Shown here one piece after another: positions 1 through 64,000 of a DNA stretch of 64,000 bases; position 1 is the stretch's first letter; every line of letters starts with the position of its first letter. The translations under genes were made by a program, and so were the position numbers. The notes beneath the pieces are model-generated. The model was given only the letters and a program-made list of their open reading frames with translations. It had not been told where the DNA came from and did not search any database. This DNA comes from Thermobifida fusca NBRC 14071 = JCM 3263 (GTDB lineage Bacteria; Actinomycetota; Actinomycetes; Streptosporangiales; Streptosporangiaceae): the NCBI RefSeq assembly GCF_001592045.1, contig NZ_BCWB01000037.1, positions 1-64,000 of the forward strand, given 5' to 3'.

Positions 1-669
1 CGCGTCCAGGTTGGTGGACCCGCATCCCTCGTTGATGTTGAACCCGTCGGGCTTGTCGCCGATCGCGATCACGTCGGCGCCGGCACGGCGCAGCGCCTCC
101 GGGGCGATCCCCGCTGCCGCACCGTTGGCGCAGTCCACAACGACTTTCAACCCGTCCAAGCGGTTGGGCAGGGAGTTCACCAGGTGGGTGATGTAGCGTT
201 CCACGCTGTCCGTATCGTCGGTGACCCGGCCGACGTCCCGGCCGGTTGCCCCCGCCACGGCACGGCCCAGCCGCCGTTCGATCTCGTCTTCCACCTCGTC
301 TGACAGTTTGTGGCCGCCGCGGGCGAAGAATTTGATGCCGTTGTCCGGAGCCGGATTGTGACTGGCGGAGAGCATCACCCCGAAGTCCGCGTCCAGTTCG
401 CCTGTCAGAAAAGCCACGGCAGGCGTGGGCAGCACACCGAGGCGGATGACGTCCACCCCGGCGCTGGCGAGTCCCGCTACTACGGCCGCTTCCAGGAACT
501 CGCCTGAGGCACGCGGATCACGGCCGACCACGGCGCGGGGCCGCTTTCCGGGAATGCCTCGCTCTGGGAGGACTTCAGCCGCCGCAATGGCGAGCTCCAG
601 GGTTAGTCCAGCAGTGAGATCGCGGCCCGCAAGCCCGCGGACTCCGTCGGTGCCAAACAGCCGTGTCAC
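1..669 (-). CDS. glmM: Phosphoglucosamine mutase, N-terminal part (runs off the left edge)
   Basis: Interconverts glucosamine-6-phosphate and glucosamine-1-phosphate, the step before GlmU in making UDP-GlcNAc for peptidoglycan. The first 223 codons are present and the frame stays open to base 1. The protein begins [12 protein letters not shown], the usual family start, from a GTG at 669. The active-site motif [11 protein letters not shown] is present, with the phosphorylated serine at residue 103. It lies downstream of rplM-rpsI on the same strand, the common actinobacterial order, and a strong hairpin (771-818) separates them. The C-terminal domains are outside the window, so integrity of the whole gene cannot be judged. 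Confidence 0.95.
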
Positions 670-770
670 GAACCAATCGCTCCGTTTCGTCCAGATGATG
701 GCGCTGGTCGCCGCTACGGACACCAGTATGTGGCGGCGAGAGCGCACCAATGCCGATAGAAACGACTATG

Positions 771-818
771 GCCCGCACTGACCACTCGTTTTTGAGACAA
801 CGAGTCATCAGTGCGGGC
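771..818 (-). terminator. Hairpin terminator after rpsI
   Basis: The arms GCCCGCACTGA and TCAGTGCGGGC pair over 11 bp. After a 2x2 mismatch, ACTCGTT pairs with AACGAGT over 7 bp around an 8-nt loop. There is no clear U-run on the minus side. It sits between the rpsI stop and the glmM start. Confidence 0.75.
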
Positions 819-893
819 CTAGGACCTGTTCCCCGTGGGACACGTCCAATCGTGACCACGTTGTAATAACGTGGTCGCCAAGTCGGAAAAGAA

Positions 894-1403
894 CTACCGC
901 TTGGAGTACTGGGGCGCCTTGCGGGCCTTCTTAAGACCGGCCTTCTTCCGCTCGACCTTCCGGGCGTCCCGAGTGAGGAAGCCGGCCTTCTTCAGCGGCG
1001 GACGGTTGTGCTCGGGATCCATGGCGGCAAGTGCGCGGGCGAGGCCGTGACGGAGCGCACCGGCCTGGCCGCTGGTGCCACCGCCGTTCAGGCGTGCGAA
1101 GACGTCGTAGGCGCCCTCAAAACCCAGAGTGGCCAAGGGCTCCTTGATGAGCTGCTGGTGCACCTTGTTCGGGAAGTACTCCTCAAGCGACTTGCCGTTG
1201 ATCTTCCACTCACCGGTGCCCGGGACGACACGGACGCGCGCGACAGCGGTCTTCCGGCGGCCCGTTCCCAGAGAGGGGCCGACCGCCGTCGGGATGTATG
1301 TCTCGCCGACCGTCTCGGGAGTCTCGGTGGTGTACTCGGCCGGGTACTCTTCGGAGTTCTCGTCGTATTCCTGAACGTCTTCGATGCCGGTGGGCTCGAC
1401 CAC
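894..1403 (-). CDS. rpsI: 30S ribosomal protein S9
   Basis: S9 is a primary component of the 30S head whose C-terminal tail reaches the P-site tRNA. The core begins with [14 protein letters not shown] near residue 47 and the protein ends in the canonical basic tail PQYSKR. The chosen GTG start has GAGGAG five bases upstream. At 169 residues it is longer than the roughly 130 of many bacterial S9 proteins because of an acidic N-terminal extension of about 45 residues rich in Glu, Tyr and Thr. It follows rplM by 33 bases, forming the usual rplM-rpsI pair. Confidence 0.97.
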
Positions 1404-1436
1404 GGTTCTCCTCGTACTTCCTTAGTCTCGCGACGC

Positions 1437-1886
1437 CTACGCGGGCTGCTTGATCTTGGTGATCTCGTACGGCACCGGCTTCTGGGCCTGGTGCGGGTGC
1501 TCCGGCCCGGCGTACACCTTGAGCTTCTTCGCCATCCGACGGCCGAGAGAGTTCTTCGGCAACATGCCCTTGACCGCCTTCTCTACAGCGCGTGCCGGGT
1601 TCTTCGCCATCAGTTCGCTGTAGGGAATGGAACGCAGGCCGCCGGGGTAGCCGGAGTGACGGTAGGCCCGCTTCTGCTCCAGCTTCTTACCGGTCAGCAC
1701 CACCTTGTCGGCGTTCACGACGATCACGTAGTCACCGGTGTCGACGTGGGGCGCGTAGTACGGCTTGTGCTTGCCGCGCAACAGCGTGGCAACGCGACTA
1801 GCCAGCCTGCCGAGCACGACATCGGAGGCGTCGATGACGTGCCACTGACGCTGAATATCGCTGGGCTTGGGGCTGAATGTGCGCAC
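1437..1886 (-). CDS. rplM: 50S ribosomal protein L13
   Basis: L13 is an early-assembly protein of the 50S subunit that binds 23S rRNA. The 149-residue product starts [20 protein letters not shown] and contains the conserved [11 protein letters not shown] and [11 protein letters not shown] segments, with the expected family length. It is the first gene of rplM-rpsI and is preceded by a leader of about 190 bases from the promoter at 2077-2105. Start and end are unambiguous. Confidence 0.97.
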
Positions 1887-2373
1887 GATCGTATTGCCTT
1901 CTCAGTCGGCGGTGTCCGTCTCTGTGCGAGACGGCAAACTCGTACTTACTGGACCGAACAGTCTCCGGGTGTCCCGGAACTCTTCGATAGATTTGAGTGC
2001 GCAGACGGTGATGCGTGATCGGCGCCCAACGAGGTCTGGTGGGTACCCACGGCAACTCAACGCACAACGACAGAGAATCGTAACCCGCACGCAGGCCACG
2101 GTCAAAATCCCCATGGCTCTCGTGGCATGCCATGGGGCGACCAGGCTCGCGCACGATGCGCGATTACTCCACTCTCATTATGCCTTGACCGTCGAGTGCT
2201 TGCGCACTGTCACCGGTCCCGACCCGCCGGGTCGATCACACCACCACGCGCGTCAATTCGAGGTCAGGTGCTCTGCCCCAGGGGAACCGGACGGTGGAAC
2301 GGTCCACTGCGGAAAGCACTGACTAGGATGGTGCCGGCAGTGTCGCCACCGCCTTATCACATGAGGATAGCGT
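1887..2373. other. Intergenic region between rplM and the divergent membrane-protein gene
   Basis: This 487-bp stretch holds no convincing gene. It contains the rplM promoter (2077-2105, minus strand). At its right edge, GAGGA at 2363-2367 is the ribosome-binding site of the plus-strand gene starting at 2374. No plus-strand promoter was resolved. Confidence 0.7.
2077..2105 (-). promoter_or_regulatory. Promoter of rplM-rpsI
   Basis: On the minus strand a TTGACC -35 (2105-2100) and a TACGAT -10 (2082-2077) are separated by exactly 17 bp. This fits a housekeeping sigma-70-family promoter and predicts a leader of roughly 185 bases. Confidence 0.65.
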
Positions 2374-4539
2374 GTGAGCGGGGAAACCCCGCACCGCTCT
2401 CCTCGTTTCTTCTGTTCTGCCCCTGGCGGTGTGTCCGCTCGAACGTGCGACGCTCCGACAGGACTGTTCGCCCCCCTGGTCCGGTTCGCGGCTTCGCGAC
2501 CGATTCTGAACAGGCGAGAATACGGAATTCGTGACGAAGCACGCGGCGGGGTTCAGCCGTTCGCGGCTCCACTCCCCGCCCCAGGACAGCATCCGGAGTC
2601 TCCCATCGCACCGCAACCGAACGAGCCAGCCGACGGACCAACTCCTCTCGGACCGTCGTTCCCTCCCCCGCCCGCCGACCCTCATCAGGGCGCGGACGAG
2701 ACCGCGCAGGCTCCGCGGTCTGCTTCTTCCCTTCCATCATCCCCATCCAGCCAAGGCCATGACCTTCTCGGGTTGGAATCGCAATCCCCGTTAGGACCTA
2801 TGCCATCCACAGCTCGTCCACCCCAGCCATCTCCTGGACAGCCTGGACCTTCCGGCCCGCAGCCCGCTCCGGGCCACGCGTCGACGGGGCCGCAGCCTGC
2901 CCAAGGACAGCCCGTGCCTGCGGGCCCGCACCCCGGTCAGGGGCAGCCCGCGCTTACCGGCCCGCAGCCTGCACAGGGCCAGCCCGGTCCTACGCAAGGC
3001 CAGCCGATGACGGGGCCTCAACCACCCCAAGGACAGCCCGGCCCCGGACAACCCCCCGGCCCACCACCCCGCCAGGCCCCACCCGCCGGACCACCCCTTC
3101 CCCCAGCCGGGGCCGCCCCCTCCGGACCCCAGCAAGGCCCCGCCGCATGGAATGCCCCCAGCGGCGCCCAACCACGCCTTCCTGCACCAGCCCAGGGCGG
3201 TTCCTCCGCCCCGCCGCCACAGCCTTCCCCGGCGCCGCCGGTGCCCGGCCCTGGCCACCCGGTACCGCCGGGGCCGCAGCCTGCACAGGGCCAGCCCGGT
3301 CCTGCGCAAGGCCAGCCGATGACGGGGCCTCAACCACCCCAAGGACAGCCCGGCCCCGGGCAACCCCCCGCCCCACCACCCCGCCAGGCCCCACCCGCCG
3401 GACCACCACCAGCCGCCCCACCCCTTCCCCCAGCCGGGGCCGCCCCCTCCGGACCCCAGCAAGGCCCCGCCGCATGGAATGCCCCCAGCGGCGCCCAGCC
3501 GCCTCTTGCGCCTCCGGCGGGACAGGCTGCGGCATCACCGCCGCCCACGGCGCCCTTCCCCCCGCAGCAGCCCACGGAGCAGCCGCTCCAGGGGACCGTG
3601 CTGCCCCCAGGGGGGAAGGCACCCGGGGCCGAGGACGCTACCCAGGTCGTTCCTCCGGTCGCTGACGACGCCACCCAGGTGGTGCCCCCGGTGGACGCGG
3701 CAGCCACGCAGGCGATGCCGCCCGCAGGAGCCGCGCCCTCGGCTGGGCGGGACGACATCTTCGGCGGTCGGCCCATGTTCCGGGACGAGGTCGCCGCATC
3801 GGAGCCGGCGGCCAGCACCGCGGAAATGGACCTGTCCGAGTACGACGACTACGTGGACAGCCAGCGCCGCCGCTTCCCGGCGCGTCCGCTCCTCATCGGC
3901 GCTGGATTCGTCGCTCTCCTCCTCGTTGCCGGAGGAGGCGCGTTCCTGCTCGCTTCAGGAGGAGGCGGCTCCGAGTCCGCCGCCCCTTCGCCGGAAGGCG
4001 GCTACGACGTCTCGCTCGTCTCCGACGAATCCACCGATCCGGAACCGCTCAAAGCCGGGGAGCTCTTCGCGGAAGAGACCGTCGACATCGACGGGGAAAC
4101 CTTCAGCCTCCTGCTCACCGACGACACCGACCGGTGCGACACCACCGCGCACGGCGACTACGCCGCGGTGCTCACCGAGCACGACTGCCGCCAAGTGGTA
4201 CGGGCCACCTACGCGAACGAGGACGGCACCCGCGCTGTCACCGTCGGGGTGGCCGCGATGGCCAACTCCGACGGCGCGCAGGCAGCAGCCGAAGCACAAG
4301 ACCCCGCAAACACCCTGTGGTTCGCTGGACTAGCCGGCCAGGAAGGCAGCGGGGCCGAGCGGATGGACATCGCCGGCGGCCACGTGGCCAGCGCGGTGTG
4401 GGGCCGCTACGTGGTCTTCTCCCTCGCTGCCAACGCAGACGGCCGAACCCCGGAAAACGAAGACCCGGAGCTGGAGAAGATCAGCGCCCACTTCATTGAC
4501 CTGGCTCTCGCCCCCTTGGGCGAGCGGGCCGTGCAGTAG
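2374..4539 (+). CDS. Proline/glutamine-rich single-pass membrane protein, function unknown
   Basis: This 721-residue protein has three parts. Residues about 60-450 are low-complexity Pro/Gly/Gln/Ala sequence with a long internal duplication. One transmembrane helix lies at about 504-526 (LLIGAGFVALLLVAGGGAF). A C-terminal domain of about 190 residues is predicted to be outside the cell. Just before the helix are three copies of an ATQVVPP-like motif. The GTG start has GAGGA six bases upstream. It is the only plus-strand gene in the left 40 kb, between rplM (divergent) and truA (convergent). No enzymatic motif was recognised; a cell-envelope role is inference only. The first 50 residues are atypical, so a later start is possible. 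Confidence 0.7.
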   Translation: MSGETPHRSPRFFCSAPGGVSARTCDAPTGLFAPLVRFAASRPILNRREYGIRDEARGGVQPFAAPLPAPGQHPESPIAPQPNEPADGPTPLGPSFPPPPADPHQGADETAQAPRSASSLPSSPSSQGHDLLGLESQSPLGPMPSTARPPQPSPGQPGPSGPQPAPGHASTGPQPAQGQPVPAGPHPGQGQPALTGPQPAQGQPGPTQGQPMTGPQPPQGQPGPGQPPGPPPRQAPPAGPPLPPAGAAPSGPQQGPAAWNAPSGAQPRLPAPAQGGSSAPPPQPSPAPPVPGPGHPVPPGPQPAQGQPGPAQGQPMTGPQPPQGQPGPGQPPAPPPRQAPPAGPPPAAPPLPPAGAAPSGPQQGPAAWNAPSGAQPPLAPPAGQAAASPPPTAPFPPQQPTEQPLQGTVLPPGGKAPGAEDATQVVPPVADDATQVVPPVDAAATQAMPPAGAAPSAGRDDIFGGRPMFRDEVAASEPAASTAEMDLSEYDDYVDSQRRRFPARPLLIGAGFVALLLVAGGGAFLLASGGGGSESAAPSPEGGYDVSLVSDESTDPEPLKAGELFAEETVDIDGETFSLLLTDDTDRCDTTAHGDYAAVLTEHDCRQVVRATYANEDGTRAVTVGVAAMANSDGAQAAAEAQDPANTLWFAGLAGQEGSGAERMDIAGGHVASAVWGRYVVFSLAANADGRTPENEDPELEKISAHFIDLALAPLGERAVQ
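2962..3497 (+). repeat. Tandem duplication inside the proline-rich gene
   Basis: Bases 2962-3170 recur at 3274-3497 almost unchanged, separated by about 100 bases. The second copy carries a 15-base (five-codon) insertion and a few substitutions. Both copies encode the same block of about 70 residues, including GQPMTGPQPPQGQPGPGQPP. Near-identity at the DNA level suggests recent duplication or continuing gene conversion. Confidence 0.85.
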
Positions 4540-4593
4540 GCCCTGCAACCACCCTGCCGGGGGTGCCGCGGCCGTGGCACCCCCGGGCCGCGG

Positions 4594-5430
4594 CTACTCT
4601 GCGGCCCGCTCCAAGACCCGGAACCTGCGGGTCGCCGCGGCCCGTGCGGCCAGCTCCTCATCCGCCGGGTAGCGCACCTCCTCCAACGTGAGGCCGTGCG
4701 GCGGCACCACGTGCACCGCCGAATCGCGTACCCCGGCCCGGAGCACTTGAGCAGGCCACTCCGGGGGACGACGGCCGTCCCCCACCGCGAGCAGCGCCCC
4801 CACTAGGGCGCGCACCATGTTGTGGCAGAACGCGTCCGCTTGCACCGTGGCCGCGTACACGTGCTCGCTCTCCCGCCGCCACTCCAAACGCTGGAGCTCC
4901 CGGACCGTGGACGCTCCCTCCCGTTTCCGGCAGTAGGCGGCGAAGTCGTGTTCGCCCAGCAGGGCGGCCGCAGCCTCGTTCATCCGGTCGACGTCCAAGG
5001 GGCGGCGGTGCCACAAGACTTCGTGGCGGCGCAGCGGATCCACCCCGCCCGGGGCATCGCTCACCCGGTAAACGTAGCGGCGGAACAGCGCGGAAAACCG
5101 GGCGTCGAACCCCGGGGGTGCCGGGGCTACCGCGGTCACCCGGACGTCAAGAGGCAGCACCCCGGCCAGGCGGCGCAGCAGCCGCTCCCCCTCGGCCTCC
5201 CACACGGACGCGGGCACGTCCACGTGGGCCACCTGGCCGCGGGCGTGCACTCCCGCATCCGTGCGGCCCGCCACGGTCAACTGGGGGGTGGGGATCCGCA
5301 GCACCCGGGCCAGTGCTGCCTGGAGCTCCCCTTGGACGGTGCGCCTTCCCGGCTGCTCCGCCCACCCGGAGAAGTCCGTGCCGTCATAGGAAATGTCTAA
5401 CCTCAGCCGGGTCAGAGTCTCGTCCGTCAC
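4594..5430 (-). CDS. truA: tRNA pseudouridine(38-40) synthase TruA
   Basis: Converts uridines 38-40 of the tRNA anticodon arm to pseudouridine. The fold is recognisable from [18 protein letters not shown] near the N-terminus, the catalytic-Asp motif [17 protein letters not shown], and the later [17 protein letters not shown]. The GTG at 5430 is preferred: AGGA lies just upstream, and the longer frame to 5484 would run through the terminator hairpin of rplQ. The product is 278 residues, near family length. It follows rplQ, as in many actinobacteria. Confidence 0.93.
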
Positions 5431-5453
5431 TGTTCCTGTCTCCGTCCACGACA

Positions 5454-5485
5454 AATGCCCGGCCCCCTGACGGGAACCGGGCATT
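5454..5485 (-). terminator. Terminator after rplQ
   Basis: AATGCCCGG (5454-5462) pairs with CCGGGCATT (5477-5485) in a 9-bp GC-rich stem 32 bases past the rplQ stop. It marks the end of the alpha operon and argues against the longer truA start. Confidence 0.7.
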
Positions 5486-5516
5486 CACACCATCACACGA
5501 GTGAAGGCTGGGGAGG

Positions 5517-6035
5517 TTACTTCTCCTCCGCTTCCCCTTCAGCCTGAGAAGCGTCGGCGGCCTCCGCGGTCTGCACCGAGGTGGCGCCCTCCGCGGGCTG
5601 CTTGCCGGCCTCAGCGGCGGGTTCCTGGCTCGCCGCTTCCTCGGTCTGCGCCCGCTTGCTGCCCGTCGCCGGCTTGTTCAGGGCTTCCACCAGCTCGATC
5701 ACGGCCATCGGCGCGTTGTCGCCCTTGCGGTTGCCGATCTTGGTGATCCGCGTGTACCCGCCGTTGCGGTTCTCGTAGCGCGGGCCGATCTCGGTGAACA
5801 GCTCGTGCACAACCGCCTTGTCCCGGATCTTGGTCAGGACCTGGCGGCGAGCGTGCAGGTCACCGCGCTTCCCCAGCGTGATCAGCTTCTCCGCGTAGGG
5901 GCGCAGACGCTTGGCCTTGGCCTCCGTGGTCTTGATGCGACCGTGCCGGAACAGGGCGGTCGCCAGGTTCGCCAGCATGAGCCGCTCGTGTGCCGGGCCT
6001 CCGCCCAGCCGAGGCCCTTTCGTTGGCGTAGGCAT
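5517..6035 (-). CDS. rplQ: 50S ribosomal protein L17
   Basis: L17 lies near the peptide exit tunnel of the 50S subunit. The core, starting [19 protein letters not shown], with [20 protein letters not shown] and RNGGYTRI, covers about residues 1-118. It is followed by a tail of about 55 residues rich in Ala, Glu and Gln that makes the protein 172 residues long. Such acidic tails occur in actinobacterial L17 and no function is assigned. It lies 65 bases downstream of rpoA, the standard pairing. Confidence 0.96.
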
Positions 6036-6100
6036 GGTGTTCTCCTTTGATGCGGCCGCCCCAGTCCTGAGCTGGACCGGACCAGCCGGGGGTCTGTGGT

Positions 6101-7117
6101 CTAGTACTGCTCAGTCTCGACGTAGGACTGGTCGTGGTCGGAACCGTACGAACCGGCCGCGCTCCCCGGGTCGAACCCGCCCTGGGCGTCCTTCAGCGCG
6201 AGCCCCATGTCGCTCAGCTTCTGCTTGACTTCCTCTATTGACTTCGCACCGAAGTTCCGGATGTCCAGCAGGTCCTGCTCGGTGCGAGCGACGAGCTCGC
6301 CGACCGTGTGGATACCCTCGCGCTTGAGGCAGTTGTAGGAGCGGACCGTGAGGTTGAGGTCCTCGATCGGCAGTGCCAGATCCGCGGCCAGCGCAGCGTC
6401 CGTGGGAGAGGGACCCATGTCGATGCCTTCGGCGTCGACGTTGAGCTCCCGCGCCAACCCGAACAGCTCCACCAGGGTCTTGCCCGCGCTGGCCACCGCG
6501 TCGCGAGGCCGGATGGCCGGCTTGGTCCAGACGTCCAGGATGAGGCGGTCGAAGTCGGTGCGCTGCTCGACACGGGTCGCCTCGACCTTGTAGGTGACCC
6601 GCATGACGGGAGAGTAGATGGAGTCAATCGGAATCCGGCCGATCTCCTGCCCCGGCTGCTTGTTCTGGGCGGCGGAGACGTAGCCACGGCCCCGTTCGAC
6701 CGTCATCTCCATCTCCAGCTTGCCCTTGCTGTTCAGGGTCGCGATGTGCATCTCCGGGTTGTGCACCTCGACCCCGGCAGGCGGAGCGATATCGGCGGCG
6801 GTGACCACTCCCGGTCCCTGCTTGCGCAGGTACATCAGTACCGGCTCGTCGTGCTCCGAGCTCACCACGAGACCCTTGAGGTTCAGGATGATCTCGGTAA
6901 CGTCCTCCTTGACGCCGGGCACGGTGGTGAACTCGTGCTCAACACCCTCGATGCGGATGCTGGTCACGGCAGCACCGGGAATCGACGACAGCAGGGTGCG
7001 GCGCAGCGAGTTCCCGATGGTGTAGCCGAAGCCCGGCTCCAGGGGTTCAAGGATGAACTTGGAGCGGAACTCGGAGATCGGCTCTTCGGTCAGGGTGGGA
7101 CGCTGAGCGATCAGCAT
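6101..7117 (-). CDS. rpoA: RNA polymerase alpha subunit
   Basis: The alpha subunit nucleates RNA polymerase assembly through its N-terminal domain and contacts upstream promoter DNA and activators through its C-terminal domain. The N-terminal domain shows [19 protein letters not shown], and the C-terminal domain shows [19 protein letters not shown] and [15 protein letters not shown]. The ATG at 7117 ([17 protein letters not shown]) is chosen because it matches the family start and has AGGAAG upstream; upstream codons to 7195 look non-coding. The product is 338 residues. It sits in rpsM-rpsK-rpoA-rplQ with no rpsD between rpsK and rpoA, the arrangement seen in streptomycetes. Confidence 0.98.
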
Positions 7118-7218
7118 GGTCCGTTTCTTCCTATCTCTCCCACGGCCGCCCGCTATATGACGGCCACTGGTCGGCCCCGCGGCCTGCGGGACCATTAACT
7201 AGCAACTGCCGGTCCGCC

Positions 7219-7245
7219 CCTCCGCCCGGTCTTACGCGGCGGAGG
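7219..7245 (-). terminator. Hairpin between rpsK and rpoA
   Basis: CCTCCGCC (7219-7226) pairs with GGCGGAGG (7238-7245) around an 11-nt loop, just past the rpsK stop. It could be a partial terminator or attenuator setting the ratio of ribosomal protein to polymerase subunit. Confidence 0.4.
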
Positions 7246-7263
7246 CGGCGTATGGAACGCGAA

Positions 7264-7668
7264 TCAGACCCGGCGCCGTTTCGGCGGACGGCAGCCGTTG
7301 TGCGGAACCGGGGTGACGTCCTGGATCGAGCCGACCTCGAGCCCGGTCGCCTGCAGCGAACGGATCGCGGTTTCCCGGCCCGAGCCCGGACCCTTGACGA
7401 AGACGTCGACCTTGCGCACCCCATGCTCCTGCGCGCGGCGTGCGGCGGCCTCGGCAGCCATCTGCGCGGCGAACGGAGTGGACTTCCGCGACCCCTTGAA
7501 CCCGACCTGTCCGGCACTGGCCCAGGAGATCACCGCGCCGGTCGGGTCGGTGATGCTCACAATCGTGTTGTTGAAGGTGCTCTTGATGTGCGCGTGCCCG
7601 TGGACGACGTTCTTCTTCTCTTTGCGGCGCACCTTGCGCCCGGCGCCCTGACGGCTCTTAGGCGGCAT
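7264..7668 (-). CDS. rpsK: 30S ribosomal protein S11
   Basis: S11 forms part of the 30S platform next to the E-site. The 134-residue product has the basic N-terminus [20 protein letters not shown], the conserved [15 protein letters not shown], and the C-terminal [18 protein letters not shown]. Length and ends match the family. It lies 64 bases downstream of rpsM on the same strand. Confidence 0.98.
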
Positions 7669-7732
7669 TCCCTACTCCCAAGATCATCGATCCGTTGCTG
7701 GCATCGGGCCCGAATGGCGGGGCCCGAACGGA

Positions 7733-8113
7733 CTACTTCCGACCGGCCTTCTTCTTTCCGGCCACGGTCTTCTTCTTGCCCTTGCGGGTCCGTGCGTTGG
7801 TCTGCGTGCGCTGGCCGCGGACCGGCAGGCCGCGGCGGTGCCGGATACCCTGGTAGCAGCCGATCTCGATCTTGCGCCGAATGTCGGCCGCAACCTCGCG
7901 GCGCAGGTCACCCTCGACCTTGTAGTTGGCGTCGATCCACTCGCGGAGCTTGACCAGCTCCTCTTCGGTCAACTGGTAGACGCGGGTGTCGGGGTTGACC
8001 CCGGTGTTGGCCAGAGTCTCGGCCGCGCGGCTCCGGCCGATGCCGTAGACGTATGTAAGAGCGACCTCCACCCTTTTGTCCCGGGGGAGGTCGACGCCGG
8101 CGATGCGCGCCAT
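7733..8113 (-). CDS. rpsM: 30S ribosomal protein S13
   Basis: S13 lies in the 30S head and forms bridges to the 50S subunit and to P-site tRNA. Translation from the ATG at 8113 gives 126 residues beginning [19 protein letters not shown], with YGIGRSRA and the highly basic C-terminal tail ([18 protein letters not shown]). Upstream codons in the same frame are not conserved-looking, so the ATG is the start. It follows rpmJ by 207 bases. Confidence 0.97.
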
Positions 8114-8320
8114 CGGGCGTACTCCTTCTATGTCGCGGAGGTCTTTCCCGTTCCCGTGCCCTCTCGCCGCCCAACGACGAGGCCCCGGCCTCCGACCGGG
8201 GGTGGTCCCGGGGCACAATGCTCCGCCGGGATAGGAACGGGATTCTTCACACTGCAATGCCGGCCGACACATGTCGTCACCGGCGAACTGATTCTCCTAT
8301 GTCAGAAAGCCAGGACTGGA

Positions 8321-8434
8321 TTAACCCTGGCGCTGCTTGTGCCGCGGGTCCTCGCAGATCACCCTGATCTTGCCGTGACGGCGGATCACTCGGCACTTCG
8401 CGCAGATTCTCTTAACGCTCGGCTTAACCTTCAT
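8321..8434 (-). CDS. rpmJ: 50S ribosomal protein L36
   Basis: A 37-residue protein starting [14 protein letters not shown], with the zinc-ligand pattern CxxC...C...H (C11, C14, C27, H32). It is therefore the zinc-binding (C+) form of L36, which stabilises 23S rRNA near the peptidyl transferase region. It lies 62 bases downstream of infA and upstream of rpsM, the classic infA-rpmJ-rpsM order. Starts and stops are ATG and TAA. Confidence 0.96.
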
Positions 8435-8496
8435 CGTCACTCCGGGTTCTGGGTCCACCTGCGTCGACCGCGGAACGGTGGACGCGAGCGGAGAAG

Positions 8497-8718
8497 CTAC
8501 TTGTAGCGGTAAACGATGCGCCCGCGCGTGAGATCGTACGGGCTCAGCTCCACAACAACTCGGTCGTCGGGAAGAATACGGATGTAGTGCATCCGCATCT
8601 TTCCGCTGATGTGAGCCAGAACCTTATGCCCGTTGTCAAGCTCCACTCGGAACATAGCGTTGGGCAGGGACTCGATAACGGTGCCCTCAATCTCGATGGC
8701 GCCGTCTTTCTTAGCCAT
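8497..8718 (-). CDS. infA: Translation initiation factor IF-1
   Basis: IF-1 occupies the 30S A-site during initiation. The 73-residue S1/OB-fold protein starts [16 protein letters not shown] and contains [19 protein letters not shown], nearly identical to streptomycete IF-1. GGAGG lies directly upstream of the ATG. A GTG three codons earlier (8727) is less likely because it falls in that ribosome-binding site. The 259-bp gap before it probably holds the promoter; a TAAGAT at 8846-8841 is a possible -10, but its -35 is poor. Confidence 0.97.
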
Positions 8719-8977
8719 ATCCTCCACGCTTCTGGAATCGGCCCCGTGAACACGGGGGCTACGGGTGCGGATCTCTCCGAGTGTGGAATGATCCGGCGCC
8801 CGACCAGGAATTGACCACTGAAATGCAGGTCAACTGCACTATCTTACGTCACGCGGATCGAAGACGCTTCTGCAGGCAGCCTGACCCAACAACCCGAGTG
8901 TTGTGCTCTCTCAGTCTACCTGCTCCCGTGAACGTCTTTGTCAGGCCGCTCCGCGCCGCGGTATGCCTGCCGCCCCA

Positions 8978-9400
8978 CTACCCTCGGTGCGTCCGCTGAC
9001 CCCACACAGTGATGTACACCACGGCCACCGCCCACAGGCCGATCGCCGCGACATACCATACGAGGTCTGCACCGAAGGAGACGAAGGCGGTCAGCGCACC
9101 GCCGAAGAGCAGCGTGCTCGCCCCGCCCACCAGCCAGCGCCTGGCCGTACCCGCAGCAACCGGGGCCCGGGTGTGTCGGGTACTCGCCACCAGCCCAGGA
9201 AGATCAGCCAAGTCATAGCCGGGCAGGTCCTCGGTGAGCGCGGCCAGTTCGCCCCGGGTCCGCGCCTGGTACGCCTGCGCGATCCGCTCGGCGAGCTCCT
9301 CCTCGTCCAAGCGCCCCTGCGCGCAATGTTCCCGGAGGCGTTCGGCGACACGCTCCCGATCCGCGTCGGAAGCCCGGACATGGGGGTTGGACTCCGCCAC
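8978..9400 (-). CDS. DUF1707 domain membrane protein
   Basis: About 140 residues. The N-terminal half is a typical DUF1707 domain with RASDADRERVAERLREH, then LDEEELAERIAQAY and a GELAALTEDLP end (residues about 10-62). Two hydrophobic segments follow (about 90-130), suggesting a small membrane protein with a cytoplasmic N-terminal domain. DUF1707 is common in actinobacteria and its function is unknown. AGGAGG precedes two adjacent GTG codons; the second (9400) has the better spacing. It sits between map and infA. Confidence 0.85.
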   Translation of the reverse strand: MAESNPHVRASDADRERVAERLREHCAQGRLDEEELAERIAQAYQARTRGELAALTEDLPGYDLADLPGLVASTRHTRAPVAAGTARRWLVGGASTLLFGGALTAFVSFGADLVWYVAAIGLWAVAVVYITVWGQRTHRG

Positions 9401-9473
9401 CACACCTCCTCCGCCGCTCTGTCCTTTTCACGCTACGGTCCGGTGGCAAGGAGGAGCAAAGACCGCGGCTGAA

Positions 9474-9516
9474 AATTCGTGTGGGCCGCCTGGGAAGGAG
9501 GCGGCCCACACGAATT
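9474..9516 (-). terminator. Terminator after map
   Basis: A perfect 18-bp inverted repeat (9474-9491 with 9499-9516) around a GGGAAGG loop, 24 bases beyond the map stop. One arm contains GTGTGGGCCGCCT. It closes the long spc-secY-adk-map transcription unit. Confidence 0.85.
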
Positions 9517-9539
9517 CAGCACTGCTTCAGCACTGCGGT

Positions 9540-10364
9540 TCAGAAACCGGGATCCGGGAATCCGAGCGAGGCGATCTTCTCCCGGTTCTCCTCTCGGGCG
9601 GTGAGCACCAGGGGGCCGTCGGCTGTGATCGCCACCGAGTGCTCGAAGTGCGCCGAGCGGCTCCCATCCCGTGTCACCACGGTCCACCCGTCCTCCAGCA
9701 GGTGGACGTGCCGGGTGCCGCGGTTGACCATGGGCTCGATCGCCAGGCACATGCCTTCGACCAGGCGCATTCCCCGGCCGGGCGGCGAGTAGTTGAGCAC
9801 GTGCGGCTCCATGTGCATCTGGGTGCCGATCCCGTGCCCGCCGTACTCGCGGACGTTTCCGAAGTTGCCGCGCGAAGCGATGTAGGACTCGATGGCATGC
9901 CCGATGTCGCCGAGCCGGTTGCCCGGACGCATCTGCGCGATGCCCTGCCACATCGCTTCCTCGCACACCTCCATCACCGTGCGGTCCTCCTCGGTAACCG
10001 TCCCCACCGGGACCGTGATGGCGGAGTCGCCGTGCCACCCGTCGAGGATGGCCCCGCAGTCGATGGAGATGATGTCCCCGTCCGCAAGCACCTTGGTGGC
10101 CCGCGGAATCCCGTGGACCACCTCTTCATTGACGGAAGCGCAGATCGATCCGGGGAAACCGTGATAGCCCTTGAAGGACGGGATGGCCCCTGCCTCGCGG
10201 ATGCTCTGCTCGGCAAGGGCGTCCAACTCCAAGGTGCTGATCCCGGGACGCACCGCCTCGCGCAGCAGGTCGAGAGTGCGGGCCACGACTCGCCCCGCAG
10301 CCCGCATCTTCTCGATCTCAGCCGGCGACTTCAGTTCGATCCGGTTTCGCCCTTTACGCAACAT
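9540..10364 (-). CDS. map: Methionine aminopeptidase, type I
   Basis: Removes the N-terminal methionine from nascent proteins. The dinuclear metal ligands are visible in order: Asp in DIISIDCGA, Asp in GWHGDSA, His in GGHGIGTQMH, Glu in AIEPMVN, and Glu in AHFEHSVAI. At 274 residues it is of standard size with no N-terminal SH3-type extension. Its ATG overlaps the adk stop by one base (TGATG), so the two are probably translationally coupled. The secY-adk-map order is standard. Confidence 0.97.
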   Translation of the reverse strand: MLRKGRNRIELKSPAEIEKMRAAGRVVARTLDLLREAVRPGISTLELDALAEQSIREAGAIPSFKGYHGFPGSICASVNEEVVHGIPRATKVLADGDIISIDCGAILDGWHGDSAITVPVGTVTEEDRTVMEVCEEAMWQGIAQMRPGNRLGDIGHAIESYIASRGNFGNVREYGGHGIGTQMHMEPHVLNYSPPGRGMRLVEGMCLAIEPMVNRGTRHVHLLEDGWTVVTRDGSRSAHFEHSVAITADGPLVLTAREENREKIASLGFPDPGF

Positions 10365-10933
10365 CAGGCTCTGCTTTTCAGCGCTGTCATGGCCCGCTGG
10401 GTGACCTCCTCGATCGGCCCGACTGCGTCGATCTTCTCCAGCAGTCCGCGCTTCTCGTAGAAGGAGACCAGCGGAGCAGTTTGCTCCCGGTAGACGACCA
10501 AACGGTGCCGGATCGTCTCCTCGTTGTCGTCGCTGCGGTTGTCGATCCGGGCCCGCTCCGCAAGCCGCCGGATCACTTCCTCCTCGTCAACGACGAGCTC
10601 GAGGACAACGTCGAGCTTGACACCCAGATCGGCAAGCATCTCGTCCAGCGTTTCCGCCTGCGCGAGATTGCGCGGAAAGCCGTCCAAGAGGAAGCCTGCA
10701 CGAGCGTCGTCCTCGGCCAGCCTATCGCGCACCATGGCGTTGGTGATCTCGTCAGGGACGAGGTCGCCACGGTCCATATAGGCCTGGGCCTTCTTACCCA
10801 ACTCGGTGCCACCGCTGACGTTGGCACGGAAGATGTCTCCGGTGGACACCTTCGGAATCGACAGTTTGGACGCCAAGATCTGGGCCTGGGTGCCTTTTCC
10901 GGCCCCTGGAGGTCCCACCAGTACAACGCGCAT
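10364..10933 (-). CDS. adk: Adenylate kinase (short form)
   Basis: Catalyses ATP + AMP to 2 ADP. The P-loop [10 protein letters not shown] lies at residues 7-16, [10 protein letters not shown] provides the NMP-binding region, and [15 protein letters not shown] is conserved. The lid is the short type: no Cys4 zinc lid is present between [18 protein letters not shown] and the C-terminus. The product is 189 residues. Its ATG follows the secY TAG directly with no gap, which indicates coupled translation. Confidence 0.98.
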
Positions 10934-12262
10934 CTATCGCAGAAAACCCTCGTAGTTCCTCTGCTGGAGGTGACTCTCGATCTGCTTCACCGTGTCCAGC
11001 CCGACACCAACCATGATCAGGATGCTGACGCCGCCGAACGGGAAGTTCGCGGCAGCCCCGGAAGTCCCCAGAGCCACCATCGGCAACAGCGCGATCACAC
11101 CCAGGTACAGCGCACCAGGCGTCGTCAGCCGGGTAAGGACGTAGTCCAGGTACTCGGCGGTCGGACGTCCCGGGCGAATACTCGGGATGAATCCACCGTA
11201 CTTCTTCATGTTGTCGGCCACTTCAGCGGGGTTGAAAGTAATGGCCACGTAGAAGAAGGCGAAGCCGACAATGAGGAGGAAGAAGGTGGTCAGGTAAACC
11301 GGGTGGTTCCCCATCGGGTTGAAGTAGGTGTTGAGGAAGTCCACCACCTTGTTGTCGGTTTCGGCGCCCAGCAGTCCGACCACCAGGGTCGGCAGGTACA
11401 GCAGGGACGAGGCGAAGATGACCGGAATCACACCGGCCTGGTTCACCTTCAGCGGGATGTAGGTCGAGCTGCCACCGTACATCCGGCGGCCCACCATGCG
11501 CTTGGCGTACTGCACGGGGATACGGCGCTGGGCCTGCTCGATGAAGACCACACCTGTGATAAGCACCACTCCGGCCACGCAGACGAGGGCGAAGACCCAC
11601 GCGGGGTTCTCGCTCCAGATGCGCATCATGCCGGCGGGGAACTCCGCGATGATCTGGGTGAAGATCAGCAGCGACATGCCGTTGCCGACCCCGCGCTCGG
11701 TGATCAGCTCACCGAACCACATGATGACGCAGGTGCCCGCAGTCATCACGAACACGATCATGATCAGGACCGGCAGCTCGTAAGAGGTGTGGAGGAAGGG
11801 CATGTACTCTTCGGGTATACAGGCGTTCTGGAAGAGCTGCCCGGTCCGGGCCATCGCGATGACACTGGTGGACTGGAGGACGGCCAGAGCGATCGTCAGG
11901 TAACGGGTGTATTGTGTGATCTTGCTCTGCCCGGCCTGGCCTTCCTTCTTCAGTGCTTCAAGCCGCGGCACCACCACCGTGAGCAGGTTGAGGATAATGC
12001 TCGCGGTGATGTACGGCATGATGCCCAGCGCGAAGACGGCGAGTTGCAGCAGCGCGCCACCGCTGAACAAGTTGATCAGCGCATAGATATTCGAGGCACC
12101 GGTCTCGGCCGTCTGCTGGACACACTTCTCAATAGCGACACTGTCGATCCCCGGGGCGGGGATGACGGCGCCAAGCCTGAAAATCGTCAGGATAAACAGC
12201 GTGAACAGCAGTTTGTTACGTAGTTCAGGCGTGCGAAACGCACGGACGAACGCACCTAGCAC
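10934..12262 (-). CDS. secY: Preprotein translocase subunit SecY
   Basis: The channel subunit of the SecYEG protein-conducting complex in the cytoplasmic membrane. At 442 residues with about ten hydrophobic helices, it starts MLGAFVRAFRTPELRNKLLF. A typical plug and helix-2 region is FSGGALLQLAVFALGIMPYI, and a cytoplasmic loop holds EYLDYVLTRLTTPGALYLG. It follows rplO, as in most bacteria, with a 292-bp gap that could hold an internal promoter. Confidence 0.98.
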   Translation of the reverse strand: MLGAFVRAFRTPELRNKLLFTLFILTIFRLGAVIPAPGIDSVAIEKCVQQTAETGASNIYALINLFSGGALLQLAVFALGIMPYITASIILNLLTVVVPRLEALKKEGQAGQSKITQYTRYLTIALAVLQSTSVIAMARTGQLFQNACIPEEYMPFLHTSYELPVLIMIVFVMTAGTCVIMWFGELITERGVGNGMSLLIFTQIIAEFPAGMMRIWSENPAWVFALVCVAGVVLITGVVFIEQAQRRIPVQYAKRMVGRRMYGGSSTYIPLKVNQAGVIPVIFASSLLYLPTLVVGLLGAETDNKVVDFLNTYFNPMGNHPVYLTTFFLLIVGFAFFYVAITFNPAEVADNMKKYGGFIPSIRPGRPTAEYLDYVLTRLTTPGALYLGVIALLPMVALGTSGAAANFPFGGVSILIMVGVGLDTVKQIESHLQQRNYEGFLR

Positions 12263-12481
12263 GTCTCCTCCTGCCAGGCGTCGACGGCGCAGCCGATTCG
12301 AGACATCGCGGCCGATCCTGGATCGTCGTAATCATCGGCCCCGACCACAACAGCCGGAGCCTCGTCAAGTCAAGCAGAAGGCACATTAGCAGCCATTGAA
12401 CAATTGGTGTGGACCACCAAGTTCACAATAAGAACACACTCGGTGGCACACCGTACCAAGAACCCCCCGGAAAAAGGGACA

Positions 12482-12533
12482 GGGGCGTTCACCGATCTTC
12501 CCAATCTCGTGGGCATGATCGATGAGACGCCCC
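12482..12533 (-). terminator. Possible hairpin after rplO
   Basis: GGGGCGT (12482-12488) can pair with ACGCCCC (12527-12533). An inner CGATC/GATCG helix forms after an internal loop. It sits 21 bases past the rplO stop and could attenuate readthrough into secY. Confidence 0.3.
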
Positions 12534-12554
12534 CACACGTCCTCAGGGATGCCC

Positions 12555-13004
12555 CTAGATCTCGGTGACGCTGCCACCAGCCGCAAGGATCTTCTCCTTG
12601 GCAGAGCTGGAGAACGCGTTCGCGCTCACCCGCACCGGAACCGAAATCTCTCCAGTGCCCAGCACCTTGACCGGCTGATTCTTGCGCACCGCACCCTTGG
12701 CGACCAGGTCCTCAATGGTGACCTCGCCGCCCTCGGGGTACAGCTTGCTCAGCTTGTCCAGGTTCACCACCTGGTACACGGTCTTGAATTTGGCGTTACT
12801 GAAGCCCTTGAGCTTCGGAATCCGGCGGATGAGGGGCATCTGGCCACCCTCGAAACCGGCCGGCACCGTGCTCCGAGCCTTGGTGCCCTTGGTACCGCGG
12901 CCGGCGGTCTTACCCTTCGACGCCTCACCGCGGCCCTTGCGGATCTTGGCCTTGTTGGAGCCGGGGGCCGGACGCAGGTGGTGGAGCTTGAGCAACTCGC
13001 TCAT
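12555..13004 (-). CDS. rplO: 50S ribosomal protein L15
   Basis: L15 is a late-assembly 50S protein. The 149-residue product begins with [20 protein letters not shown] and contains the glycine-rich [20 protein letters not shown] and the [12 protein letters not shown] motif. Its ATG overlaps the rpmD stop by four bases (ATGA), so it is coupled to L30 translation. Confidence 0.97.
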
Positions 13005-13186
13005 GAGCTGACCTCCTCGACGGTGACGAGGTGCGCGACAACGTTGATCTGTCCGCGAACCTCGGGGCGGTCGTCGCGGATGACCGACTTACCGATCCGA
13101 CCGAGGCCGAGGGAGGCAAGCGCGGCGTGCTGCTTCCGGTTACCGCCGATCTTCGACCGGACCTGGGTAATCTTGAGCTTCGCCAT
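13001..13186 (-). CDS. rpmD: 50S ribosomal protein L30
   Basis: A 61-residue L30 starting [20 protein letters not shown], with [14 protein letters not shown] immediately before the ATG would add one residue; the ATG at 13186 has a G-rich ribosome-binding site at better spacing inside the rpsE end. It lies between rpsE and rplO and overlaps rplO by four bases. Confidence 0.96.
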
Positions 13187-13189
13187 CAC

Positions 13190-13792
13190 CTACACCCCCG
13201 CCTTGGCTTCCGCGCGAGCGCGCAGCATGGGCGCCGGAACGACATCTTCCAGCGGCAGGCCACGCCGGGCGGCGATCTCTTCGGGACGGCTCAGGCTCTT
13301 CAGAGCAGCAACCGTCGCGCGCACAATGTTGATCGGGTTCGACGACCCGAGCGACTTGGTGAGGACGTCGTGGATGCCAGCGCACTCCAGCACGGCACGC
13401 ACCGGACCACCGGCGATCACACCGGTACCGGGAGCGGCCGGGCGGAGCAGGACCACGCCGGCAGCGTCCTCTCCCTGGACCTGGTGCACGATGGTGCCCC
13501 CGATCCGCGGGACCCGGAAAAAGTTCTTCTTCGCTTCCTCAACACCCTTGGCGATCGCCGCGGGCACTTCCTTCGCCTTGCCGTAGCCGACGCCGACCAT
13601 GCCGTTGCCGTCGCCGACCACGACCAGAGCGGTGAAGCTGAACCGGCGTCCACCCTTGACGACCTTGGCGACCCGGTTGATCTTCACAACCCGCTCGATG
13701 TAGGAGACGCCCTTGTCAGCGGAACCGCCGCGGCGATCGTCACGGCCGGAACGCCGCTCGCCACCGGCGCCGCGCCGCGGAGCTGCAGCCAT
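13190..13792 (-). CDS. rpsE: 30S ribosomal protein S5
   Basis: S5 contributes to decoding accuracy and mRNA helicase activity at the entry channel. The double-stranded-RNA-binding part ([39 protein letters not shown]) and the C-terminal [18 protein letters not shown] are present. At 200 residues it is slightly long because of a Gly/Arg-rich N-terminus of about 27 residues. It lies 49 bases downstream of rplR. Confidence 0.97.
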
Positions 13793-13841
13793 CAGTGGTT
13801 CCTCTTCCCGTCGTTGAAACTGCGGTTGTCAGGAGTCATCA

Positions 13842-14228
13842 CTAGAACTCCAGGCCGCCTTCGCGCGCGCCGTTAGCCAGCGCCGCGACACGGCCGTGGT
13901 AGCGGTAGCCGGCCCTGTCGAAAACGACAGCGGTGATCCCGGCGGCTTTCGCACGCTCGGCGAGCACCTTGCCCACCAGGTGCGACTTCTCGGTTTTCCT
14001 GCCCTCCTCGCCGCGGATGGAGGCCTCCAGGGTGGAGGCGGACACCAGGGTGTGCCCCTTGGTGTCGTCCACAATCTGCGCGACGATGTGCTTGAGCGAA
14101 CGGGTGACGACCAGACGCGGACGCTCCGGCGTGCCCCGAACCTTCTTGCGGACCCGCATGTGGCGGCGCGCCCGGGCGGCCGCACGGGGGGAAACGCCCC
14201 TGCGGGTAAGCGACGACCTCTTCGCCAT
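13842..14228 (-). CDS. rplR: 50S ribosomal protein L18
   Basis: L18 binds 5S rRNA together with L5. The 128-residue product contains [39 protein letters not shown], and the C-terminal [20 protein letters not shown]. It lies two bases downstream of rplF, so the two are coupled. Confidence 0.97.
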
Positions 14229-14230
14229 GC

Positions 14231-14767
14231 TTACTTACCAGCCTTTCCGGCCTTGCGGCGGATTCTCTCGCCCTGGTAGCGGATGCCCTTCGCCTTGTAG
14301 GGGTCGGGCTTGCGCAGGCTGCGGATGTCCGCGGCCACCTGGCCCACCTTCTGCTTGTCGATTCCCTCGACGTGCAGCAGGGTCGGCTTCTCCACCCGGA
14401 ACGTGATGCCCTCCGGAGGTTCCACGACGATGGGGTGGCTGTAGCCCAGAGAGAACTCCAGGTTCCGGCCCTTGGCCTGGACGCGGTAGCCCACACCCGA
14501 GATCTCGAGGGTCTTGGTGTACCCCTTGGAGGTGCCCTCGATCAGGTTGGCAATCAACGAGCGGGTAAGCCCGTGCAAGGAACGGGTCTGCGGTCGATCG
14601 TCCGCACGCGATACCTTTACCTGGCCGTCTTCCAGGGTAACGGTGATCGACGGCGGGACAGTGTGCTTGAGTTCGCCCTTCGGCCCCTTGACTTTGACGT
14701 CTTTACCGTCGATGGTGACTTCGACGCCCTTGGGGACCGAGATCGGCTGTCGGCCAATACGCGACAT
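14231..14767 (-). CDS. rplF: 50S ribosomal protein L6
   Basis: L6 supports the factor-binding stalk base and the sarcin-ricin loop. The 178-residue protein starts [19 protein letters not shown] and ends with the conserved [15 protein letters not shown] and a basic tail. It is of normal length with 17 bases to rpsH. Confidence 0.98.
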
Positions 14768-14784
14768 GCTGAAATCTCTCCCTG

Positions 14785-15183
14785 TTACCAGACGTAAGCG
14801 AGGACTTCGCCGCCCACGCCGTTCTTCTTGGCCTCTTTGTCCGTCATCAGGCCGCTGGACGTCGAAATAATGGCCACGCCAAGTCCGCCGAGGACACGCG
14901 GAAGGTTGTCCTTCTTCGCGTACACCCGCAGACCAGGCTTGGACACACGACGGAGCCCGGCGATAGCACGCTCACGGGTGGGCCCGTACTTGAGAGTCAC
15001 CACCAGGTTCTTGCCGACGCGGGCGTCTTCGACACGCCAGCCCTGGATGTAGCCCTCCTTCTGGAGGATCTCGGCGATGTGCGCCTTAATCTTCGAATAC
15101 GGCATCGCCACGGTCTCGTGGTATGCCGCGTTCGCGTTACGCAGACGTGTGAGCATGTCTGCGATTGGGTCGGTCATCGTCAT
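14785..15183 (-). CDS. rpsH: 30S ribosomal protein S8
   Basis: S8 binds helix 21 of 16S rRNA and in many bacteria represses the spc operon. The 132-residue product starts [20 protein letters not shown] and ends in the conserved [20 protein letters not shown]. It is separated from rpsN by a 234-bp gap, unusually long for this operon. Confidence 0.97.
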
Positions 15184-15381
15184 GGCCGATTGGCCCTTTC
15201 CTCGCTGCGGTTTCCCCGGAAACGGAACTCTCCCCCGAGCCCGCGTCCCGATTTATTCGGGTTGTCCGAGGACCTGCCGCGTGGTCATGGACATCGGGCG
15301 GGTGGGTGTTCCGCGTGATGTCCGGTCGGTCGTGAACACAATGATGAGCGGCGGGCACACGCCCCACCGCATACCTGCCGG

Positions 15382-15398
15382 GGCCGGCCGGACCGGCC
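15382..15398 (-). terminator. GC hairpin after rpsN
   Basis: GGCCGG and CCGGCC form a 6-bp stem around CCGGA, 20 bases past the rpsN stop in the 234-bp rpsN-rpsH gap. It is a possible processing or attenuation site only. Confidence 0.25.
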
Positions 15399-15417
15399 GA
15401 CCCGACGAGTCTGCTTG

Positions 15418-15603
15418 CTACCAGCTGGCCTTGGTGACGCCCGGCAGCTCGCCCCGGTGCGCCATCTCGCGGAAGCAGATCCGGCACAGGCCGAACTTCC
15501 GGAAGACAGCGCGCGGGCGGCCACACCGCGAGCATCGAGTATACGCACGAACCCGGAACTTGGGCTTCCGGTTCGCCTTGGCGATCAGCGCCTTCTTGGC
15601 CAT
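15418..15603 (-). CDS. rpsN: 30S ribosomal protein S14, zinc-binding type (type Z)
   Basis: A 61-residue S14 starting [20 protein letters not shown]. The zinc ribbon is complete: CSRC (C24, C27) and CRIC (C40, C43). This is the short zinc-dependent paralogue used under zinc sufficiency; the zinc-free form would be elsewhere. It sits between rplE and rpsH in the normal place. Confidence 0.98.
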
Positions 15604-15613
15604 CCCTACTCCC

Positions 15614-16189
15614 CTAGTCTTCCTTGAAAGGGAATCCGAGCCGCCGCAGCAGGCTCCGCCCTTCCTCGTCGGTGGCCGCCGTGGTGACGATCGTGATGTC
15701 CATGCCGCGCTGCCGGTCGACCTTGTCCGGGTCGATCTCGTGGAACATCACCTGTTCGGTGAGACCGAAGGTGTAGTTCCCGTTCCCGTCGAACTGCTTG
15801 GCCGACAGGCCGCGGAAGTCACGGATGCGCGGAAGCGCTAGGGTGAGCAGCCGGTCCAGGAACTCCCACATCCGGTCGCCGCGCAGCGTCACACTGGCTC
15901 CGATGGGCTGACCCTGCCGCAGCTTGAACTGCGCGATGGACTTCTTGGCCCGGTTGATCTTGGGCTTCTGTCCCGTGATCGCGGACAGGTCAGCGATCGC
16001 ACCCTGGATGAGCTTGGCGTCCCGGGCCGCGTCGCCGACACCCATGTTGACCACGATCTTGGTCAGCCCAGGCACCTGCATGATGTTCGTGTAGCCGAAC
16101 TCTTCACGCAGGGCCGGGATGATCTCCTCGCGGTACTTCTGCTTCAGCCGCGGAATGGGCGGAGCGTCGATCTCGTTCGTGACCGTCAT
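15614..16189 (-). CDS. rplE: 50S ribosomal protein L5
   Basis: L5 binds 5S rRNA and contacts P-site tRNA. The 191-residue product has [30 protein letters not shown], and the C-terminal [15 protein letters not shown]. Its ATG overlaps the rplX stop by one base (TGATG), indicating translational coupling. Confidence 0.98.
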
Positions 16190-16494
16190 CAGATTTCCTT
16201 ACCGGTACGGCGGGAGATCCGAACCTTGGTTCCGTCCTCCTTGAAGCGGTAGCCGACCCGGGTAGGACGGCCGTCCTCAAGGAGCGCGACGTTGCTCACG
16301 TGGATCGGCGCTTCGAGGGTGACAACCTCACCCTGCTGGCCACCCGCCTGGTTCGCCTTCTTGTGCTTCTTAATGAGGTTGACGCCCTCGACGATGACTC
16401 GCTGCTCCTTGGGAAGGGCCTTCTTGACCTTCCCCGTGGCACCCTTGTCCTTACCGGCGATGACGATAACCTCGTCGCCCTTCTTGATCTTCAT
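16189..16494 (-). CDS. rplX: 50S ribosomal protein L24
   Basis: L24 starts 50S assembly. The 101-residue KOW-domain protein begins [20 protein letters not shown], with [12 protein letters not shown] and a C-terminal [19 protein letters not shown]. It lies three bases after rplN and overlaps rplE. Confidence 0.97.
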
Positions 16495-16497
16495 CGC

Positions 16498-16866
16498 CTA
16501 GAGCACCTCCGGCGCCAGCGAAATGATGCGCATGAACTTCTTGTCTCGCAGTTCACGGCCGACCGGGCCGAAAATACGGGTGCCCCGCGGGTCCCCACCG
16601 TCCTTGATGAGCACGGCGGCGTTCTCATCGAAGCGGATGTAGGAGCCGTCGGGCCGACGGCGTTCCTTCGTGGTGCGCACGACAACGGCTTTGACGATGT
16701 CGCCCTTCTTGACCCCCGCGCCGGGCAGGGCGTCCTTGACGGTCGCCACAATCGTGTCACCGATGCTCGCGTACCGCCTGCCCGAGCCGCCAAGGACACG
16801 GATGGTCAGCAGCTCCTTCGCACCCGTGTTGTCGGCGACCTTGAGTCGCGACTCCTGCTGAATCAC
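16498..16866 (-). CDS. rplN: 50S ribosomal protein L14
   Basis: L14 lies at the 30S interface next to L19. The 122-residue protein starts [18 protein letters not shown] and contains [16 protein letters not shown] and [20 protein letters not shown], of exact family length. It is the first gene of the spc group; a strong hairpin at 16923-16966 separates it from rpsQ. Confidence 0.98.
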
Positions 16867-16922
16867 GTCTGCTCCTGATATGTGCGCGCGGGCTCATCAC
16901 CCGCGCTCGCTAGCTGGTCCGC

Positions 16923-16966
16923 CCCGCCGCGGTGACCGGTCTCCACCAACCGATCACCGCGGCGGG
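16923..16966 (-). terminator. Hairpin at the S10/spc operon boundary
   Basis: CCCGCCGCGGTGA (16923-16935) and TCACCGCGGCGGG (16954-16966) form a perfect 13-bp stem, with an inner CGGT/ACCG helix. It starts 23 bases past the rpsQ stop. There is no U-run, so it may terminate partially or stabilise the 3' end. Confidence 0.7.
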
Positions 16967-16989
16967 TCAGAGATCGCAGCGGCGATCCC

Positions 16990-17265
16990 TTACTTGGCCT
17001 TCTCCAGGATCTCCACGACGCGCCAGCGCTTAGTCGCAGACAACGGCCGGGTCTCCATCAGACGCACCCGGTCGCCAACACCGGCGATGTTCGCTTCGTC
17101 GTGGGCCTTGTACTTGGTGGTGCGGCGGATGATCTTGCCGTACAGCGGGTGCTTGAAGCGGTTCTCCACCGCCACGACCACCGTCTTGTCCATCTTGTCG
17201 CTGACGACGTAACCCTCGCGGACCTTGCGGTGGTTACGTTCCTGTGCCGTGGTCTTCTCACTCAT
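16990..17265 (-). CDS. rpsQ: 30S ribosomal protein S17
   Basis: S17 is a primary 16S-binding OB-fold protein. The 91-residue product shows [20 protein letters not shown] and [19 protein letters not shown]. Its ATG overlaps the rpmC stop (ATGA, four bases). It is the last gene of the S10 group. Confidence 0.97.
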
Positions 17266-17519
17266 TCGGCTGCTTCCTTCGCCTTGTCAGCCGACTCCTC
17301 GGCAGCCAGCGGCATGATGCCCAACTCGTGTTCGCGCAGCACCGTGTAGATCCGCGCAATCTCACGCTTGACAATCCGCAAGCGACTGTTGTTGTCCAGC
17401 TGCCCAGTAGCGGCCTGAAAACGGAGGTTGAACAGCTCTTCCTTCGCCTCCTTGAGCTTCTCGGTCAGCTCCTTGACGGAGTAACCGCGAAGCTCAGCGG
17501 CGGTAAGGGACTTAGCCAT
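17262..17519 (-). CDS. rpmC: 50S ribosomal protein L29
   Basis: L29 lies at the exit tunnel and helps dock trigger factor and SRP. Starting at the ATG at 17519 ([18 protein letters not shown]), the product is 85 residues, with [15 protein letters not shown] and [18 protein letters not shown]. It has a short acidic tail after the conserved core. The ATG overlaps the rplP TAA by one base. Confidence 0.95.
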
Positions 17520-17935
17520 TACTCCCCCGCCTCTCGCTTCACGACCTTGCACTTCATCGGCAGTTTGTGGATGGCCCGGCGAAGGGCTTCCTTCGCCACA
17601 GGCTCAGGCACACCTGCCAGCTCAAACATCACCCGGCCGGCTTTGACCGGAGCGACCCACCACTCCGGGGAGCCTTTACCGGAACCCATCCGGGTCTCAG
17701 CCGGCTTCTTGGTCAGCGGACGGTCCGGGAAGATGTTGATCCAGACCTTGCCACCACGGCGGATGTGGCGGGTCATCGCGATACGCGCCGCCTCGATCTG
17801 CCGGTTAGTGACGTAGGCGGACTCCAGAGCCTGGATGCCGTACTCGCCGAAGTGGACGCTCGTACCGCCCTTAGCACGCCCCCGCAGGCTGGGGTGGTGC
17901 TGCTTGCGGTGCTTGACCTTGCGGGGAATGAGCAT
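17519..17935 (-). CDS. rplP: 50S ribosomal protein L16
   Basis: L16 organises the A-site region of the 50S subunit. The 138-residue protein starts [19 protein letters not shown] and contains [17 protein letters not shown]-like sequence, [20 protein letters not shown] and [14 protein letters not shown]. It lies two bases after rpsC. Confidence 0.98.
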
Positions 17936-17937
17936 CG

Positions 17938-18750
17938 TCAGCTCCCCTCGTTCCCGGACTTCGCGGCCTTAGCGGCCTCGGTCGCCTGGGCGGTCGCCTT
18001 CTCAGCCTGCTGTTGCTGCTGGCCGCCGCCTCCGCCGCCGCCACGACGACGGCGTCCCGGACGCTCCCGGCGCTGCGGACCAGCAGCACGCTGCGCGGCC
18101 TGGGCGGCCTCGCGCTCAGCGCGGGTCATCGGCGCTTCGCCCTTGTAGATCCAGACCTTCACGCCGATACGGCCGAAGGTGGTACGCGCCTCAAAGAAGC
18201 CGTAGTCAATGTCGGCGCGCAGCGTGTGCAGCGGCACCCGGCCTTCGCGGTAGAACTCGGAACGCGACATCTCGGCGCCGCCGAGACGGCCACTGCACTG
18301 GACACGGATGCCCTTGGCCCCGCTCTTCATCGCGCTCTGAATGGCCTTGCGCATGGCACGGCGGAACGCGACTCGGCTCGACAGCTGCTCCGCCACCCCT
18401 TGAGCGACGAGCTGGGCGTCGATCTCAGGGTTCTTCACCTCGAGGATGTTGAGCTGGACCTGCTTGTTGGTCAGCTTCTCGAGGTTGGCACGGATGCGGT
18501 CGGCCTCCGCACCGCGGCGGCCGATGACGATGCCCGGCCGGGCGGTGTGGACGTCGACCCGGACCCGCTCACGGGTGCGCTCGATCTCCACCTTGGAGAT
18601 CCCGGCGCGCTCCATGCCGCGAGTCAGCATCTGGCGGATGGCTACGTCTTCCTTGACGTAGTCCTTGTACAGCTTGTCGGCAAACCACCGGCTCTTGAAG
18701 TCGGTGGTCACTCCGAGGCGGAACCCGTGCGGGTTGACTTTCTGTCCCAC
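17938..18750 (-). CDS. rpsC: 30S ribosomal protein S3 with Gly/Gln-rich tail
   Basis: S3 lines the mRNA entry channel. The 270-residue protein has the [13 protein letters not shown] start, a KH domain ([20 protein letters not shown]) and the C-terminal S3 domain with [20 protein letters not shown]. After about residue 215 there is a low-complexity tail with an Arg-rich block, seven glycines and five glutamines, then an Ala/Lys/Glu-rich end. The GTG start overlaps the rplV TAG by one base. Confidence 0.97.
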
Positions 18751-19145
18751 TATCGGGTCCTTTCCTTCCTCTTGGCCGACGCGGCGCCCACGGTGTCACG
18801 CGGCGCGACTTCCACAGTGATGTGGCTCGTCCGCTTGTTGACTCGGAACGCACGGCCGAAGCCTCGCGGCCGAATGCGCTTCAGAGTCGGTCCTTCGTCC
18901 ACCCAGGCGCGACTGACGACCAGCGTTTCACGGTCCAACTTGTCGTTGTGCTCGGCATTGGCGATGGCGCTGGCGAGCACCTTCCCCACCGGTCCACTTG
19001 CCGCCTGAGGTGCGAACCGGAGCACCGCCTGAGCCTCCTCAGCGGGCAGCCCGCGAATAAGGTCCACCACCCGGCGGGCCTTTCGGGGCGTGACGCGGAC
19101 AAACCGCGCTTGTGCCCTCGTTCCCATCGCTTTTCCCTCGCTCAC
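18750..19145 (-). CDS. rplV: 50S ribosomal protein L22
   Basis: The L22 beta-hairpin lines the exit tunnel. The core is [20 protein letters not shown], then [17 protein letters not shown] and [20 protein letters not shown]. The GTG start at 19145 gives 131 residues; an ATG at 19127 with GAGGGA upstream gives 125 residues and is an equally reasonable start. It overlaps rpsC by one base. Confidence 0.95.
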
Positions 19146-19205
19146 GGAAATCTCACCCCCACCACCGTGGGGTCCTGACGCTTCTCACAACTGACCGGAC
19201 GTCCG

Positions 19206-19484
19206 CTAGCGGCGGCTGCGGCGGTCCTCCTTGACGTGGCTGCGGAAAGTACGCGTGGGGGCGAACTCGCCGAGCTTGTGGCCGATCATCGCTTCGGTGA
19301 TGAACACGGGGACGTGCTTGCGGCCATCATGCACGGCGATGGTGTGCCCGATCATCTCGGGAACGACCATGGAGCGGCGCGACCACGTCTTGATGACGTT
19401 CTTGGTGCCCTTCTCGTTCTGCTCCAGCACCTTCTTCATGAGGTGGTGGTCGACGAAAGGCCCCTTCTTAAGGCTACGTGGCAT
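19206..19484 (-). CDS. rpsS: 30S ribosomal protein S19
   Basis: S19 is in the 30S head and pairs with S13. The 92-residue protein starts [18 protein letters not shown] and contains [20 protein letters not shown] and [15 protein letters not shown]. Its length is standard, with twelve bases to rplB. Confidence 0.98.
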
Positions 19485-19496
19485 CAGTCGTGCTCC

Positions 19497-20330
19497 TTAC
19501 CGCTTCTTCTTGCTACGCCGACGCACGATGAGCCGGTCGCTGGGCTTGCCCTTCTTACGGGTCCGGCCCTCGGCCTTACCCCACGGGCTGACGGGGTGGC
19601 GGCCACCGGAGGTCCGGCCCTCACCACCACCGTGCGGGTGGTCGATCGGGTTCATCGCCACACCACGGACGCTCGGGCGCTTGCCCTTCCACCGCATCCG
19701 GCCGGCCTTACCCCAGCTGATGTTGGCGTGTTCGACGTTGCCGACCTGGCCCACAGTGGCCCGGCATGCGACCTCGACCTGCCGCATCTCGCCCGAGGGC
19801 ATACGCAGGGTGGCGTAGGCACCCTCCTTGGCGAGGAGCTGGATCGCCGCTCCGGCCGCACGGCCCAGCTTGGCACCGCCGCCCGGCTTGAGCTCCACCG
19901 CGTGCACGAACGTACCGGTGGGGATGTTGCGCAGCGGCAGGCAGTTCCCCGGCTTGATGTCAGCCGCGGGGCCGTTCTCGACCCGGTCGCCCTGCTTCAG
20001 ACCCACAGGCGCCAGGATGTACCGCTTCTCGCCGTCCACGTAGTGGAGCAGCGCGATACGTGCGGTGCGGTTCGGGTCGTACTCGATGTGAGCGACCTTG
20101 GCGGGAATACCGTCCTTGTCGTGGCGGCGGAAGTCGATCAGCCGGTAGGCGCGCTTGTGGCCGCCGCCCTGGTGGCGGGCAGTGATGCGACCGTGACCGT
20201 TGCGCCCGCCCTTGGAGTGCAGCGGACGGACCAGGGACTTCTCAGGCTTCGAGCGGGTGATCTCAGCGAATGTGCTGACGCTCCCCCCGCGACGCCCTGG
20301 GCTCGTCGGCTTGTACTTTCGAATGCCCAT
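19497..20330 (-). CDS. rplB: 50S ribosomal protein L2
   Basis: L2 is near the peptidyl transferase centre and is needed for subunit joining. The 277-residue product has [38 protein letters not shown], and the conserved C-terminal [20 protein letters not shown], including the functional His in DHPHGGGEG. It is of normal length. Confidence 0.98.
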
Positions 20331-20383
20331 CTCTTTCGTGCATTCCTTACGTGTGAATCGATCTCAAACGGCACGGCTGGAGA

Positions 20384-20674
20384 TCAGACTCCGAAGATGT
20401 CGATCCGGTCGCCGTCCTTCAGGCTCACGATCGCGCGCTTGGTGTCGGGCCGCTTGCCGTAGCCGAACCGGGTGCGCTTGCGCTTGCCTTTCCGGTTAAT
20501 CGTGTTGACGGAGGTGACCTTCACGTCGAAGATCTGCTCCACCGCCATCTTGATCTGGGTTTTGTTGGCCTCGGGGTGGACCAGGAAGGTGTACTTGTTC
20601 TGGTCCAGCAGGCCGTAGCTTTTCTCGGAAATCACCGGCTTGATGATGATGTCCCGAGGGTCAGGGATCCTCAC
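20384..20674 (-). CDS. rplW: 50S ribosomal protein L23
   Basis: L23 at the exit tunnel is the docking site for trigger factor and SRP. The 96-residue protein has [35 protein letters not shown] and [16 protein letters not shown]. Its GTG start overlaps the rplD stop by four bases (GTGA). Confidence 0.97.
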
Positions 20675-21339
20675 TGGTCGTCCTCCTGAGACGCCGCGAT
20701 CTTGCTGCCCTTGGCGTGTGCCAGGAACTCCTGGTAACCGGCTTCGGTGAACACGATGTCGTCGGCGTAGAGCACGTCGTAGGTGTTGACCTGGTTGGCG
20801 TCGAGGATGTGCACCTCGGGGAGGTTCCGCAGCGCGAGACGGTTGTGCTGGTCTTCGCGCGACAGAACCACCAGCACCTTGTCAGAGTCGGTGATCTTAC
20901 GCAGCGTCTTCAGCGCAGTCTGGGTGCGCTTGGTGGTGACGTCCTCGGGGACGAACTCGCTGACGACGTGGATACGTCCGTGCTGCGCCCGGTTGCTGAG
21001 CGCCCCGCGCAGGGCGGCAGCCTTCATCTTCTTGGGCGTCCGCTGGGCGTAGTCGCGCGGCTTGGGGCCGTGCACCGTACCACCGCCGGTGAACTGGGGC
21101 GCACGGACAGAACCCTGGCGGGCCCGGCCGGTGCCCTTCTGGCGGTACGGCTTCTTACCACCACCGCGGACCTCACCGCGGGTCTTGGTGGAGTGCGTCC
21201 CCTGCCGGCCTGCGGCCTGCTGGGCGACCACGACCTGGTGGATCAGCGGGATGTTGACCTTCTGCGCGAAGATCTCGTCAGGGAGCTCGACGCTTCCCTT
21301 CGCCGCGCCCTCGCGGTCCTTGACCTCGATGGTCGCCAT
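20671..21339 (-). CDS. rplD: 50S ribosomal protein L4
   Basis: L4 binds 23S rRNA and lines the exit tunnel. The 222-residue product has [40 protein letters not shown] and [16 protein letters not shown]. Its ATG lies three bases after rplC. In enterobacteria L4 autoregulates the S10 operon, but no such leader was recognised here. Confidence 0.98.
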
Positions 21340-21342
21340 GGC

Positions 21343-21993
21343 TTACTTGCCCCCCTTCACGGCGGTGCGGACGAGAACCAGGCCACCGTTGGGACCGGGA
21401 ACCGCACCCTTGACCAGAAGGAGGCCCTTCTCGGCGTCAACTGAGTGCACGGTGAGGTTCTGCACGGTGCGGCGCACGTTGCCCATGCGGCCGGCCATGC
21501 GCATTCCCTTGAAAACACGGCCTGGGGTGGCGCAGCCACCAATGGAACCAGGAGAACGGTGCTTGCGCTGGGTGCCGTGCGAGGCGCCGAGGCCGCCGAA
21601 GCCGTGGCGCTTCATGACACCGGCGTACCCCTTGCCTTTCGTCTTTCCGGTGACGTCAACCTTTTCACCAGGCTGGAACACGTCAGCGGTGATCTCCTGA
21701 CCGACCGTGTACTCGCTGGCGTCGGAGGTGCGCACCTCGACGTAGTGGCGGCGAGGGGTGAGGTTGTGCTTACGCAGGTAATCGCCGAGCGGCTTGTTCA
21801 CCTTGCGCGGGTTGATGTGGCCGTAGCCGAGCTGAATCGCGGAGTACCCATCGGTCTCCGGGGTACGGACGCGAGTCACGACAGCTGGGCCGGCCTTCAA
21901 CACCGTCACAGGCACAACTTTGCCGGACTCGTCGAAGACCTGGGTCATGCCGAGCTTTTCGCCCAGGACTCCCTTGATCTGCTTGGTCGTCAT
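21343..21993 (-). CDS. rplC: 50S ribosomal protein L3
   Basis: L3 starts 50S assembly and reaches the peptidyl transferase centre. The 216-residue protein has [25 protein letters not shown]-type absence of inserts, and the conserved [20 protein letters not shown] with [15 protein letters not shown]. It lies 14 bases after rpsJ. Confidence 0.98.
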
Positions 21994-22007
21994 GTCTTCA
22001 GCGTCCT

Positions 22008-22316
22008 TTAGAGCTTGATCTCGATGTCGACACCAGCCGGGAGGTCGAGCCGCATCAGCGAGTCGACGGTCTTCGGCGTCGGGTCGATGATGTCGATCAG
22101 CCGCTTGTGCGTGCGCATCTCGAAGTGCTCACGCGAGTCCTTGTACTTGTGCGGCGATCGGATGACGCAGTACACGTTCTTCTCGGTCGGCAACGGCACC
22201 GGGCCCGCGACTTGCGCGCCGGTCCTCGTCACAGTCTCGACGATCCTGCGGGCCGATTTATCGATGACCTCGTGGTCATAGGCCTTGAGCCGAATGCGGA
22301 TCTTCTGTCCCGCCAT
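22008..22316 (-). CDS. rpsJ: 30S ribosomal protein S10 (NusE)
   Basis: S10 is a 30S head protein and, as NusE, links NusG to the ribosome in transcription-translation coupling. The 102-residue product starts [20 protein letters not shown] and contains [20 protein letters not shown] and [18 protein letters not shown]. It opens the S10 operon. The 215-bp gap before it must carry the promoter, but no convincing -35/-10 pair was found. Confidence 0.98.
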
Positions 22317-22482
22317 GGTGGCCTTCGTCCTTCGTGTCAGTGTCCTAGAGACGCAGCGCCGTAAAGGGCCAGTGCGCTCCGGAGGAACTTCCGGTTGAGG
22401 CTCTATTCACCTGAGAAACCGCTACAGGGCTGTTCCCTGCTGGGTGGCATCACCGCAAGAGCCCGATGACGTCCTTCATGGT

Positions 22483-22521
22483 GTCGGGCGGTCGGGTTGC
22501 TGACGGACCCGACCGCCCGAC
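22483..22521 (-). terminator. Terminator after tuf
   Basis: A perfect 15-bp GC-rich inverted repeat (22483-22497 with 22507-22521) with a 9-nt loop, starting 11 bases past the tuf stop. One arm is GTCGGGCGGTCGGGT. It separates the str operon from the S10 operon. Confidence 0.85.
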
Positions 22522-22531
22522 CAGAGTCGTG

Positions 22532-23725
22532 CTACTTGATGATCTTGGTGACGCGACCCGCGCCTACGGTCCGTCCACCCTCACGGATGGCGAACTTCAG
22601 ACCCTCTTCCATCGCGACCGGCTGGATCAGCTTGACGGTCATCGAGGTGTTGTCACCGGGCATGACCATCTCGGTGCCCTCGGGGAGGGTAACGACACCG
22701 GTGACGTCCGTGGTCCGGAAGTAGAACTGCGGGCGGTAGTTGTTGAAGAAGGGCGTGTGGCGGCCACCCTCGTCCTTGGAGAGGATGACGACCTGGGCCT
22801 CGAACTCGGTGTGCGGGGTGGTGGTGCCAGGCTTGATGACGACCTGACCGCGCTCCACCTCCTCGCGCTTGACACCACGCAGCAGCAGACCGACGTTGTC
22901 ACCGGCCTGGCCCTGGTCGAGCAGCTTGCGGAACATCTCCACACCGGTGACGGTGGTGGTGATCTTGTCGTCCTTGAGGCCGACGATCTCGACGGTGTCG
23001 TTGACGTTGATGACACCGCGCTCGATACGGCCGGTGACGACGGTACCGCGACCGGTGATCGAGAACACGTCCTCGATCGGCATGAGGAACGGCTTGTCGA
23101 TGTCCCGCTGCGGCTCGGGGATGTTCTGGTCCACGGCCTCCATCAGCTCGAGGATCTTCTTGCCCCACTCGGGGTCACCCTCGAGGGCCTTCAGCGCGGA
23201 GACGCGGATCACGGGCACCTCGTCGCCCGGGAACTCGTACTCGTTGAGCAGCTCGCGGACCTCGAGCTCAACGAGGTCGAAGATCTCCTCGTCGTCCACC
23301 ATGTCGGACTTGTTGAGAGCCACGACAATGTAGGGGACGCCGACCTGGCGAGCCAGGAGCACGTGCTCCTTGGTCTGCGGCATCGGACCGTCAGTAGCGG
23401 CGACCACCAGGATCGCGCCGTCCATCTGGGCGGCACCGGTGATCATGTTCTTCACGTAGTCCGCGTGACCGGGGCAGTCCACGTGCGCGTAGTGGCGGCT
23501 CTCGGTCTGGTACTCCACGTGCGAGATGGAGATGGTGATACCGCGCTCGCGCTCCTCCGGGGCCTTGTCGATGTCCTCGAAAGGCGTGAACGGGTTGAGG
23601 TCCGGGTACTTGTCGTGCAGAACCTTGGTAATCGCCGCGGTCAGCGTGGTTTTACCGTGGTCGATGTGACCGATGGTGCCGATGTTTACGTGCGGCTTGG
23701 TCCGCTCGAACTTGGCCTTCGCCAC
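22532..23725 (-). CDS. tuf: Elongation factor Tu
   Basis: A GTPase that delivers aminoacyl-tRNA to the ribosomal A-site. The G motifs are clear: [10 protein letters not shown] (P-loop), [20 protein letters not shown] (switch II), and NKSD in place of the more common NKCD. Domains 2 and 3 follow, ending RVTKIIK. At 397 residues the length is standard. It is the last gene of rpsL-rpsG-fusA-tuf, 53 bases after fusA. Confidence 0.98.
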
Positions 23726-23778
23726 TGGATTACTCCTAGACGTACAGGTTGCTTAGCTGGACAGGTGAGGTGTCGTGG

Positions 23779-25893
23779 CTATTCGCCGCGGGCCTTCGCA
23801 ACGATCTCCTGCGAGACGTTGGAGGGGACCTCCGCGTAGGAGTGGAACACCATCGTGTAGTTAGCCCGACCCTGGGTACGGCTGCGCAGGTCACCCACGT
23901 AGCCAAACATTTCCGACAACGGAACGAGTGCCTTGACGACACGGGTCCCGGCGCGTTCCTCCATGGACTGGATCTGACCGCGCCGGCTGTTCAGGTCACC
24001 GATCACGTCGCCCATGTACTCTTCCGGCGTGGTGACCTCAACCGCCATGACCGGCTCGAGGAGAACCGGGTTGGCTTTACTGGCCGCCTCCTTGAAGGCC
24101 ATGGAACCGGCGATCTTGAAGGCGAGCTCAGAGGAGTCCACGTCGTGGTAGGCCCCGTCCTGGAGGGTCACCTTGATGCCGACCAGCGGGTATCCAGCGA
24201 GGACACCGAACTGGGCGGCCTCCTGGCAACCAGCGTCTACCGACGGGATGTACTCCCGCGGGATACGACCGCCAGTGATGTTGTTGACGAACTCGTAGCC
24301 CGGGCTGTCACCGTCACCGTCGATCGGAAGCGGTTCGAGGTCGATGACCACGCGACCGTACTGGCCGGCGCCACCCGTCTGCTTCTTGTGGGTGTACTCG
24401 ACGCCTTCGACCTTGCGGCGAATCGTCTCGCGGTAGGCCACCTGGGGCTTACCGATGTTGGCCTCGACCTTGAACTCTTCGCGCATCCGGTTGACGAGCA
24501 CCTCGAGGTGCAGCTCGCCCATACCGGAGATGACGGTCTGACCGGTCTCCTCGTCGGTAGTCACTCGGAAGGAGGGGTCCTCCTCCGCAAGACGCTGAAT
24601 CGCGGTACCGAGCTTCTCCTGGTCGCTCTTGGTCTTGGGCTCGATCGCGACTTCGATGACGGGAGCGGGGAAGGTCATCGACTCCAGGACAATCGGGTTG
24701 GCCTGGTCGCACAGGGTTTCGCCGGTGGTGGTGTCCTTCAGGCCCACCACTGCGACGATGTCACCGGCGCCCACCCGCGTGATCTCCTCACGCTTGTTGG
24801 CGTGCATCCGGTAAATCTTGCCAATCCGCTCCTTGCGGCCCTTGATGCTGTTGAGAACCTGCATGCCGCTTTCGAGCACCCCGGAGTAGATCCGCAGGTA
24901 GGTGAGCTTACCGAGGTGCTGGTCGCTCATGATCTTGAATGCGAGAGCGGCCAGCGGCTCTTCTTCGCTGGGCTTGCGCTGGAGCGTGACTTCCTCGTCC
25001 TTGTCCTGGGGGTCGTGACCCTCGATCGCCTCGATGTCCAGCGGCGACGGCAGGTAGGCGACGATGGCGTCCAGCAAGGGCTGCACGCCCTTGTTCTTGA
25101 ACGCGCTACCGCACAGGACCGGAACGGCGGCACCGGAGATCGTGGCCCGACGGATCGCGGCAACGAGCTGCTCCACCGTGGGCTCCTGGCCCTCGAGGTA
25201 CAGCTCCATGATCTCGTCATCAGCTTCAGCCACAGCCTCGACGAGCCGCTCGTGGCCCTCCTGCGCGGCCTCTGCGTAGGCGTCCGGGATCTCGATGGTG
25301 TCGTACATTTCGCCCTTGGGGGCGTCCGGACTCCAGACGTAAGCCTTCATCCGGATGAGGTCGATGACACCCTGGAAGTCGGATTCGGCGCCAATCGGAA
25401 GCTGGACAGCCAGCGGGTTGGCGCCAAGACGCTCGCGGATCATGTCGACGCAGCGCTGGAAGTCCGCGCCGATCTTGTCCATCTTGTTGACGAAGCAGAT
25501 CCGCGGCACGTTGTACCGGTCGGCCTGGCGCCACACCTGCTCCGACTGGGGCTCGACACCTTCCTTGCCGTCGAACACGGCGACTGCGCCATCGAGGACC
25601 CGCAGCGAACGCTCCACCTCAATGGTGAAGTCGACGTGACCGGGCGTGTCGATGATGTTGATCGTGGTGTCGTTCCAACGACAGGTGGTCGCGGCAGACG
25701 TAATCGTGATGCCGCGCTCCTGCTCCTCTTTCATCCAGTCCATCGTCGCCGAGCCCTCGTGGGTCTCGCCGAGCTTGTAGTTGACACCGGTGTAAAAGAG
25801 GATGCGCTCTGTCGTCGTGGTCTTGCCCGCGTCGATGTGCGCCATGATCCCGATGTTGCGGACCTTGGCGAGGTCAAGAGCAGTGGTAGCCAT
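23779..25893 (-). CDS. fusA: Elongation factor G
   Basis: A GTPase that drives translocation and, with RRF, ribosome recycling. The G domain has [40 protein letters not shown] and [10 protein letters not shown]. Domains II-V follow, including [20 protein letters not shown] and a C-terminus with [20 protein letters not shown]. At 704 residues the length is normal. It lies 45 bases after rpsG. Confidence 0.98.
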
Positions 25894-25938
25894 GGGGCTC
25901 GTCTTCTCTCGGTCTCTCGTGTGGCAAACCCGCGGGGG

Positions 25939-26409
25939 TTACCAGCGGTAGTGGGCGAAGGCCTTGTTGGACTCCGCCATCTTGTGGGTGTCCTCACGTC
26001 GCTTGACAGCGGCGCCAAGACCGTTGCTGGCGTCGACCAGCTCGTTCATCAGACGTTCGGTCATGGTCTTCTCACGGCGCAGACGCGCGTACTGCACCAG
26101 CCAGCGGAGCGCCAGGGTGGTGCTGCGCGATGCGCGGACCTCGACCGGTACCTGGTAGGTGGCGCCACCAACACGGCGGCTGCGCACCTCGAGGGTGGGC
26201 TTCACGTTGTCGATGGCCCGCTTGAGGATGACCAGGGGGTCCTGCCCGGTCTTCTCCCGGGCACCCTCAAGAGCGTTGTAGACGATCGACTGGGCCAGGG
26301 ATCGCTTACCGTCCCGCAGCACCTTGTTGATCAGTGCAGTGACCAGAGGCGATCCATAGACCGGGTCAGTCATCAGTTGGCGCTTCGGCGCCGGACCTTT
26401 GCGCGGCAT
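25939..26409 (-). CDS. rpsG: 30S ribosomal protein S7
   Basis: S7 nucleates assembly of the 30S head. The 156-residue product starts [20 protein letters not shown] and has [20 protein letters not shown] and [20 protein letters not shown]. Its ATG follows the rpsL TAA with no intervening base. Confidence 0.98.
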
Positions 26410-26781
26410 TTACTTCTCCTTCTTGGCGCCGTAGCGGCTACGAGCCTGCTTGCGGTTGCGAACGCCCTGCGTGTCGAGTGCGCCGCGAACGATGCGGTAG
26501 CGCACGCCCGGAAGGTCCTTCACACGGCCACCACGCACGAGCACGATGGAGTGCTCCTGGAGGTTGTGGCCGACGCCGGGAATGTAAGCAGTGACCTCGA
26601 TCTGGCTGCTCAGCCGGACACGAGCGACCTTCCGCAGCGCAGAGTTCGGCTTCTTCGGCGTGGTTGTGTAGACACGTGTGCACACGCCGCGACGCTGAGG
26701 GCTTCCCTTGAGCGCCGGAGTCTTGTTCTTCGAAACCTTGGTCTTACGGCCCTTACGGACCAACTGCTGAATCGTGGGCAC
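26410..26781 (-). CDS. rpsL: 30S ribosomal protein S12
   Basis: S12 is a decoding-centre protein. The 123-residue product starts [19 protein letters not shown] and keeps the streptomycin-site lysines in [18 protein letters not shown] and [14 protein letters not shown], so nothing suggests streptomycin resistance. It is the first gene of the str operon, with a promoter at 27045-27073 about 265 bases upstream. Confidence 0.98.
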
Positions 26782-27262
26782 CGCGTCTCCGTACTTCCCT
26801 CTTGACCTACGCCGGTTCCATAGTCATTGGATGCGCTATGACCTGCTGGATTTCCCGCTCCCCCCGACCCCCGCGCTCGGGCGTGTCGCCCCAGTTTCTA
26901 AGCACAGTGGAGCACTACACCCGACCGGTGGTCGATTGTTGTGGGAGGAGGTGTCACGCGCCGCTCTCCCCGTCGCCCGCATGCACAGGGACAGACACAA
27001 AAAGCGCACACGTGTGACCCGTAGACTCACGGGCACGAAGTTGGAGACTACCGAACCCCGATCACCCGGTCAAAATCGGGGTGACCTGGTCCGGTGTCCG
27101 CACTCCGCAGCCTCATGCTGCCGTAGGTCTTCTTCTAGTGTACGGCGTGTCAAGAGTGGTCGCGTTGATTTTTCGGTCCCCACGGACACGCTTTTCCCCA
27201 GCGTCAGCGAATTTTCGGTAAACCTCTCCTCTCCGCTGATGCCGGGGAAATGCCATGCCGAC
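26782..27262. other. Intergenic region upstream of rpsL
   Basis: This 481-bp stretch has no supported gene. It holds the str operon promoter (27045-27073, minus) and a second TTGACA at 27153-27148. That TTGACA is followed only 5 bp later by TACACT, so it lacks a properly spaced -10. No strong terminator for the upstream DUF4190 gene was found in it. Confidence 0.65.
27045..27073 (-). promoter_or_regulatory. Promoter of the str operon (rpsL)
   Basis: On the minus strand a TTGACC -35 (27073-27068) and a TAGTCT -10 (27050-27045) lie 17 bp apart. This is a good housekeeping promoter giving a leader of about 255 bases. Confidence 0.65.
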
Positions 27263-30181
27263 TCAGAACAGCAACACGTAGCCGACCACAGTGAGCACGC
27301 TCACAACAATCCCAATTGTCGCAAGTATGGTACCTGCTTTGACGAGTTGTTCGCCTTCAAGGTGTCCCTGGGAGTCGCGAATGTTCTTCTTCGCTTTGGG
27401 CCCCAGAACCAGGGCGACGACCGCCGGCAGGAGGCCGAGGCCCGGGAGCAGGGCGAAGATACCAAGCCACAAGGTCGCGGTGGCCAAGCCTTCGGTCTCG
27501 GGCCACACATCGATGTTGTCGTAGCCGGGGTAGTCCGCGGCTGACCCGCCGACCGGCTCGGTGAACCCGGGGAACTCCTTGGCGATCTTGTCCTTCCGCC
27601 GGGAGGCGCGAGCACCCCGATCGCGGACCGGTTCGGGATAGTACCGGTCATCGACGTCGTCGTAGTACTCGTCGTCCCCACCACGCCGGTCGTCGTAGGA
27701 GCGGTCCCCTTCCCCGCGCCATCCGCTGTCGTAGTCCTCGTCCCGGTCGTAGCGGCGATCCTCCGGGTAGTCGTCGTAGTCGCGGTCGTCGTAATCCGCG
27801 TCCCGGCTGCGCCCGTCGTACCCCAGTTCGTCGTAGCGGTCGCCTTCGAGAACCTCCTCGCTGAGATCGGGAGGCAGGGGGACAGCCCCGGTGTTCTCCT
27901 TAACGATCCCTTCCGCGAGGTCCCAGTTGTCGGCTTCGCTCTGAGAGGCCAGTTCCTTGCTGCGGGCCCGGCTCTGCTCGTTGGCGATCGCCAGCAGGGG
28001 ATCCGCAGTCGACTGCTCCGACGTGTTCTTCTCACCAGGAGAGTCGTGCCGGGTCTCCTCGGCGTCGGTGGAGTCCTCGGCAGCACCGTTCCACCGGTCG
28101 TCCGCGGAATCCCGGGACGTGAAATCCGTCGTCTTCAACGAATCCCACGCCGCAGTCGCCTGCGGGTCGTGCGAGCTCGACAAGGGGTCCGAGGAGGTGT
28201 CGGTTCTGGAAGACCGCTGGGCAGCGCGTTCCGCGATCTCGCGCACGCTGTCCGGGAGTCGGGGATCATCCCGGCTGAAAGCCCACGTGTTTCCACTGCC
28301 GGTACCCAGGGAGCCGCCCAGCGAGGACTCTGCCGCAGAGCGTGACTCTCCCTGGTCTGACGGCCCGTAGCTGCCAGCAGAAGCCCCGCCATCGCCCAAC
28401 GGACTGCTGCCTCCGGTGCCCAGCCCACTCCACGTGGACTCACCCAGCAGAGAGTCCGCAGCAGACCGCGGCTCCTCCCGCTCCACAGACTCAGCACCAC
28501 CAGCAGAAGCCCCGCTGCCATCCAACGGGCTACTGCTTCCGGTGCCCAACCCGCTCCACGTGGACTCACCCAACGGAGACTCTGCCGCAGAGCGTGACTC
28601 TCCCTGGTCTGACGGCCCGTAGCTGCCAGCAGAAGCCCCGCCATCGCCCAACGGACTGCTGCTTCCGGTGCCCAGCCCACTCCACGTGGACTCACCCAAC
28701 GAGGGCTCCGACGTCGGGCGCGGCTCTTCCCGCTCCACAACGCCCGGAGCACCAGAAGCCCCGCTGTCATCCAGCGGACTGCTGTCTCCGGCGCCTCGAC
28801 CGCTCCACGTGGACTCACCCAGCAGAGAGTCCGCAGCAGACCGCGGCTCCTCCCGCTCCACAGACTCAGCACCACCAGCAGAAGCCCCGCTGCCATCCAA
28901 CGGGCTACTGCTTCCGGTGCCCAGCCCACTCCACGTGGACTCACCCAACGAAGACTCTGCCGTAGAACGTGACTCTCCCTGGCCTGACGGCCCGTAGCTG
29001 CCAGCAGAAGCCCCGCCATCGCCCAACGGACTGCTGTCCTCGCTCTTCGCACCGCCCCAGCCGGGGTAGGGCGCATTGGCCTGTGTGCGGTAGGGAGGCA
29101 CGATCCGGTTGGGGGCAAGCGGCGACTGCGCTTTGTCTCCGGTAGGGATGCGGTACACGCTCGTGGGATCAGGCGGCCGGTGGGGCTGCCCTCCTGAAGC
29201 CTCCGTGCTCTGTCCGGCGGGCGCCGTATCGGTGCTGCTTGCCGACGGCGTGTAGGGGTTCCCGATACCGGCGGAGTAACCGGGGAGGGTGCTGTCCGGC
29301 TTAGCCGACGGCCAGCCACCGGTGGCCCCTTCCGGTCCGCTTTCCTTGCCTGAAGGCTCTGCAGCCGCAGCGGGCTCGGACGGCTGACGACCGAACTCGT
29401 AGCCCGAGGTGGTGCCCGGAGCCGGATCCTCCAACCGGTACGTGGCCCCCCGCTCGCCCTCTGTCTTCACCGTCCACGTTCCGGTGGTGGAGGAGCCGCT
29501 GGATGGAGCGGACTCGGGGGAGGATGGCGAGCGTCCGAACTCGTAGCCCGAGGTGGTGCCTGGAGTCGGATCCTCCAACCGGTACGTGGCGCCTTGGGGG
29601 GTTGACGGGGTCGACTCAACTCCGGGGGAGAAGGTCGAGTGCGACGCACCGGAGGGGGTCGTTCCCGAGGGGTACAAGTCTTCGGGGCGGTAGGAGCGGG
29701 TCGAGAGATCGTAGGCAGAGCCGGGGCCGGAATCGTCGTCCAGGTCCCTGTCCTGGCCCGAAGCGGCACGTTCGGTCCCACTTTCCGCAAAGTCACGGTA
29801 CGAGGGGACCCGGTCACGGGGAGGAAGGTCGAAGGGGTAGTCACCGCCCAACGACGGTGCCTGCGCGTCTCCGGACAGTCCTGTCCCACTCAACGCCGGA
29901 GGATACGGTTCGGCCATGCCGGGGGCGCCGCCCTGGTAGCCGCCCAAGCCCGGATAGCCGCCGCTGTTCGGGTAGCGAGGGGCCGACGGCGTGTCGGGGC
30001 GGTCCGACGCTCCCGTGTCTACGGAACCATCCTGGTTCTTCTGCCGCTCTTCATAGGGGTCTCGGTACTGTGCCTGAGTCCGGTACCGCTCCTCGCTGGG
30101 CTGAAACCAGGAACTCGTCTGCCGTTGAGACCGCTCCTGTCCGCCACTTGGTCGGTCCGGCACTCCCCCGTGCTCCGTCAC
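27263..30181 (-). CDS. Repeat-rich DUF4190 membrane protein
   Basis: A 972-residue protein of unknown function. Residues 1-890 are hydrophilic, rich in Ser, Gly, Pro, Asp and Tyr, and probably disordered. They include five GESTWSG-centred repeats of about 42 residues (about 380-630), two near-copies of a TYRLEDPTPGTTSGYEFGRS block (about 200-265), and an Asp/Tyr/Arg-rich stretch before the membrane part. The last 75-80 residues form a DUF4190 domain with two helices (LWLGIFALLPGLGLLPAVVA and a C-terminal segment ending VVGYVLLF) around a GPKAKKNIRDSQG loop. It lies between rpoC and rpsL on the same strand. The ATG-like start at 30181 is supported by the sequence of the N-terminus only. Confidence 0.75.
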   Translation of the reverse strand: MTEHGGVPDRPSGGQERSQRQTSSWFQPSEERYRTQAQYRDPYEERQKNQDGSVDTGASDRPDTPSAPRYPNSGGYPGLGGYQGGAPGMAEPYPPALSGTGLSGDAQAPSLGGDYPFDLPPRDRVPSYRDFAESGTERAASGQDRDLDDDSGPGSAYDLSTRSYRPEDLYPSGTTPSGASHSTFSPGVESTPSTPQGATYRLEDPTPGTTSGYEFGRSPSSPESAPSSGSSTTGTWTVKTEGERGATYRLEDPAPGTTSGYEFGRQPSEPAAAAEPSGKESGPEGATGGWPSAKPDSTLPGYSAGIGNPYTPSASSTDTAPAGQSTEASGGQPHRPPDPTSVYRIPTGDKAQSPLAPNRIVPPYRTQANAPYPGWGGAKSEDSSPLGDGGASAGSYGPSGQGESRSTAESSLGESTWSGLGTGSSSPLDGSGASAGGAESVEREEPRSAADSLLGESTWSGRGAGDSSPLDDSGASGAPGVVEREEPRPTSEPSLGESTWSGLGTGSSSPLGDGGASAGSYGPSDQGESRSAAESPLGESTWSGLGTGSSSPLDGSGASAGGAESVEREEPRSAADSLLGESTWSGLGTGGSSPLGDGGASAGSYGPSDQGESRSAAESSLGGSLGTGSGNTWAFSRDDPRLPDSVREIAERAAQRSSRTDTSSDPLSSSHDPQATAAWDSLKTTDFTSRDSADDRWNGAAEDSTDAEETRHDSPGEKNTSEQSTADPLLAIANEQSRARSKELASQSEADNWDLAEGIVKENTGAVPLPPDLSEEVLEGDRYDELGYDGRSRDADYDDRDYDDYPEDRRYDRDEDYDSGWRGEGDRSYDDRRGGDDEYYDDVDDRYYPEPVRDRGARASRRKDKIAKEFPGFTEPVGGSAADYPGYDNIDVWPETEGLATATLWLGIFALLPGLGLLPAVVALVLGPKAKKNIRDSQGHLEGEQLVKAGTILATIGIVVSVLTVVGYVLLF
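28305..29035 (-). repeat. In-frame tandem repeats, period 123-126 bp
   Basis: The marker CACGTGGACTCACCCA occurs at about 28431, 28557, 28683, 28806 and 28932. These are steps of 126, 126, 123 and 126 bases, always whole codons. Two repeat flavours alternate (GSYGPSDQGESRSAAE and GGAESVEREEPRSAAD). High DNA identity points to recent expansion. Confidence 0.9.
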
Positions 30182-30252
30182 TGCTTGTTCTCCCGACCGC
30201 TTCGCGCGCTTAACAGATTCTCCCAGAGTGAGTATGTCAACCGGTAACGACG

Positions 30253-30295
30253 GACGGCGGTAGTGCTGCCCGTTGTGAGATGCACTACCGCCGTC
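30253..30295 (-). terminator. Terminator after rpoC
   Basis: A 14-bp perfect inverted repeat, GACGGCGGTAGTGC (30253-30266) and GCACTACCGCCGTC (30282-30295), with a 15-nt loop. It starts 36 bases past the rpoC stop and ends the rpoBC unit. Confidence 0.8.
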
Positions 30296-30330
30296 GTTCA
30301 GCTCAGCGAGACGTCACCAATCGTTCCGGG

Positions 30331-34206
<3,876 letters not shown>

Positions 34207-34237
34207 TTAATTCGTCCCCTGCTCTTGGATCGCGGAA

Positions 34238-37200
34238 TCAGACCTCTTCGACACTGCTCGGCTCACGCCGACCAAGGTCGATACCCAGTTCTTCGGCCGC
34301 ACGGAAGACGTCTTCCTCGCTGTCGCGCATCTCGATGGACATGCCGTCGCGGGAGAGAACTTCCACGTTGAGGCAGAGCGACTGCATCTCCTTGATGAGC
34401 ACCTTGAAGGACTCGGGGATGCCGGGCTCGGGGATGTTCTCGCCCTTGACGATGGCCTCGTAGACCTTGACGCGACCGTTGATGTCGTCGGACTTGATGG
34501 TGAGCAGCTCTTGCAGGGCGTAGGCAGCGCCGTAGGCCTCGAGCGCCCACACCTCCATCTCGCCGAAGCGCTGTCCACCGAACTGCGCCTTACCACCCAG
34601 CGGCTGCTGGGTGATCATCGAGTACGGGCCGGTGGACCGGGCGTGGATCTTGTCGTCCACGAGGTGGTGCAGCTTCAGGAAGTAGGCGTAGCCGACCGCG
34701 ACCGGCTCCTTGAACGGTTCGCCGGTGCGTCCGTCGTACAGCTTGGCCTTGCCGAACTTGTTGACCAGGATGTCGCCGTCCTGGTCGGGCAGGACGCAGC
34801 TCAGCAGACCGCTGATCTCGTCTTCCCGGGCACCGTCGAAGACGGGCGTCGCGACCTTGGAGTTGGGCGGTGCCTCGTGTGCCCCGATGTCACGCAGCCG
34901 GCGCTTCCATTCGGCGTCGTCGCCTTCGACCTTCCACCCGTGTTTCGCGAGCCACCCGAGGTGCATTTCCATGATCTGGCCGATGTTCATCCGGCCAGGC
35001 ACACCCAGCGGGTTGAGCACGATGTCCACGGGGGTGCCGTCCTCCAGGAAGGGCATGTCTTCCTTGGGGAGGATCTTGGCGATGACACCCTTGTTGCCGT
35101 GCCGTCCGGCGAGCTTGTCGCCATCGGTGATCTTGCGCTTCTGGGCCACGTAGACGCGGACCAGTTCGTTCACGCCCGGAGGAAGCTCGTCGCCTTCCTC
35201 GCGGCTGAAGACGCGCACACCGATGACCTTGCCGGACTCACCGTGCGGCACCTTCAAGGAGGTGTCGCGGACCTCGCGGGCCTTCTCCCCGAAGATCGCG
35301 CGGAGCAGGCGCTCCTCCGGGGTCAGCTCGGTCTCACCCTTGGGCGTGACCTTACCGACGAGGATGTCACCGTCGACGACCTCGGCACCGATGCGGATGA
35401 TGCCGCGTTCGTCGAGGTCGGCGAGGACTTCCTCGCTGACGTTGGGGATCTCGCGGGTGATCTCCTCGGGGCCCAGCTTGGTCTCGCGCGCGTCGACCTC
35501 GTGTTCCTCGATGTGGATCGAGGAGAGGATGTCCTCTTCGACCAGGCGCTGGGACAGCACGATGGCGTCCTCGTAGTTGTGGCCCTCCCAGGACATGTAC
35601 GCCACGAGGAGGTTCTTGCCGAGCGCCATCTCACCGGCCTCGGTGGACGGTCCGTCGGCGAGCACCTGGCCTTCCTCGACCCGCTGGCCTTCTTCGACGA
35701 TGGGGCGCTGGTTGAAGCAGGTGCCCTGGTTGGTGCGGCGGAACTTGTGGACCCGGTAGGTCTTGCGGGTGCCGTCGTCGGCCAGGACGGTGATGTAGTC
35801 GGCGGTGACGTCCTCGACGACACCGGACTTCTCCGCCAGGATGACGTCGCCGGCGTCGGTGGCCGCGCGGTACTCCATACCGGTACCCACGAGCGGGGCC
35901 TCGGCACGCAGCAGTGGCACCGCCTGACGCTGCATGTTGGAGCCCATGAGCGCCCGGTTGGCGTCGTCGTGCTCCAGGAACGGGATCATGGCGGTGGCGA
36001 CCGACACCATCTGCCGCGGGGAGATGTCCATGTAGTGGACTTCTTCCGCGGCGACGGACTCGAACTCCCCGCCCTTGCGGCGTGCCAGCACCTGGGACTC
36101 CGCGAAGGTCCCGTCGGGGTTGACCGGGGTGTTCGCCTGGGCGATGACGTACCGGTCCTCTTCGTCCGCGGTGAGGTAGACCACCTCGTCGGTGATCCGG
36201 CCGTCGACCACCTTGCGGTAGGGGGTCTCGATGAACCCGAAGGAGTTGACCCGGGCGTAGGCCGCAAGCGAGCCGATGAGGCCGATGTTCGGGCCTTCCG
36301 GTGTCTCGATCGGGCACATGCGGCCGTAGTGCGACGGGTGGACGTCGCGGACCTCGAAGCCCGCCCGCTCACGGGACAGACCGCCCGGTCCCAGCGCGGA
36401 GAGGCGGCGCTTGTGGGTCAGGCCGGCCAGCGGGTTGGTCTGGTCCATGAACTGGGAGAGCTGGCTGGTGCCGAAGAACTCCCGGATGGAGGCGACGACC
36501 GGACGGATGTTGATCAGCGTCTGCGGCGTTATCGCCTCGACGTCCTGGGTGGTCATGCGCTCCCGGACGACCCGTTCCATGCGGGCCAGCCCCAGGCGGA
36601 CCTGGTTCTGGATGAGCTCACCGACGGTGCGCAGCCGGCGGTTACCGAAGTGGTCGATGTCGTCGACCTCGATCGGGAAGGTGCCGTGCGGACGCACCAG
36701 CTCCTTCTCCCCGGCGTGCAGCCGGACGAGGTAGTCGACGGTGGCGACGATGTCCTCTTCGGTGAGCGTCCCCTGGGTGATGTCGATCTCCAACCCCAGC
36801 TTCTTGTTGATCTTGTAGCGGCCGACCTTGGCGAGGTCGTAGCGCTTGGGGTTGAAGTACAGGTTTTCCAGCAGAGCCTGCGCGGCCTCCTTCGTGGGAG
36901 GCTCGCCCGGGCGGAGCTTGCGGTAGATGTCCAGCAGCGCGTCGTCGGTCCCCGCAGTGGGGTCCTTCTCCAGGGTGGCGCGGATGGACTCGTACTCGCC
37001 GAAGCGTTCCAGGATCTGGTCGGTGGTCCAGCCCAGCGCCTTGAGCAGGATGGTGACAGCCTGCTTGCGCTTGCGGTCGATACGGACACCGACGAAGTCG
37101 CGCTTGTCGATCTCGAATTCCAGCCAGGCTCCACGGGACGGGATGATCTTGCACCCGTAGAGCTCCTTGTCGGAGGACTTGTCCATCTGGCTGTCGAAGT

Positions 37201-37705
37201 ACACGCCAGGCGAGCGGACAAGCTGGGAGACGACGACACGCTCGGTGCCGTTGATGATGAACGTGCCCTTGGCGGTCATGAGCGGGAAGTCGCCCATGAA
37301 CACCGTCTGGCTCTTGATCTCACCCGTGTCGTTGTTGATGAACTCCGCCGTCACGAACATCGGGGCGGAGTAGGTCATGTCCTTGTCCTTGCACTCCTCT
37401 TCGGAGTACTTGGGAGGCTCGAACCGATGGTCGCGGAACGACAGCGACATCGTGCCCGAGAAGTCCTCGATCGGACTGATCTCTTCGAAGATCTCTTCCA
37501 GGCCGGACTGCTCCGGAATGTCCTTACGGCCGGCTTTGCGGGCCGCTTCGACTCGGGCACGCCACCTCTCGTTGCCGAGCAGCCAGTCGAAGGACTCGGT
37601 CTGCAGGGCAAGGAGGTTCGGGACCTCAAGTGGTTCCTTGATGCGAGCGAAAGAAACGCGGTTCGGACCAAGGGCGTTAGCGGAGGCGATGCGCGAGGCT
37701 GCCAA
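34238..37705 (-). CDS. rpoB: RNA polymerase beta subunit
   Basis: The second large catalytic subunit, 1155 residues. The start is a TTG at 37705 ([20 protein letters not shown]) with GAAGGA six bases upstream, matching the streptomycete rpoB start; 19 more codons upstream to 37762 are open but not conserved-looking. The rifampicin pocket reads [20 protein letters not shown] followed by [12 protein letters not shown], with the sensitive-type Asp, His and Ser. RLSQFMDQ-type resistance changes are not seen. Later motifs include [18 protein letters not shown] and [15 protein letters not shown] promoter lies about 190 bases upstream. Confidence 0.97.
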
Positions 37706-37895
37706 CAGGGGTCCTTCCGAAGGCTTGTGGCGGTTGATGCGCGCGCACGCCGGACGTTCCAATGCCGAAGAGCCACCAGACAGGGGTGGATCTACGGGTG
37801 CGAGAACCGTGCGGGCCGGGCTAGGTCAGTTGAGGATCAAGCCCGCAGACACACGGACTCTCCACAGGAAACGTCAAAGGGCAGCGCAAAAGGGC

Positions 37896-37924
37896 AGTGT
37901 AGCCGAATGCTACACCGCTGTCCA
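37896..37924 (-). promoter_or_regulatory. Promoter of rpoBC
   Basis: TGGACA (37924-37919) and TACACT (37901-37896) on the minus strand are separated by exactly 17 bp. The predicted start lies about 185 bases upstream of the rpoB TTG. Confidence 0.7.
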
Positions 37925-38264
37925 CCAGTGTGCCTCGCGGCCACTCAAAGACATCTGGCAGCATCCCTGTTGCGGGCCGATTCGTCAAGCCCAGAGAGGG
38001 CATTCCGACCAGTTCCGGCAGAGTGAGAGGATACACAGCCCCTAAGAGGTGTGAGCTAATCAACATCGGGGAAAGAAGAAAAGTTCACGGTGTCGTCAAG
38101 AAATCCCCACTTCTCTGCCAGCTTCCCGGTTCGTCCGGCCCCACCGGGGGACGCCGCCGCACGAGAAGGCACGGTCAGCACGGCACCGCCCCGGTACCGC
38201 GCCCCGACTCACCCTCGGGGTTGCCGCTGCCCCTCGCCTCGCTGCACTACCCATCCACGCGATC

Positions 38265-38278
38265 GTGATTTAAATCAC
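38265..38278. promoter_or_regulatory. Crp/Fnr-type operator candidate
   Basis: The perfect 14-bp palindrome GTGATTTAAATCAC fits the Crp-family pattern TGTGA-N6-TCACA at all positions except the first base. It is AT-rich in a GC-rich context and lies about 340 bp upstream of the rpoB -35. Such sites are recognised by Crp/GlxR/Cmr proteins in actinobacteria. The assignment to a regulator is inference. Confidence 0.5.
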
Positions 38279-38386
38279 ACAATCGTGGTAGAGGGCTCTC
38301 TGGCCCACTGTCGTGTTCTCCCCTGCCGCCGGCCACGCAGGCGCTCCCGGACACGCTCCCCGTGCCGCAGCCCAGAAAACAACGAA

Positions 38387-38414
38387 GGCGGCCGCCCCGC
38401 AAGGGGCAGCCGCC
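38387..38414 (-). terminator. Terminator after rplL
   Basis: GGCGGC-C-GCCCC (38387-38398) pairs with GGGGC-A-GCCGCC (38403-38414) around a GCAA tetraloop, with a single C-A mismatch. On the minus strand it is followed by a T-rich tract (TTCGTTGTTTT). It lies 19 bases past the rplL stop. Confidence 0.85.
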
Positions 38415-38433
38415 CGCCATAGCCGAAAAAGGC

Positions 38434-38826
38434 TTACTTCAGGGTCACGGTAGCGCCGGCACCCTCGAGGGCAGCCTTGGCCTTCTCCGCGGTCTCCTTG
38501 TTGACGCCCTCCAGCACCGGCTTGGGGGCGCTGTCGACCAGGTCCTTGGCGTCCTTGAGACCCAGGTTGGTGAGGCCGCGGACCTCCTTGATGACCTGGA
38601 TCTTCTTGTCGCCAGCGGACTCGAGGATGACGTCGAACTCGTCCTTCTCCTCCTCAACAGCGGCCTCGCCGCCACCGCCACCGGCGGGAGCAGCGGCAAC
38701 CACCGCAGCAGGAGCAGCAGCGGTGACGTCGAACTTCTCCTCGAACAGCTTGACGAACTCGGAGAGCTCCAGGAGAGTCATCTCCTCGAACGCGCTGAGC
38801 AGCTCCTCGTGGCTGAGCTTCGCCAT
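38434..38826 (-). CDS. rplL: 50S ribosomal protein L7/L12
   Basis: The stalk protein that recruits translation GTPases. The 130-residue product has an N-terminal dimerisation segment ([20 protein letters not shown]), an Ala/Gly hinge (about 38-58) and the C-terminal factor-binding domain with [20 protein letters not shown]. It follows rplJ by 132 bases. Confidence 0.98.
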
Positions 38827-38958
38827 GGTTGAGATCTCTCTTTCTCTACCGGCAGCCGCGCTCTGCGACGCGGCACCGAGCCTGCAACGCCGACGCGGAC
38901 TGCGCCGGCCACGGACAGAAGATGCGGAACCTCCCCCACCGCGGGGAAGGCCGCGAGT

Positions 38959-39486
38959 CTACTGAGACTCCCCTCGCTTGTCCGCCAGCGCCTGGACCAG
39001 CCGCACAGCCTTGGACGGCAGCGCCTGGAACACGGCGGCAGCCTGGCTCTGCTTGGCCTTGAACGCGCCAGCAAGCTTCGAGAGGAGCACCTCGCGGGAT
39101 TCGAGATCGGCCAGCTTGGTGATCTCTTCGGGCGTCATCGGCTTGCCGTCGATGAGGCCGCCCTTGATCACCAGCGCCGCGTTCTCCTTGGCGAAGTCAC
39201 GCAGCCCTTTGGCTGCCTCCACCACGTCGCCCTTGACGAAGGCGATGGCGGAGGGACCCTTGAGCAGGTCGAGGACCTCGCTGTCCGTCACGCCGGCCTC
39301 TTTGGCCGCGATCTTGGTCAGCGTGTTCTTCGCCACACGGAAGCGTGCGTTCTGGCCGAGGCTGCGACGCAGCTCGGTGAGCTGCGCAACAGTGAGCCCG
39401 CGGTATTCGGTCAGCACGGCGCCGCTCGAGGTCTGGAATTCCTCCTTGAGCTCGGCGACCACTGCTGCCTTATCCGGCCTCGGCAT
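38959..39486 (-). CDS. rplJ: 50S ribosomal protein L10
   Basis: L10 anchors L7/L12 dimers to the stalk base and in many bacteria represses its own mRNA. The ATG at 39486 gives 175 residues starting [20 protein letters not shown], with [34 protein letters not shown] and a C-terminal helix for L7/L12 binding. Upstream in-frame codons to 39612 are not conserved. The 460-bp region before it contains a probable promoter at 39711-39739. Confidence 0.96.
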
Positions 39487-39893
39487 GGGTCTCCTTCCAA
39501 CGGTGAACACCGGTCGAGATCCCCGTGCGGCGAGCAGCGCGGTCGCGAAAGAATAAAGCCCCGGCACAAGCGCAGCGGGGCCCAGGATCGCGGACGCGGT
39601 GGACCACGTCACGGATCCGGAAGCTCACAGCAACCTGCGCGGGCCGCCCGACTGTTGCGGGACCTTAGGCCACCTCACGGGTGACGACCAGCGGTCTTCG
39701 GCAGTGTTCCATGCTAGGCGATAAGCAGAGCCGAGTCGAACGGGATCCTGCCCACACCATCTCAGCCGCAGCTCCGGGCACCTGCCCGCCCCGCCGTTCT
39801 GCCCCAGCGCTAGGGCGGAAGCTGCACCGTGCCAGGACATTGCCCAGATCGCGCATCCCACCTAGCGGCGTATATATGGCGCAATTCACAGAA
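39487..39893. other. rplJ leader region
   Basis: No gene is supported in this stretch. It contains a promoter candidate (39711-39739) and about 220 bases of leader before rplJ, where an L10-binding structure would be expected from other bacteria. No clear match to that structure was recognised. Confidence 0.5.
39711..39739 (-). promoter_or_regulatory. Candidate promoter of rplJL
   Basis: TCGACT (39739-39734) and TAGCAT (39716-39711) on the minus strand are 17 bp apart. The -35 is a moderate match (TTCGAC with an 18-bp spacer is the alternative register). Confidence 0.4.
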
Positions 39894-39927
39894 AACGGGC
39901 GCCTCGACAGTGTCGAGTGCGCCCGTT
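39894..39927 (-). terminator. Terminator after rplA
   Basis: AACGGGCGC (39894-39902) pairs with GCGCCCGTT (39919-39927), continued after a bulged T by CTCGAC/GTCGAG. On the minus strand the stem is followed by TTTTCTG. It lies 20 bases past the rplA stop. Confidence 0.85.
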
Positions 39928-39947
39928 ACCACCTCTGCGCTGAAACG

Positions 39948-40655
39948 TCAGGCAGCCTTCGCCGCCTCACGCGTGGCATTCGGGTCGACCGGGATACCAG
40001 GGCCCATCGTGGTGGTCAAGGTGATCTTCTTGATGTAGCGCCCCTTCGCAGCGGACGGCTTGAGCCGCAGCACCTCGTCGACGGCGGCCAGGTAGTTCTC
40101 CAGCAGCTTCTGCTCGTCGAAGGAGACCTTGCCGATGATGAGGTGGAGGTTGCCGTGGCGGTCGACGCGGAACTCGATCTTGCCGCCCTTGATGTCGGAG
40201 ACCGCCTTGGCCACGTCCATGGTGACCGTGCCGGTCTTCGGGTTGGGCATGAGGCCGCGCGGACCGAGGATGCGGCCCAGGCGACCGATCTTGCCCATCA
40301 TGTCGGGGGTGGCCACGACCGCGTCGAAGTCGAGGAAGCCCTGCTGGATCCGCTCGACCAGGTCGTCGTCGCCCACGTAGTCGGCGCCTGCGGCCCGGGC
40401 CTGCTCGGCACGCTCACCGGCAGCGAAGACCAGGACCCGGGCGGTCTTGCCGGTGCCGTGGGGCAGGTTGACGGTGCCGCGCACCATCTGGTCGGCCTTA
40501 CGCGGGTCGACACCCAGCCGCATAGCGACCTCGACGGTCGCGTCGAACTTGACGGTGCTGGTCTCCTTGGCCAACCGGACAGCTTCGGCGGGCGTGTAGA
40601 GCCGAGTGCGGTCGATCTGCTCAGCCGCCTTGCGGTAGCTCTTGCTGCGCTTCAC
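39948..40655 (-). CDS. rplA: 50S ribosomal protein L1
   Basis: L1 forms the mobile stalk that moves E-site tRNA and can repress its own operon. The GTG at 40655 ([15 protein letters not shown]) has AGGAG five bases upstream and gives 235 residues. Motifs are [40 protein letters not shown] and the C-terminal [13 protein letters not shown]. The longer frame to 40706 is not conserved. It follows rplK by 93 bases. Confidence 0.96.
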
Positions 40656-40748
40656 GGGTACTCCTGGGAAAGGCTTGTGGTGTGGGCCAGCGCCTGGCCC
40701 TGCCACGGAGGAACAAAGAGAAAAAGACAGTCGCCGGAAGGCGCCTGA

Positions 40749-41177
40749 CTACTTGACTTCGATGCCCATGGAGCGGGCGGTGCCGGCGATGATCTTCTCG
40801 GCGGCTTCCAGGCTGGTGGTGTTCAGGTCAGGGAGCTTGGTCTGTGCGATCTCGCGGACCTGGTCCCGCGTGATCGAACCGGCGACGCTGCGGCTCGGCG
40901 TGCTGGCCCCCTTCTCCAGCCCGGCGGCCTTGAGGATCAGCGCAGGCGCCGGAGGCGTCTTGGTGACGAAGCTGAAGGAGCGGTCCTCGTAGATAGAGAT
41001 TTCTACGGGGATGATGTTGCCGCGCTGGGATTCTGTAGCAGCGTTGTACTGCTTGCAGAATTCCATGATGTTGACGCCGTGCGGACCAAGCGCGGTACCG
41101 ACAGGCGGCGCCGGAGTGGCCTGACCAGCGGGAAGCTGGACCTTAACCACAGCCGCAAGCTTCTTCTTCGGAGGCAT
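40749..41177 (-). CDS. rplK: 50S ribosomal protein L11
   Basis: L11 forms the GTPase-associated centre and is needed for the RelA response. The 142-residue product has [34 protein letters not shown] and [18 protein letters not shown]. The proline-rich loop that binds thiostrepton is intact. It is the first gene of rplK-rplA. Confidence 0.98.
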
Positions 41178-41353
41178 TTCGGGTCCTTGTCTTACATCTC
41201 GGGTTGATCATGGCCCCTCGCCCCGCCTGCGTAGCGGGGCACACGGCGGCCCAGGGCAGGGCAGCCGGGATTTCCTGCCCCCGGAACGTGGCGGGGGCGG
41301 CTCGGTGACCGCGGGGACCGTTCGGTCGTCTTCCAGCCTTACGGGCCAGTGCA

Positions 41354-41381
41354 TGACGGGCCCACCGAGGTGGACCCGTCA
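41354..41381 (-). terminator. Terminator after nusG
   Basis: TGACGGG (41354-41360) pairs with CCCGTCA (41375-41381), continued after one mismatch by CCAC/GTGG around CGAG. It lies 16 bases past the nusG stop. A second 7-bp stem GCCCCGC/GCGGGGC is at 41220-41240. Confidence 0.7.
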
Positions 41382-41396
41382 AGTCTAAGCGAACTG

Positions 41397-42149
41397 TCAG
41401 ATCTTGGAGACCTGGTTGAATCCCAGTTCCACCGGTGTCTCCCGCCCGAAGATCGACACCAACACCTTGAGCTTCTGGGTGTCGGGGTTGACCTCGCTGA
41501 CGGTGGCGGGAAGCGTGGCGAAGGGACCGTCCATCACGGTGACTGACTCGCCGATCTCGTATTCGACCTCGCCACGAGGCTCGGCTTCCTTCTTCGCCTG
41601 CTCCTCTTCCGTCTCGGGCTCGGGCGCCAACAGTTCCGCAACCTCGTCGAGGCTCAGCGGGACAGGGCGGTTCGACAGACCCACGAAACCGGTGACGCCA
41701 GGCGTGTGCCGGACGGCCGCCCAGGACTCGTCGGTGAGTTCCATGCGGACCAGCACGTAGCCGGGCAGCACCTTCTCGGTGACCTGCTGTCGCTTGCCGC
41801 TCTTGACCTCAGTGACCTCCTGCGTAGGCACCTCAACCTGGAAAATGTAGTCCTCCATGTTGAGGGACTGCGTGCGGTTCTCCAGGTTGGCCTTCACCCG
41901 GTTCTCGTAGCCCGCGTAGGTGTGCACGACGTACCATTCGCCGGGCAGCAGCCGAAGCTCGGCTTTGAACTCCTCGATCGGGTCGAGCTCGGGAGTCTGG
42001 TCCTTGGAGGTGTCGCTCTCCTGGGCCTCGACTTCGTCGGCAACCTCAGCAGCTTCCGCCTGCTCGGCACGCGGACCGGTCTCTTCCGCCGACGACTGAT
42101 CCCGCTCCTCGTTGGGGAGGTCGTCAGAGGTCAGTGGGGACTCGGACAC
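41397..42149 (-). CDS. nusG: Transcription termination/antitermination protein NusG
   Basis: Binds RNA polymerase through its NGN domain and S10 or Rho through its KOW domain. The NGN domain starts at about residue 70 with [20 protein letters not shown] and includes [20 protein letters not shown]. The KOW domain is at the end ([20 protein letters not shown]). The first 65 or so residues are an acidic Glu/Asp/Ser-rich extension, common in actinobacterial NusG. It lies 132 bases after secE. Confidence 0.98.
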
Positions 42150-42281
42150 GGCTGCTCTTTCTCTCGTCGGATTAAGCGCTCACTACTGGCTTCGAAAACA
42201 CAAGAGGCCAGCACTGTCAGCTTATGGTCTCACCCGAGGCGATGAGACCTTTCTGACCGTGCCGACCTCGGATATGCCAGG

Positions 42282-42527
42282 TTAGGCTGCCTGGCCCACC
42301 AGGCCATACAGCCAGGTGACGCCTTCGCCGAAGCCGAAGTTCACGAGGGACACATAGCCGATCATGATCAGCACGAACACGATGACCACAACGGTGTAGG
42401 TAAAGAGTTCGCGCTGAGTTGGCCAGCGGACCTTACGGAGTTCAGCGACGACCTGCTTGGTGAAGGTCACCGGACCGGTACGACGCTTCCGCTCCCCGCT
42501 CTTGGCGCCCGTGTCAGTCTGTGCCAC
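42282..42527 (-). CDS. secE: Preprotein translocase subunit SecE
   Basis: A single-helix SecE of 81 residues. It has the conserved amphipathic segment FTKQVVAELRKVRWPTQREL and one transmembrane helix (YTVVVIVFVLIMIGYVSLV). It clamps the two halves of SecY. It lies 47 bases downstream of tRNA-Trp, so the tRNA and secE-nusG may be one transcript. Confidence 0.97.
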   Translation of the reverse strand: MAQTDTGAKSGERKRRTGPVTFTKQVVAELRKVRWPTQRELFTYTVVVIVFVLIMIGYVSLVNFGFGEGVTWLYGLVGQAA

Positions 42528-42574
42528 CTCAGGTCCTTAGGGCTCGGGACACTCTGCTCTCAGAGTCTCGTTTG

Positions 42575-42647
42575 CAGGGCAGAAGGGACTCGAACCCCCA
42601 ACCGCCGGTTTTGGAGACCGGTGCTCTACCAATTGAGCTACTGCCCT
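42575..42647 (-). tRNA. tRNA-Trp (CCA anticodon)
   Basis: A 73-base cloverleaf on the minus strand. The acceptor AGGGCAG pairs with CTGCCCT, the anticodon stem is CCGGT/ACCGG with loop CTCCAAA (anticodon CCA), and GGTTCGAGTCC is in the T arm. The discriminator is G and the 3' CCA is not encoded. The trpT-secE-nusG order is common in actinobacteria. Confidence 0.97.
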
Positions 42648-42891
42648 TGGCCATGCCTGACTACACGATAACCGGTTACCGGCTTCCACGGCCAGATAGC
42701 CCGCAGTCGTCGGCTGCGAACCGGCTATCAGTGGCCAGAGTCTATGCCAACTCTGTGCCTATAACCAACTCGGATTCCGTTATCGCTGGTAAGCAAGGTG
42801 CAGCGGAGAGTGACACCCGGGTGACTTTCGTCCTTTCCCGTCGGCCTACCGGAGTATCAAACTCCGGAAGCAGGCATGGAACGATGGAGCC

Positions 42892-44100
42892 ATGACTGAC
42901 CGACCTCGTATCTCCGCACGCATCGGCGGTATCTCCGAGTCAGCGACCCTGGCGGTGGACGCCAAGGCCAAGGCCCTGAAGGCCGCTGGGCATCCCGTGA
43001 TCGGCTTCGGCGCCGGGGAGCCTGACTTCCCCACGCCCGACTACATCGTGGAGGCAGCGGTCGCCGCCTGCCGCGACTCGCGCTTCCACCGCTACACCCC
43101 GGCGGGAGGCCTCCCCGAACTCAAGGAAGCCATCGCGGCTAAGACGCTGCGCGACTCCGGCTACCGGGTGGAGCCGAACCAAGTCCTGGTCACCAACGGC
43201 GGCAAGCAAGCGATCTACGAGGCGTTCGCCACGCTGCTCGATCCGGGCGACGAGGTCATCGTGATCGCGCCCTACTGGACCACCTACCCTGAATCGATCC
43301 GGCTGGCCGGAGGAACCCCGGTCTACGTGGTCACCGACGAGTCCACTGGCTACCTGGCCACGGTCGAGCAGCTGGAGGCGGCCCGCACCGACCGCACCAA
43401 GGTGCTGCTGTTCGTCTCCCCCTCGAACCCGACCGGCGCAGTGTACTCGCCCGAGCAGGTCCGCGAGATCGGCCGGTGGGCCCTCGAACACAACCTGTGG
43501 GTGCTCACCGACGAGATCTACGAGCACCTCGTCTACGGGGACGCCCGGTTCTCCTCGATGCCGGTGGAAGTTCCGGAACTGGCCGACCGCACCGTGGTGG
43601 TCAACGGGGTGGCCAAGACCTACGCCATGACCGGGTGGCGGGTCGGCTGGCTCATCGGCCCCGTGGACGTGGTCAAGGCTGCGACCAACCTGCAGTCGCA
43701 CGCCACCTCCAATGTGGCCAACGTCTCGCAGGCCGCGGCTCTGGCAGCGGTCTCCGGCGACCTGTCGGCCGTGGAGGAGATGAAGCAGGCCTTCGACCGG
43801 CGGCGGCAGACCATTGTGCGGATGCTCAACGAGATCCCCGGTGTGGTGTGCCCCGAGCCCCAGGGCGCGTTCTACGCCTACCCGTCGGTCAAGGAGATCC
43901 TCGGCAAGGAGATCCGCGGTCAGCGTCCGCAGACCTCCAGCGAGCTGGCGTCGCTGATCCTGGAGCACGCCAAGGTCGCGGTGGTCCCGGGCGAGGCGTT
44001 CGGCACTCCGGGCTACCTGCGGTTGTCCTACGCGTTGAGCGACGCCGATCTGGTCGAAGGGGTCAGCCGGATCGCCAAGCTGCTGAGCGAAGCCCACTGA
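42892..44100 (+). CDS. aspC: Aspartate-type aminotransferase, class I PLP enzyme
   Basis: Transfers the amino group between aspartate and 2-oxoglutarate or similar substrates. The 402-residue fold-type I protein has [61 protein letters not shown], and the PLP-lysine motif [18 protein letters not shown]. The Arg that binds the alpha-carboxylate is in [11 protein letters not shown]. It follows tRNA-Trp divergently. Substrate range (aspartate versus aromatic or prephenate) cannot be fixed from sequence alone. Confidence 0.92.
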
Positions 44101-44156
44101 CCGGCGTCAGGTGCGGCGCCTCGCGGCTGTGCGGGGCAGGTGGCCGTACCAGCTGA

Positions 44157-44181
44157 GCCGTCCGTCCTCGAGGCGGACGGC
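44157..44181 (+). terminator. Rho-independent terminator after the aminotransferase gene
   Basis: GCCGTCCG (44157-44164) pairs with CGGACGGC (44174-44181), with an inner CCT/AGG, and is followed by TTCTTTCGTTTC. It lies 56 bases past the stop. Confidence 0.85.
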
Positions 44182-44234
44182 TTCTTTCGTTTCATTGGGC
44201 ACCATTGGGAGACGCTTTACGGCACCCTTGTGTC

Positions 44235-45263
44235 ATGAGACGTCCCATCGAACAACTTCCCAAAGCCCACCTCCACCTGCACTTCACCGGTTCGATGCGG
44301 CATTCCACCCTGATCGAGCTGGCAGCCAAGCACGGGGTGCACCTGCCGCACGCGCTGGTCGAGGAGTGGCCGCCGAAGCTGCGTGCCACCGACGAACGGG
44401 GCTGGTTCCGCTTCCAGCGGCTCTACGACATCGCCCGTTCGGTGCTGCAAACCCCCGACGACCTGTACCGGCTGCTGCGGGAGACCGCCGAGGACGAGCG
44501 GGCTGCCGGTGCCGGCTGGCTGGAGATCCAGGTGGATCCCAGCGGGTATGCGTCCCGTTTCGGTGGTCTGACCGCCACGCTCGAGTTGATCCTGGACGCC
44601 GCGCAGGTTGCGGAGGCGGCGACCGGGGTGGGGATCGGGGTGATGGTGGCGGCCAACCGGACCAAGCATCCGCTGGACGCCAAGACCCTGGCCCGGCTGG
44701 CGGTCCAGTACGCGGGCCGCGGGGTCGTGTCTTTCGGGTTGAACAATGACGAGCGGCGCGGGCGGGCCCTGGATTTCGAGGGCGCGTTCCGGATTGCGCG
44801 CCGGGCCGACCTGCTGCTGGCGCCGCACGGCGGGGAGTTGAGCGGGCCGCGGAGTGTGCGCGAGTGCCTGGACATGCTGCAGGCCGACCGCATCGGGCAC
44901 GGGGTGCGCGCGGTCGAAGACCCTGTCCTGGTGGAGCGGCTGGCCGCGCAGGAGGTGACCCTCGAAGTGTGTCCGACCTCGAACGTCAGTCTCGGGGTGG
45001 TCGACGAGCTCGAGGAGGTCCCGCTTCGCCGGTTGTTCGACGCGGGGGTGCCGGTCGCGCTCGGCGCCGACGACCCGCTGCTGTTCGGTCCCCGGCTGGC
45101 CGAGCAGTACCACATCGCCCGGGAGGTCTTCGGCTTCTCTGATGCGGAGCTGGCCGAACTGGCCCGGATGTCGATCCGCGCGTCCGGTGCCCCGGAGGCG
45201 CGGAAGAAGGAGATGCTCGCCGGAGTGGACGCCTGGCTGGCAGCCCCGCCCGCCCGCTCCTAG
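44235..45263 (+). CDS. Adenosine deaminase family protein
   Basis: A zinc hydrolase converting adenosine (or a related purine) to inosine. The metal motif HLHLHFTGSM is near residue 14 from the ATG at 44235; LAPHGGEL, RIGHGVRA, CPTSNVSLG and the zinc-binding LGADDPLLFG follow in order. At 342 residues it is of family length. A TTG ten codons earlier is possible, but MRRPIEQLPKAHLHLH is the usual start. It shows no close ribosome-binding site, so it may be leaderless. Related family members act on adenine or 6-aminodeoxyfutalosine, so the exact substrate is uncertain. Confidence 0.85.
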   Translation: MRRPIEQLPKAHLHLHFTGSMRHSTLIELAAKHGVHLPHALVEEWPPKLRATDERGWFRFQRLYDIARSVLQTPDDLYRLLRETAEDERAAGAGWLEIQVDPSGYASRFGGLTATLELILDAAQVAEAATGVGIGVMVAANRTKHPLDAKTLARLAVQYAGRGVVSFGLNNDERRGRALDFEGAFRIARRADLLLAPHGGELSGPRSVRECLDMLQADRIGHGVRAVEDPVLVERLAAQEVTLEVCPTSNVSLGVVDELEEVPLRRLFDAGVPVALGADDPLLFGPRLAEQYHIAREVFGFSDAELAELARMSIRASGAPEARKKEMLAGVDAWLAAPPARS

Positions 45264-45298
45264 GCCCTGCGGGTGAGGCTGCCGGCCGGGCCCTCTCC

Positions 45299-45913
45299 TC
45301 AGGCTGTGGACAGCACGAGTTGGCCGAGCCCTTGGACCACCATGACCAGGCCGGCGAGGAAGAACAGGGTGGCCGCCCCGATCCGGATGACGTGCTCTGG
45401 AAGCTTCTTCCCCAGCAGCGCGCCGAGCGCGATCCCGAGAGCGTCCGCCGCGACCATGCCCACGGTGGAGCCGATCCACACCGCCAGCCACGACAGGGGG
45501 ATGCCCACGTGGTCTGCGCCGACGGTGACCGTGGCGAGCATGGTCTTGTCGCCGAGTTCGGCGAGGAAGAAGATCATGGCCACGGTGAGGAACACGGAAC
45601 GGGTGGGCCGCGTGGCCGCGCGTGCTTCGTCAGCGTCGGTGAGTTCGTCGCCGCGGAGGGTCCACACTCCGAAGCCGAGGAAAGCCAGGCCGGCGATGAG
45701 GGACAGCCAGTCGTGGGGCAGGGCCATGCCCAGGATCTCGGCGAGCAGCACGCTGATGCCGTGGACGACGACCGTGGCCGCGGTGATCCCCAGTAGGACG
45801 GTGCGGATCCGGTAGCGGCTGGCCAAGGACATCGCCACCAATTGGGTTTTGTCCCCCATTTCGGCGACGAGGACCACGGCCGTGCTCATGCCCAGAGCAC
45901 CGAGAAAAGCCAT
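45299..45913 (-). CDS. GDT1/TMEM165 (UPF0016) family cation transporter, probably Mn2+ exporter
   Basis: A 204-residue membrane protein with six predicted helices in two homologous halves. Each carries the family signature: EMGDKTQL near residue 18 and ELGDKTML near residue 119. Family members move Mn2+ or Ca2+, and bacterial ones (MneA) export Mn2+. A candidate Mn2+ riboswitch precedes it, which supports an Mn2+ role. GAGGGG (45927-45922) is the ribosome-binding site, nine bases before the ATG. It is convergent with the deaminase gene. Confidence 0.88.
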   Translation of the reverse strand: MAFLGALGMSTAVVLVAEMGDKTQLVAMSLASRYRIRTVLLGITAATVVVHGISVLLAEILGMALPHDWLSLIAGLAFLGFGVWTLRGDELTDADEARAATRPTRSVFLTVAMIFFLAELGDKTMLATVTVGADHVGIPLSWLAVWIGSTVGMVAADALGIALGALLGKKLPEHVIRIGAATLFFLAGLVMVVQGLGQLVLSTA

Positions 45914-45990
45914 TAATTCCGCCCCTCATTTTTATTTTCGGGAAGAAGAAAGGTGAATACCGCTCTTCATCCCGAAAACACCCGAGCATT

Positions 45991-46091
45991 CGAGGGGTTT
46001 GTCCGCTGGAATATACACCCGCGTGATCCAGGCCACTCCTGGTGAGAGCCGGTGGAGTGCCCACGCAGCGCAAGGACTACTCCCCTCTGCA
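45991..46091 (-). promoter_or_regulatory. Candidate yybP-ykoY (Mn2+) riboswitch
   Basis: The minus-strand leader has GAGGGGAGTAG (46087-46077), matching the conserved 5' GGGGAGUAG box. About 80 nt later CCCCTC (45998-45993) closes a P1 stem with GAGGGG. Between them GCGTG/CACGC and ACTCC/GGAGT pair, and ACCGGC is present. The 3' side of the internal loop (GCGGACAAA) is not a clean consensus match. Its position directly after a promoter and before a UPF0016 gene is the typical context. Confidence 0.5.
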
Positions 46092-46099
46092 CGGCATCC

Positions 46100-46128
46100 A
46101 CCGTAGTGAAGAGAATTCGAGAGGGCAA
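46100..46128 (-). promoter_or_regulatory. Promoter of the UPF0016 transporter gene
   Basis: TTGCCC (46128-46123) and TACGGT (46105-46100) on the minus strand with a 17-bp spacer. The predicted start falls at about 46093, right at the 5' end of the candidate aptamer. Confidence 0.55.
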
Positions 46129-46432
46129 TTCATTGGAATGGCTTTTTTAAATCGGGCCCCAGGCAAACAAAAGAGTTCGGTGCGCCTTATTTTTCTTTTG
46201 GCTCAGGCCAAGAGATGTGTTGGTTTTATCGCCCGTGGTCGGGGGGTGCAGCGGGGGCGCGGAGGCGGTCTGCTTTCTGTCCGCGGCAGGGCAGGGGGTG
46301 TCCTGGGGTCAGGGGAAGACCACGGCGGGAAAAGGCCGCGGAGCAGAAAGCCTCGAGGGGGAAGTGTCCGCGGGCAGTCAGGAGCGGCCTGGCGGCGCGC
46401 TGCCGCGTCCGCCTGGCCGCGGTGCTCCCCGT
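46129..46432. other. Intergenic region between transporter promoter and murB
   Basis: About 300 bp. The left part is AT-richer around 46140-46200 and the rest is G-rich. No coding, RNA or terminator signal was found. It separates the murB stop from the transporter promoter. Confidence 0.5.
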
Positions 46433-47503
46433 TCAGAGGGTGACGCCGATCATGACCGGCTCGTTGACCAGCGTGATCCCGAATACGCGGGCCACGCCCG
46501 CGCGCACTTCACGCGCCAGGGCCAGCAGGTCGGCGGTGGTGGCGCCGCCCCGGTTGGTCAACGCCAGCGTGTGCTTGGTGGAGATGCCCACCGGTCCGGT
46601 GCCGTACCCCTTGGGGAAGCCCGCGCGTTCGATCAGCCAGGCGGCCGACGTCTTCACGCGGCCGTCGCCATCCGGGTAGGCGGGTGGGGTCACCTCCGGA
46701 CCGAGCACTTCCGCGACCCGCTGGGTGAACCGAGCGAACTCGTCGGCGGACAGGATCGGGTTGGTGAAGAACGATCCTGCGCTGCGCGTGTCCGGGTCCG
46801 CAGGGTCGAGCACCATGCCTTTGCTGCGGCGCAGGGACAGCACGGCGTCGCGGACGTCCGCGAGCGGTACCTGGTCGCCTTGGGAAACGCCGAGGCTGCG
46901 GGCTAGTTCGGCGTACCTGATCGGACGGCTCAGCTTCGACCGGGTCAGTTCGAAGACCACGTCGCACACCACGTAGCGGTCGCGGCCCTTGAAGATGCTG
47001 GTGCGGTAGGCGAACCCGCACTCCGCGGCCGAGAGCACTCTGGTGCGGTCTGCTGCGCGGTCGTAGACCGTGACTTCGACCACGGTCTGGCTGATGTCCT
47101 GGCCGTAGGCGCCCACGTTCTGGATGGGGGTGGCGCCGACCCGGCCGGGGATACCGGAGAGGGCTTCCACTCCGGACAGTCCCTCGTCTACACAGCGGGC
47201 GACGAAGGAGTCCCATTCCATCCCGGCGTCAACGCGCACGCGGACGACGGTGTCGTCGACTTCGGTGTAGGAGAGGTCGGAGGAGTCCACCTGGATCACT
47301 GTGCCCGCGAACCCTTCGTCGGCCACCACCAGGTTGCTGCCGCCGCCCAGCACGAGCAGCGGGTCGCCGCTGCGGTCGACGTCCCGCACGGTCGCGATCA
47401 GTTCGTCGGTGCTGGCCACGGAGCAGAAGCGTGCGGCGGGGCCGCCCAGCCCGAGCGTGGTGTAGTCGGCGAGCGGCACGTTGCGGGCGAAGCTGGTGGT
47501 CAC
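46433..47503 (-). CDS. murB: UDP-N-acetylenolpyruvoylglucosamine reductase
   Basis: Reduces UDP-GlcNAc-enolpyruvate to UDP-MurNAc with NADPH and FAD. The GTG at 47503 (VTTSFARNVPLADYTTLG) with GAGG upstream gives 356 residues. Motifs are LLVLGGGSNLVVAD (FAD), GIPGRVGATPIQNVGAYGQD, the catalytic Ser in RSAGSFFTNPI, and the C-terminal Glu in VNEPVMIGV. It is a type I MurB. It lies 74 bases downstream of the MaoC-type gene. Confidence 0.96.
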   Translation of the reverse strand: MTTSFARNVPLADYTTLGLGGPAARFCSVASTDELIATVRDVDRSGDPLLVLGGGSNLVVADEGFAGTVIQVDSSDLSYTEVDDTVVRVRVDAGMEWDSFVARCVDEGLSGVEALSGIPGRVGATPIQNVGAYGQDISQTVVEVTVYDRAADRTRVLSAAECGFAYRTSIFKGRDRYVVCDVVFELTRSKLSRPIRYAELARSLGVSQGDQVPLADVRDAVLSLRRSKGMVLDPADPDTRSAGSFFTNPILSADEFARFTQRVAEVLGPEVTPPAYPDGDGRVKTSAAWLIERAGFPKGYGTGPVGISTKHTLALTNRGGATTADLLALAREVRAGVARVFGITLVNEPVMIGVTL

Positions 47504-47577
47504 GGGTGGCACCTCTGTGGGTCTGGGAGCGGAAACCTCCTGTGCCGCAGCCTGGTGCGGCACAGGGCCCGGAACAG

Positions 47578-48003
47578 TCAGGGCAGGCGCACCACGGCGG
47601 TGGAGCGCGCCAGGACCTTGGCGCCGGCGGAACGGGCGGTGATGGTGACGACAACCTGGTTGTCGTCGAGCTTCTTCGTGACGGTTCCGCCGACCACGAG
47701 TTCGGCTCCCTCGTCGTCGTCCGGGACGACGACAGGAGCGGAGAAGCGGACCCCGTACTCCACCACCGCGCCAGGGTCGCCGACCCAGTCGGTGATGACG
47801 CGGCCGGCCTGGGCCATGGTGAACATGCCGTGCGCGATCACACCGGGCAGTCCCACGTTGCGGGCGACCCGGTCGCTCCAGTGGATGGGGTTGAAGTCGC
47901 CGGAGGCTCCGGCGTAGCGGACGAGGTCGCTGCGACGCACCCGGAACGTCCGCTCGGGCAGTTCCGTGCCCACCTCAACGTCGGCATACCGGACAGTGGT
48001 CAT
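47578..48003 (-). CDS. MaoC-like HotDog dehydratase (HadB-type)
   Basis: A 141-residue single-HotDog hydratase/dehydratase. The active-site motif is YAGASGDFNPIHWSD (Asp and His), followed by GVIAHGMFTMAQAGRV. In related actinobacteria this gene pairs with the UPF0336 gene just upstream, like HadB with HadA of the mycobacterial fatty-acid elongation cycle. Here a role in fatty-acyl or related thioester dehydration is inferred. It lies 16 bases after its partner. Confidence 0.85.
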   Translation of the reverse strand: MTTVRYADVEVGTELPERTFRVRRSDLVRYAGASGDFNPIHWSDRVARNVGLPGVIAHGMFTMAQAGRVITDWVGDPGAVVEYGVRFSAPVVVPDDDEGAELVVGGTVTKKLDDNQVVVTITARSAGAKVLARSTAVVRLP

Positions 48004-48019
48004 CTGGGCTGCTCCTCAC

Positions 48020-48478
48020 TCACGTCCCGGACGGTGCATCGCCGCGTACCACGAGCATGGTGACCGAGGTGACGACGTGTTCCCCGGCCGTGGTGGCGAT
48101 CTCGCTTTCCAAGGTCAGCATCTCGTTGCCGGCCAGGGATTTGATGTCGGTGATCGTGGTGCGGCAGGTCACCACGTCCCCGGCCTGGAGGGGGCGGCTG
48201 TAGCGGAACCGCTGGTCCCCGTGGACCACCCGGGAGAAGTCCAGGGCCAGTTCAGGGTCGGCGATAGCCTGCCCCGCACCTTCCATGCTCAGGATGATGG
48301 GGAAGGTGGGAGGCGCGATGACGTCGGTGTACCCGGCTTCTTTGGCGTGGGCAGGATCGCGGTAGAGCGGGTTCGGGTCCGAGATCGCGTCCGCGAACTC
48401 GCGGATCTTGACCCGGGTCACCTCATAGGGCTCGGGGAGCTCGTATGCCCGTCCCAGATAGTCGCGGTTGATCGCCAT
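48020..48478 (-). CDS. UPF0336/MaoC N-terminal-type dehydratase subunit (HadA-like)
   Basis: A 152-residue HotDog protein starting MAINRDYLGRAYELPEPYEV. It has IREFADAISDPNPLYRDPAH and GYTDVIAPPTFPIILSMEG, the pattern of the UPF0336 family. Such proteins usually lack the full catalytic pair and bind substrate as a heterodimer with the HadB-like neighbour; the arrangement with murB and rpmG is conserved in actinobacteria. A role in acyl dehydration is inferred. Confidence 0.85.
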   Translation of the reverse strand: MAINRDYLGRAYELPEPYEVTRVKIREFADAISDPNPLYRDPAHAKEAGYTDVIAPPTFPIILSMEGAGQAIADPELALDFSRVVHGDQRFRYSRPLQAGDVVTCRTTITDIKSLAGNEMLTLESEIATTAGEHVVTSVTMLVVRGDAPSGT

Positions 48479-48552
48479 CGACGTCCTTCACTTGTCACAC
48501 CGTGGGGTCTCATCATGCCGGGTCGTGCCGGAACTGGGACAGGGCCAACACA

Positions 48553-48592
48553 CCGGTAGCCCAGTGAGCGGGCAGGCTCACTGGGCTACCGG
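48553..48592 (-). terminator. Terminator between rpmG and the dehydratase genes
   Basis: A perfect 17-bp inverted repeat (48553-48569 with 48576-48592) around a GGGCAG loop. One arm is CCGGTAGCCCAGTGAGC. It lies about 100 bases past the rpmG stop. Confidence 0.85.
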
Positions 48593-48690
48593 GAAGTCCA
48601 GACCGCGTCCGGTCGGAATCTGAAGATCCACCACGACCGCTGCTGGGCCGCGCTCCACTGTTGAGCGCTGGCGGCCTGCGGGATATCGAC

Positions 48691-48855
48691 CTAGCGGGTT
48701 TCCCTGTGCTCCCGATGCGTACGGCAGTTGGGGCAGTACTTCCTCAGCTCGAGGCGGTCGGGAGTGTTCCGACGGTTCTTGCGGGTGATGTAGTTGCGGT
48801 GCTTGCACTCCTGGCAGGCCAGGGTGATCTTCGGCCTCACGTCGGTGGCAGCCAC
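48691..48855 (-). CDS. rpmG: 50S ribosomal protein L33
   Basis: A 54-residue L33 read from a GTG at 48855, beginning [20 protein letters not shown] with [20 protein letters not shown]. Both zinc pairs are present (CQEC at 14-17 and CPNC at 41-44), so this is the zinc-binding (C+) form. It lies downstream of tRNA-Met and tRNA-Thr, the usual place in this phylum. Confidence 0.95.
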
Positions 48856-48938
48856 AGTGGAGTGCCTTTCTCACTGAGCGACAACGGACATTGAAAAAAC
48901 CCGCGTTCGTCCCCGGTTTCCGGGGGTCCCGCAGGTAG

Positions 48939-49011
48939 TAGCGGAGGCCGGACTCGAACCGACGACACAGCGATTATGAGCCGCTTGCTCTACCGACTGA
49001 GCTACTCCGCC
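48939..49011 (-). tRNA. tRNA-Met (CAT anticodon, elongator type)
   Basis: A 73-base cloverleaf. The acceptor GGCGGAG pairs with CTCCGCT (first pair G-U), the anticodon loop CTCATAA gives CAT, and the T arm has GGTTCGAGTCC. The paired first acceptor position argues against an initiator tRNA. The CCA end is not encoded. Confidence 0.95.
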
Positions 49012-49114
49012 TTGAATCGAGAATCCGGTCCACCAGCAGCGACACCGGCTCTTGACCTGGCCGGCGAGTGGCCTGTCTGACGACCGACCACGTGCGTGGA
49101 CCGGACCTCAATCG

Positions 49115-49190
49115 TGGAGCCCCTTTACGGAATCGAACCGTAGACCTTCTCCTTACCATGGAGACGCTCTGCCGACTGAGCTAAAGGGGC
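49115..49190 (-). tRNA. tRNA-Thr (GGT anticodon)
   Basis: A 76-base cloverleaf. The acceptor GCCCCTT pairs with AAGGGGC, the anticodon stem is TCTCC/GGAGA with loop ATGGTAA (GGT), and the T arm has GGTTCGATTCC. Unlike the other three tRNAs in the window it has an encoded CCA. It lies upstream of tRNA-Met and rpmG. Confidence 0.96.
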
Positions 49191-49421
49191 ACGCTCTGTT
49201 GGCTTCCCCCTTTTGGGGTCCGCCCTTCGCGTTGATTCGAATATACATCGCTTCCGGGGTGCTCTGCCAACTCGAAGCCCGGCGCACTGCTCTCGAATCT
49301 CGCCGCGGCCAGGACCCTAGGCGCTGCCCGCCCTCTCCCTTCTCACTATATCCGCAGGTCATCGGACGTGTTACCGGGTCTATGGACCGCTCATCCTGGA
49401 GATCAGGTTCCATCTCGGAGA

Positions 49422-51509
49422 TCAGTGCGGGGTCACCCAGACGTTCGACAGGGCGTCGCGGTGGATCGTCCGGATATCCGCAGGCAGGTTGAGGCGGCGC
49501 AGCGCATCAGGCAGGCGGGTGTCGTGGGTGAAGACCACGAGCTGCCGGTGACGGCCCACCTCCGCCAAGACCGTGGCCAGTCCCTCCACGGTCTCGGTGT
49601 CCATCGCCTGCACCGGGTCGTCGAGCAGCAGGAAACCGAACGGGTTGCCCGGCACCAGGGTGCGGGGCAGGCAGATGGAGAGCGCGAGGGCCTGGAACTC
49701 GCCCTGGCTGAGCAGCCCGGGAGCGCTGTCCGGCCCGTCGATGCCCTCCACGCTCACGTCGACCGCGACGCGGCGCTGTGCTCCCCGGCCCACCAGGCGC
49801 AGCGCTGTCAGGTCGATGTGGCGCTCCTGGCGGAGCTGCGCCCACACCTTCTCGGCGTGGGCGGCCAAGGGAGTGAGCCGTTCCGCGCGCATCTCGCGAG
49901 CGACCGCGGACAGCCAGTCCAGGGCCCGGCGGGCGGGCTCCAAGCGCTGGCGCGCGGTGAGGGCCTCCCGTGCGTCCTCGAGCCAGGCGCCCAACTGTTC
50001 GGCGAGGCCCGCCCAGCCGTCAGTGGGATCGGTGAGCTGCTCGGTGGCGGCCTTGCGCGCGGCGATCGCTGCGGAGCGCAGCCGCCGCCCCACGGTTTCC
50101 AGGTGGTTGGCCAACTGGGTGAGGTCGGTGATCTCCGCCCCGGCCGCCCACTCGGCCCAGATCTGGCCCAGCTCGCTCTCCGGCGGCAGCCACGAGGGCG
50201 GCGGGGCCATGAGGAACCGGGCTTGGTCTCGGGCGGTTTCGGCCCGCTGGTAGGCGTCTGCGGTGCTCGCGGCGATGGGTTCCAGTCGGGCGATCTCCGC
50301 GCGGACGCGGTTGACCCACTCCGGGCCGAGCGCATTGGGGGCGCCGCAGGTCAGGCAGTCGGTTTCAGCGGGGTAGCGCTCGTGGTGGTCCAGTGCCTGG
50401 CGGAGCAGCTCCACCAGGCTGCGTGCCCGGTCCCCTTTGGTCCCCGCGGTCATGGCGAGCTCCATCGCGGCGCCGCGCAGCTCGCTGGCCACGTCGTTGA
50501 TGAGGGAGCGTTCGGGCACTGCGAGACGGCGCAGGCGGCGGAGCACGACCTGCTGGGCAGGGTCGGCGGGCCCTTTGTCGGCGGCGATCGCGGCCAACCG
50601 GTCCAGGTCGAGCGAGGAGGAGGTCAGCAGTTCGACGGCGGTGGCGGCCCGGGGGTCGTTGCTGGCGCGCAGCTGGTCCAGGAGGTAGGGCAGGTCGTGG
50701 GCGGGGCGCTGGGTGGTTTTGGCGAGCCGGTCGCACGCTTTGGCCAGTCGGCGTTCGATCTCGGTGAGTTCGCTCAGTCCGAGCAGCGCGGTCAGCGTAT
50801 CGTAGAGCTCGGCGGAGCGTCCCGTGATGGTGCGACCCAGTTCGTCGTAGGAGAGGAAGGGCCGGTACCGGGCGAGGTCCTCTCCCCAGCCGAGGCTGGC
50901 GAGGCCGCCGACGTCCCCGGTGGGCAGGACTACTTCGCCGCGGGCGGAGCGGACGCTCTCCCCGGTCCACACCCGGGTGACCCGGGTCACTCCTTCCTCG
51001 CCCACCCGCTGCAACTCGACAGTGATTTCCGTCACGTCGTCGCAGTGCAGGTTGCGCCAGCCGTCCCGCCACGCCGTGGGCATGGCTTCCCAGCGGAGGT
51101 TACGGCCGGTAAGAGCGGCCTCTACTGCTTCGGCGAAGCTGGATTTCCCGGATCCGTTGCGGCCCACGATCACGGTGAGGCCGGGGCCGGGCGGGAATTC
51201 GAGGGTGGCGGCGCGGCCGATGCCACGGAAGCCTTGGACACGGACTCGCCTGAGATAGCAGTGCCGGAGGTGCCGCGGCTGCGCCGGCGCCGGTCCGGAG
51301 GACGGGAGGGGGAGGTCGACTTGTTCCCCGCGCAGGCAGGCGGCGAGCGCGTCGTCACCGTGGATGGCGGCGAGGACCCATCGGCGTGCCGTGGGGTCCA
51401 GTGGCGACTGGGCCAACCGCTCCCCTAAGGCGTAGAAGGGGGAGGTTGTCGACCTCGGCTGTGAAGGCTCCGCTGTGAATCCCTGGGAGGTCGTCACCGT
51501 CGTCACCAC
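49422..51509 (-). CDS. SbcC/Rad50-like AAA ATPase with central CxxC, function unknown
   Basis: A 695-residue protein with the split ATPase layout of SMC/Rad50 proteins. An N-terminal module of about 85 residues precedes FRGIGRAATLEF and the Walker A GRNGSGKSS (about residue 115). The middle is Leu/Glu/Arg-rich helical sequence with CLTC at residues 385-388, about half way, like a zinc-hook apex. The signature LLSQGEFQALALS and Walker B FGFLLLDDPVQAMD follow, then VFTHD (H-loop). The GTG at 51509 has GGAG five bases before it. It lies 171 bases after the JetC-like gene, where a JetD nuclease gene would be expected. It has no visible nuclease domain. Confidence 0.8.
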   Translation of the reverse strand: MVTTVTTSQGFTAEPSQPRSTTSPFYALGERLAQSPLDPTARRWVLAAIHGDDALAACLRGEQVDLPLPSSGPAPAQPRHLRHCYLRRVRVQGFRGIGRAATLEFPPGPGLTVIVGRNGSGKSSFAEAVEAALTGRNLRWEAMPTAWRDGWRNLHCDDVTEITVELQRVGEEGVTRVTRVWTGESVRSARGEVVLPTGDVGGLASLGWGEDLARYRPFLSYDELGRTITGRSAELYDTLTALLGLSELTEIERRLAKACDRLAKTTQRPAHDLPYLLDQLRASNDPRAATAVELLTSSSLDLDRLAAIAADKGPADPAQQVVLRRLRRLAVPERSLINDVASELRGAAMELAMTAGTKGDRARSLVELLRQALDHHERYPAETDCLTCGAPNALGPEWVNRVRAEIARLEPIAASTADAYQRAETARDQARFLMAPPPSWLPPESELGQIWAEWAAGAEITDLTQLANHLETVGRRLRSAAIAARKAATEQLTDPTDGWAGLAEQLGAWLEDAREALTARQRLEPARRALDWLSAVAREMRAERLTPLAAHAEKVWAQLRQERHIDLTALRLVGRGAQRRVAVDVSVEGIDGPDSAPGLLSQGEFQALALSICLPRTLVPGNPFGFLLLDDPVQAMDTETVEGLATVLAEVGRHRQLVVFTHDTRLPDALRRLNLPADIRTIHRDALSNVWVTPH

Positions 51510-51680
51510 ACCTGCTCCGTTCGTGGCCTCGCCTGTGCAGATTAGGACATAGCGGGCGAATTTCCCATCGTGCCGCGGCCCCGTGCCCGGGAGCCGGGAC
51601 AGTGGGCGGGAAACGCCCGCGACCCCGACTCCACGATCTTTCGCCCTCGCCCCACCACGGCAGGCAAGAAGCGATCTTTA

Positions 51681-54600
51681 TCACACTCCATTGAGGCGGC
51701 GCCGTTTGCCGTCCCAGGTGAAGTGCAAGGTGGCGATCCCGGGTTCCGCCGGGTCGCGCAGGCATTCGTAGATGTTGAGCTTGGGGACGTTCGGGAAGCA
51801 GCCCCAGACGCGCTCCGAGGTGAGCATGAAGTCGAGGTCGAGTTCGACGAGCATGCCCAGCAGACGGCCGTGGGTGGGTTCGTCGACCTTGGCGAACGCG
51901 TCGTCGAGCAGGATCAGCCGGGGGGTCTGCGGGGCGTGGACGGCGAGCGCGCTGAACTGGGCTGCTGCCGCAGCGAACAGCACCAGGTAGGCGATCACCC
52001 GCTGTTCGCCCTGGCTGAGCGCGGTGCGGTGGGTGAGGCGCCGCTCCCGTTCCGGGTGGGCGGCGTCGGTGACGTAGACGGTGAAGGCGAACCAGGACCG
52101 GTAGTCCAGCGCGGCGCGCAACTGTGCGCTTCCGGTCGCTGTGGGGTCGAGGCGGCGGATCGCCTCGATGCAGCGGCGCAGGGCGTCGCGGAGCCGGGTG
52201 GTCTCCACGCGGGTGCGCTCCTCGGCCGGGCGTTCCAAAAGCGGCACCACCGCGTGGATGTCCTCGTCCGCATCAGGAGCGAGCGTCCACTCCAGACGCA
52301 CCCCGAGACCTTGGGAGGTGGTGACCTCCCCCAGGACGCTGTTCATCGCGTCGATGAGCTCTCGCGCCTCGCTGATCTGGCGGGACAGGTGTCCCGCAAG
52401 CTCCCCGAGGAGGTGCCGTTCGTAGGCTTCCTCTTCGCGGGCCGCCACGGTCTCTTCCGCTTCGGTGATCCGCGTGCGCAGCCGCTCGGCGTAGTCGACG
52501 ATGTCGTGGGTGCCGTGATCGTCGTGGACGGTGACCCGTTTCACCCCTGCGGGTTCGGTGAGTTCGGTGCGGGCCGCCACGGCGGGAATTGCGGCGAGGC
52601 CGCGGTGCAGCTCCTCGTGGCCGCGCAAGATGCCGCTGTCGTCGACATCCGTGTCGCTCTGGTCGAGTCCGGACTCGATCGCGCTGATCAGCGTGTCGAG
52701 GACGCGGATGCGCTTGGTGAGGTCGTCGCTGCGCTCCGGGTCGGATTCCGCTGCATCGTAGGCGGCCAGCGCTCCCTCAGGTTCAGCGAGTTCACGGAGT
52801 CCTGCCGCGGCCAGCAGTCCCTGGTCGACTTCGCCGGTGGGAGTGGCGAGCATGGCTCGGAGCCGCGCTCCGGCGGCCAAGGCACGGTGGGCCTGTTCGG
52901 CGCGTTCCACCGTGGCAGCGCTGTGGCGGGTCTCGACCGCGACCCGCTCGTCCCGGATGCGTTGGGCGTCCCGTTCGACTGCGGGCAGGGCCTCGTCCGC
53001 GGTGTGGGCGCGGGAGCGCACCTGTTCGATCGCGTTCTCGATCTGCGCCGGGTCGGCGGCGCTGGCCCGGTCGGTGAGCTCGGTCTCGCGCCGAACGGTG
53101 ATCATGTCGTTGATGGCGGCGCTGGCCGCGTCCTCGGCGACGATGCGGGCTTCCCGGGCCCGTTTCCAGTCGGCGACGTGGCGCCGGTAGTCCTCGAGTC
53201 GTCCGGCGAGGATCTCCAAGTCCCGGTGGGCCGCGGAGATCTGCACGCGCAGCGCCCCCAGGGCCCCGCGGATCCGGGCGAGCTCCTCGTAGTGGGCGGG
53301 GAGCTGGTGTTTCAGGGCGAGCTCGGCCAGCGACGCCCGCTGTTCGAGGGCGGCGCTGCGGGCTGCGTCAGCGGCTGCGCGGGCCGCGGCGTGGGCGCGG
53401 ACGGTCGCGGCGAGCCAGGTGCGGGCCTCGTCCAGCACGGCCCAGGCCGCGGCAAGGTCGGCGCCGGAGGGGACGGACCGGTTGATCCGCACCAGGCTCT
53501 CGTAGCGGTTGTCGATCTCGGCGCGGCGCTCCTGGGCTTCGGCGAGCAGCGCCTCCGCCATTTCGATGCGCCGTTCAGCTTTGGCCCGGTGGCGTTCGAG
53601 CGCCTGGGCGCGGGCCTCCTCCCCGATGTATTCGGCGGTGGCCTTGTGGTGGCGTCCCCAGGCGACGCCGAGCCGCCAGCGCCCGTCGAGGGAGACGTAG
53701 TTCTCTGCTCCGGAAGACGCGTCAGCGGGCTGGAACCAGGACGATCCGTCTCCGGATGGCGCGGGGGATTCTTCGTCGCCGAGCAGGCGGATGGAGGAGA
53801 GCAGTGCGGTGACCGCGGCACGGTCGACTTTCACGGACTCGTCCTCGACCGGAACCAGAGCGTCGGCCAGGGTACGGCCGCTGAGCGCCGCGGTGGGGCT
53901 GAGCAGCAGGTCCCTAGTGTCGTGGTCGACGACTGTCCCTTCGGGGGTGATAAGTCCGACAAGCAGGCCGGAGGCTTCCAGAGCGGCTTCGAGCCCGGCC
54001 CGCTCCTCAGGGGAGAGATGGTCGGCGAAGTCGACCGCGCGGTAGAGGGGAACGCCGGCGTCAGCGTCCCGTGGGGCGGTGGCCCAGGCCGGACGAGGCG
54101 CGGTGACGGGGGCGGTCTCGTCTGCGCGGCGCTCCGCGAGTTCCGCGAGTTCCGCGGCGAGGTCGTGCTCCTCGCTGAGGGCTGCGTCCCGGGTGTGGCG
54201 CACCTGGGCGAGGAGCGGTTCAACGACCGCGTGGGCCTCGTGGAGCACGGTTTCCGGCAGATCCGCGGACAGGACGCGCAAGTCTTCGTCGAGCGGAGGC
54301 TCGACGCGCTGTTCCAAAGCGTCCAACGCCCCTTCGATGTCGGCGTCGTCCGGGGCAGCGGCGCGCAGGGCGTTGCACCATTCACGGACGGCGGCAGCGT
54401 AGTCGTCGCTGGCTTCGCGGACCTGGTCGATGGCGGAGCGTTCCCGTTCCCGGGCTTGTTCGACGTGGCTGTCCGCCCATTCCGCTTCGCTGGTGAGGTC
54501 GGCTTCCCGGCGTTCGGCCGCTTCCAGTTCCAGGGCGCGCTGGTAGAGGTCGTCGACGAGGGTTTCGCGCTCGGCGGCGGCAGCGTCGGTGTGGGTGAGC

Positions 54601-56027
54601 CGGTCGTGGAGGTCGGCGAGCCGTCGCCGCAGCGCGTCTATCTCGAGTCCCTGCACCGGGGGGCGTTCCACGGCCTGCTCGAGCCCTTCAAGGTTGACCT
54701 GGGTGACGCTTTCCCGGGGGGCGAGGGTGACCCGGACCGGCTGGGGGACTTCGCCGAGGCGGGCAGGGTCGATGCCGGAGGCGCGCGCGGCGTCGCGGAG
54801 ACCGAAGTGAAGGCGGCGCAGTCCCCCGATGCCGCGTTCGATGGCGGCGCAGTCGCGGTCGATGCGGTGGTGGGCCTGGGATTCCGCGGAACGGGCGTGT
54901 TCGCTGGCGACCCAGGCGGCTTCGGCGGCGCGGATGTAGGCGGCTACCGCGGCGTAGCGGGCTTCGCGTTCTCCCCGGCTCAAGGCCTGCCGCGGGTGCG
55001 CGGCGCTTGCGGTGAGGGTCGCCGCGTCCGAGTGTGCGGTGTCCCGGGTGCGGCGCAGGCGGTCGCGTTCCTCTTGTGCCTTGCTCTCCGCGGAGACGAG
55101 GGTGTCGAGTTCGGCTTCGAGCCGGGCGAGTTCCGCGTCGCGTTCCTCGAATGCGGTGATCTGCTCGCGTACCGCCGCGGCCTGCTGGCGTAGGACGCCG
55201 TGCAGGTAGCCGCGGTAGTCGGTGAGGAAGGCGGTGGCGTGCTCGTGGGCGGTGCGCAGCGCGGTGAGGCGGGCGCGGGCGCTTTCCAGGTCGGCGATGT
55301 TGCGGGCGACCTCGTCGAGGACGGCGTCGTCCATCGGGGGGAGGGCTTCGGACAGTACGGAGACGAGTTCGCCGGCTTCGAGGCGTTCGCCGACGGTGGG
55401 GCGGCGGAGCCGGTAGAGCAGGTGGATGAGGTTGCGGTACCGCATGGGGTCGTCGAGGCCGAACAGGTCGCGCATGACCCTGGTGCGGTAGCCGAGGGCG
55501 GTGTCGTAGCAGTTGTCGGGGCCGACCGCGGCGCGGAGGCGTTCGATGGGCAGCGGGCGGCCGCCCTCGATGAGGGTGAGATCGTCGCCGACGCGGCGGT
55601 CGGTGACGAAGAAGATCGGGCGGGCGTCAGGCTGGTCGGGTACGGCGAGGACTGCGGCGCCGAGGGTGCGCCGCTGCGGTTGGCCGTCGTCGCCGCGGCG
55701 GGCGAATTCGACCCACAGGTAGCCCAGCGTGGTGGTGTCGGTCTGGGTGGCGGTGGTGTCCCCGGTCTCGGTGGCGGTGCGCCCTTCCAGCATGAGCCAG
55801 CGCAGGCTGGTCCGGCTGGTGCCGGTGGTGTCGAGACGGCGGGCGTCTCCGTCAAGGAGGAAGGGCAGCAGCATTTCCAGGGCTTTGGATTTCCCTGCCC
55901 CGTTACGTCCGCGCAGGAGCAGGCGCCCGTCCCCGAATTCGAAGATGTGGTTGTCGTACTGCCAGACGTTGTGGATCCCGGCACGTTCGAGCCGGTAGCG
56001 CTTGGGGAGGGTGGTGTCCTGTCTCAT
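51681..56027 (-). CDS. jetC: TIGR02680-family SMC-like ATPase (Wadjet type III JetC homologue)
   Basis: A 1448-residue SMC/MukB-like protein. The N-terminus RYRLERAGIHNVWQYDNHIF leads into the Walker A GRNGAGKS at residues 40-47. About 1200 residues of Glu/Ala/Arg-rich coiled coil follow. The ABC signature ALSQGEQRVIAYLVLF and Walker B RLILLDDAFAKVDEPTHG are near the C-terminus. The family belongs to a conserved DUF2397-DUF2398-TIGR02680-DUF2399 cassette; from memory this corresponds to Wadjet type III, a plasmid-defence condensin. Its ATG overlaps the preceding small ORF by four bases, with GGAGG seven bases upstream. It has all ATPase motifs and appears intact. Confidence 0.85.
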   Translation of the reverse strand: MRQDTTLPKRYRLERAGIHNVWQYDNHIFEFGDGRLLLRGRNGAGKSKALEMLLPFLLDGDARRLDTTGTSRTSLRWLMLEGRTATETGDTTATQTDTTTLGYLWVEFARRGDDGQPQRRTLGAAVLAVPDQPDARPIFFVTDRRVGDDLTLIEGGRPLPIERLRAAVGPDNCYDTALGYRTRVMRDLFGLDDPMRYRNLIHLLYRLRRPTVGERLEAGELVSVLSEALPPMDDAVLDEVARNIADLESARARLTALRTAHEHATAFLTDYRGYLHGVLRQQAAAVREQITAFEERDAELARLEAELDTLVSAESKAQEERDRLRRTRDTAHSDAATLTASAAHPRQALSRGEREARYAAVAAYIRAAEAAWVASEHARSAESQAHHRIDRDCAAIERGIGGLRRLHFGLRDAARASGIDPARLGEVPQPVRVTLAPRESVTQVNLEGLEQAVERPPVQGLEIDALRRRLADLHDRLTHTDAAAAERETLVDDLYQRALELEAAERREADLTSEAEWADSHVEQARERERSAIDQVREASDDYAAAVREWCNALRAAAPDDADIEGALDALEQRVEPPLDEDLRVLSADLPETVLHEAHAVVEPLLAQVRHTRDAALSEEHDLAAELAELAERRADETAPVTAPRPAWATAPRDADAGVPLYRAVDFADHLSPEERAGLEAALEASGLLVGLITPEGTVVDHDTRDLLLSPTAALSGRTLADALVPVEDESVKVDRAAVTALLSSIRLLGDEESPAPSGDGSSWFQPADASSGAENYVSLDGRWRLGVAWGRHHKATAEYIGEEARAQALERHRAKAERRIEMAEALLAEAQERRAEIDNRYESLVRINRSVPSGADLAAAWAVLDEARTWLAATVRAHAAARAAADAARSAALEQRASLAELALKHQLPAHYEELARIRGALGALRVQISAAHRDLEILAGRLEDYRRHVADWKRAREARIVAEDAASAAINDMITVRRETELTDRASAADPAQIENAIEQVRSRAHTADEALPAVERDAQRIRDERVAVETRHSAATVERAEQAHRALAAGARLRAMLATPTGEVDQGLLAAAGLRELAEPEGALAAYDAAESDPERSDDLTKRIRVLDTLISAIESGLDQSDTDVDDSGILRGHEELHRGLAAIPAVAARTELTEPAGVKRVTVHDDHGTHDIVDYAERLRTRITEAEETVAAREEEAYERHLLGELAGHLSRQISEARELIDAMNSVLGEVTTSQGLGVRLEWTLAPDADEDIHAVVPLLERPAEERTRVETTRLRDALRRCIEAIRRLDPTATGSAQLRAALDYRSWFAFTVYVTDAAHPERERRLTHRTALSQGEQRVIAYLVLFAAAAAQFSALAVHAPQTPRLILLDDAFAKVDEPTHGRLLGMLVELDLDFMLTSERVWGCFPNVPKLNIYECLRDPAEPGIATLHFTWDGKRRRLNGV

Positions 56028-56176
56028 CGGCCGTCCTCCACTCCGTACCGCTCGTCTTGGGGCCCACCGTGCCGGATAGGCAGGGCTCCGGGGATGGGGT
56101 CATTGTCCCGGATGCAAGAGATGATCGGGAATGTCTCTTTTGTCGTGCGGGTGGTTGTCGCACCGTGGTCGCTCAT
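56024..56176 (-). CDS. Small ORF (50 residues) between jetB-like and jetC-like genes
   Basis: An ATG at 56176 overlaps the jetB-like stop by ATGA. The TGA of this frame (56026-56024) overlaps the jetC-like ATG by ATGA. The 50-residue product starts MSDHGATTTRTTKETFPIIS, with CIRDNDPIPGALPIRHGG, and ends in an acidic/basic tail. It is hydrophilic with no signal peptide or helix of membrane type, and no family was recognised. The precise four-base overlap on both sides suggests a translated, coupled gene. Alternatively it is a translational bridge that carries ribosomes to jetC, whose ribosome-binding site lies inside it. Confidence 0.6.
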   Translation of the reverse strand: MSDHGATTTRTTKETFPIISCIRDNDPIPGALPIRHGGPQDERYGVEDGR

Positions 56177-57381
56177 TCGGCATCGCTCCGGGCGAAAGCG
56201 GCGTCGCGGTAGCGTGCGGCGGCGGCGAGCAGTCGCCACCCTTCGGTCAGGCGTTGAGGCGCGTCGTCGGTGGTGACACGGTCGAGCAGTCGACTGTCGT
56301 GGAGCAGGGTCAGGATGCGTTCGGCGAGATCGTCAGGGTCGGGGACGTGACTGTGGGCAGTGTGTGACCACTGGTGGACGTTGTCAACGACCGCGGCGAG
56401 TTCCGTGTCGAGCAGCTCCGCGGGGATCGGAATCCCGTGGCTGAACGGCGGCGGGGCGAGCATGGTGACGAGGCGGGACAGCAGGACCAGGGCGGAGTAG
56501 CTCACCAGTCCTTTTCCGGGGAAGGTCGTGGGATGGACGGCTTCCCGGGGGTCATCCATGGCCTCTGCAGGCATGATCAGGGCCACGCCTTCGGCGCGGA
56601 TCTCCAGGTCGCAGCCGAGGAGATCCGCGAGTTCCGCTGCGGCCCGCCACTGGTGGCGGGCGAGCTGGACCCGGTGGACCGTGCTGAGCTCTTCCCGGTA
56701 GACGACCGGGGTTTCCGCGAGCAGGCGGCGCAGGGTGAGTTCGGCGGCTTTCTCGTCGGAGGAGACCGAGTCGCGTTGGACCAGGTTGACGAACTCCTCC
56801 GGGGTGGCCGTGTGCGGGATGTGGGCGAGCAGGTGCGCGGCGATCCCGTGGTTGACGGCCAGGGCGACTTCGCAGGTGCCGTCCCTGGCGTAGTCGGCGA
56901 GCCGTCCCCCGGTCTCGGTGAGCACCCCCCATCCGACGAGTCTGGTGAGCCCGGCGACGAAAGCGCGGCGCTCCCCCAGCCTCGCTTCGGGGTCGAGGGC
57001 GAGCCCGGCCTCCTCGGCAGCGGCCCGCACCCCCGCAGCCAGCTCGGCGACGGTGGTGCGCGGACCTGCATCGGGCAGGGCCGCGAGAGTCAACGCCATA
57101 TAGGTGTAGGCGCGCGGGGTGAACGGCGCGCCGCTGTCGCGGAGCAGTGGGGTGGTCACCGTGTGGACCAGCCCGGTCTTCACCAGCCTGGCGTGGTCGT
57201 CGGCGATGAGCAGCTCGTAGCCGAGCACGCGCCGGAACTGGCGGACGAGCCAGTCGGAGTGGGCTTGGACGAGCGCGAAATCCTCGGGATGGCTGTGCAC
57301 GGTGATGAGGGGGTCCGCCAGTAGTCGGCGGGCCGCAGCCTGACGCTCAATGGTGAGCGCGATGTCCTCCTTCGCGGCCAC
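56173..57381 (-). CDS. jetB: TIGR02678/DUF2398 protein (Wadjet type III JetB homologue)
   Basis: A 402-residue protein. It begins with the family-like ERQAAARRLLADPLITVHSH and FALVQAHSDWLVRQFRRVLG, then YELLIADDHARLVKTGLVHT, winged-helix-like segments, and a C-terminal segment PQRLTEGWRLLAAAARYRDA. In the type III Wadjet reading this is the KITE-type subunit (JetB) that binds the kleisin and the SMC. It appears intact. The GTG start at 57381 has little Shine-Dalgarno support. It lies 65 bases after the truncated DUF2397 gene and overlaps the small ORF by four bases. Confidence 0.8.
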   Translation of the reverse strand: MAAKEDIALTIERQAAARRLLADPLITVHSHPEDFALVQAHSDWLVRQFRRVLGYELLIADDHARLVKTGLVHTVTTPLLRDSGAPFTPRAYTYMALTLAALPDAGPRTTVAELAAGVRAAAEEAGLALDPEARLGERRAFVAGLTRLVGWGVLTETGGRLADYARDGTCEVALAVNHGIAAHLLAHIPHTATPEEFVNLVQRDSVSSDEKAAELTLRRLLAETPVVYREELSTVHRVQLARHQWRAAAELADLLGCDLEIRAEGVALIMPAEAMDDPREAVHPTTFPGKGLVSYSALVLLSRLVTMLAPPPFSHGIPIPAELLDTELAAVVDNVHQWSHTAHSHVPDPDDLAERILTLLHDSRLLDRVTTDDAPQRLTEGWRLLAAAARYRDAAFARSDAE

Positions 57382-57446
57382 GTTCTGGCGTCACCTTCCT
57401 GGTCGGGGTGGGAGTGCTTGCGAAGACAGGAGCGGGTGGCGGCTGC

Positions 57447-58166
57447 TTACACCGCGAGGTTGTCGGCGTCGTCCGACCCACTCATTGCCGGGACGGGGGT
57501 GTGGGGCTCCGTGTCGGTGTCCGCTACGGCGTCGCTGCCGTGCTCGGGTTCGGTGCGGGCGTAAGGGGTGGCGCACAGCCGCAGCCCGGTGAGGGTGAGG
57601 TCGCCGCCGTCCTCACTGAGCACGAGGACGGCATCGGCATCGTGGCGCACATGGAGCCGGATGTCGAGTTCGAGGTCGCCGGCACTGACTGGGGCGGCCG
57701 TGGCGTCGCCGGAGCCGAGGGCACGGGTGAGGAGCTCCACGAGCACTCCGAGCGCCGCCTGGGACAGGGTGATACGGCCGGTGCGGGGCGTCAGTTCGGC
57801 GAGACGGGACCGCACTTCCTCAGCAGCGGAGCGCCGCCAGTGGGCCGCGGCTTCTGCGGTGTCGCGGAGGCGCACCTGTTGGGCGCTGTGGTCTTCTGCC
57901 GGGGCAAGAGCCCCGCCTCGGGCGGGGCGGACCGCTGACGTGTCCGCGGGGGGAACATCCCACCAACTGGCGGCCACTGCGATGGTCTCCTCGGTGCTGC
58001 CGCTGAGGTGCCGCGCGGGGTAGAGGGAGAACGCGGCGGTGAAGAGGCGGTGGGCCGTGGCCGCGTCGGCCTGGTCAAACCAGGAAGCCAATCTGAGCAC
58101 GGCGGCGCGCCCGTACGGCGGTTTCGCGCGTCGGTCTGCTGGCTCCCGGATCACTGAGTCACCCAC
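57447..58166 (-). CDS. jetA: N-terminally truncated TIGR02677/DUF2397 protein (Wadjet type III JetA remnant)
   Basis: About 239 residues matching only the C-terminal half of DUF2397 proteins, which are usually near 500 residues. Recognisable parts are LRLASWFDQADAATAHRLF, FSLYPARHL, a SWWDVPP motif, and PAEDHSAQQVRLRD. The N-terminal half is absent; upstream the frame runs into the tRNA-Tyr terminator and tRNA. Possible starts are GTG at 58166 (eight bases after a TAGTCT -10-like box, which would be leaderless) or GTG at 58154. In Wadjet systems this is the kleisin subunit. Whether the truncated protein works is unknown, so a pseudogene is equally possible. Confidence 0.7.
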   Translation of the reverse strand: MGDSVIREPADRRAKPPYGRAAVLRLASWFDQADAATAHRLFTAAFSLYPARHLSGSTEETIAVAASWWDVPPADTSAVRPARGGALAPAEDHSAQQVRLRDTAEAAAHWRRSAAEEVRSRLAELTPRTGRITLSQAALGVLVELLTRALGSGDATAAPVSAGDLELDIRLHVRHDADAVLVLSEDGGDLTLTGLRLCATPYARTEPEHGSDAVADTDTEPHTPVPAMSGSDDADNLAV

Positions 58167-58327
58167 ATCACAGCAGACTAGAGATTTCCCGGGGCGGTTG
58201 CCTCCCGAATCCGCTGAGATCTGGCTCGCTCCCCGCGATACGGTCGGGAATTCCACCGGGCTCAGGTGTCTGCCAGAGGTGCCGGGATGCACCGGCCGGA
58301 GAGCGCTGAACCGTGCCCGAAGACGGC

Positions 58328-58371
58328 AAAAGCGGCCTTCTTCCAGGGTTGTCCCTGGTGAAGACCGCTTC
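58328..58371 (-). terminator. Terminator after tRNA-Tyr
   Basis: On the minus strand AAGCGG-t-CTTC and CCAGGG arms pair with CCCTGG, GAAG and CCGCTT around ACAA, followed by a short T-run. It lies directly past the tRNA 3' end and about 160 bases before the truncated DUF2397 frame. Confidence 0.85.
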
Positions 58372-58380
58372 TGCGACCTG

Positions 58381-58463
58381 TGGCAGGTGTAGGGTTCGAA
58401 CCTACGTAGGCTAACGCCGGCAGATTTACAGTCTGCTCCCTTTGGCCGCTCGGGCAACCTGCC
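58381..58463 (-). tRNA. tRNA-Tyr (GTA anticodon)
   Basis: An 83-base class II tRNA with a long variable arm. The acceptor GGCAGGT pairs with ACCTGCC, the anticodon stem is GCAGA/TCTGC with loop CTGTAAA (GTA), and the T arm has GGTTCGAACCC. The CCA end is not encoded. It marks the upstream edge of the defence-like island. Confidence 0.96.
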
Positions 58464-58696
58464 TTGGGCGTGGTGGCCTCTGTGACCTCACGCATGAATG
58501 AGGATAGCGGACAGTGGCCCAGAGACGAAATCGAATCCCGCTTCCCTCGCGCTCTGGGATATTCGGAGAGGCTCCGGGCTAAGCTCTGTCACTGCTGCGG
58601 CTGGGCCGTGACACCACTGCCCGGCCCGCCCTGATCGCCGTCTACCGGCCGGACCGAGAGTCTCTGGCCCAGGAAATGTGGGGGTTGCGAGCAGAC

Positions 58697-59194
58697 GTGG
58701 CTGCCGAATCCAGCTTCGACATCGTCTCCAAAATCGATCGGCAGGAGGTGGACAACGCAGTCAACCAGGCCAGCCGGGAACTGTCCCAGCGTTTCGACTT
58801 CAAAGGGACAGGGTCGACCATCTCGTGGGCCGGTGAGCACGCGGTAGAGATCAAGTCCAACTCGGAGGAACGGGCGAAGGCGGCGCTCGACGTCTTCAAG
58901 AGCAAGCTGGTCAAGCGCGGTGTGTCGCTGAAGATCCTGGACGTGCCCGAGACGCCGAAGGTGTCCGGCAAGGAGTACCGCCTGCCGATCACGCTGAAGG
59001 AAGGCATCAGCCCGGAGAACGCCAAGAAGATCGCCAAGATGATCCGAGAGGAGTTCCCCAAGGGGGTCAAGGCCCAAATCCAGGGTGATGAGCTGCGGGT
59101 CAGCTCGAAGAAGAAGGACGACTTGCAGGCGGTCATCGCCATGCTGAAAAACAGCGACCTGGATGTGGCGCTGCAGTTCGTGAACTTCCGCTAG
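58697..59194 (+). CDS. yajQ: YajQ family nucleotide-binding protein
   Basis: A small cytoplasmic protein (165 residues from the GTG at 58697: [20 protein letters not shown]) with two RRM-like folds. Conserved parts are [13 protein letters not shown] and the C-terminal [20 protein letters not shown] with [10 protein letters not shown]. In other bacteria homologues bind nucleotides such as c-di-GMP or tRNA; the role here is unknown. An ATG at 58676 with AGGA is an alternative start but would add seven non-conserved residues. It is convergent with htpX. Confidence 0.9.
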
Positions 59195-59275
59195 GCCCCG
59201 GTGCGGACCGAGCCGGATAGGCAGACGCAGGGGTGTCGGGGCCGCGGTGTAGTGCACCGGCTCGGGCACCCCGAG

Positions 59276-60139
59276 TTATTCACAGTTCCACCGCTGAGCG
59301 AGGGCATGGAGCCGGCGGATGCGCTCCCGGGTCGGCGGGTGCACCGCGAAGATCCGCCCTTCCCGCTGGCCGGCGAAGGGGTGGGCGACCATCAAGTGTG
59401 CCGAGGTGAGCAGCCCCCGGTGCACGGGGAGCGGGTGGACGCGGGAGACGACTTCGATCCGGTGCAGGGCGTTGGCCAAGCCGATAGGGTCCCCGGTGAG
59501 GCGGGCAGCCGCCTCGTCCGCCGCGTATTCTTGGGCGCGGCCGACTGCGGCGCGGATGACCGCGGCGGCGATCGGGCCGACCACGAGGAAGAGCAGTCCT
59601 TGGAGCAGGTCGTGCCCGTCCTCGTCGTCAGAGTCGGCCAAAGGCAGCAGCAGGGACAGCGCGGTGAGGGACGTGATGCTCAACGCGAGCATTGCGGCGA
59701 CCGTACCCACGATGGTGTCGCCTTTGCGCAGGTGGGTGAGTTCGTGCGCGATGACCCCGCGGAGTTCGCGCTCGTTGAGGAGGGACAGGAGCCCGGTGGT
59801 GCAGCACAGTGCGGCGCGGCGGCGGTTCCACCCGGTGGTGAACGCGTTGGGGGCTTTCGTGGGCGACAGGTACAGCCGAGGCATGGGCTGGCGTGCCTCG
59901 GTGGCGAGCTCACGGACGATCCGGTACAGCTCGGGCTGTTCGATTTCGCTGACGGGGCGGGCATGCATCGCCCGCAGCGCCATCGTGTCGCCGAAGAGGT
60001 AGATGAGGCCGTTGACGAGGGCGACGATGACGATCCCCAGCTTGATTCCGGTGATCCCTCCGCACACCCACCCCAGGATGATCAGCAGTATGGAGAGACC
60101 GACCACGAGCGCTGTTGCGCGGAGCGCGTTGTGCCGCAC
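59276..60139 (-). CDS. htpX: HtpX-like M48 zinc metalloprotease
   Basis: A membrane-bound protease that degrades damaged membrane proteins. From the GTG at 60139 (VRHNALRATALVVGLSILL), with GGAGG nine bases upstream, the product is 287 residues. Two N-terminal helices come first, then the zinc motif GVIAHELTHLRKGD (HExxH), a second pair of helices (about 150-195), and the third-ligand region QEYAADEAAARLTGDP. C-terminal FAVHPPTRERIRRLHAL is typical. It is divergent from korA with a shared 450-bp region. Confidence 0.93.
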   Translation of the reverse strand: MRHNALRATALVVGLSILLIILGWVCGGITGIKLGIVIVALVNGLIYLFGDTMALRAMHARPVSEIEQPELYRIVRELATEARQPMPRLYLSPTKAPNAFTTGWNRRRAALCCTTGLLSLLNERELRGVIAHELTHLRKGDTIVGTVAAMLALSITSLTALSLLLPLADSDDEDGHDLLQGLLFLVVGPIAAAVIRAAVGRAQEYAADEAAARLTGDPIGLANALHRIEVVSRVHPLPVHRGLLTSAHLMVAHPFAGQREGRIFAVHPPTRERIRRLHALAQRWNCE

Positions 60140-60590
60140 GCCCACTCCCCTCCATGCTCGGATGGCCCTGCCCACCTGCTCGGTCAGTACACCGTGACCA
60201 ACGTCCAGACCTTGCTGCGACGTTCCCCGGACCAGGGGAGGAAGGGGCGTCTTTCTGCCCACCCCACCCCCAACGCGCAAACTATGATCATCTATAGTTT
60301 TTCTGTGATCTTCACTACTCGTCGTCCCAGCAGCGGGTGCACCCTCGTCCGGCGACGGCATGTGGACCTGCTCAGGATCAACGGCGGTCTGTGTCGCCCC
60401 TGACACCGGGGCCACAGCCGAAGACGGCGCCATCGACCTGGCCCGCCACCCCCAACCCCCATCCTTGTGACATGTCTCTGTTCCCGGTACGCGTAGGCTT
60501 CTCCTCCGAAGCCTAGAAGGCAAGTGCGGCCACGGCAGCGTCGCCGACCGCACTTGGGGTGACCCTTCACCCCGGGACAGCGACTGAGCC
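60140..60590. other. htpX-korA divergent intergenic region
   Basis: This stretch of about 450 bp has no supported gene. Its notable feature is an AT-rich inverted repeat at 60279-60300. A possible plus-strand promoter TTGTGA-17-TACGCG near 60465-60493 is weak. Confidence 0.5.
60279..60300. promoter_or_regulatory. AT-rich inverted repeat upstream of htpX
   Basis: AAACTAT (60279-60285) and ATAGTTT (60294-60300) are perfect arms around eight bases, about 140 bp upstream of the htpX start and 290 bp upstream of korA. Its symmetry and AT content in GC-rich DNA fit a regulator-binding site. The regulator is unknown. Confidence 0.45.
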
Positions 60591-62540
60591 GTGACGAACC
60601 CAGCCACTCCTCGCCACGGTGAGACTGAGGCAACCCCAAGCCGCCGCGTGCAGCGTGGCGACTTCCTTAGGAGGTCGGCGATCTCAGTGCCCAAAGAGAT
60701 CCAACAACTCGACCGTGTCATCATCCGTTTCGCCGGAGACTCCGGTGACGGTATGCAACTGACCGGCGACCGGTTCACTCAGGAAACCGCGTCGTTCGGC
60801 AACGACCTATCTACCCTGCCGAACTTCCCGGCGGAGATCCGCGCCCCGGCTGGGACCCTGCCCGGTGTGTCCAGCTTCCAGCTCCACTTCGCCGACCATG
60901 ACATCATGACCCCGGGTGATGCACCCGACGTGCTGGTCGCGATGAACCCGGCGGCGCTGAAGGCGAACCTGGAAGACCTGCCCAAGGGCGCCACCATCAT
61001 CGTCAATACCGACGAATTCACCAAACGCGCGCTGGCCAAGGTCGGCTACACCACCAACCCCCTGGAAGACGGGTCCCTGGCCGACTACAAAGTCAGCCCG
61101 GTGCCGTTGACCTCGCTGACGGTCAAGGCGCTGGAGTCCTTCGACATTTCTAAGAAGGACGCCGAGCGAGCCAAGAACATGTTCGCTCTGGGGCTGCTGT
61201 CGTGGATGTACAACCGTCCGACCGAGGGCACCCTGAAGTTCCTGCAGACGAAGTTCGCGAAGAAGCCCGAGATCATGAACGCCAACATCGCGGCGTTCAA
61301 AGCGGGGTGGAACTTCGGCGAGACCACTGAGGACTTCGCGGTCTCCTATGAGGTCAAACCGGCAGCCCTGCCCGCCGGCCGCTACCGTAACATCACCGGG
61401 AACCTGGCGCTGTCCTACGGGTTGATCGCCGCGTCGAAGCTGAGCGGTCTGCCGCTGTTCCTCGGCTCCTACCCGATCACTCCGGCCTCGGACATCCTGC
61501 ACGAACTGTCTAAGCACAAGCGGTTCGGTGTGCGCACATTCCAGGCCGAGGACGAGATCGCGGGTGTGGGTGCCGCACTGGGTGCGTCCTTCGGCGGCGC
61601 TCTGGGGGTCACCACCACGTCGGGTCCCGGTATGGCGCTGAAGGCCGAGACGATCGGCCTCGCGGTGATGACTGAACTGCCGCTGGTGATCATCGACGTG
61701 CAGCGGGGCGGCCCGTCCACGGGCCTGCCGACCAAGACGGAGCAGGCCGACCTGCTCATGGCGATGTTCGGGCGTAACGGCGAGTCGCCGCTGCCCGTGC
61801 TGGCGCCGCGTTCGCCCTCCGACTGCTTCGCGATCGCGATCGAGGCAGTGCGGATCGCCACCAAGTACCGCACGCCGGTCATCGTGCTGTCCGACGGCTA
61901 CCTGGCCAACGGTTCGGAGCCGTGGCGGATCCCCGAGCTTTCGGAGCTGCCGAAGCTGGAGGTGGCGTTCGCCCGGGAGCCCAACGGCGAGAACGGCGAG
62001 TTCCTGCCGTACCTGCGCGACCCGGAAACCTTGGCCCGTCCCTGGGCTGTGCCGGGCACGCCGGGCTTGGAGCACCGGGTCGGCGGTATCGAGAAGAGCG
62101 ACCGCACCGGTGAGATCTCGTACGCTCCGGCCAACCACGACCTGATGGTGCGCACCCGCCAGGCCAAGATCGACGGGATTGCGCGCGACATCGAACCGCT
62201 CGAGGTGGACGACCCCACGGGTGACGCCACCGTGCTCGCGCTTGGCTGGGGCGGCACCTATGGGTCGATCGCGACTGCGGTGCGCCAGGTCCGCCGGACC
62301 GGGGCCAAAATCGCCCACGCCCACCTGCGCCACCTCAACCCCTTCCCCGCCAACCTGGGCGAGGTGCTGAAGCGCTACGAGCGGGTGGTGGTGCCTGAAA
62401 TCAACATGGGCCAGTTGGCTCTGCTGCTGCGCGGCCGGTTCCTGGTCGACGTCATCAGCTACACCAAGGTGCGTGGTCTGCCGTTCAAGTCCGACGAACT
62501 GGCGGGCGTGTTCCAGGAGGTCATCGACCGTGCCGAGTGA
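60591..62540 (+). CDS. korA: 2-oxoglutarate:ferredoxin oxidoreductase, alpha subunit (gamma-alpha fusion)
   Basis: With KorB it oxidatively decarboxylates 2-oxoglutarate to succinyl-CoA and reduces ferredoxin, a CoA-dependent TCA route in actinobacteria. The N-terminal gamma-type domain (RVIIRFAGDSGDGMQLTG, FADHDIMTPGDAPDVL) is fused to the alpha domain with GSYPITPASDILHELSKH, FQAEDEIAGVGAALGASFGG, and DVQRGGPSTGLPTKTEQADL. With the GTG at 60591 it has 649 residues. A GTG at 60687 with AGGAGG 12 bases upstream is an alternative start that would remove 32 poorly conserved residues. It overlaps korB by 11 bases. Confidence 0.94.
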   Translation: MTNPATPRHGETEATPSRRVQRGDFLRRSAISVPKEIQQLDRVIIRFAGDSGDGMQLTGDRFTQETASFGNDLSTLPNFPAEIRAPAGTLPGVSSFQLHFADHDIMTPGDAPDVLVAMNPAALKANLEDLPKGATIIVNTDEFTKRALAKVGYTTNPLEDGSLADYKVSPVPLTSLTVKALESFDISKKDAERAKNMFALGLLSWMYNRPTEGTLKFLQTKFAKKPEIMNANIAAFKAGWNFGETTEDFAVSYEVKPAALPAGRYRNITGNLALSYGLIAASKLSGLPLFLGSYPITPASDILHELSKHKRFGVRTFQAEDEIAGVGAALGASFGGALGVTTTSGPGMALKAETIGLAVMTELPLVIIDVQRGGPSTGLPTKTEQADLLMAMFGRNGESPLPVLAPRSPSDCFAIAIEAVRIATKYRTPVIVLSDGYLANGSEPWRIPELSELPKLEVAFAREPNGENGEFLPYLRDPETLARPWAVPGTPGLEHRVGGIEKSDRTGEISYAPANHDLMVRTRQAKIDGIARDIEPLEVDDPTGDATVLALGWGGTYGSIATAVRQVRRTGAKIAHAHLRHLNPFPANLGEVLKRYERVVVPEINMGQLALLLRGRFLVDVISYTKVRGLPFKSDELAGVFQEVIDRAE

Positions 62541-63588
62541 GAAGAACGGAGCCGTGTTCCGCGGTCTCAAGCTGGTGCCGCGCAGCGACACCACCTACAA
62601 GATGAAGGACTTCAAGTCCGACCAGGAGGTGCGCTGGTGCCCCGGGTGCGGTGACTACGCCATCCTCTCGGCCTTCCAGGGCTTCCTGCCCGAGCTGGGA
62701 GTGCCGCGGGAGAACATCGTGGTCATCTCCGGTATCGGCTGCTCGTCCCGGTTCCCCTACTACCTGTCCACCTACGGGATGCACTCGATCCACGGGCGCG
62801 CCCCGGCCATCGCTACCGGGCTGGCGGCTTCCCGATCGGATCTGAGCGTGTGGGTGGTCACCGGTGACGGCGACGCCCTGTCGATCGGCGGCAACCACCT
62901 CATCCACGCGATGCGCCGCAACGTCAACCTCAACATCCTGATGTTCAACAACCGGATCTACGGGTTGACGAAGGGCCAGTACTCGCCCACCTCTGAGGCG
63001 GGCAAGATCACCAAGTCGTCGCCGATGGGGTCGCTGGACAACCCGTTCAACCCGGTGGCGTTGGCGCTGGGTGCCGGGGCGACGTTCGTGGCGCGCACCG
63101 TGGACTCGGACCGCAAGCACCTGACCGAGGTGCTGCGCGCCGCCGCGGACCACCCGGGGACCTCCTTCGTGGAGATCTACCAGAACTGCCCGATCTTCAA
63201 CGACGACGCGTTCGCCCTCGTGAAGGAGCCTGGCGAGCGAGACAACCGGGTGCTGCGCCTGGAGCACGGCCAGCCGTTGAAGATCGGCGAGGACCGGGGC
63301 GTGGTCTTCGGGGAGTACGGCCGGTTGACCGTGGTCGACCTTGCTGACGTGAGCGAGGACCAGCTCGTGGTGCACGACGCCCACCGGGCTGACCCCTCCT
63401 ACGCGTTCGCTCTGGCCCAACTGGACGAACCCGCGTTCGAACACGTGCCGATCGGCGTGTTCCGTGACGTGGAGGCCCCCACCTACGAGGAGGCCATGGC
63501 CGAGCAGATCGAGCAGGCCCGGGCCACGCAGGGTGAGGGTGACCTGATGGAGCTCCTCGCGGGAAGCGACACCTGGACCATCAAGTAG
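62530..63588 (+). CDS. korB: 2-oxoglutarate:ferredoxin oxidoreductase, beta subunit
   Basis: The TPP-binding catalytic subunit. The GTG at 62530 lies inside the end of korA and has AGGAGG nine bases upstream; it gives 352 residues. Motifs are VRWCPGCGDYAILSAFQ (CPGCG iron-sulfur/TPP region), GIGCSSRFPYYLSTYGMHSI, and the TPP motif VVTGDGDALSIGGNHLIH with ending FNNRIYGLTKGQYSPTS. No ferredoxin-domain subunit gene follows within the window. Confidence 0.95.
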   Translation: MPSEKNGAVFRGLKLVPRSDTTYKMKDFKSDQEVRWCPGCGDYAILSAFQGFLPELGVPRENIVVISGIGCSSRFPYYLSTYGMHSIHGRAPAIATGLAASRSDLSVWVVTGDGDALSIGGNHLIHAMRRNVNLNILMFNNRIYGLTKGQYSPTSEAGKITKSSPMGSLDNPFNPVALALGAGATFVARTVDSDRKHLTEVLRAAADHPGTSFVEIYQNCPIFNDDAFALVKEPGERDNRVLRLEHGQPLKIGEDRGVVFGEYGRLTVVDLADVSEDQLVVHDAHRADPSYAFALAQLDEPAFEHVPIGVFRDVEAPTYEEAMAEQIEQARATQGEGDLMELLAGSDTWTIK

Positions 63589-63603
63589 TCGCGGTTTCCC
63601 GTG

Positions 63604-63636
63604 TGTGGGCGCGCATCCGTGCGGTGCGCGCCCACA
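63604..63636 (+). terminator. Terminator after korB
   Basis: A 12-bp perfect inverted repeat TGTGGGCGCGCA (63604-63615) with TGCGCGCCCACA (63625-63636), 16 bases past the korB stop. There is no U-run. Confidence 0.75.
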
Positions 63637-63714
63637 GGCGTTTAGAGGGCCGTGCCCGCCTGCTGTGCCGGGGATGCCGTCGAGTGCGCCATGCCGCGTA
63701 CTAGCCTTTCGGTC

Positions 63715-64000
63715 ATGCGTATTGTCATCGCTGGAGGACACGGCAAGATCGCCCTGCGGTTGGCACGGCTGCTGGCCCAGCGCGGCGACACCCCGGTGGG
63801 CCTTATCCGTAACCCTGACCATGCCGACGATGTGCGGGCGGCCGGCGCGGAACCGGTCGTCATCGACTTGGAGGCGACCACCGTCACCCAGGTGGCGGAG
63901 AAGATGATGGGTGCGGACGCGGTCGTGTTCGCTGCCGGGGCTGGCCCGGGCAGCGGGGCCGCGCGCAAGGACACGGTGGACCGGGCTGCCGCGATTCTGA
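63715..64000 (+). CDS. NAD(P)-binding Rossmann-fold protein, N-terminal part (runs off the right edge)
   Basis: The first 95 residues of an atypical SDR/NmrA-like protein starting MRIVIAGGHGKIALRLARLL. The glycine-rich GGHGKIA loop is the dinucleotide site; DAVVFAAGAGPGSGAARKDT is the typical beta-strand 4 with the following loop. No clear substrate clue. The frame is open to the window end. It lies 126 bases after korB, behind a terminator, so it is probably a separate unit. Confidence 0.85.
   Translation, partial: MRIVIAGGHGKIALRLARLLAQRGDTPVGLIRNPDHADDVRAAGAEPVVIDLEATTVTQVAEKMMGADAVVFAAGAGPGSGAARKDTVDRAAAIL

What the first reader, a model, noticed from the sequence alone, without database searches (positions are those of the whole stretch)
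49422..58166. Remodelled or decaying Wadjet type III-like condensin island lacking JetD
The sequence shows, in order, a truncated DUF2397 protein, an intact DUF2398 protein, a small ORF, an intact 1448-residue TIGR02680 SMC-like ATPase and an SbcC/Rad50-like ATPase. The known cassette is DUF2397-DUF2398-TIGR02680-DUF2399, in which DUF2399 is the JetD nuclease that cuts captured plasmids. Here the nuclease is missing and the kleisin is half-length, yet the large SMC and KITE genes keep open frames and ATPase motifs. Long open frames under decay would be unexpected, so the system may have been kept in a nuclease-free form, perhaps with the second ATPase as a new effector.
Basis: partly seen in the sequence, partly recalled or inferred. 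Interest (0 to 1): 0.85.

Follow-up and report, generated by a model that had tools for sequence, protein, structure and literature searches.

The report
Nuclease-free Wadjet paired with Rad50-like ATPase
A bacterial DNA-looping machine that normally cuts invading plasmids has, in one family of actinobacteria, lost its cutter and half of its clasp, yet is kept intact at one fixed place in the chromosome beside a second DNA motor that carries the same promoter-like signal, so it probably does a new job.

Summary
On the minus strand between tRNA-Tyr and tRNA-Thr lie a C-terminal-only DUF2397 kleisin (jetA), DUF2398 (jetB), TIGR02680 (jetC) and a Rad50/SbcC-like ABC ATPase (here 'aaa'). No DUF2399 nuclease (JetD) and no second DUF2397 was found in this genome. 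The 'small ORF' is not a gene.

It is not decay, not an island and not type III: PADLOC models and the solved Neobacillus vireti complex point to type II Wadjet. In 200 genomes of the GTDB family, 42 hold the aaa orthologue; 41 of them have the short jetA, one (G060) a full-length one. All 40 fetched aaa loci sit beside the same tRNA-Thr/tRNA-Met pair. In 21 of 42 no DUF2399 was found anywhere. ATPase motifs are invariant or nearly so; pairwise omega is 0.15-0.30. A promoter-like motif occurs 60 times in 40 loci (651 kb), always just upstream of jetA or aaa. The short-form jetC are one clade, sister to G060 (full jetA, no JetD, aaa convergent), inside JetD-bearing type II.

Best reading: a nuclease-free, kleisin-truncated Wadjet II derivative, fixed in Nocardiopsidaceae and coupled to a Rad50-like ATPase. 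Its function (chromosome maintenance, or non-cutting defence) is inferred.

The parts
58173..58182 (-). promoter-like motif TCTAGTCTGC upstream of jetA (fits YYTAVTCTGC)
   Evidence: sequence; motif count
57447..58166 (-). short jetA: C-terminal part of a DUF2397/JetA2 kleisin, 239 aa, GTG start
   Evidence: conserved start and alignment of 37 rows
56173..57381 (-). jetB: DUF2398/JetB2 KITE-type subunit, 402 aa
51681..56027 (-). jetC: TIGR02680/JetC2 SMC-like ATPase, 1448 aa, ATPase motifs conserved
51537..51546 (-). promoter-like motif CCTAATCTGC upstream of aaa (fits YYTAVTCTGC)
49422..51509 (-). aaa: Rad50/SbcC-like ABC ATPase, 695 aa, with invariant CxxC (zinc-hook-like)
58380..58463 (-). 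tRNA-Tyr, upstream flank of the fixed site
49115..49190 (-). tRNA-Thr, downstream flank of the fixed site
48938..49011 (-). tRNA-Met, downstream flank of the fixed site

Best explanation
The locus is a fixed, nuclease-free derivative of a type II Wadjet (JetABCD) complex that works together with a second, Rad50-like ATPase. SHOWN by sequence: JetD is missing; the kleisin JetA keeps only its C-terminal part; JetB, JetC and aaa are full length, with ATPase motifs and purifying selection; jetA and aaa carry the same promoter-like motif; the cassette keeps one chromosomal site across 18 genera; its sister locus (G060) has a full-length JetA but already no JetD beside it, with aaa next to it. INFERRED: JetC and JetB, held at the SMC head by the JetA C-terminal part, still bind DNA and use ATP. 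Without the N-terminal part, which in other KITE-type complexes binds the SMC neck and dimerises, the motors would act singly or as an open ring and cannot run the 'two coupled motors meet, then JetD cuts' reaction. The Rad50-like ATPase, perhaps a zinc-hook dimer, takes over pairing, loading or DNA-end sensing. The likeliest job is upkeep of the host's own DNA (organisation, segregation or repair) beside the housekeeping Smc-ScpAB, in parallel to JetD-less MksBEF.
For: C-terminal-only DUF2397 in 41 of 42 aaa genomes; no DUF2399 in 21 of 42; no JetD in the short loci by a JetD model that finds it in 17 full-length loci; same tRNA site in 40 of 40 fetched loci; omega 0.15-0.30; conserved ATPase motifs in 41 JetC and 41 aaa rows; motif 60 times, all upstream of jetA (31 of 36) or aaa (29 of 40), none elsewhere in 651 kb against 1-3 in random sequence; short-form JetC one clade with G060 as sister, inside JetD-bearing type II; G060 with full-length JetA and no JetD beside it; ScpA in 42 of 42, so the function is an added one. 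MksBEF of P. aeruginosa as a JetD-less relative with a chromosomal role: passages of PMC10586767.
Against: No functional data. Co-occurrence of aaa and jetABC is one clade's vertical inheritance, so it is not many independent events; the motif is absent from 5 of 36 jetA and 11 of 40 aaa stretches, and its reach in whole genomes was not validly tested. In G008, G046, G049 and G158 short jetA and aaa lie on different contigs, and in G158 about 9.9 kb upstream of aaa hold no jet gene. JetA is the least conserved subunit (39-79% to the window's), and the window's JetA and JetB score under NCBIfam's cut-offs (46 against 165.85 and 87.5 against 124.65 bits). AlphaFold models were too poor to test the geometry. 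In C. glutamicum a JetD-bearing relative acts on plasmids and not on the chromosome (passages of PMC7083940).
Confidence: 0.55

Rival explanations
1. It is still a defence system: JetABC senses foreign or circular DNA, and the Rad50-like ATPase is the effector or recruits one (silencing, sequestration or arrest instead of cutting by JetD).
For: Type II Wadjet ancestry; aaa shows weak similarity to ATPases of defence systems in PADLOC (mad3 84 bits, LmuB 62 bits).
Against: Fixed site and vertical inheritance, with no sign of an island; no effector domain found in aaa; JetD-bearing Wadjets are kept separately in some of the same genomes.
Confidence: 0.27
2. aaa is an independent neighbour; the jetABC genes alone are the system, and sharing of site and promoter motif reflects history only.
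For: aaa stands on the opposite strand in G060; insertions or contig breaks separate aaa from jetABC in some genomes; distant aaa relatives (350-460 bits) occur without short jetA nearby.
Against: Shared motif at both promoters; aaa strong orthologue and a DUF2397 gene together in 42 of 42 genomes.
Confidence: 0.11
3. The short complex borrows JetD or a full JetA from another, canonical Wadjet in the same cell.
For: 21 of 42 genomes have some DUF2399 match, a few of them fragments or weak hits, and many have a second, full-length DUF2397.
Against: 21 of 42, the window's genome included, have no DUF2399 match; 8 have the C-terminal part as their only DUF2397 hit.
Confidence: 0.04
4. A decaying Wadjet remnant.
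For: JetD and the N-terminal part of JetA are missing.
Against: Same form across 18 genera; omega well under 1; motifs kept; jetC is one open frame in the 37 of 40 loci where it was fetched whole.
Confidence: 0.02

Closest known systems
Wadjet type II (JetABCD; TIGR02677/02678/02680/02679; PDB 9qe0/9qe1)
   Same: JetA C-terminal part, JetB, JetC and their order; JetC 5e-65 to 9qe0_A; nested among JetD-bearing type II loci
   Different: No JetD; JetA lacks about 300 of 483 profile positions; a Rad50-like ATPase in place of JetD; fixed chromosomal site
MksBEF / MukBEF condensins
   Same: SMC, KITE and kleisin without a nuclease (passages of PMC10586767 and PMC10512200)
   Different: Derived from type II; kleisin lacks the N-terminal part through which MukBEF dimerises; extra ATPase; chromosomal role untested
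Rad50/SbcC, Lamassu LmuB and MADS mad3 (for aaa)
   Same: ABC head motifs, coiled stretch and CxxC
   Different: Scores far below the curated cut-offs of Rad50 models (25-29 bits against 453-1000); no SbcD/Mre11-like gene between jetC and tRNA-Thr

Membership tests
Wadjet type II | JetC (TIGR02680) and JetB (DUF2398) | tested here: met
   JetC 825 bits over cut-off 462.85; DUF2398 250 bits over 26.9; TIGR02678 is under its cut-off, 87.5 of 124.65
Wadjet type II | full-length kleisin JetA (DUF2397/TIGR02677) | tested here: not met
   only positions 300-481 of 483; 46 bits against cut-off 165.85
Wadjet type II | nuclease JetD (DUF2399/TIGR02679) | tested here: not met
Wadjet type II | cuts circular plasmid DNA | not testable with these tools
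   no assay; no JetD found
   the PADLOC Jet hits of the three genes are JetA2, JetB2, JetC2 and, weaker, JetC1
MukBEF/MksBEF-like chromosomal condensin | SMC, KITE and kleisin subunits without a nuclease | tested here: met
   by sequence only, kleisin partial
MukBEF/MksBEF-like chromosomal condensin | kleisin N-terminal part that binds the SMC neck and dimerises | tested here: not met
   N-terminal positions of DUF2397 absent; domain roles from passages of PMC10512200
MukBEF/MksBEF-like chromosomal condensin | acts on the chromosome | not testable with these tools
   needs deletion, Hi-C and ChIP-seq
Rad50/SbcC (for aaa) | ABC head motifs and a CxxC in the middle region | tested here: met
   invariant in 41 rows
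Rad50/SbcC (for aaa) | score over the curated Rad50 cut-offs, and an Mre11/SbcD partner gene | tested here: not met
   25-29 bits against 453-1000; no partner gene between jetC and tRNA-Thr; the rest of the genome was not searched for SbcD

The most novel reading that the evidence does not exclude
A two-ATPase DNA machine of a kind not yet described: a Wadjet SMC motor whose kleisin can neither dimerise nor close the neck gate, run together with a Rad50-type zinc-hook ATPase under one promoter signal, which has become a core genome-maintenance system of Nocardiopsidaceae; a defence complex turned housekeeping, with G060 preserving the step in between.
Probability: 0.33. Interest if true: 0.9.

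Novelty: new variant of a known kind. Interest (0 to 1): 0.72.

Why it matters
Whether defence SMC complexes and chromosomal condensins turn into each other is open; MukBEF and MksBEF are suspected to descend from Wadjet (PMC10586767, section 7). Here such a step seems laid out in living relatives: JetD-bearing type II, then a form without JetD but with full-length JetA (G060), then the short-kleisin form. A kleisin without its N-terminal part is also a natural test of whether an SMC motor needs kleisin dimerisation and a closed neck gate. The window's genome shows only this copy, so a deletion would be clean.

Tried and rejected
Decay: rejected by recurrence, omega and motifs. Type III: not borne out. 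Small ORF 55903-56163: rejected. JetD in trans: not found in this genome. JetA split, with its N-terminal half elsewhere: none found in the own genome; seven further genomes (G010, G018, G023, G042, G043, G063, G183) also have the C-terminal part as their only DUF2397 hit. Mobile island: rejected. Replacement of the housekeeping condensin: rejected, ScpA in 42 of 42.

Led nowhere: AlphaFold models from 4 and 3 rows were too poor to search with (mean pLDDT 51 and 42), so no fold search was run. A PDB profile search with the short JetA gave no hit; a phmmer search with a wrongly framed stretch of L005 was useless. The motif search in the whole own genome used a wrongly written pattern that does not fit the jetA site, so nothing is claimed about the motif outside the fetched loci. 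An early impression that several full-length loci lack JetD came from picking wrong reading frames; the JetD model corrected it for L134, L135 and L144-L147. YN00 omega failed for 9 of 12 pairs, so NG86 values are given. Neighbours of distant aaa relatives showed no shared named partner in the 10 plus 10 proteins scanned. Row L146 of the first tree was translated through a frame break and holds stops; it was left out of the second tree, which used 30 of the 73 rows. A 72-row rebuild without it ended in a script error before anything was shown.
Full report
WHAT IS THERE. On the minus strand between tRNA-Tyr (58380-58463) and tRNA-Thr/tRNA-Met (49115-49190, 48938-49011) lie, in order, a 239-aa protein that matches only positions 300-481 of the 483-position DUF2397 profile, a full-length DUF2398 protein, a full-length 1448-aa TIGR02680 protein and a 695-aa protein with SMC_N/AAA_23 matches. 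PADLOC matches the first three to JetA2, JetB2 and JetC2, which I read as Wadjet type II. A JetC profile finds PDB chain 9qe0_A, named JetC, at 5e-65, and a relative's full-length JetA (L006) finds 9qe0_E, named JetA, at 3e-30. That this entry is the type II complex of Neobacillus vireti is inferred from passages and the reference list of PMC12647877; the structure paper is not held and no held paper names 9QE0. The 'small ORF' overlaps the start of jetC out of frame and is not a gene.

THE NUCLEASE IS ABSENT. DUF2399 has no match in the window's genome and DUF2397 matches once, here. The 14 control genomes did not ring, but the same search does work in this clade: it finds 26 of 47 genomes, among them all 5 taken from outside the strong-aaa set. 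Of the 42 genomes with the aaa orthologue 21 match and 21 do not; of the matches G111, G060 and G158 are fragments or weak, and G192 is in pieces. A JetD model from five relatives finds JetD beside 17 loci with full-length DUF2397 but gives no credible hit in the short loci (best E 0.6 at full sensitivity).

THE SHORT FORM RECURS. One scan of genome contigs gave three relatives of JetC: Thermobifida cellulosilytica (82%), Actinorugispora endophytica (77%) and Allosalinactinospora lopnorensis (62%); the last two are Nocardiopsidaceae. All three keep short jetA, jetB and jetC; aaa is whole in two and cut by the contig end in the third. In 200 genomes of the GTDB family the aaa profile matches 61 at E 1e-40 or better; 42 score over 850 bits, the other genomes at most 460. 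All 42 have a DUF2397 hit: 41 have the C-terminal part (starting at profile position 288-300), and G060 has a full-length one. Regions were fetched for 40 of the 42 (not G000, the window itself, nor G049). tRNA-Thr and tRNA-Met lie beside aaa in 40 of 40; short jetA lies in the fetched stretch in 35 of 40, always on aaa's strand with jetB and jetC between. In the other five it is beyond the fetched end (G160), on another contig (G008, G046, G158) or full-length (G060); in G049 too aaa and short jetA are on different contigs. In G158 some 9.9 kb upstream of aaa hold no jet gene. Among 394 genomes of the class 23 hold the strong orthologue, all in the same GTDB family; three from two other families score 520-567 bits.

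IT IS UNDER SELECTION. NG86 omega between the window and three congeners is 0.21-0.30 (jetA), 0.28-0.30 (jetB), 0.19-0.22 (jetC) and 0.15-0.18 (aaa). In 41 short-form JetC rows the LSQGEQ signature, Walker B and D-loop are identical, and Walker A is GRNGAGKS in 37 and GRNGTGKS in 4. In 41 aaa rows (the window plus 40 loci) Walker A, LSQGE, the DDP of Walker B, the FTHD histidine and both cysteines of CxxC are invariant. jetC is one open frame in the 37 of 40 loci where it was fetched whole; seven show an insertion near residue 112. JetA is the least conserved subunit (39-79% identity to the window's). Eight genomes, the window's included, have the C-terminal part as their only DUF2397 hit, so the N-terminal half is not simply encoded elsewhere, as far as the profile can see.

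JETABC AND AAA ARE LINKED. YYTAVTCTGC occurs 60 times in 40 loci (the window plus L065-L103, 651 kb, both strands): 31 of 36 jetA and 29 of 40 aaa genes have it within 160 bases upstream of the profile match, and it occurs nowhere else there. First-order random sequence gives 1-3 hits. Five jetA and eleven aaa lack it; some show near variants. The loci share descent, so the count is not of independent events; what is informative is that two different promoters share it. The full-length loci L133-L150 and L153-L172 show none. Its reach in the whole genome was not validly tested.

HISTORY. In a tree of 73 JetC the 41 short-form rows are one clade (SH-aLRT 100) with G060 as sister (100), inside a group whose other members (L134, L135, L144, L145, L147) have full-length JetA and JetD. 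A 30-row tree with a mixture model, without the faulty row L146, agrees. G060 lies between the same tRNA genes; its JetA matches TIGR02677 positions 13-481, and JetA, JetB and JetC are over their curated cut-offs; no JetD lies beside them, and aaa is on the other strand. The simplest order is: JetD lost with aaa beside the genes; then the JetA N-terminal part lost, with aaa in line. The root is assumed (midpoint, chosen outgroup).

HOW IT MAY WORK (inferred). Kleisins bridge the neck of one SMC and the cap of the other, with KITE sites in the middle; in MukBEF and Wadjet the kleisin also mediates dimerisation (passages of PMC10512200), and Wadjet is thought to cut when its two coupled motors meet (PMC10586767, passages, section 7). 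A JetA without its first 300 or so positions should keep the cap site and perhaps the KITE site and lose the neck and dimer parts. Without those and without JetD, the Wadjet cutting reaction is not available. The Rad50-like ATPase with a zinc-hook-like CxxC could supply pairing, loading or DNA-end sensing. ScpA is present in 42 of 42, so the system adds to Smc-ScpAB. JetD-less MksBEF of P. aeruginosa has a chromosomal role (passage of PMC10586767), whereas JetD-bearing MksBEFG of C. glutamicum acts on plasmids only (passages of PMC7083940). AlphaFold models were too poor to test the geometry.

NOVELTY. Listings of text searches for DUF2397/2398/2399/TIGR02680 (none), TIGR02680 (one unrelated), Nocardiopsis with Wadjet (one; its passages concern other genes), Wadjet with JetD and type II, and kleisin/truncated/Wadjet/JetD/lack showed no title or abstract start that describes this form. 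Only open-licence papers were searched, so an earlier description is possible. I rate it a new variant of a known kind.

Noticed in passing
L141, L142, L149, L150, L157, L159, L161, L162 (against L163): Full-length jetABC next to a superoxide dismutase gene with no JetD found beside it in eight genomes, while L163 at the same place keeps JetD: a second JetD loss in the same clade.
   Followed up: partly
L153, L155, L156, L158, L168, L169: A third group of full-length jetABC with no JetD found in the fetched span, beside kin that keep it (L166, L171).
   Followed up: partly
L105-L123: Distant aaa relatives of about 780-840 aa have a C-terminal extension that the window's aaa lacks, and many are followed by a 114-151-aa ORF without any Pfam or PADLOC family among those scanned.
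   Followed up: partly
jetC of L089, L092, L093, L096, L099, L100, L102, near profile position 112: JetC carries an insertion within one open frame in these seven loci.
   Followed up: no
L124 (G023:C1:4436031-4437909): A second aaa relative in G023 lies in two pieces in different frames.
   Followed up: no
L075, between jetC and aaa: About 5 kb of other sequence separate jetC from aaa, yet all of short jetA, jetB, jetC and aaa are kept in that genome.
   Followed up: no
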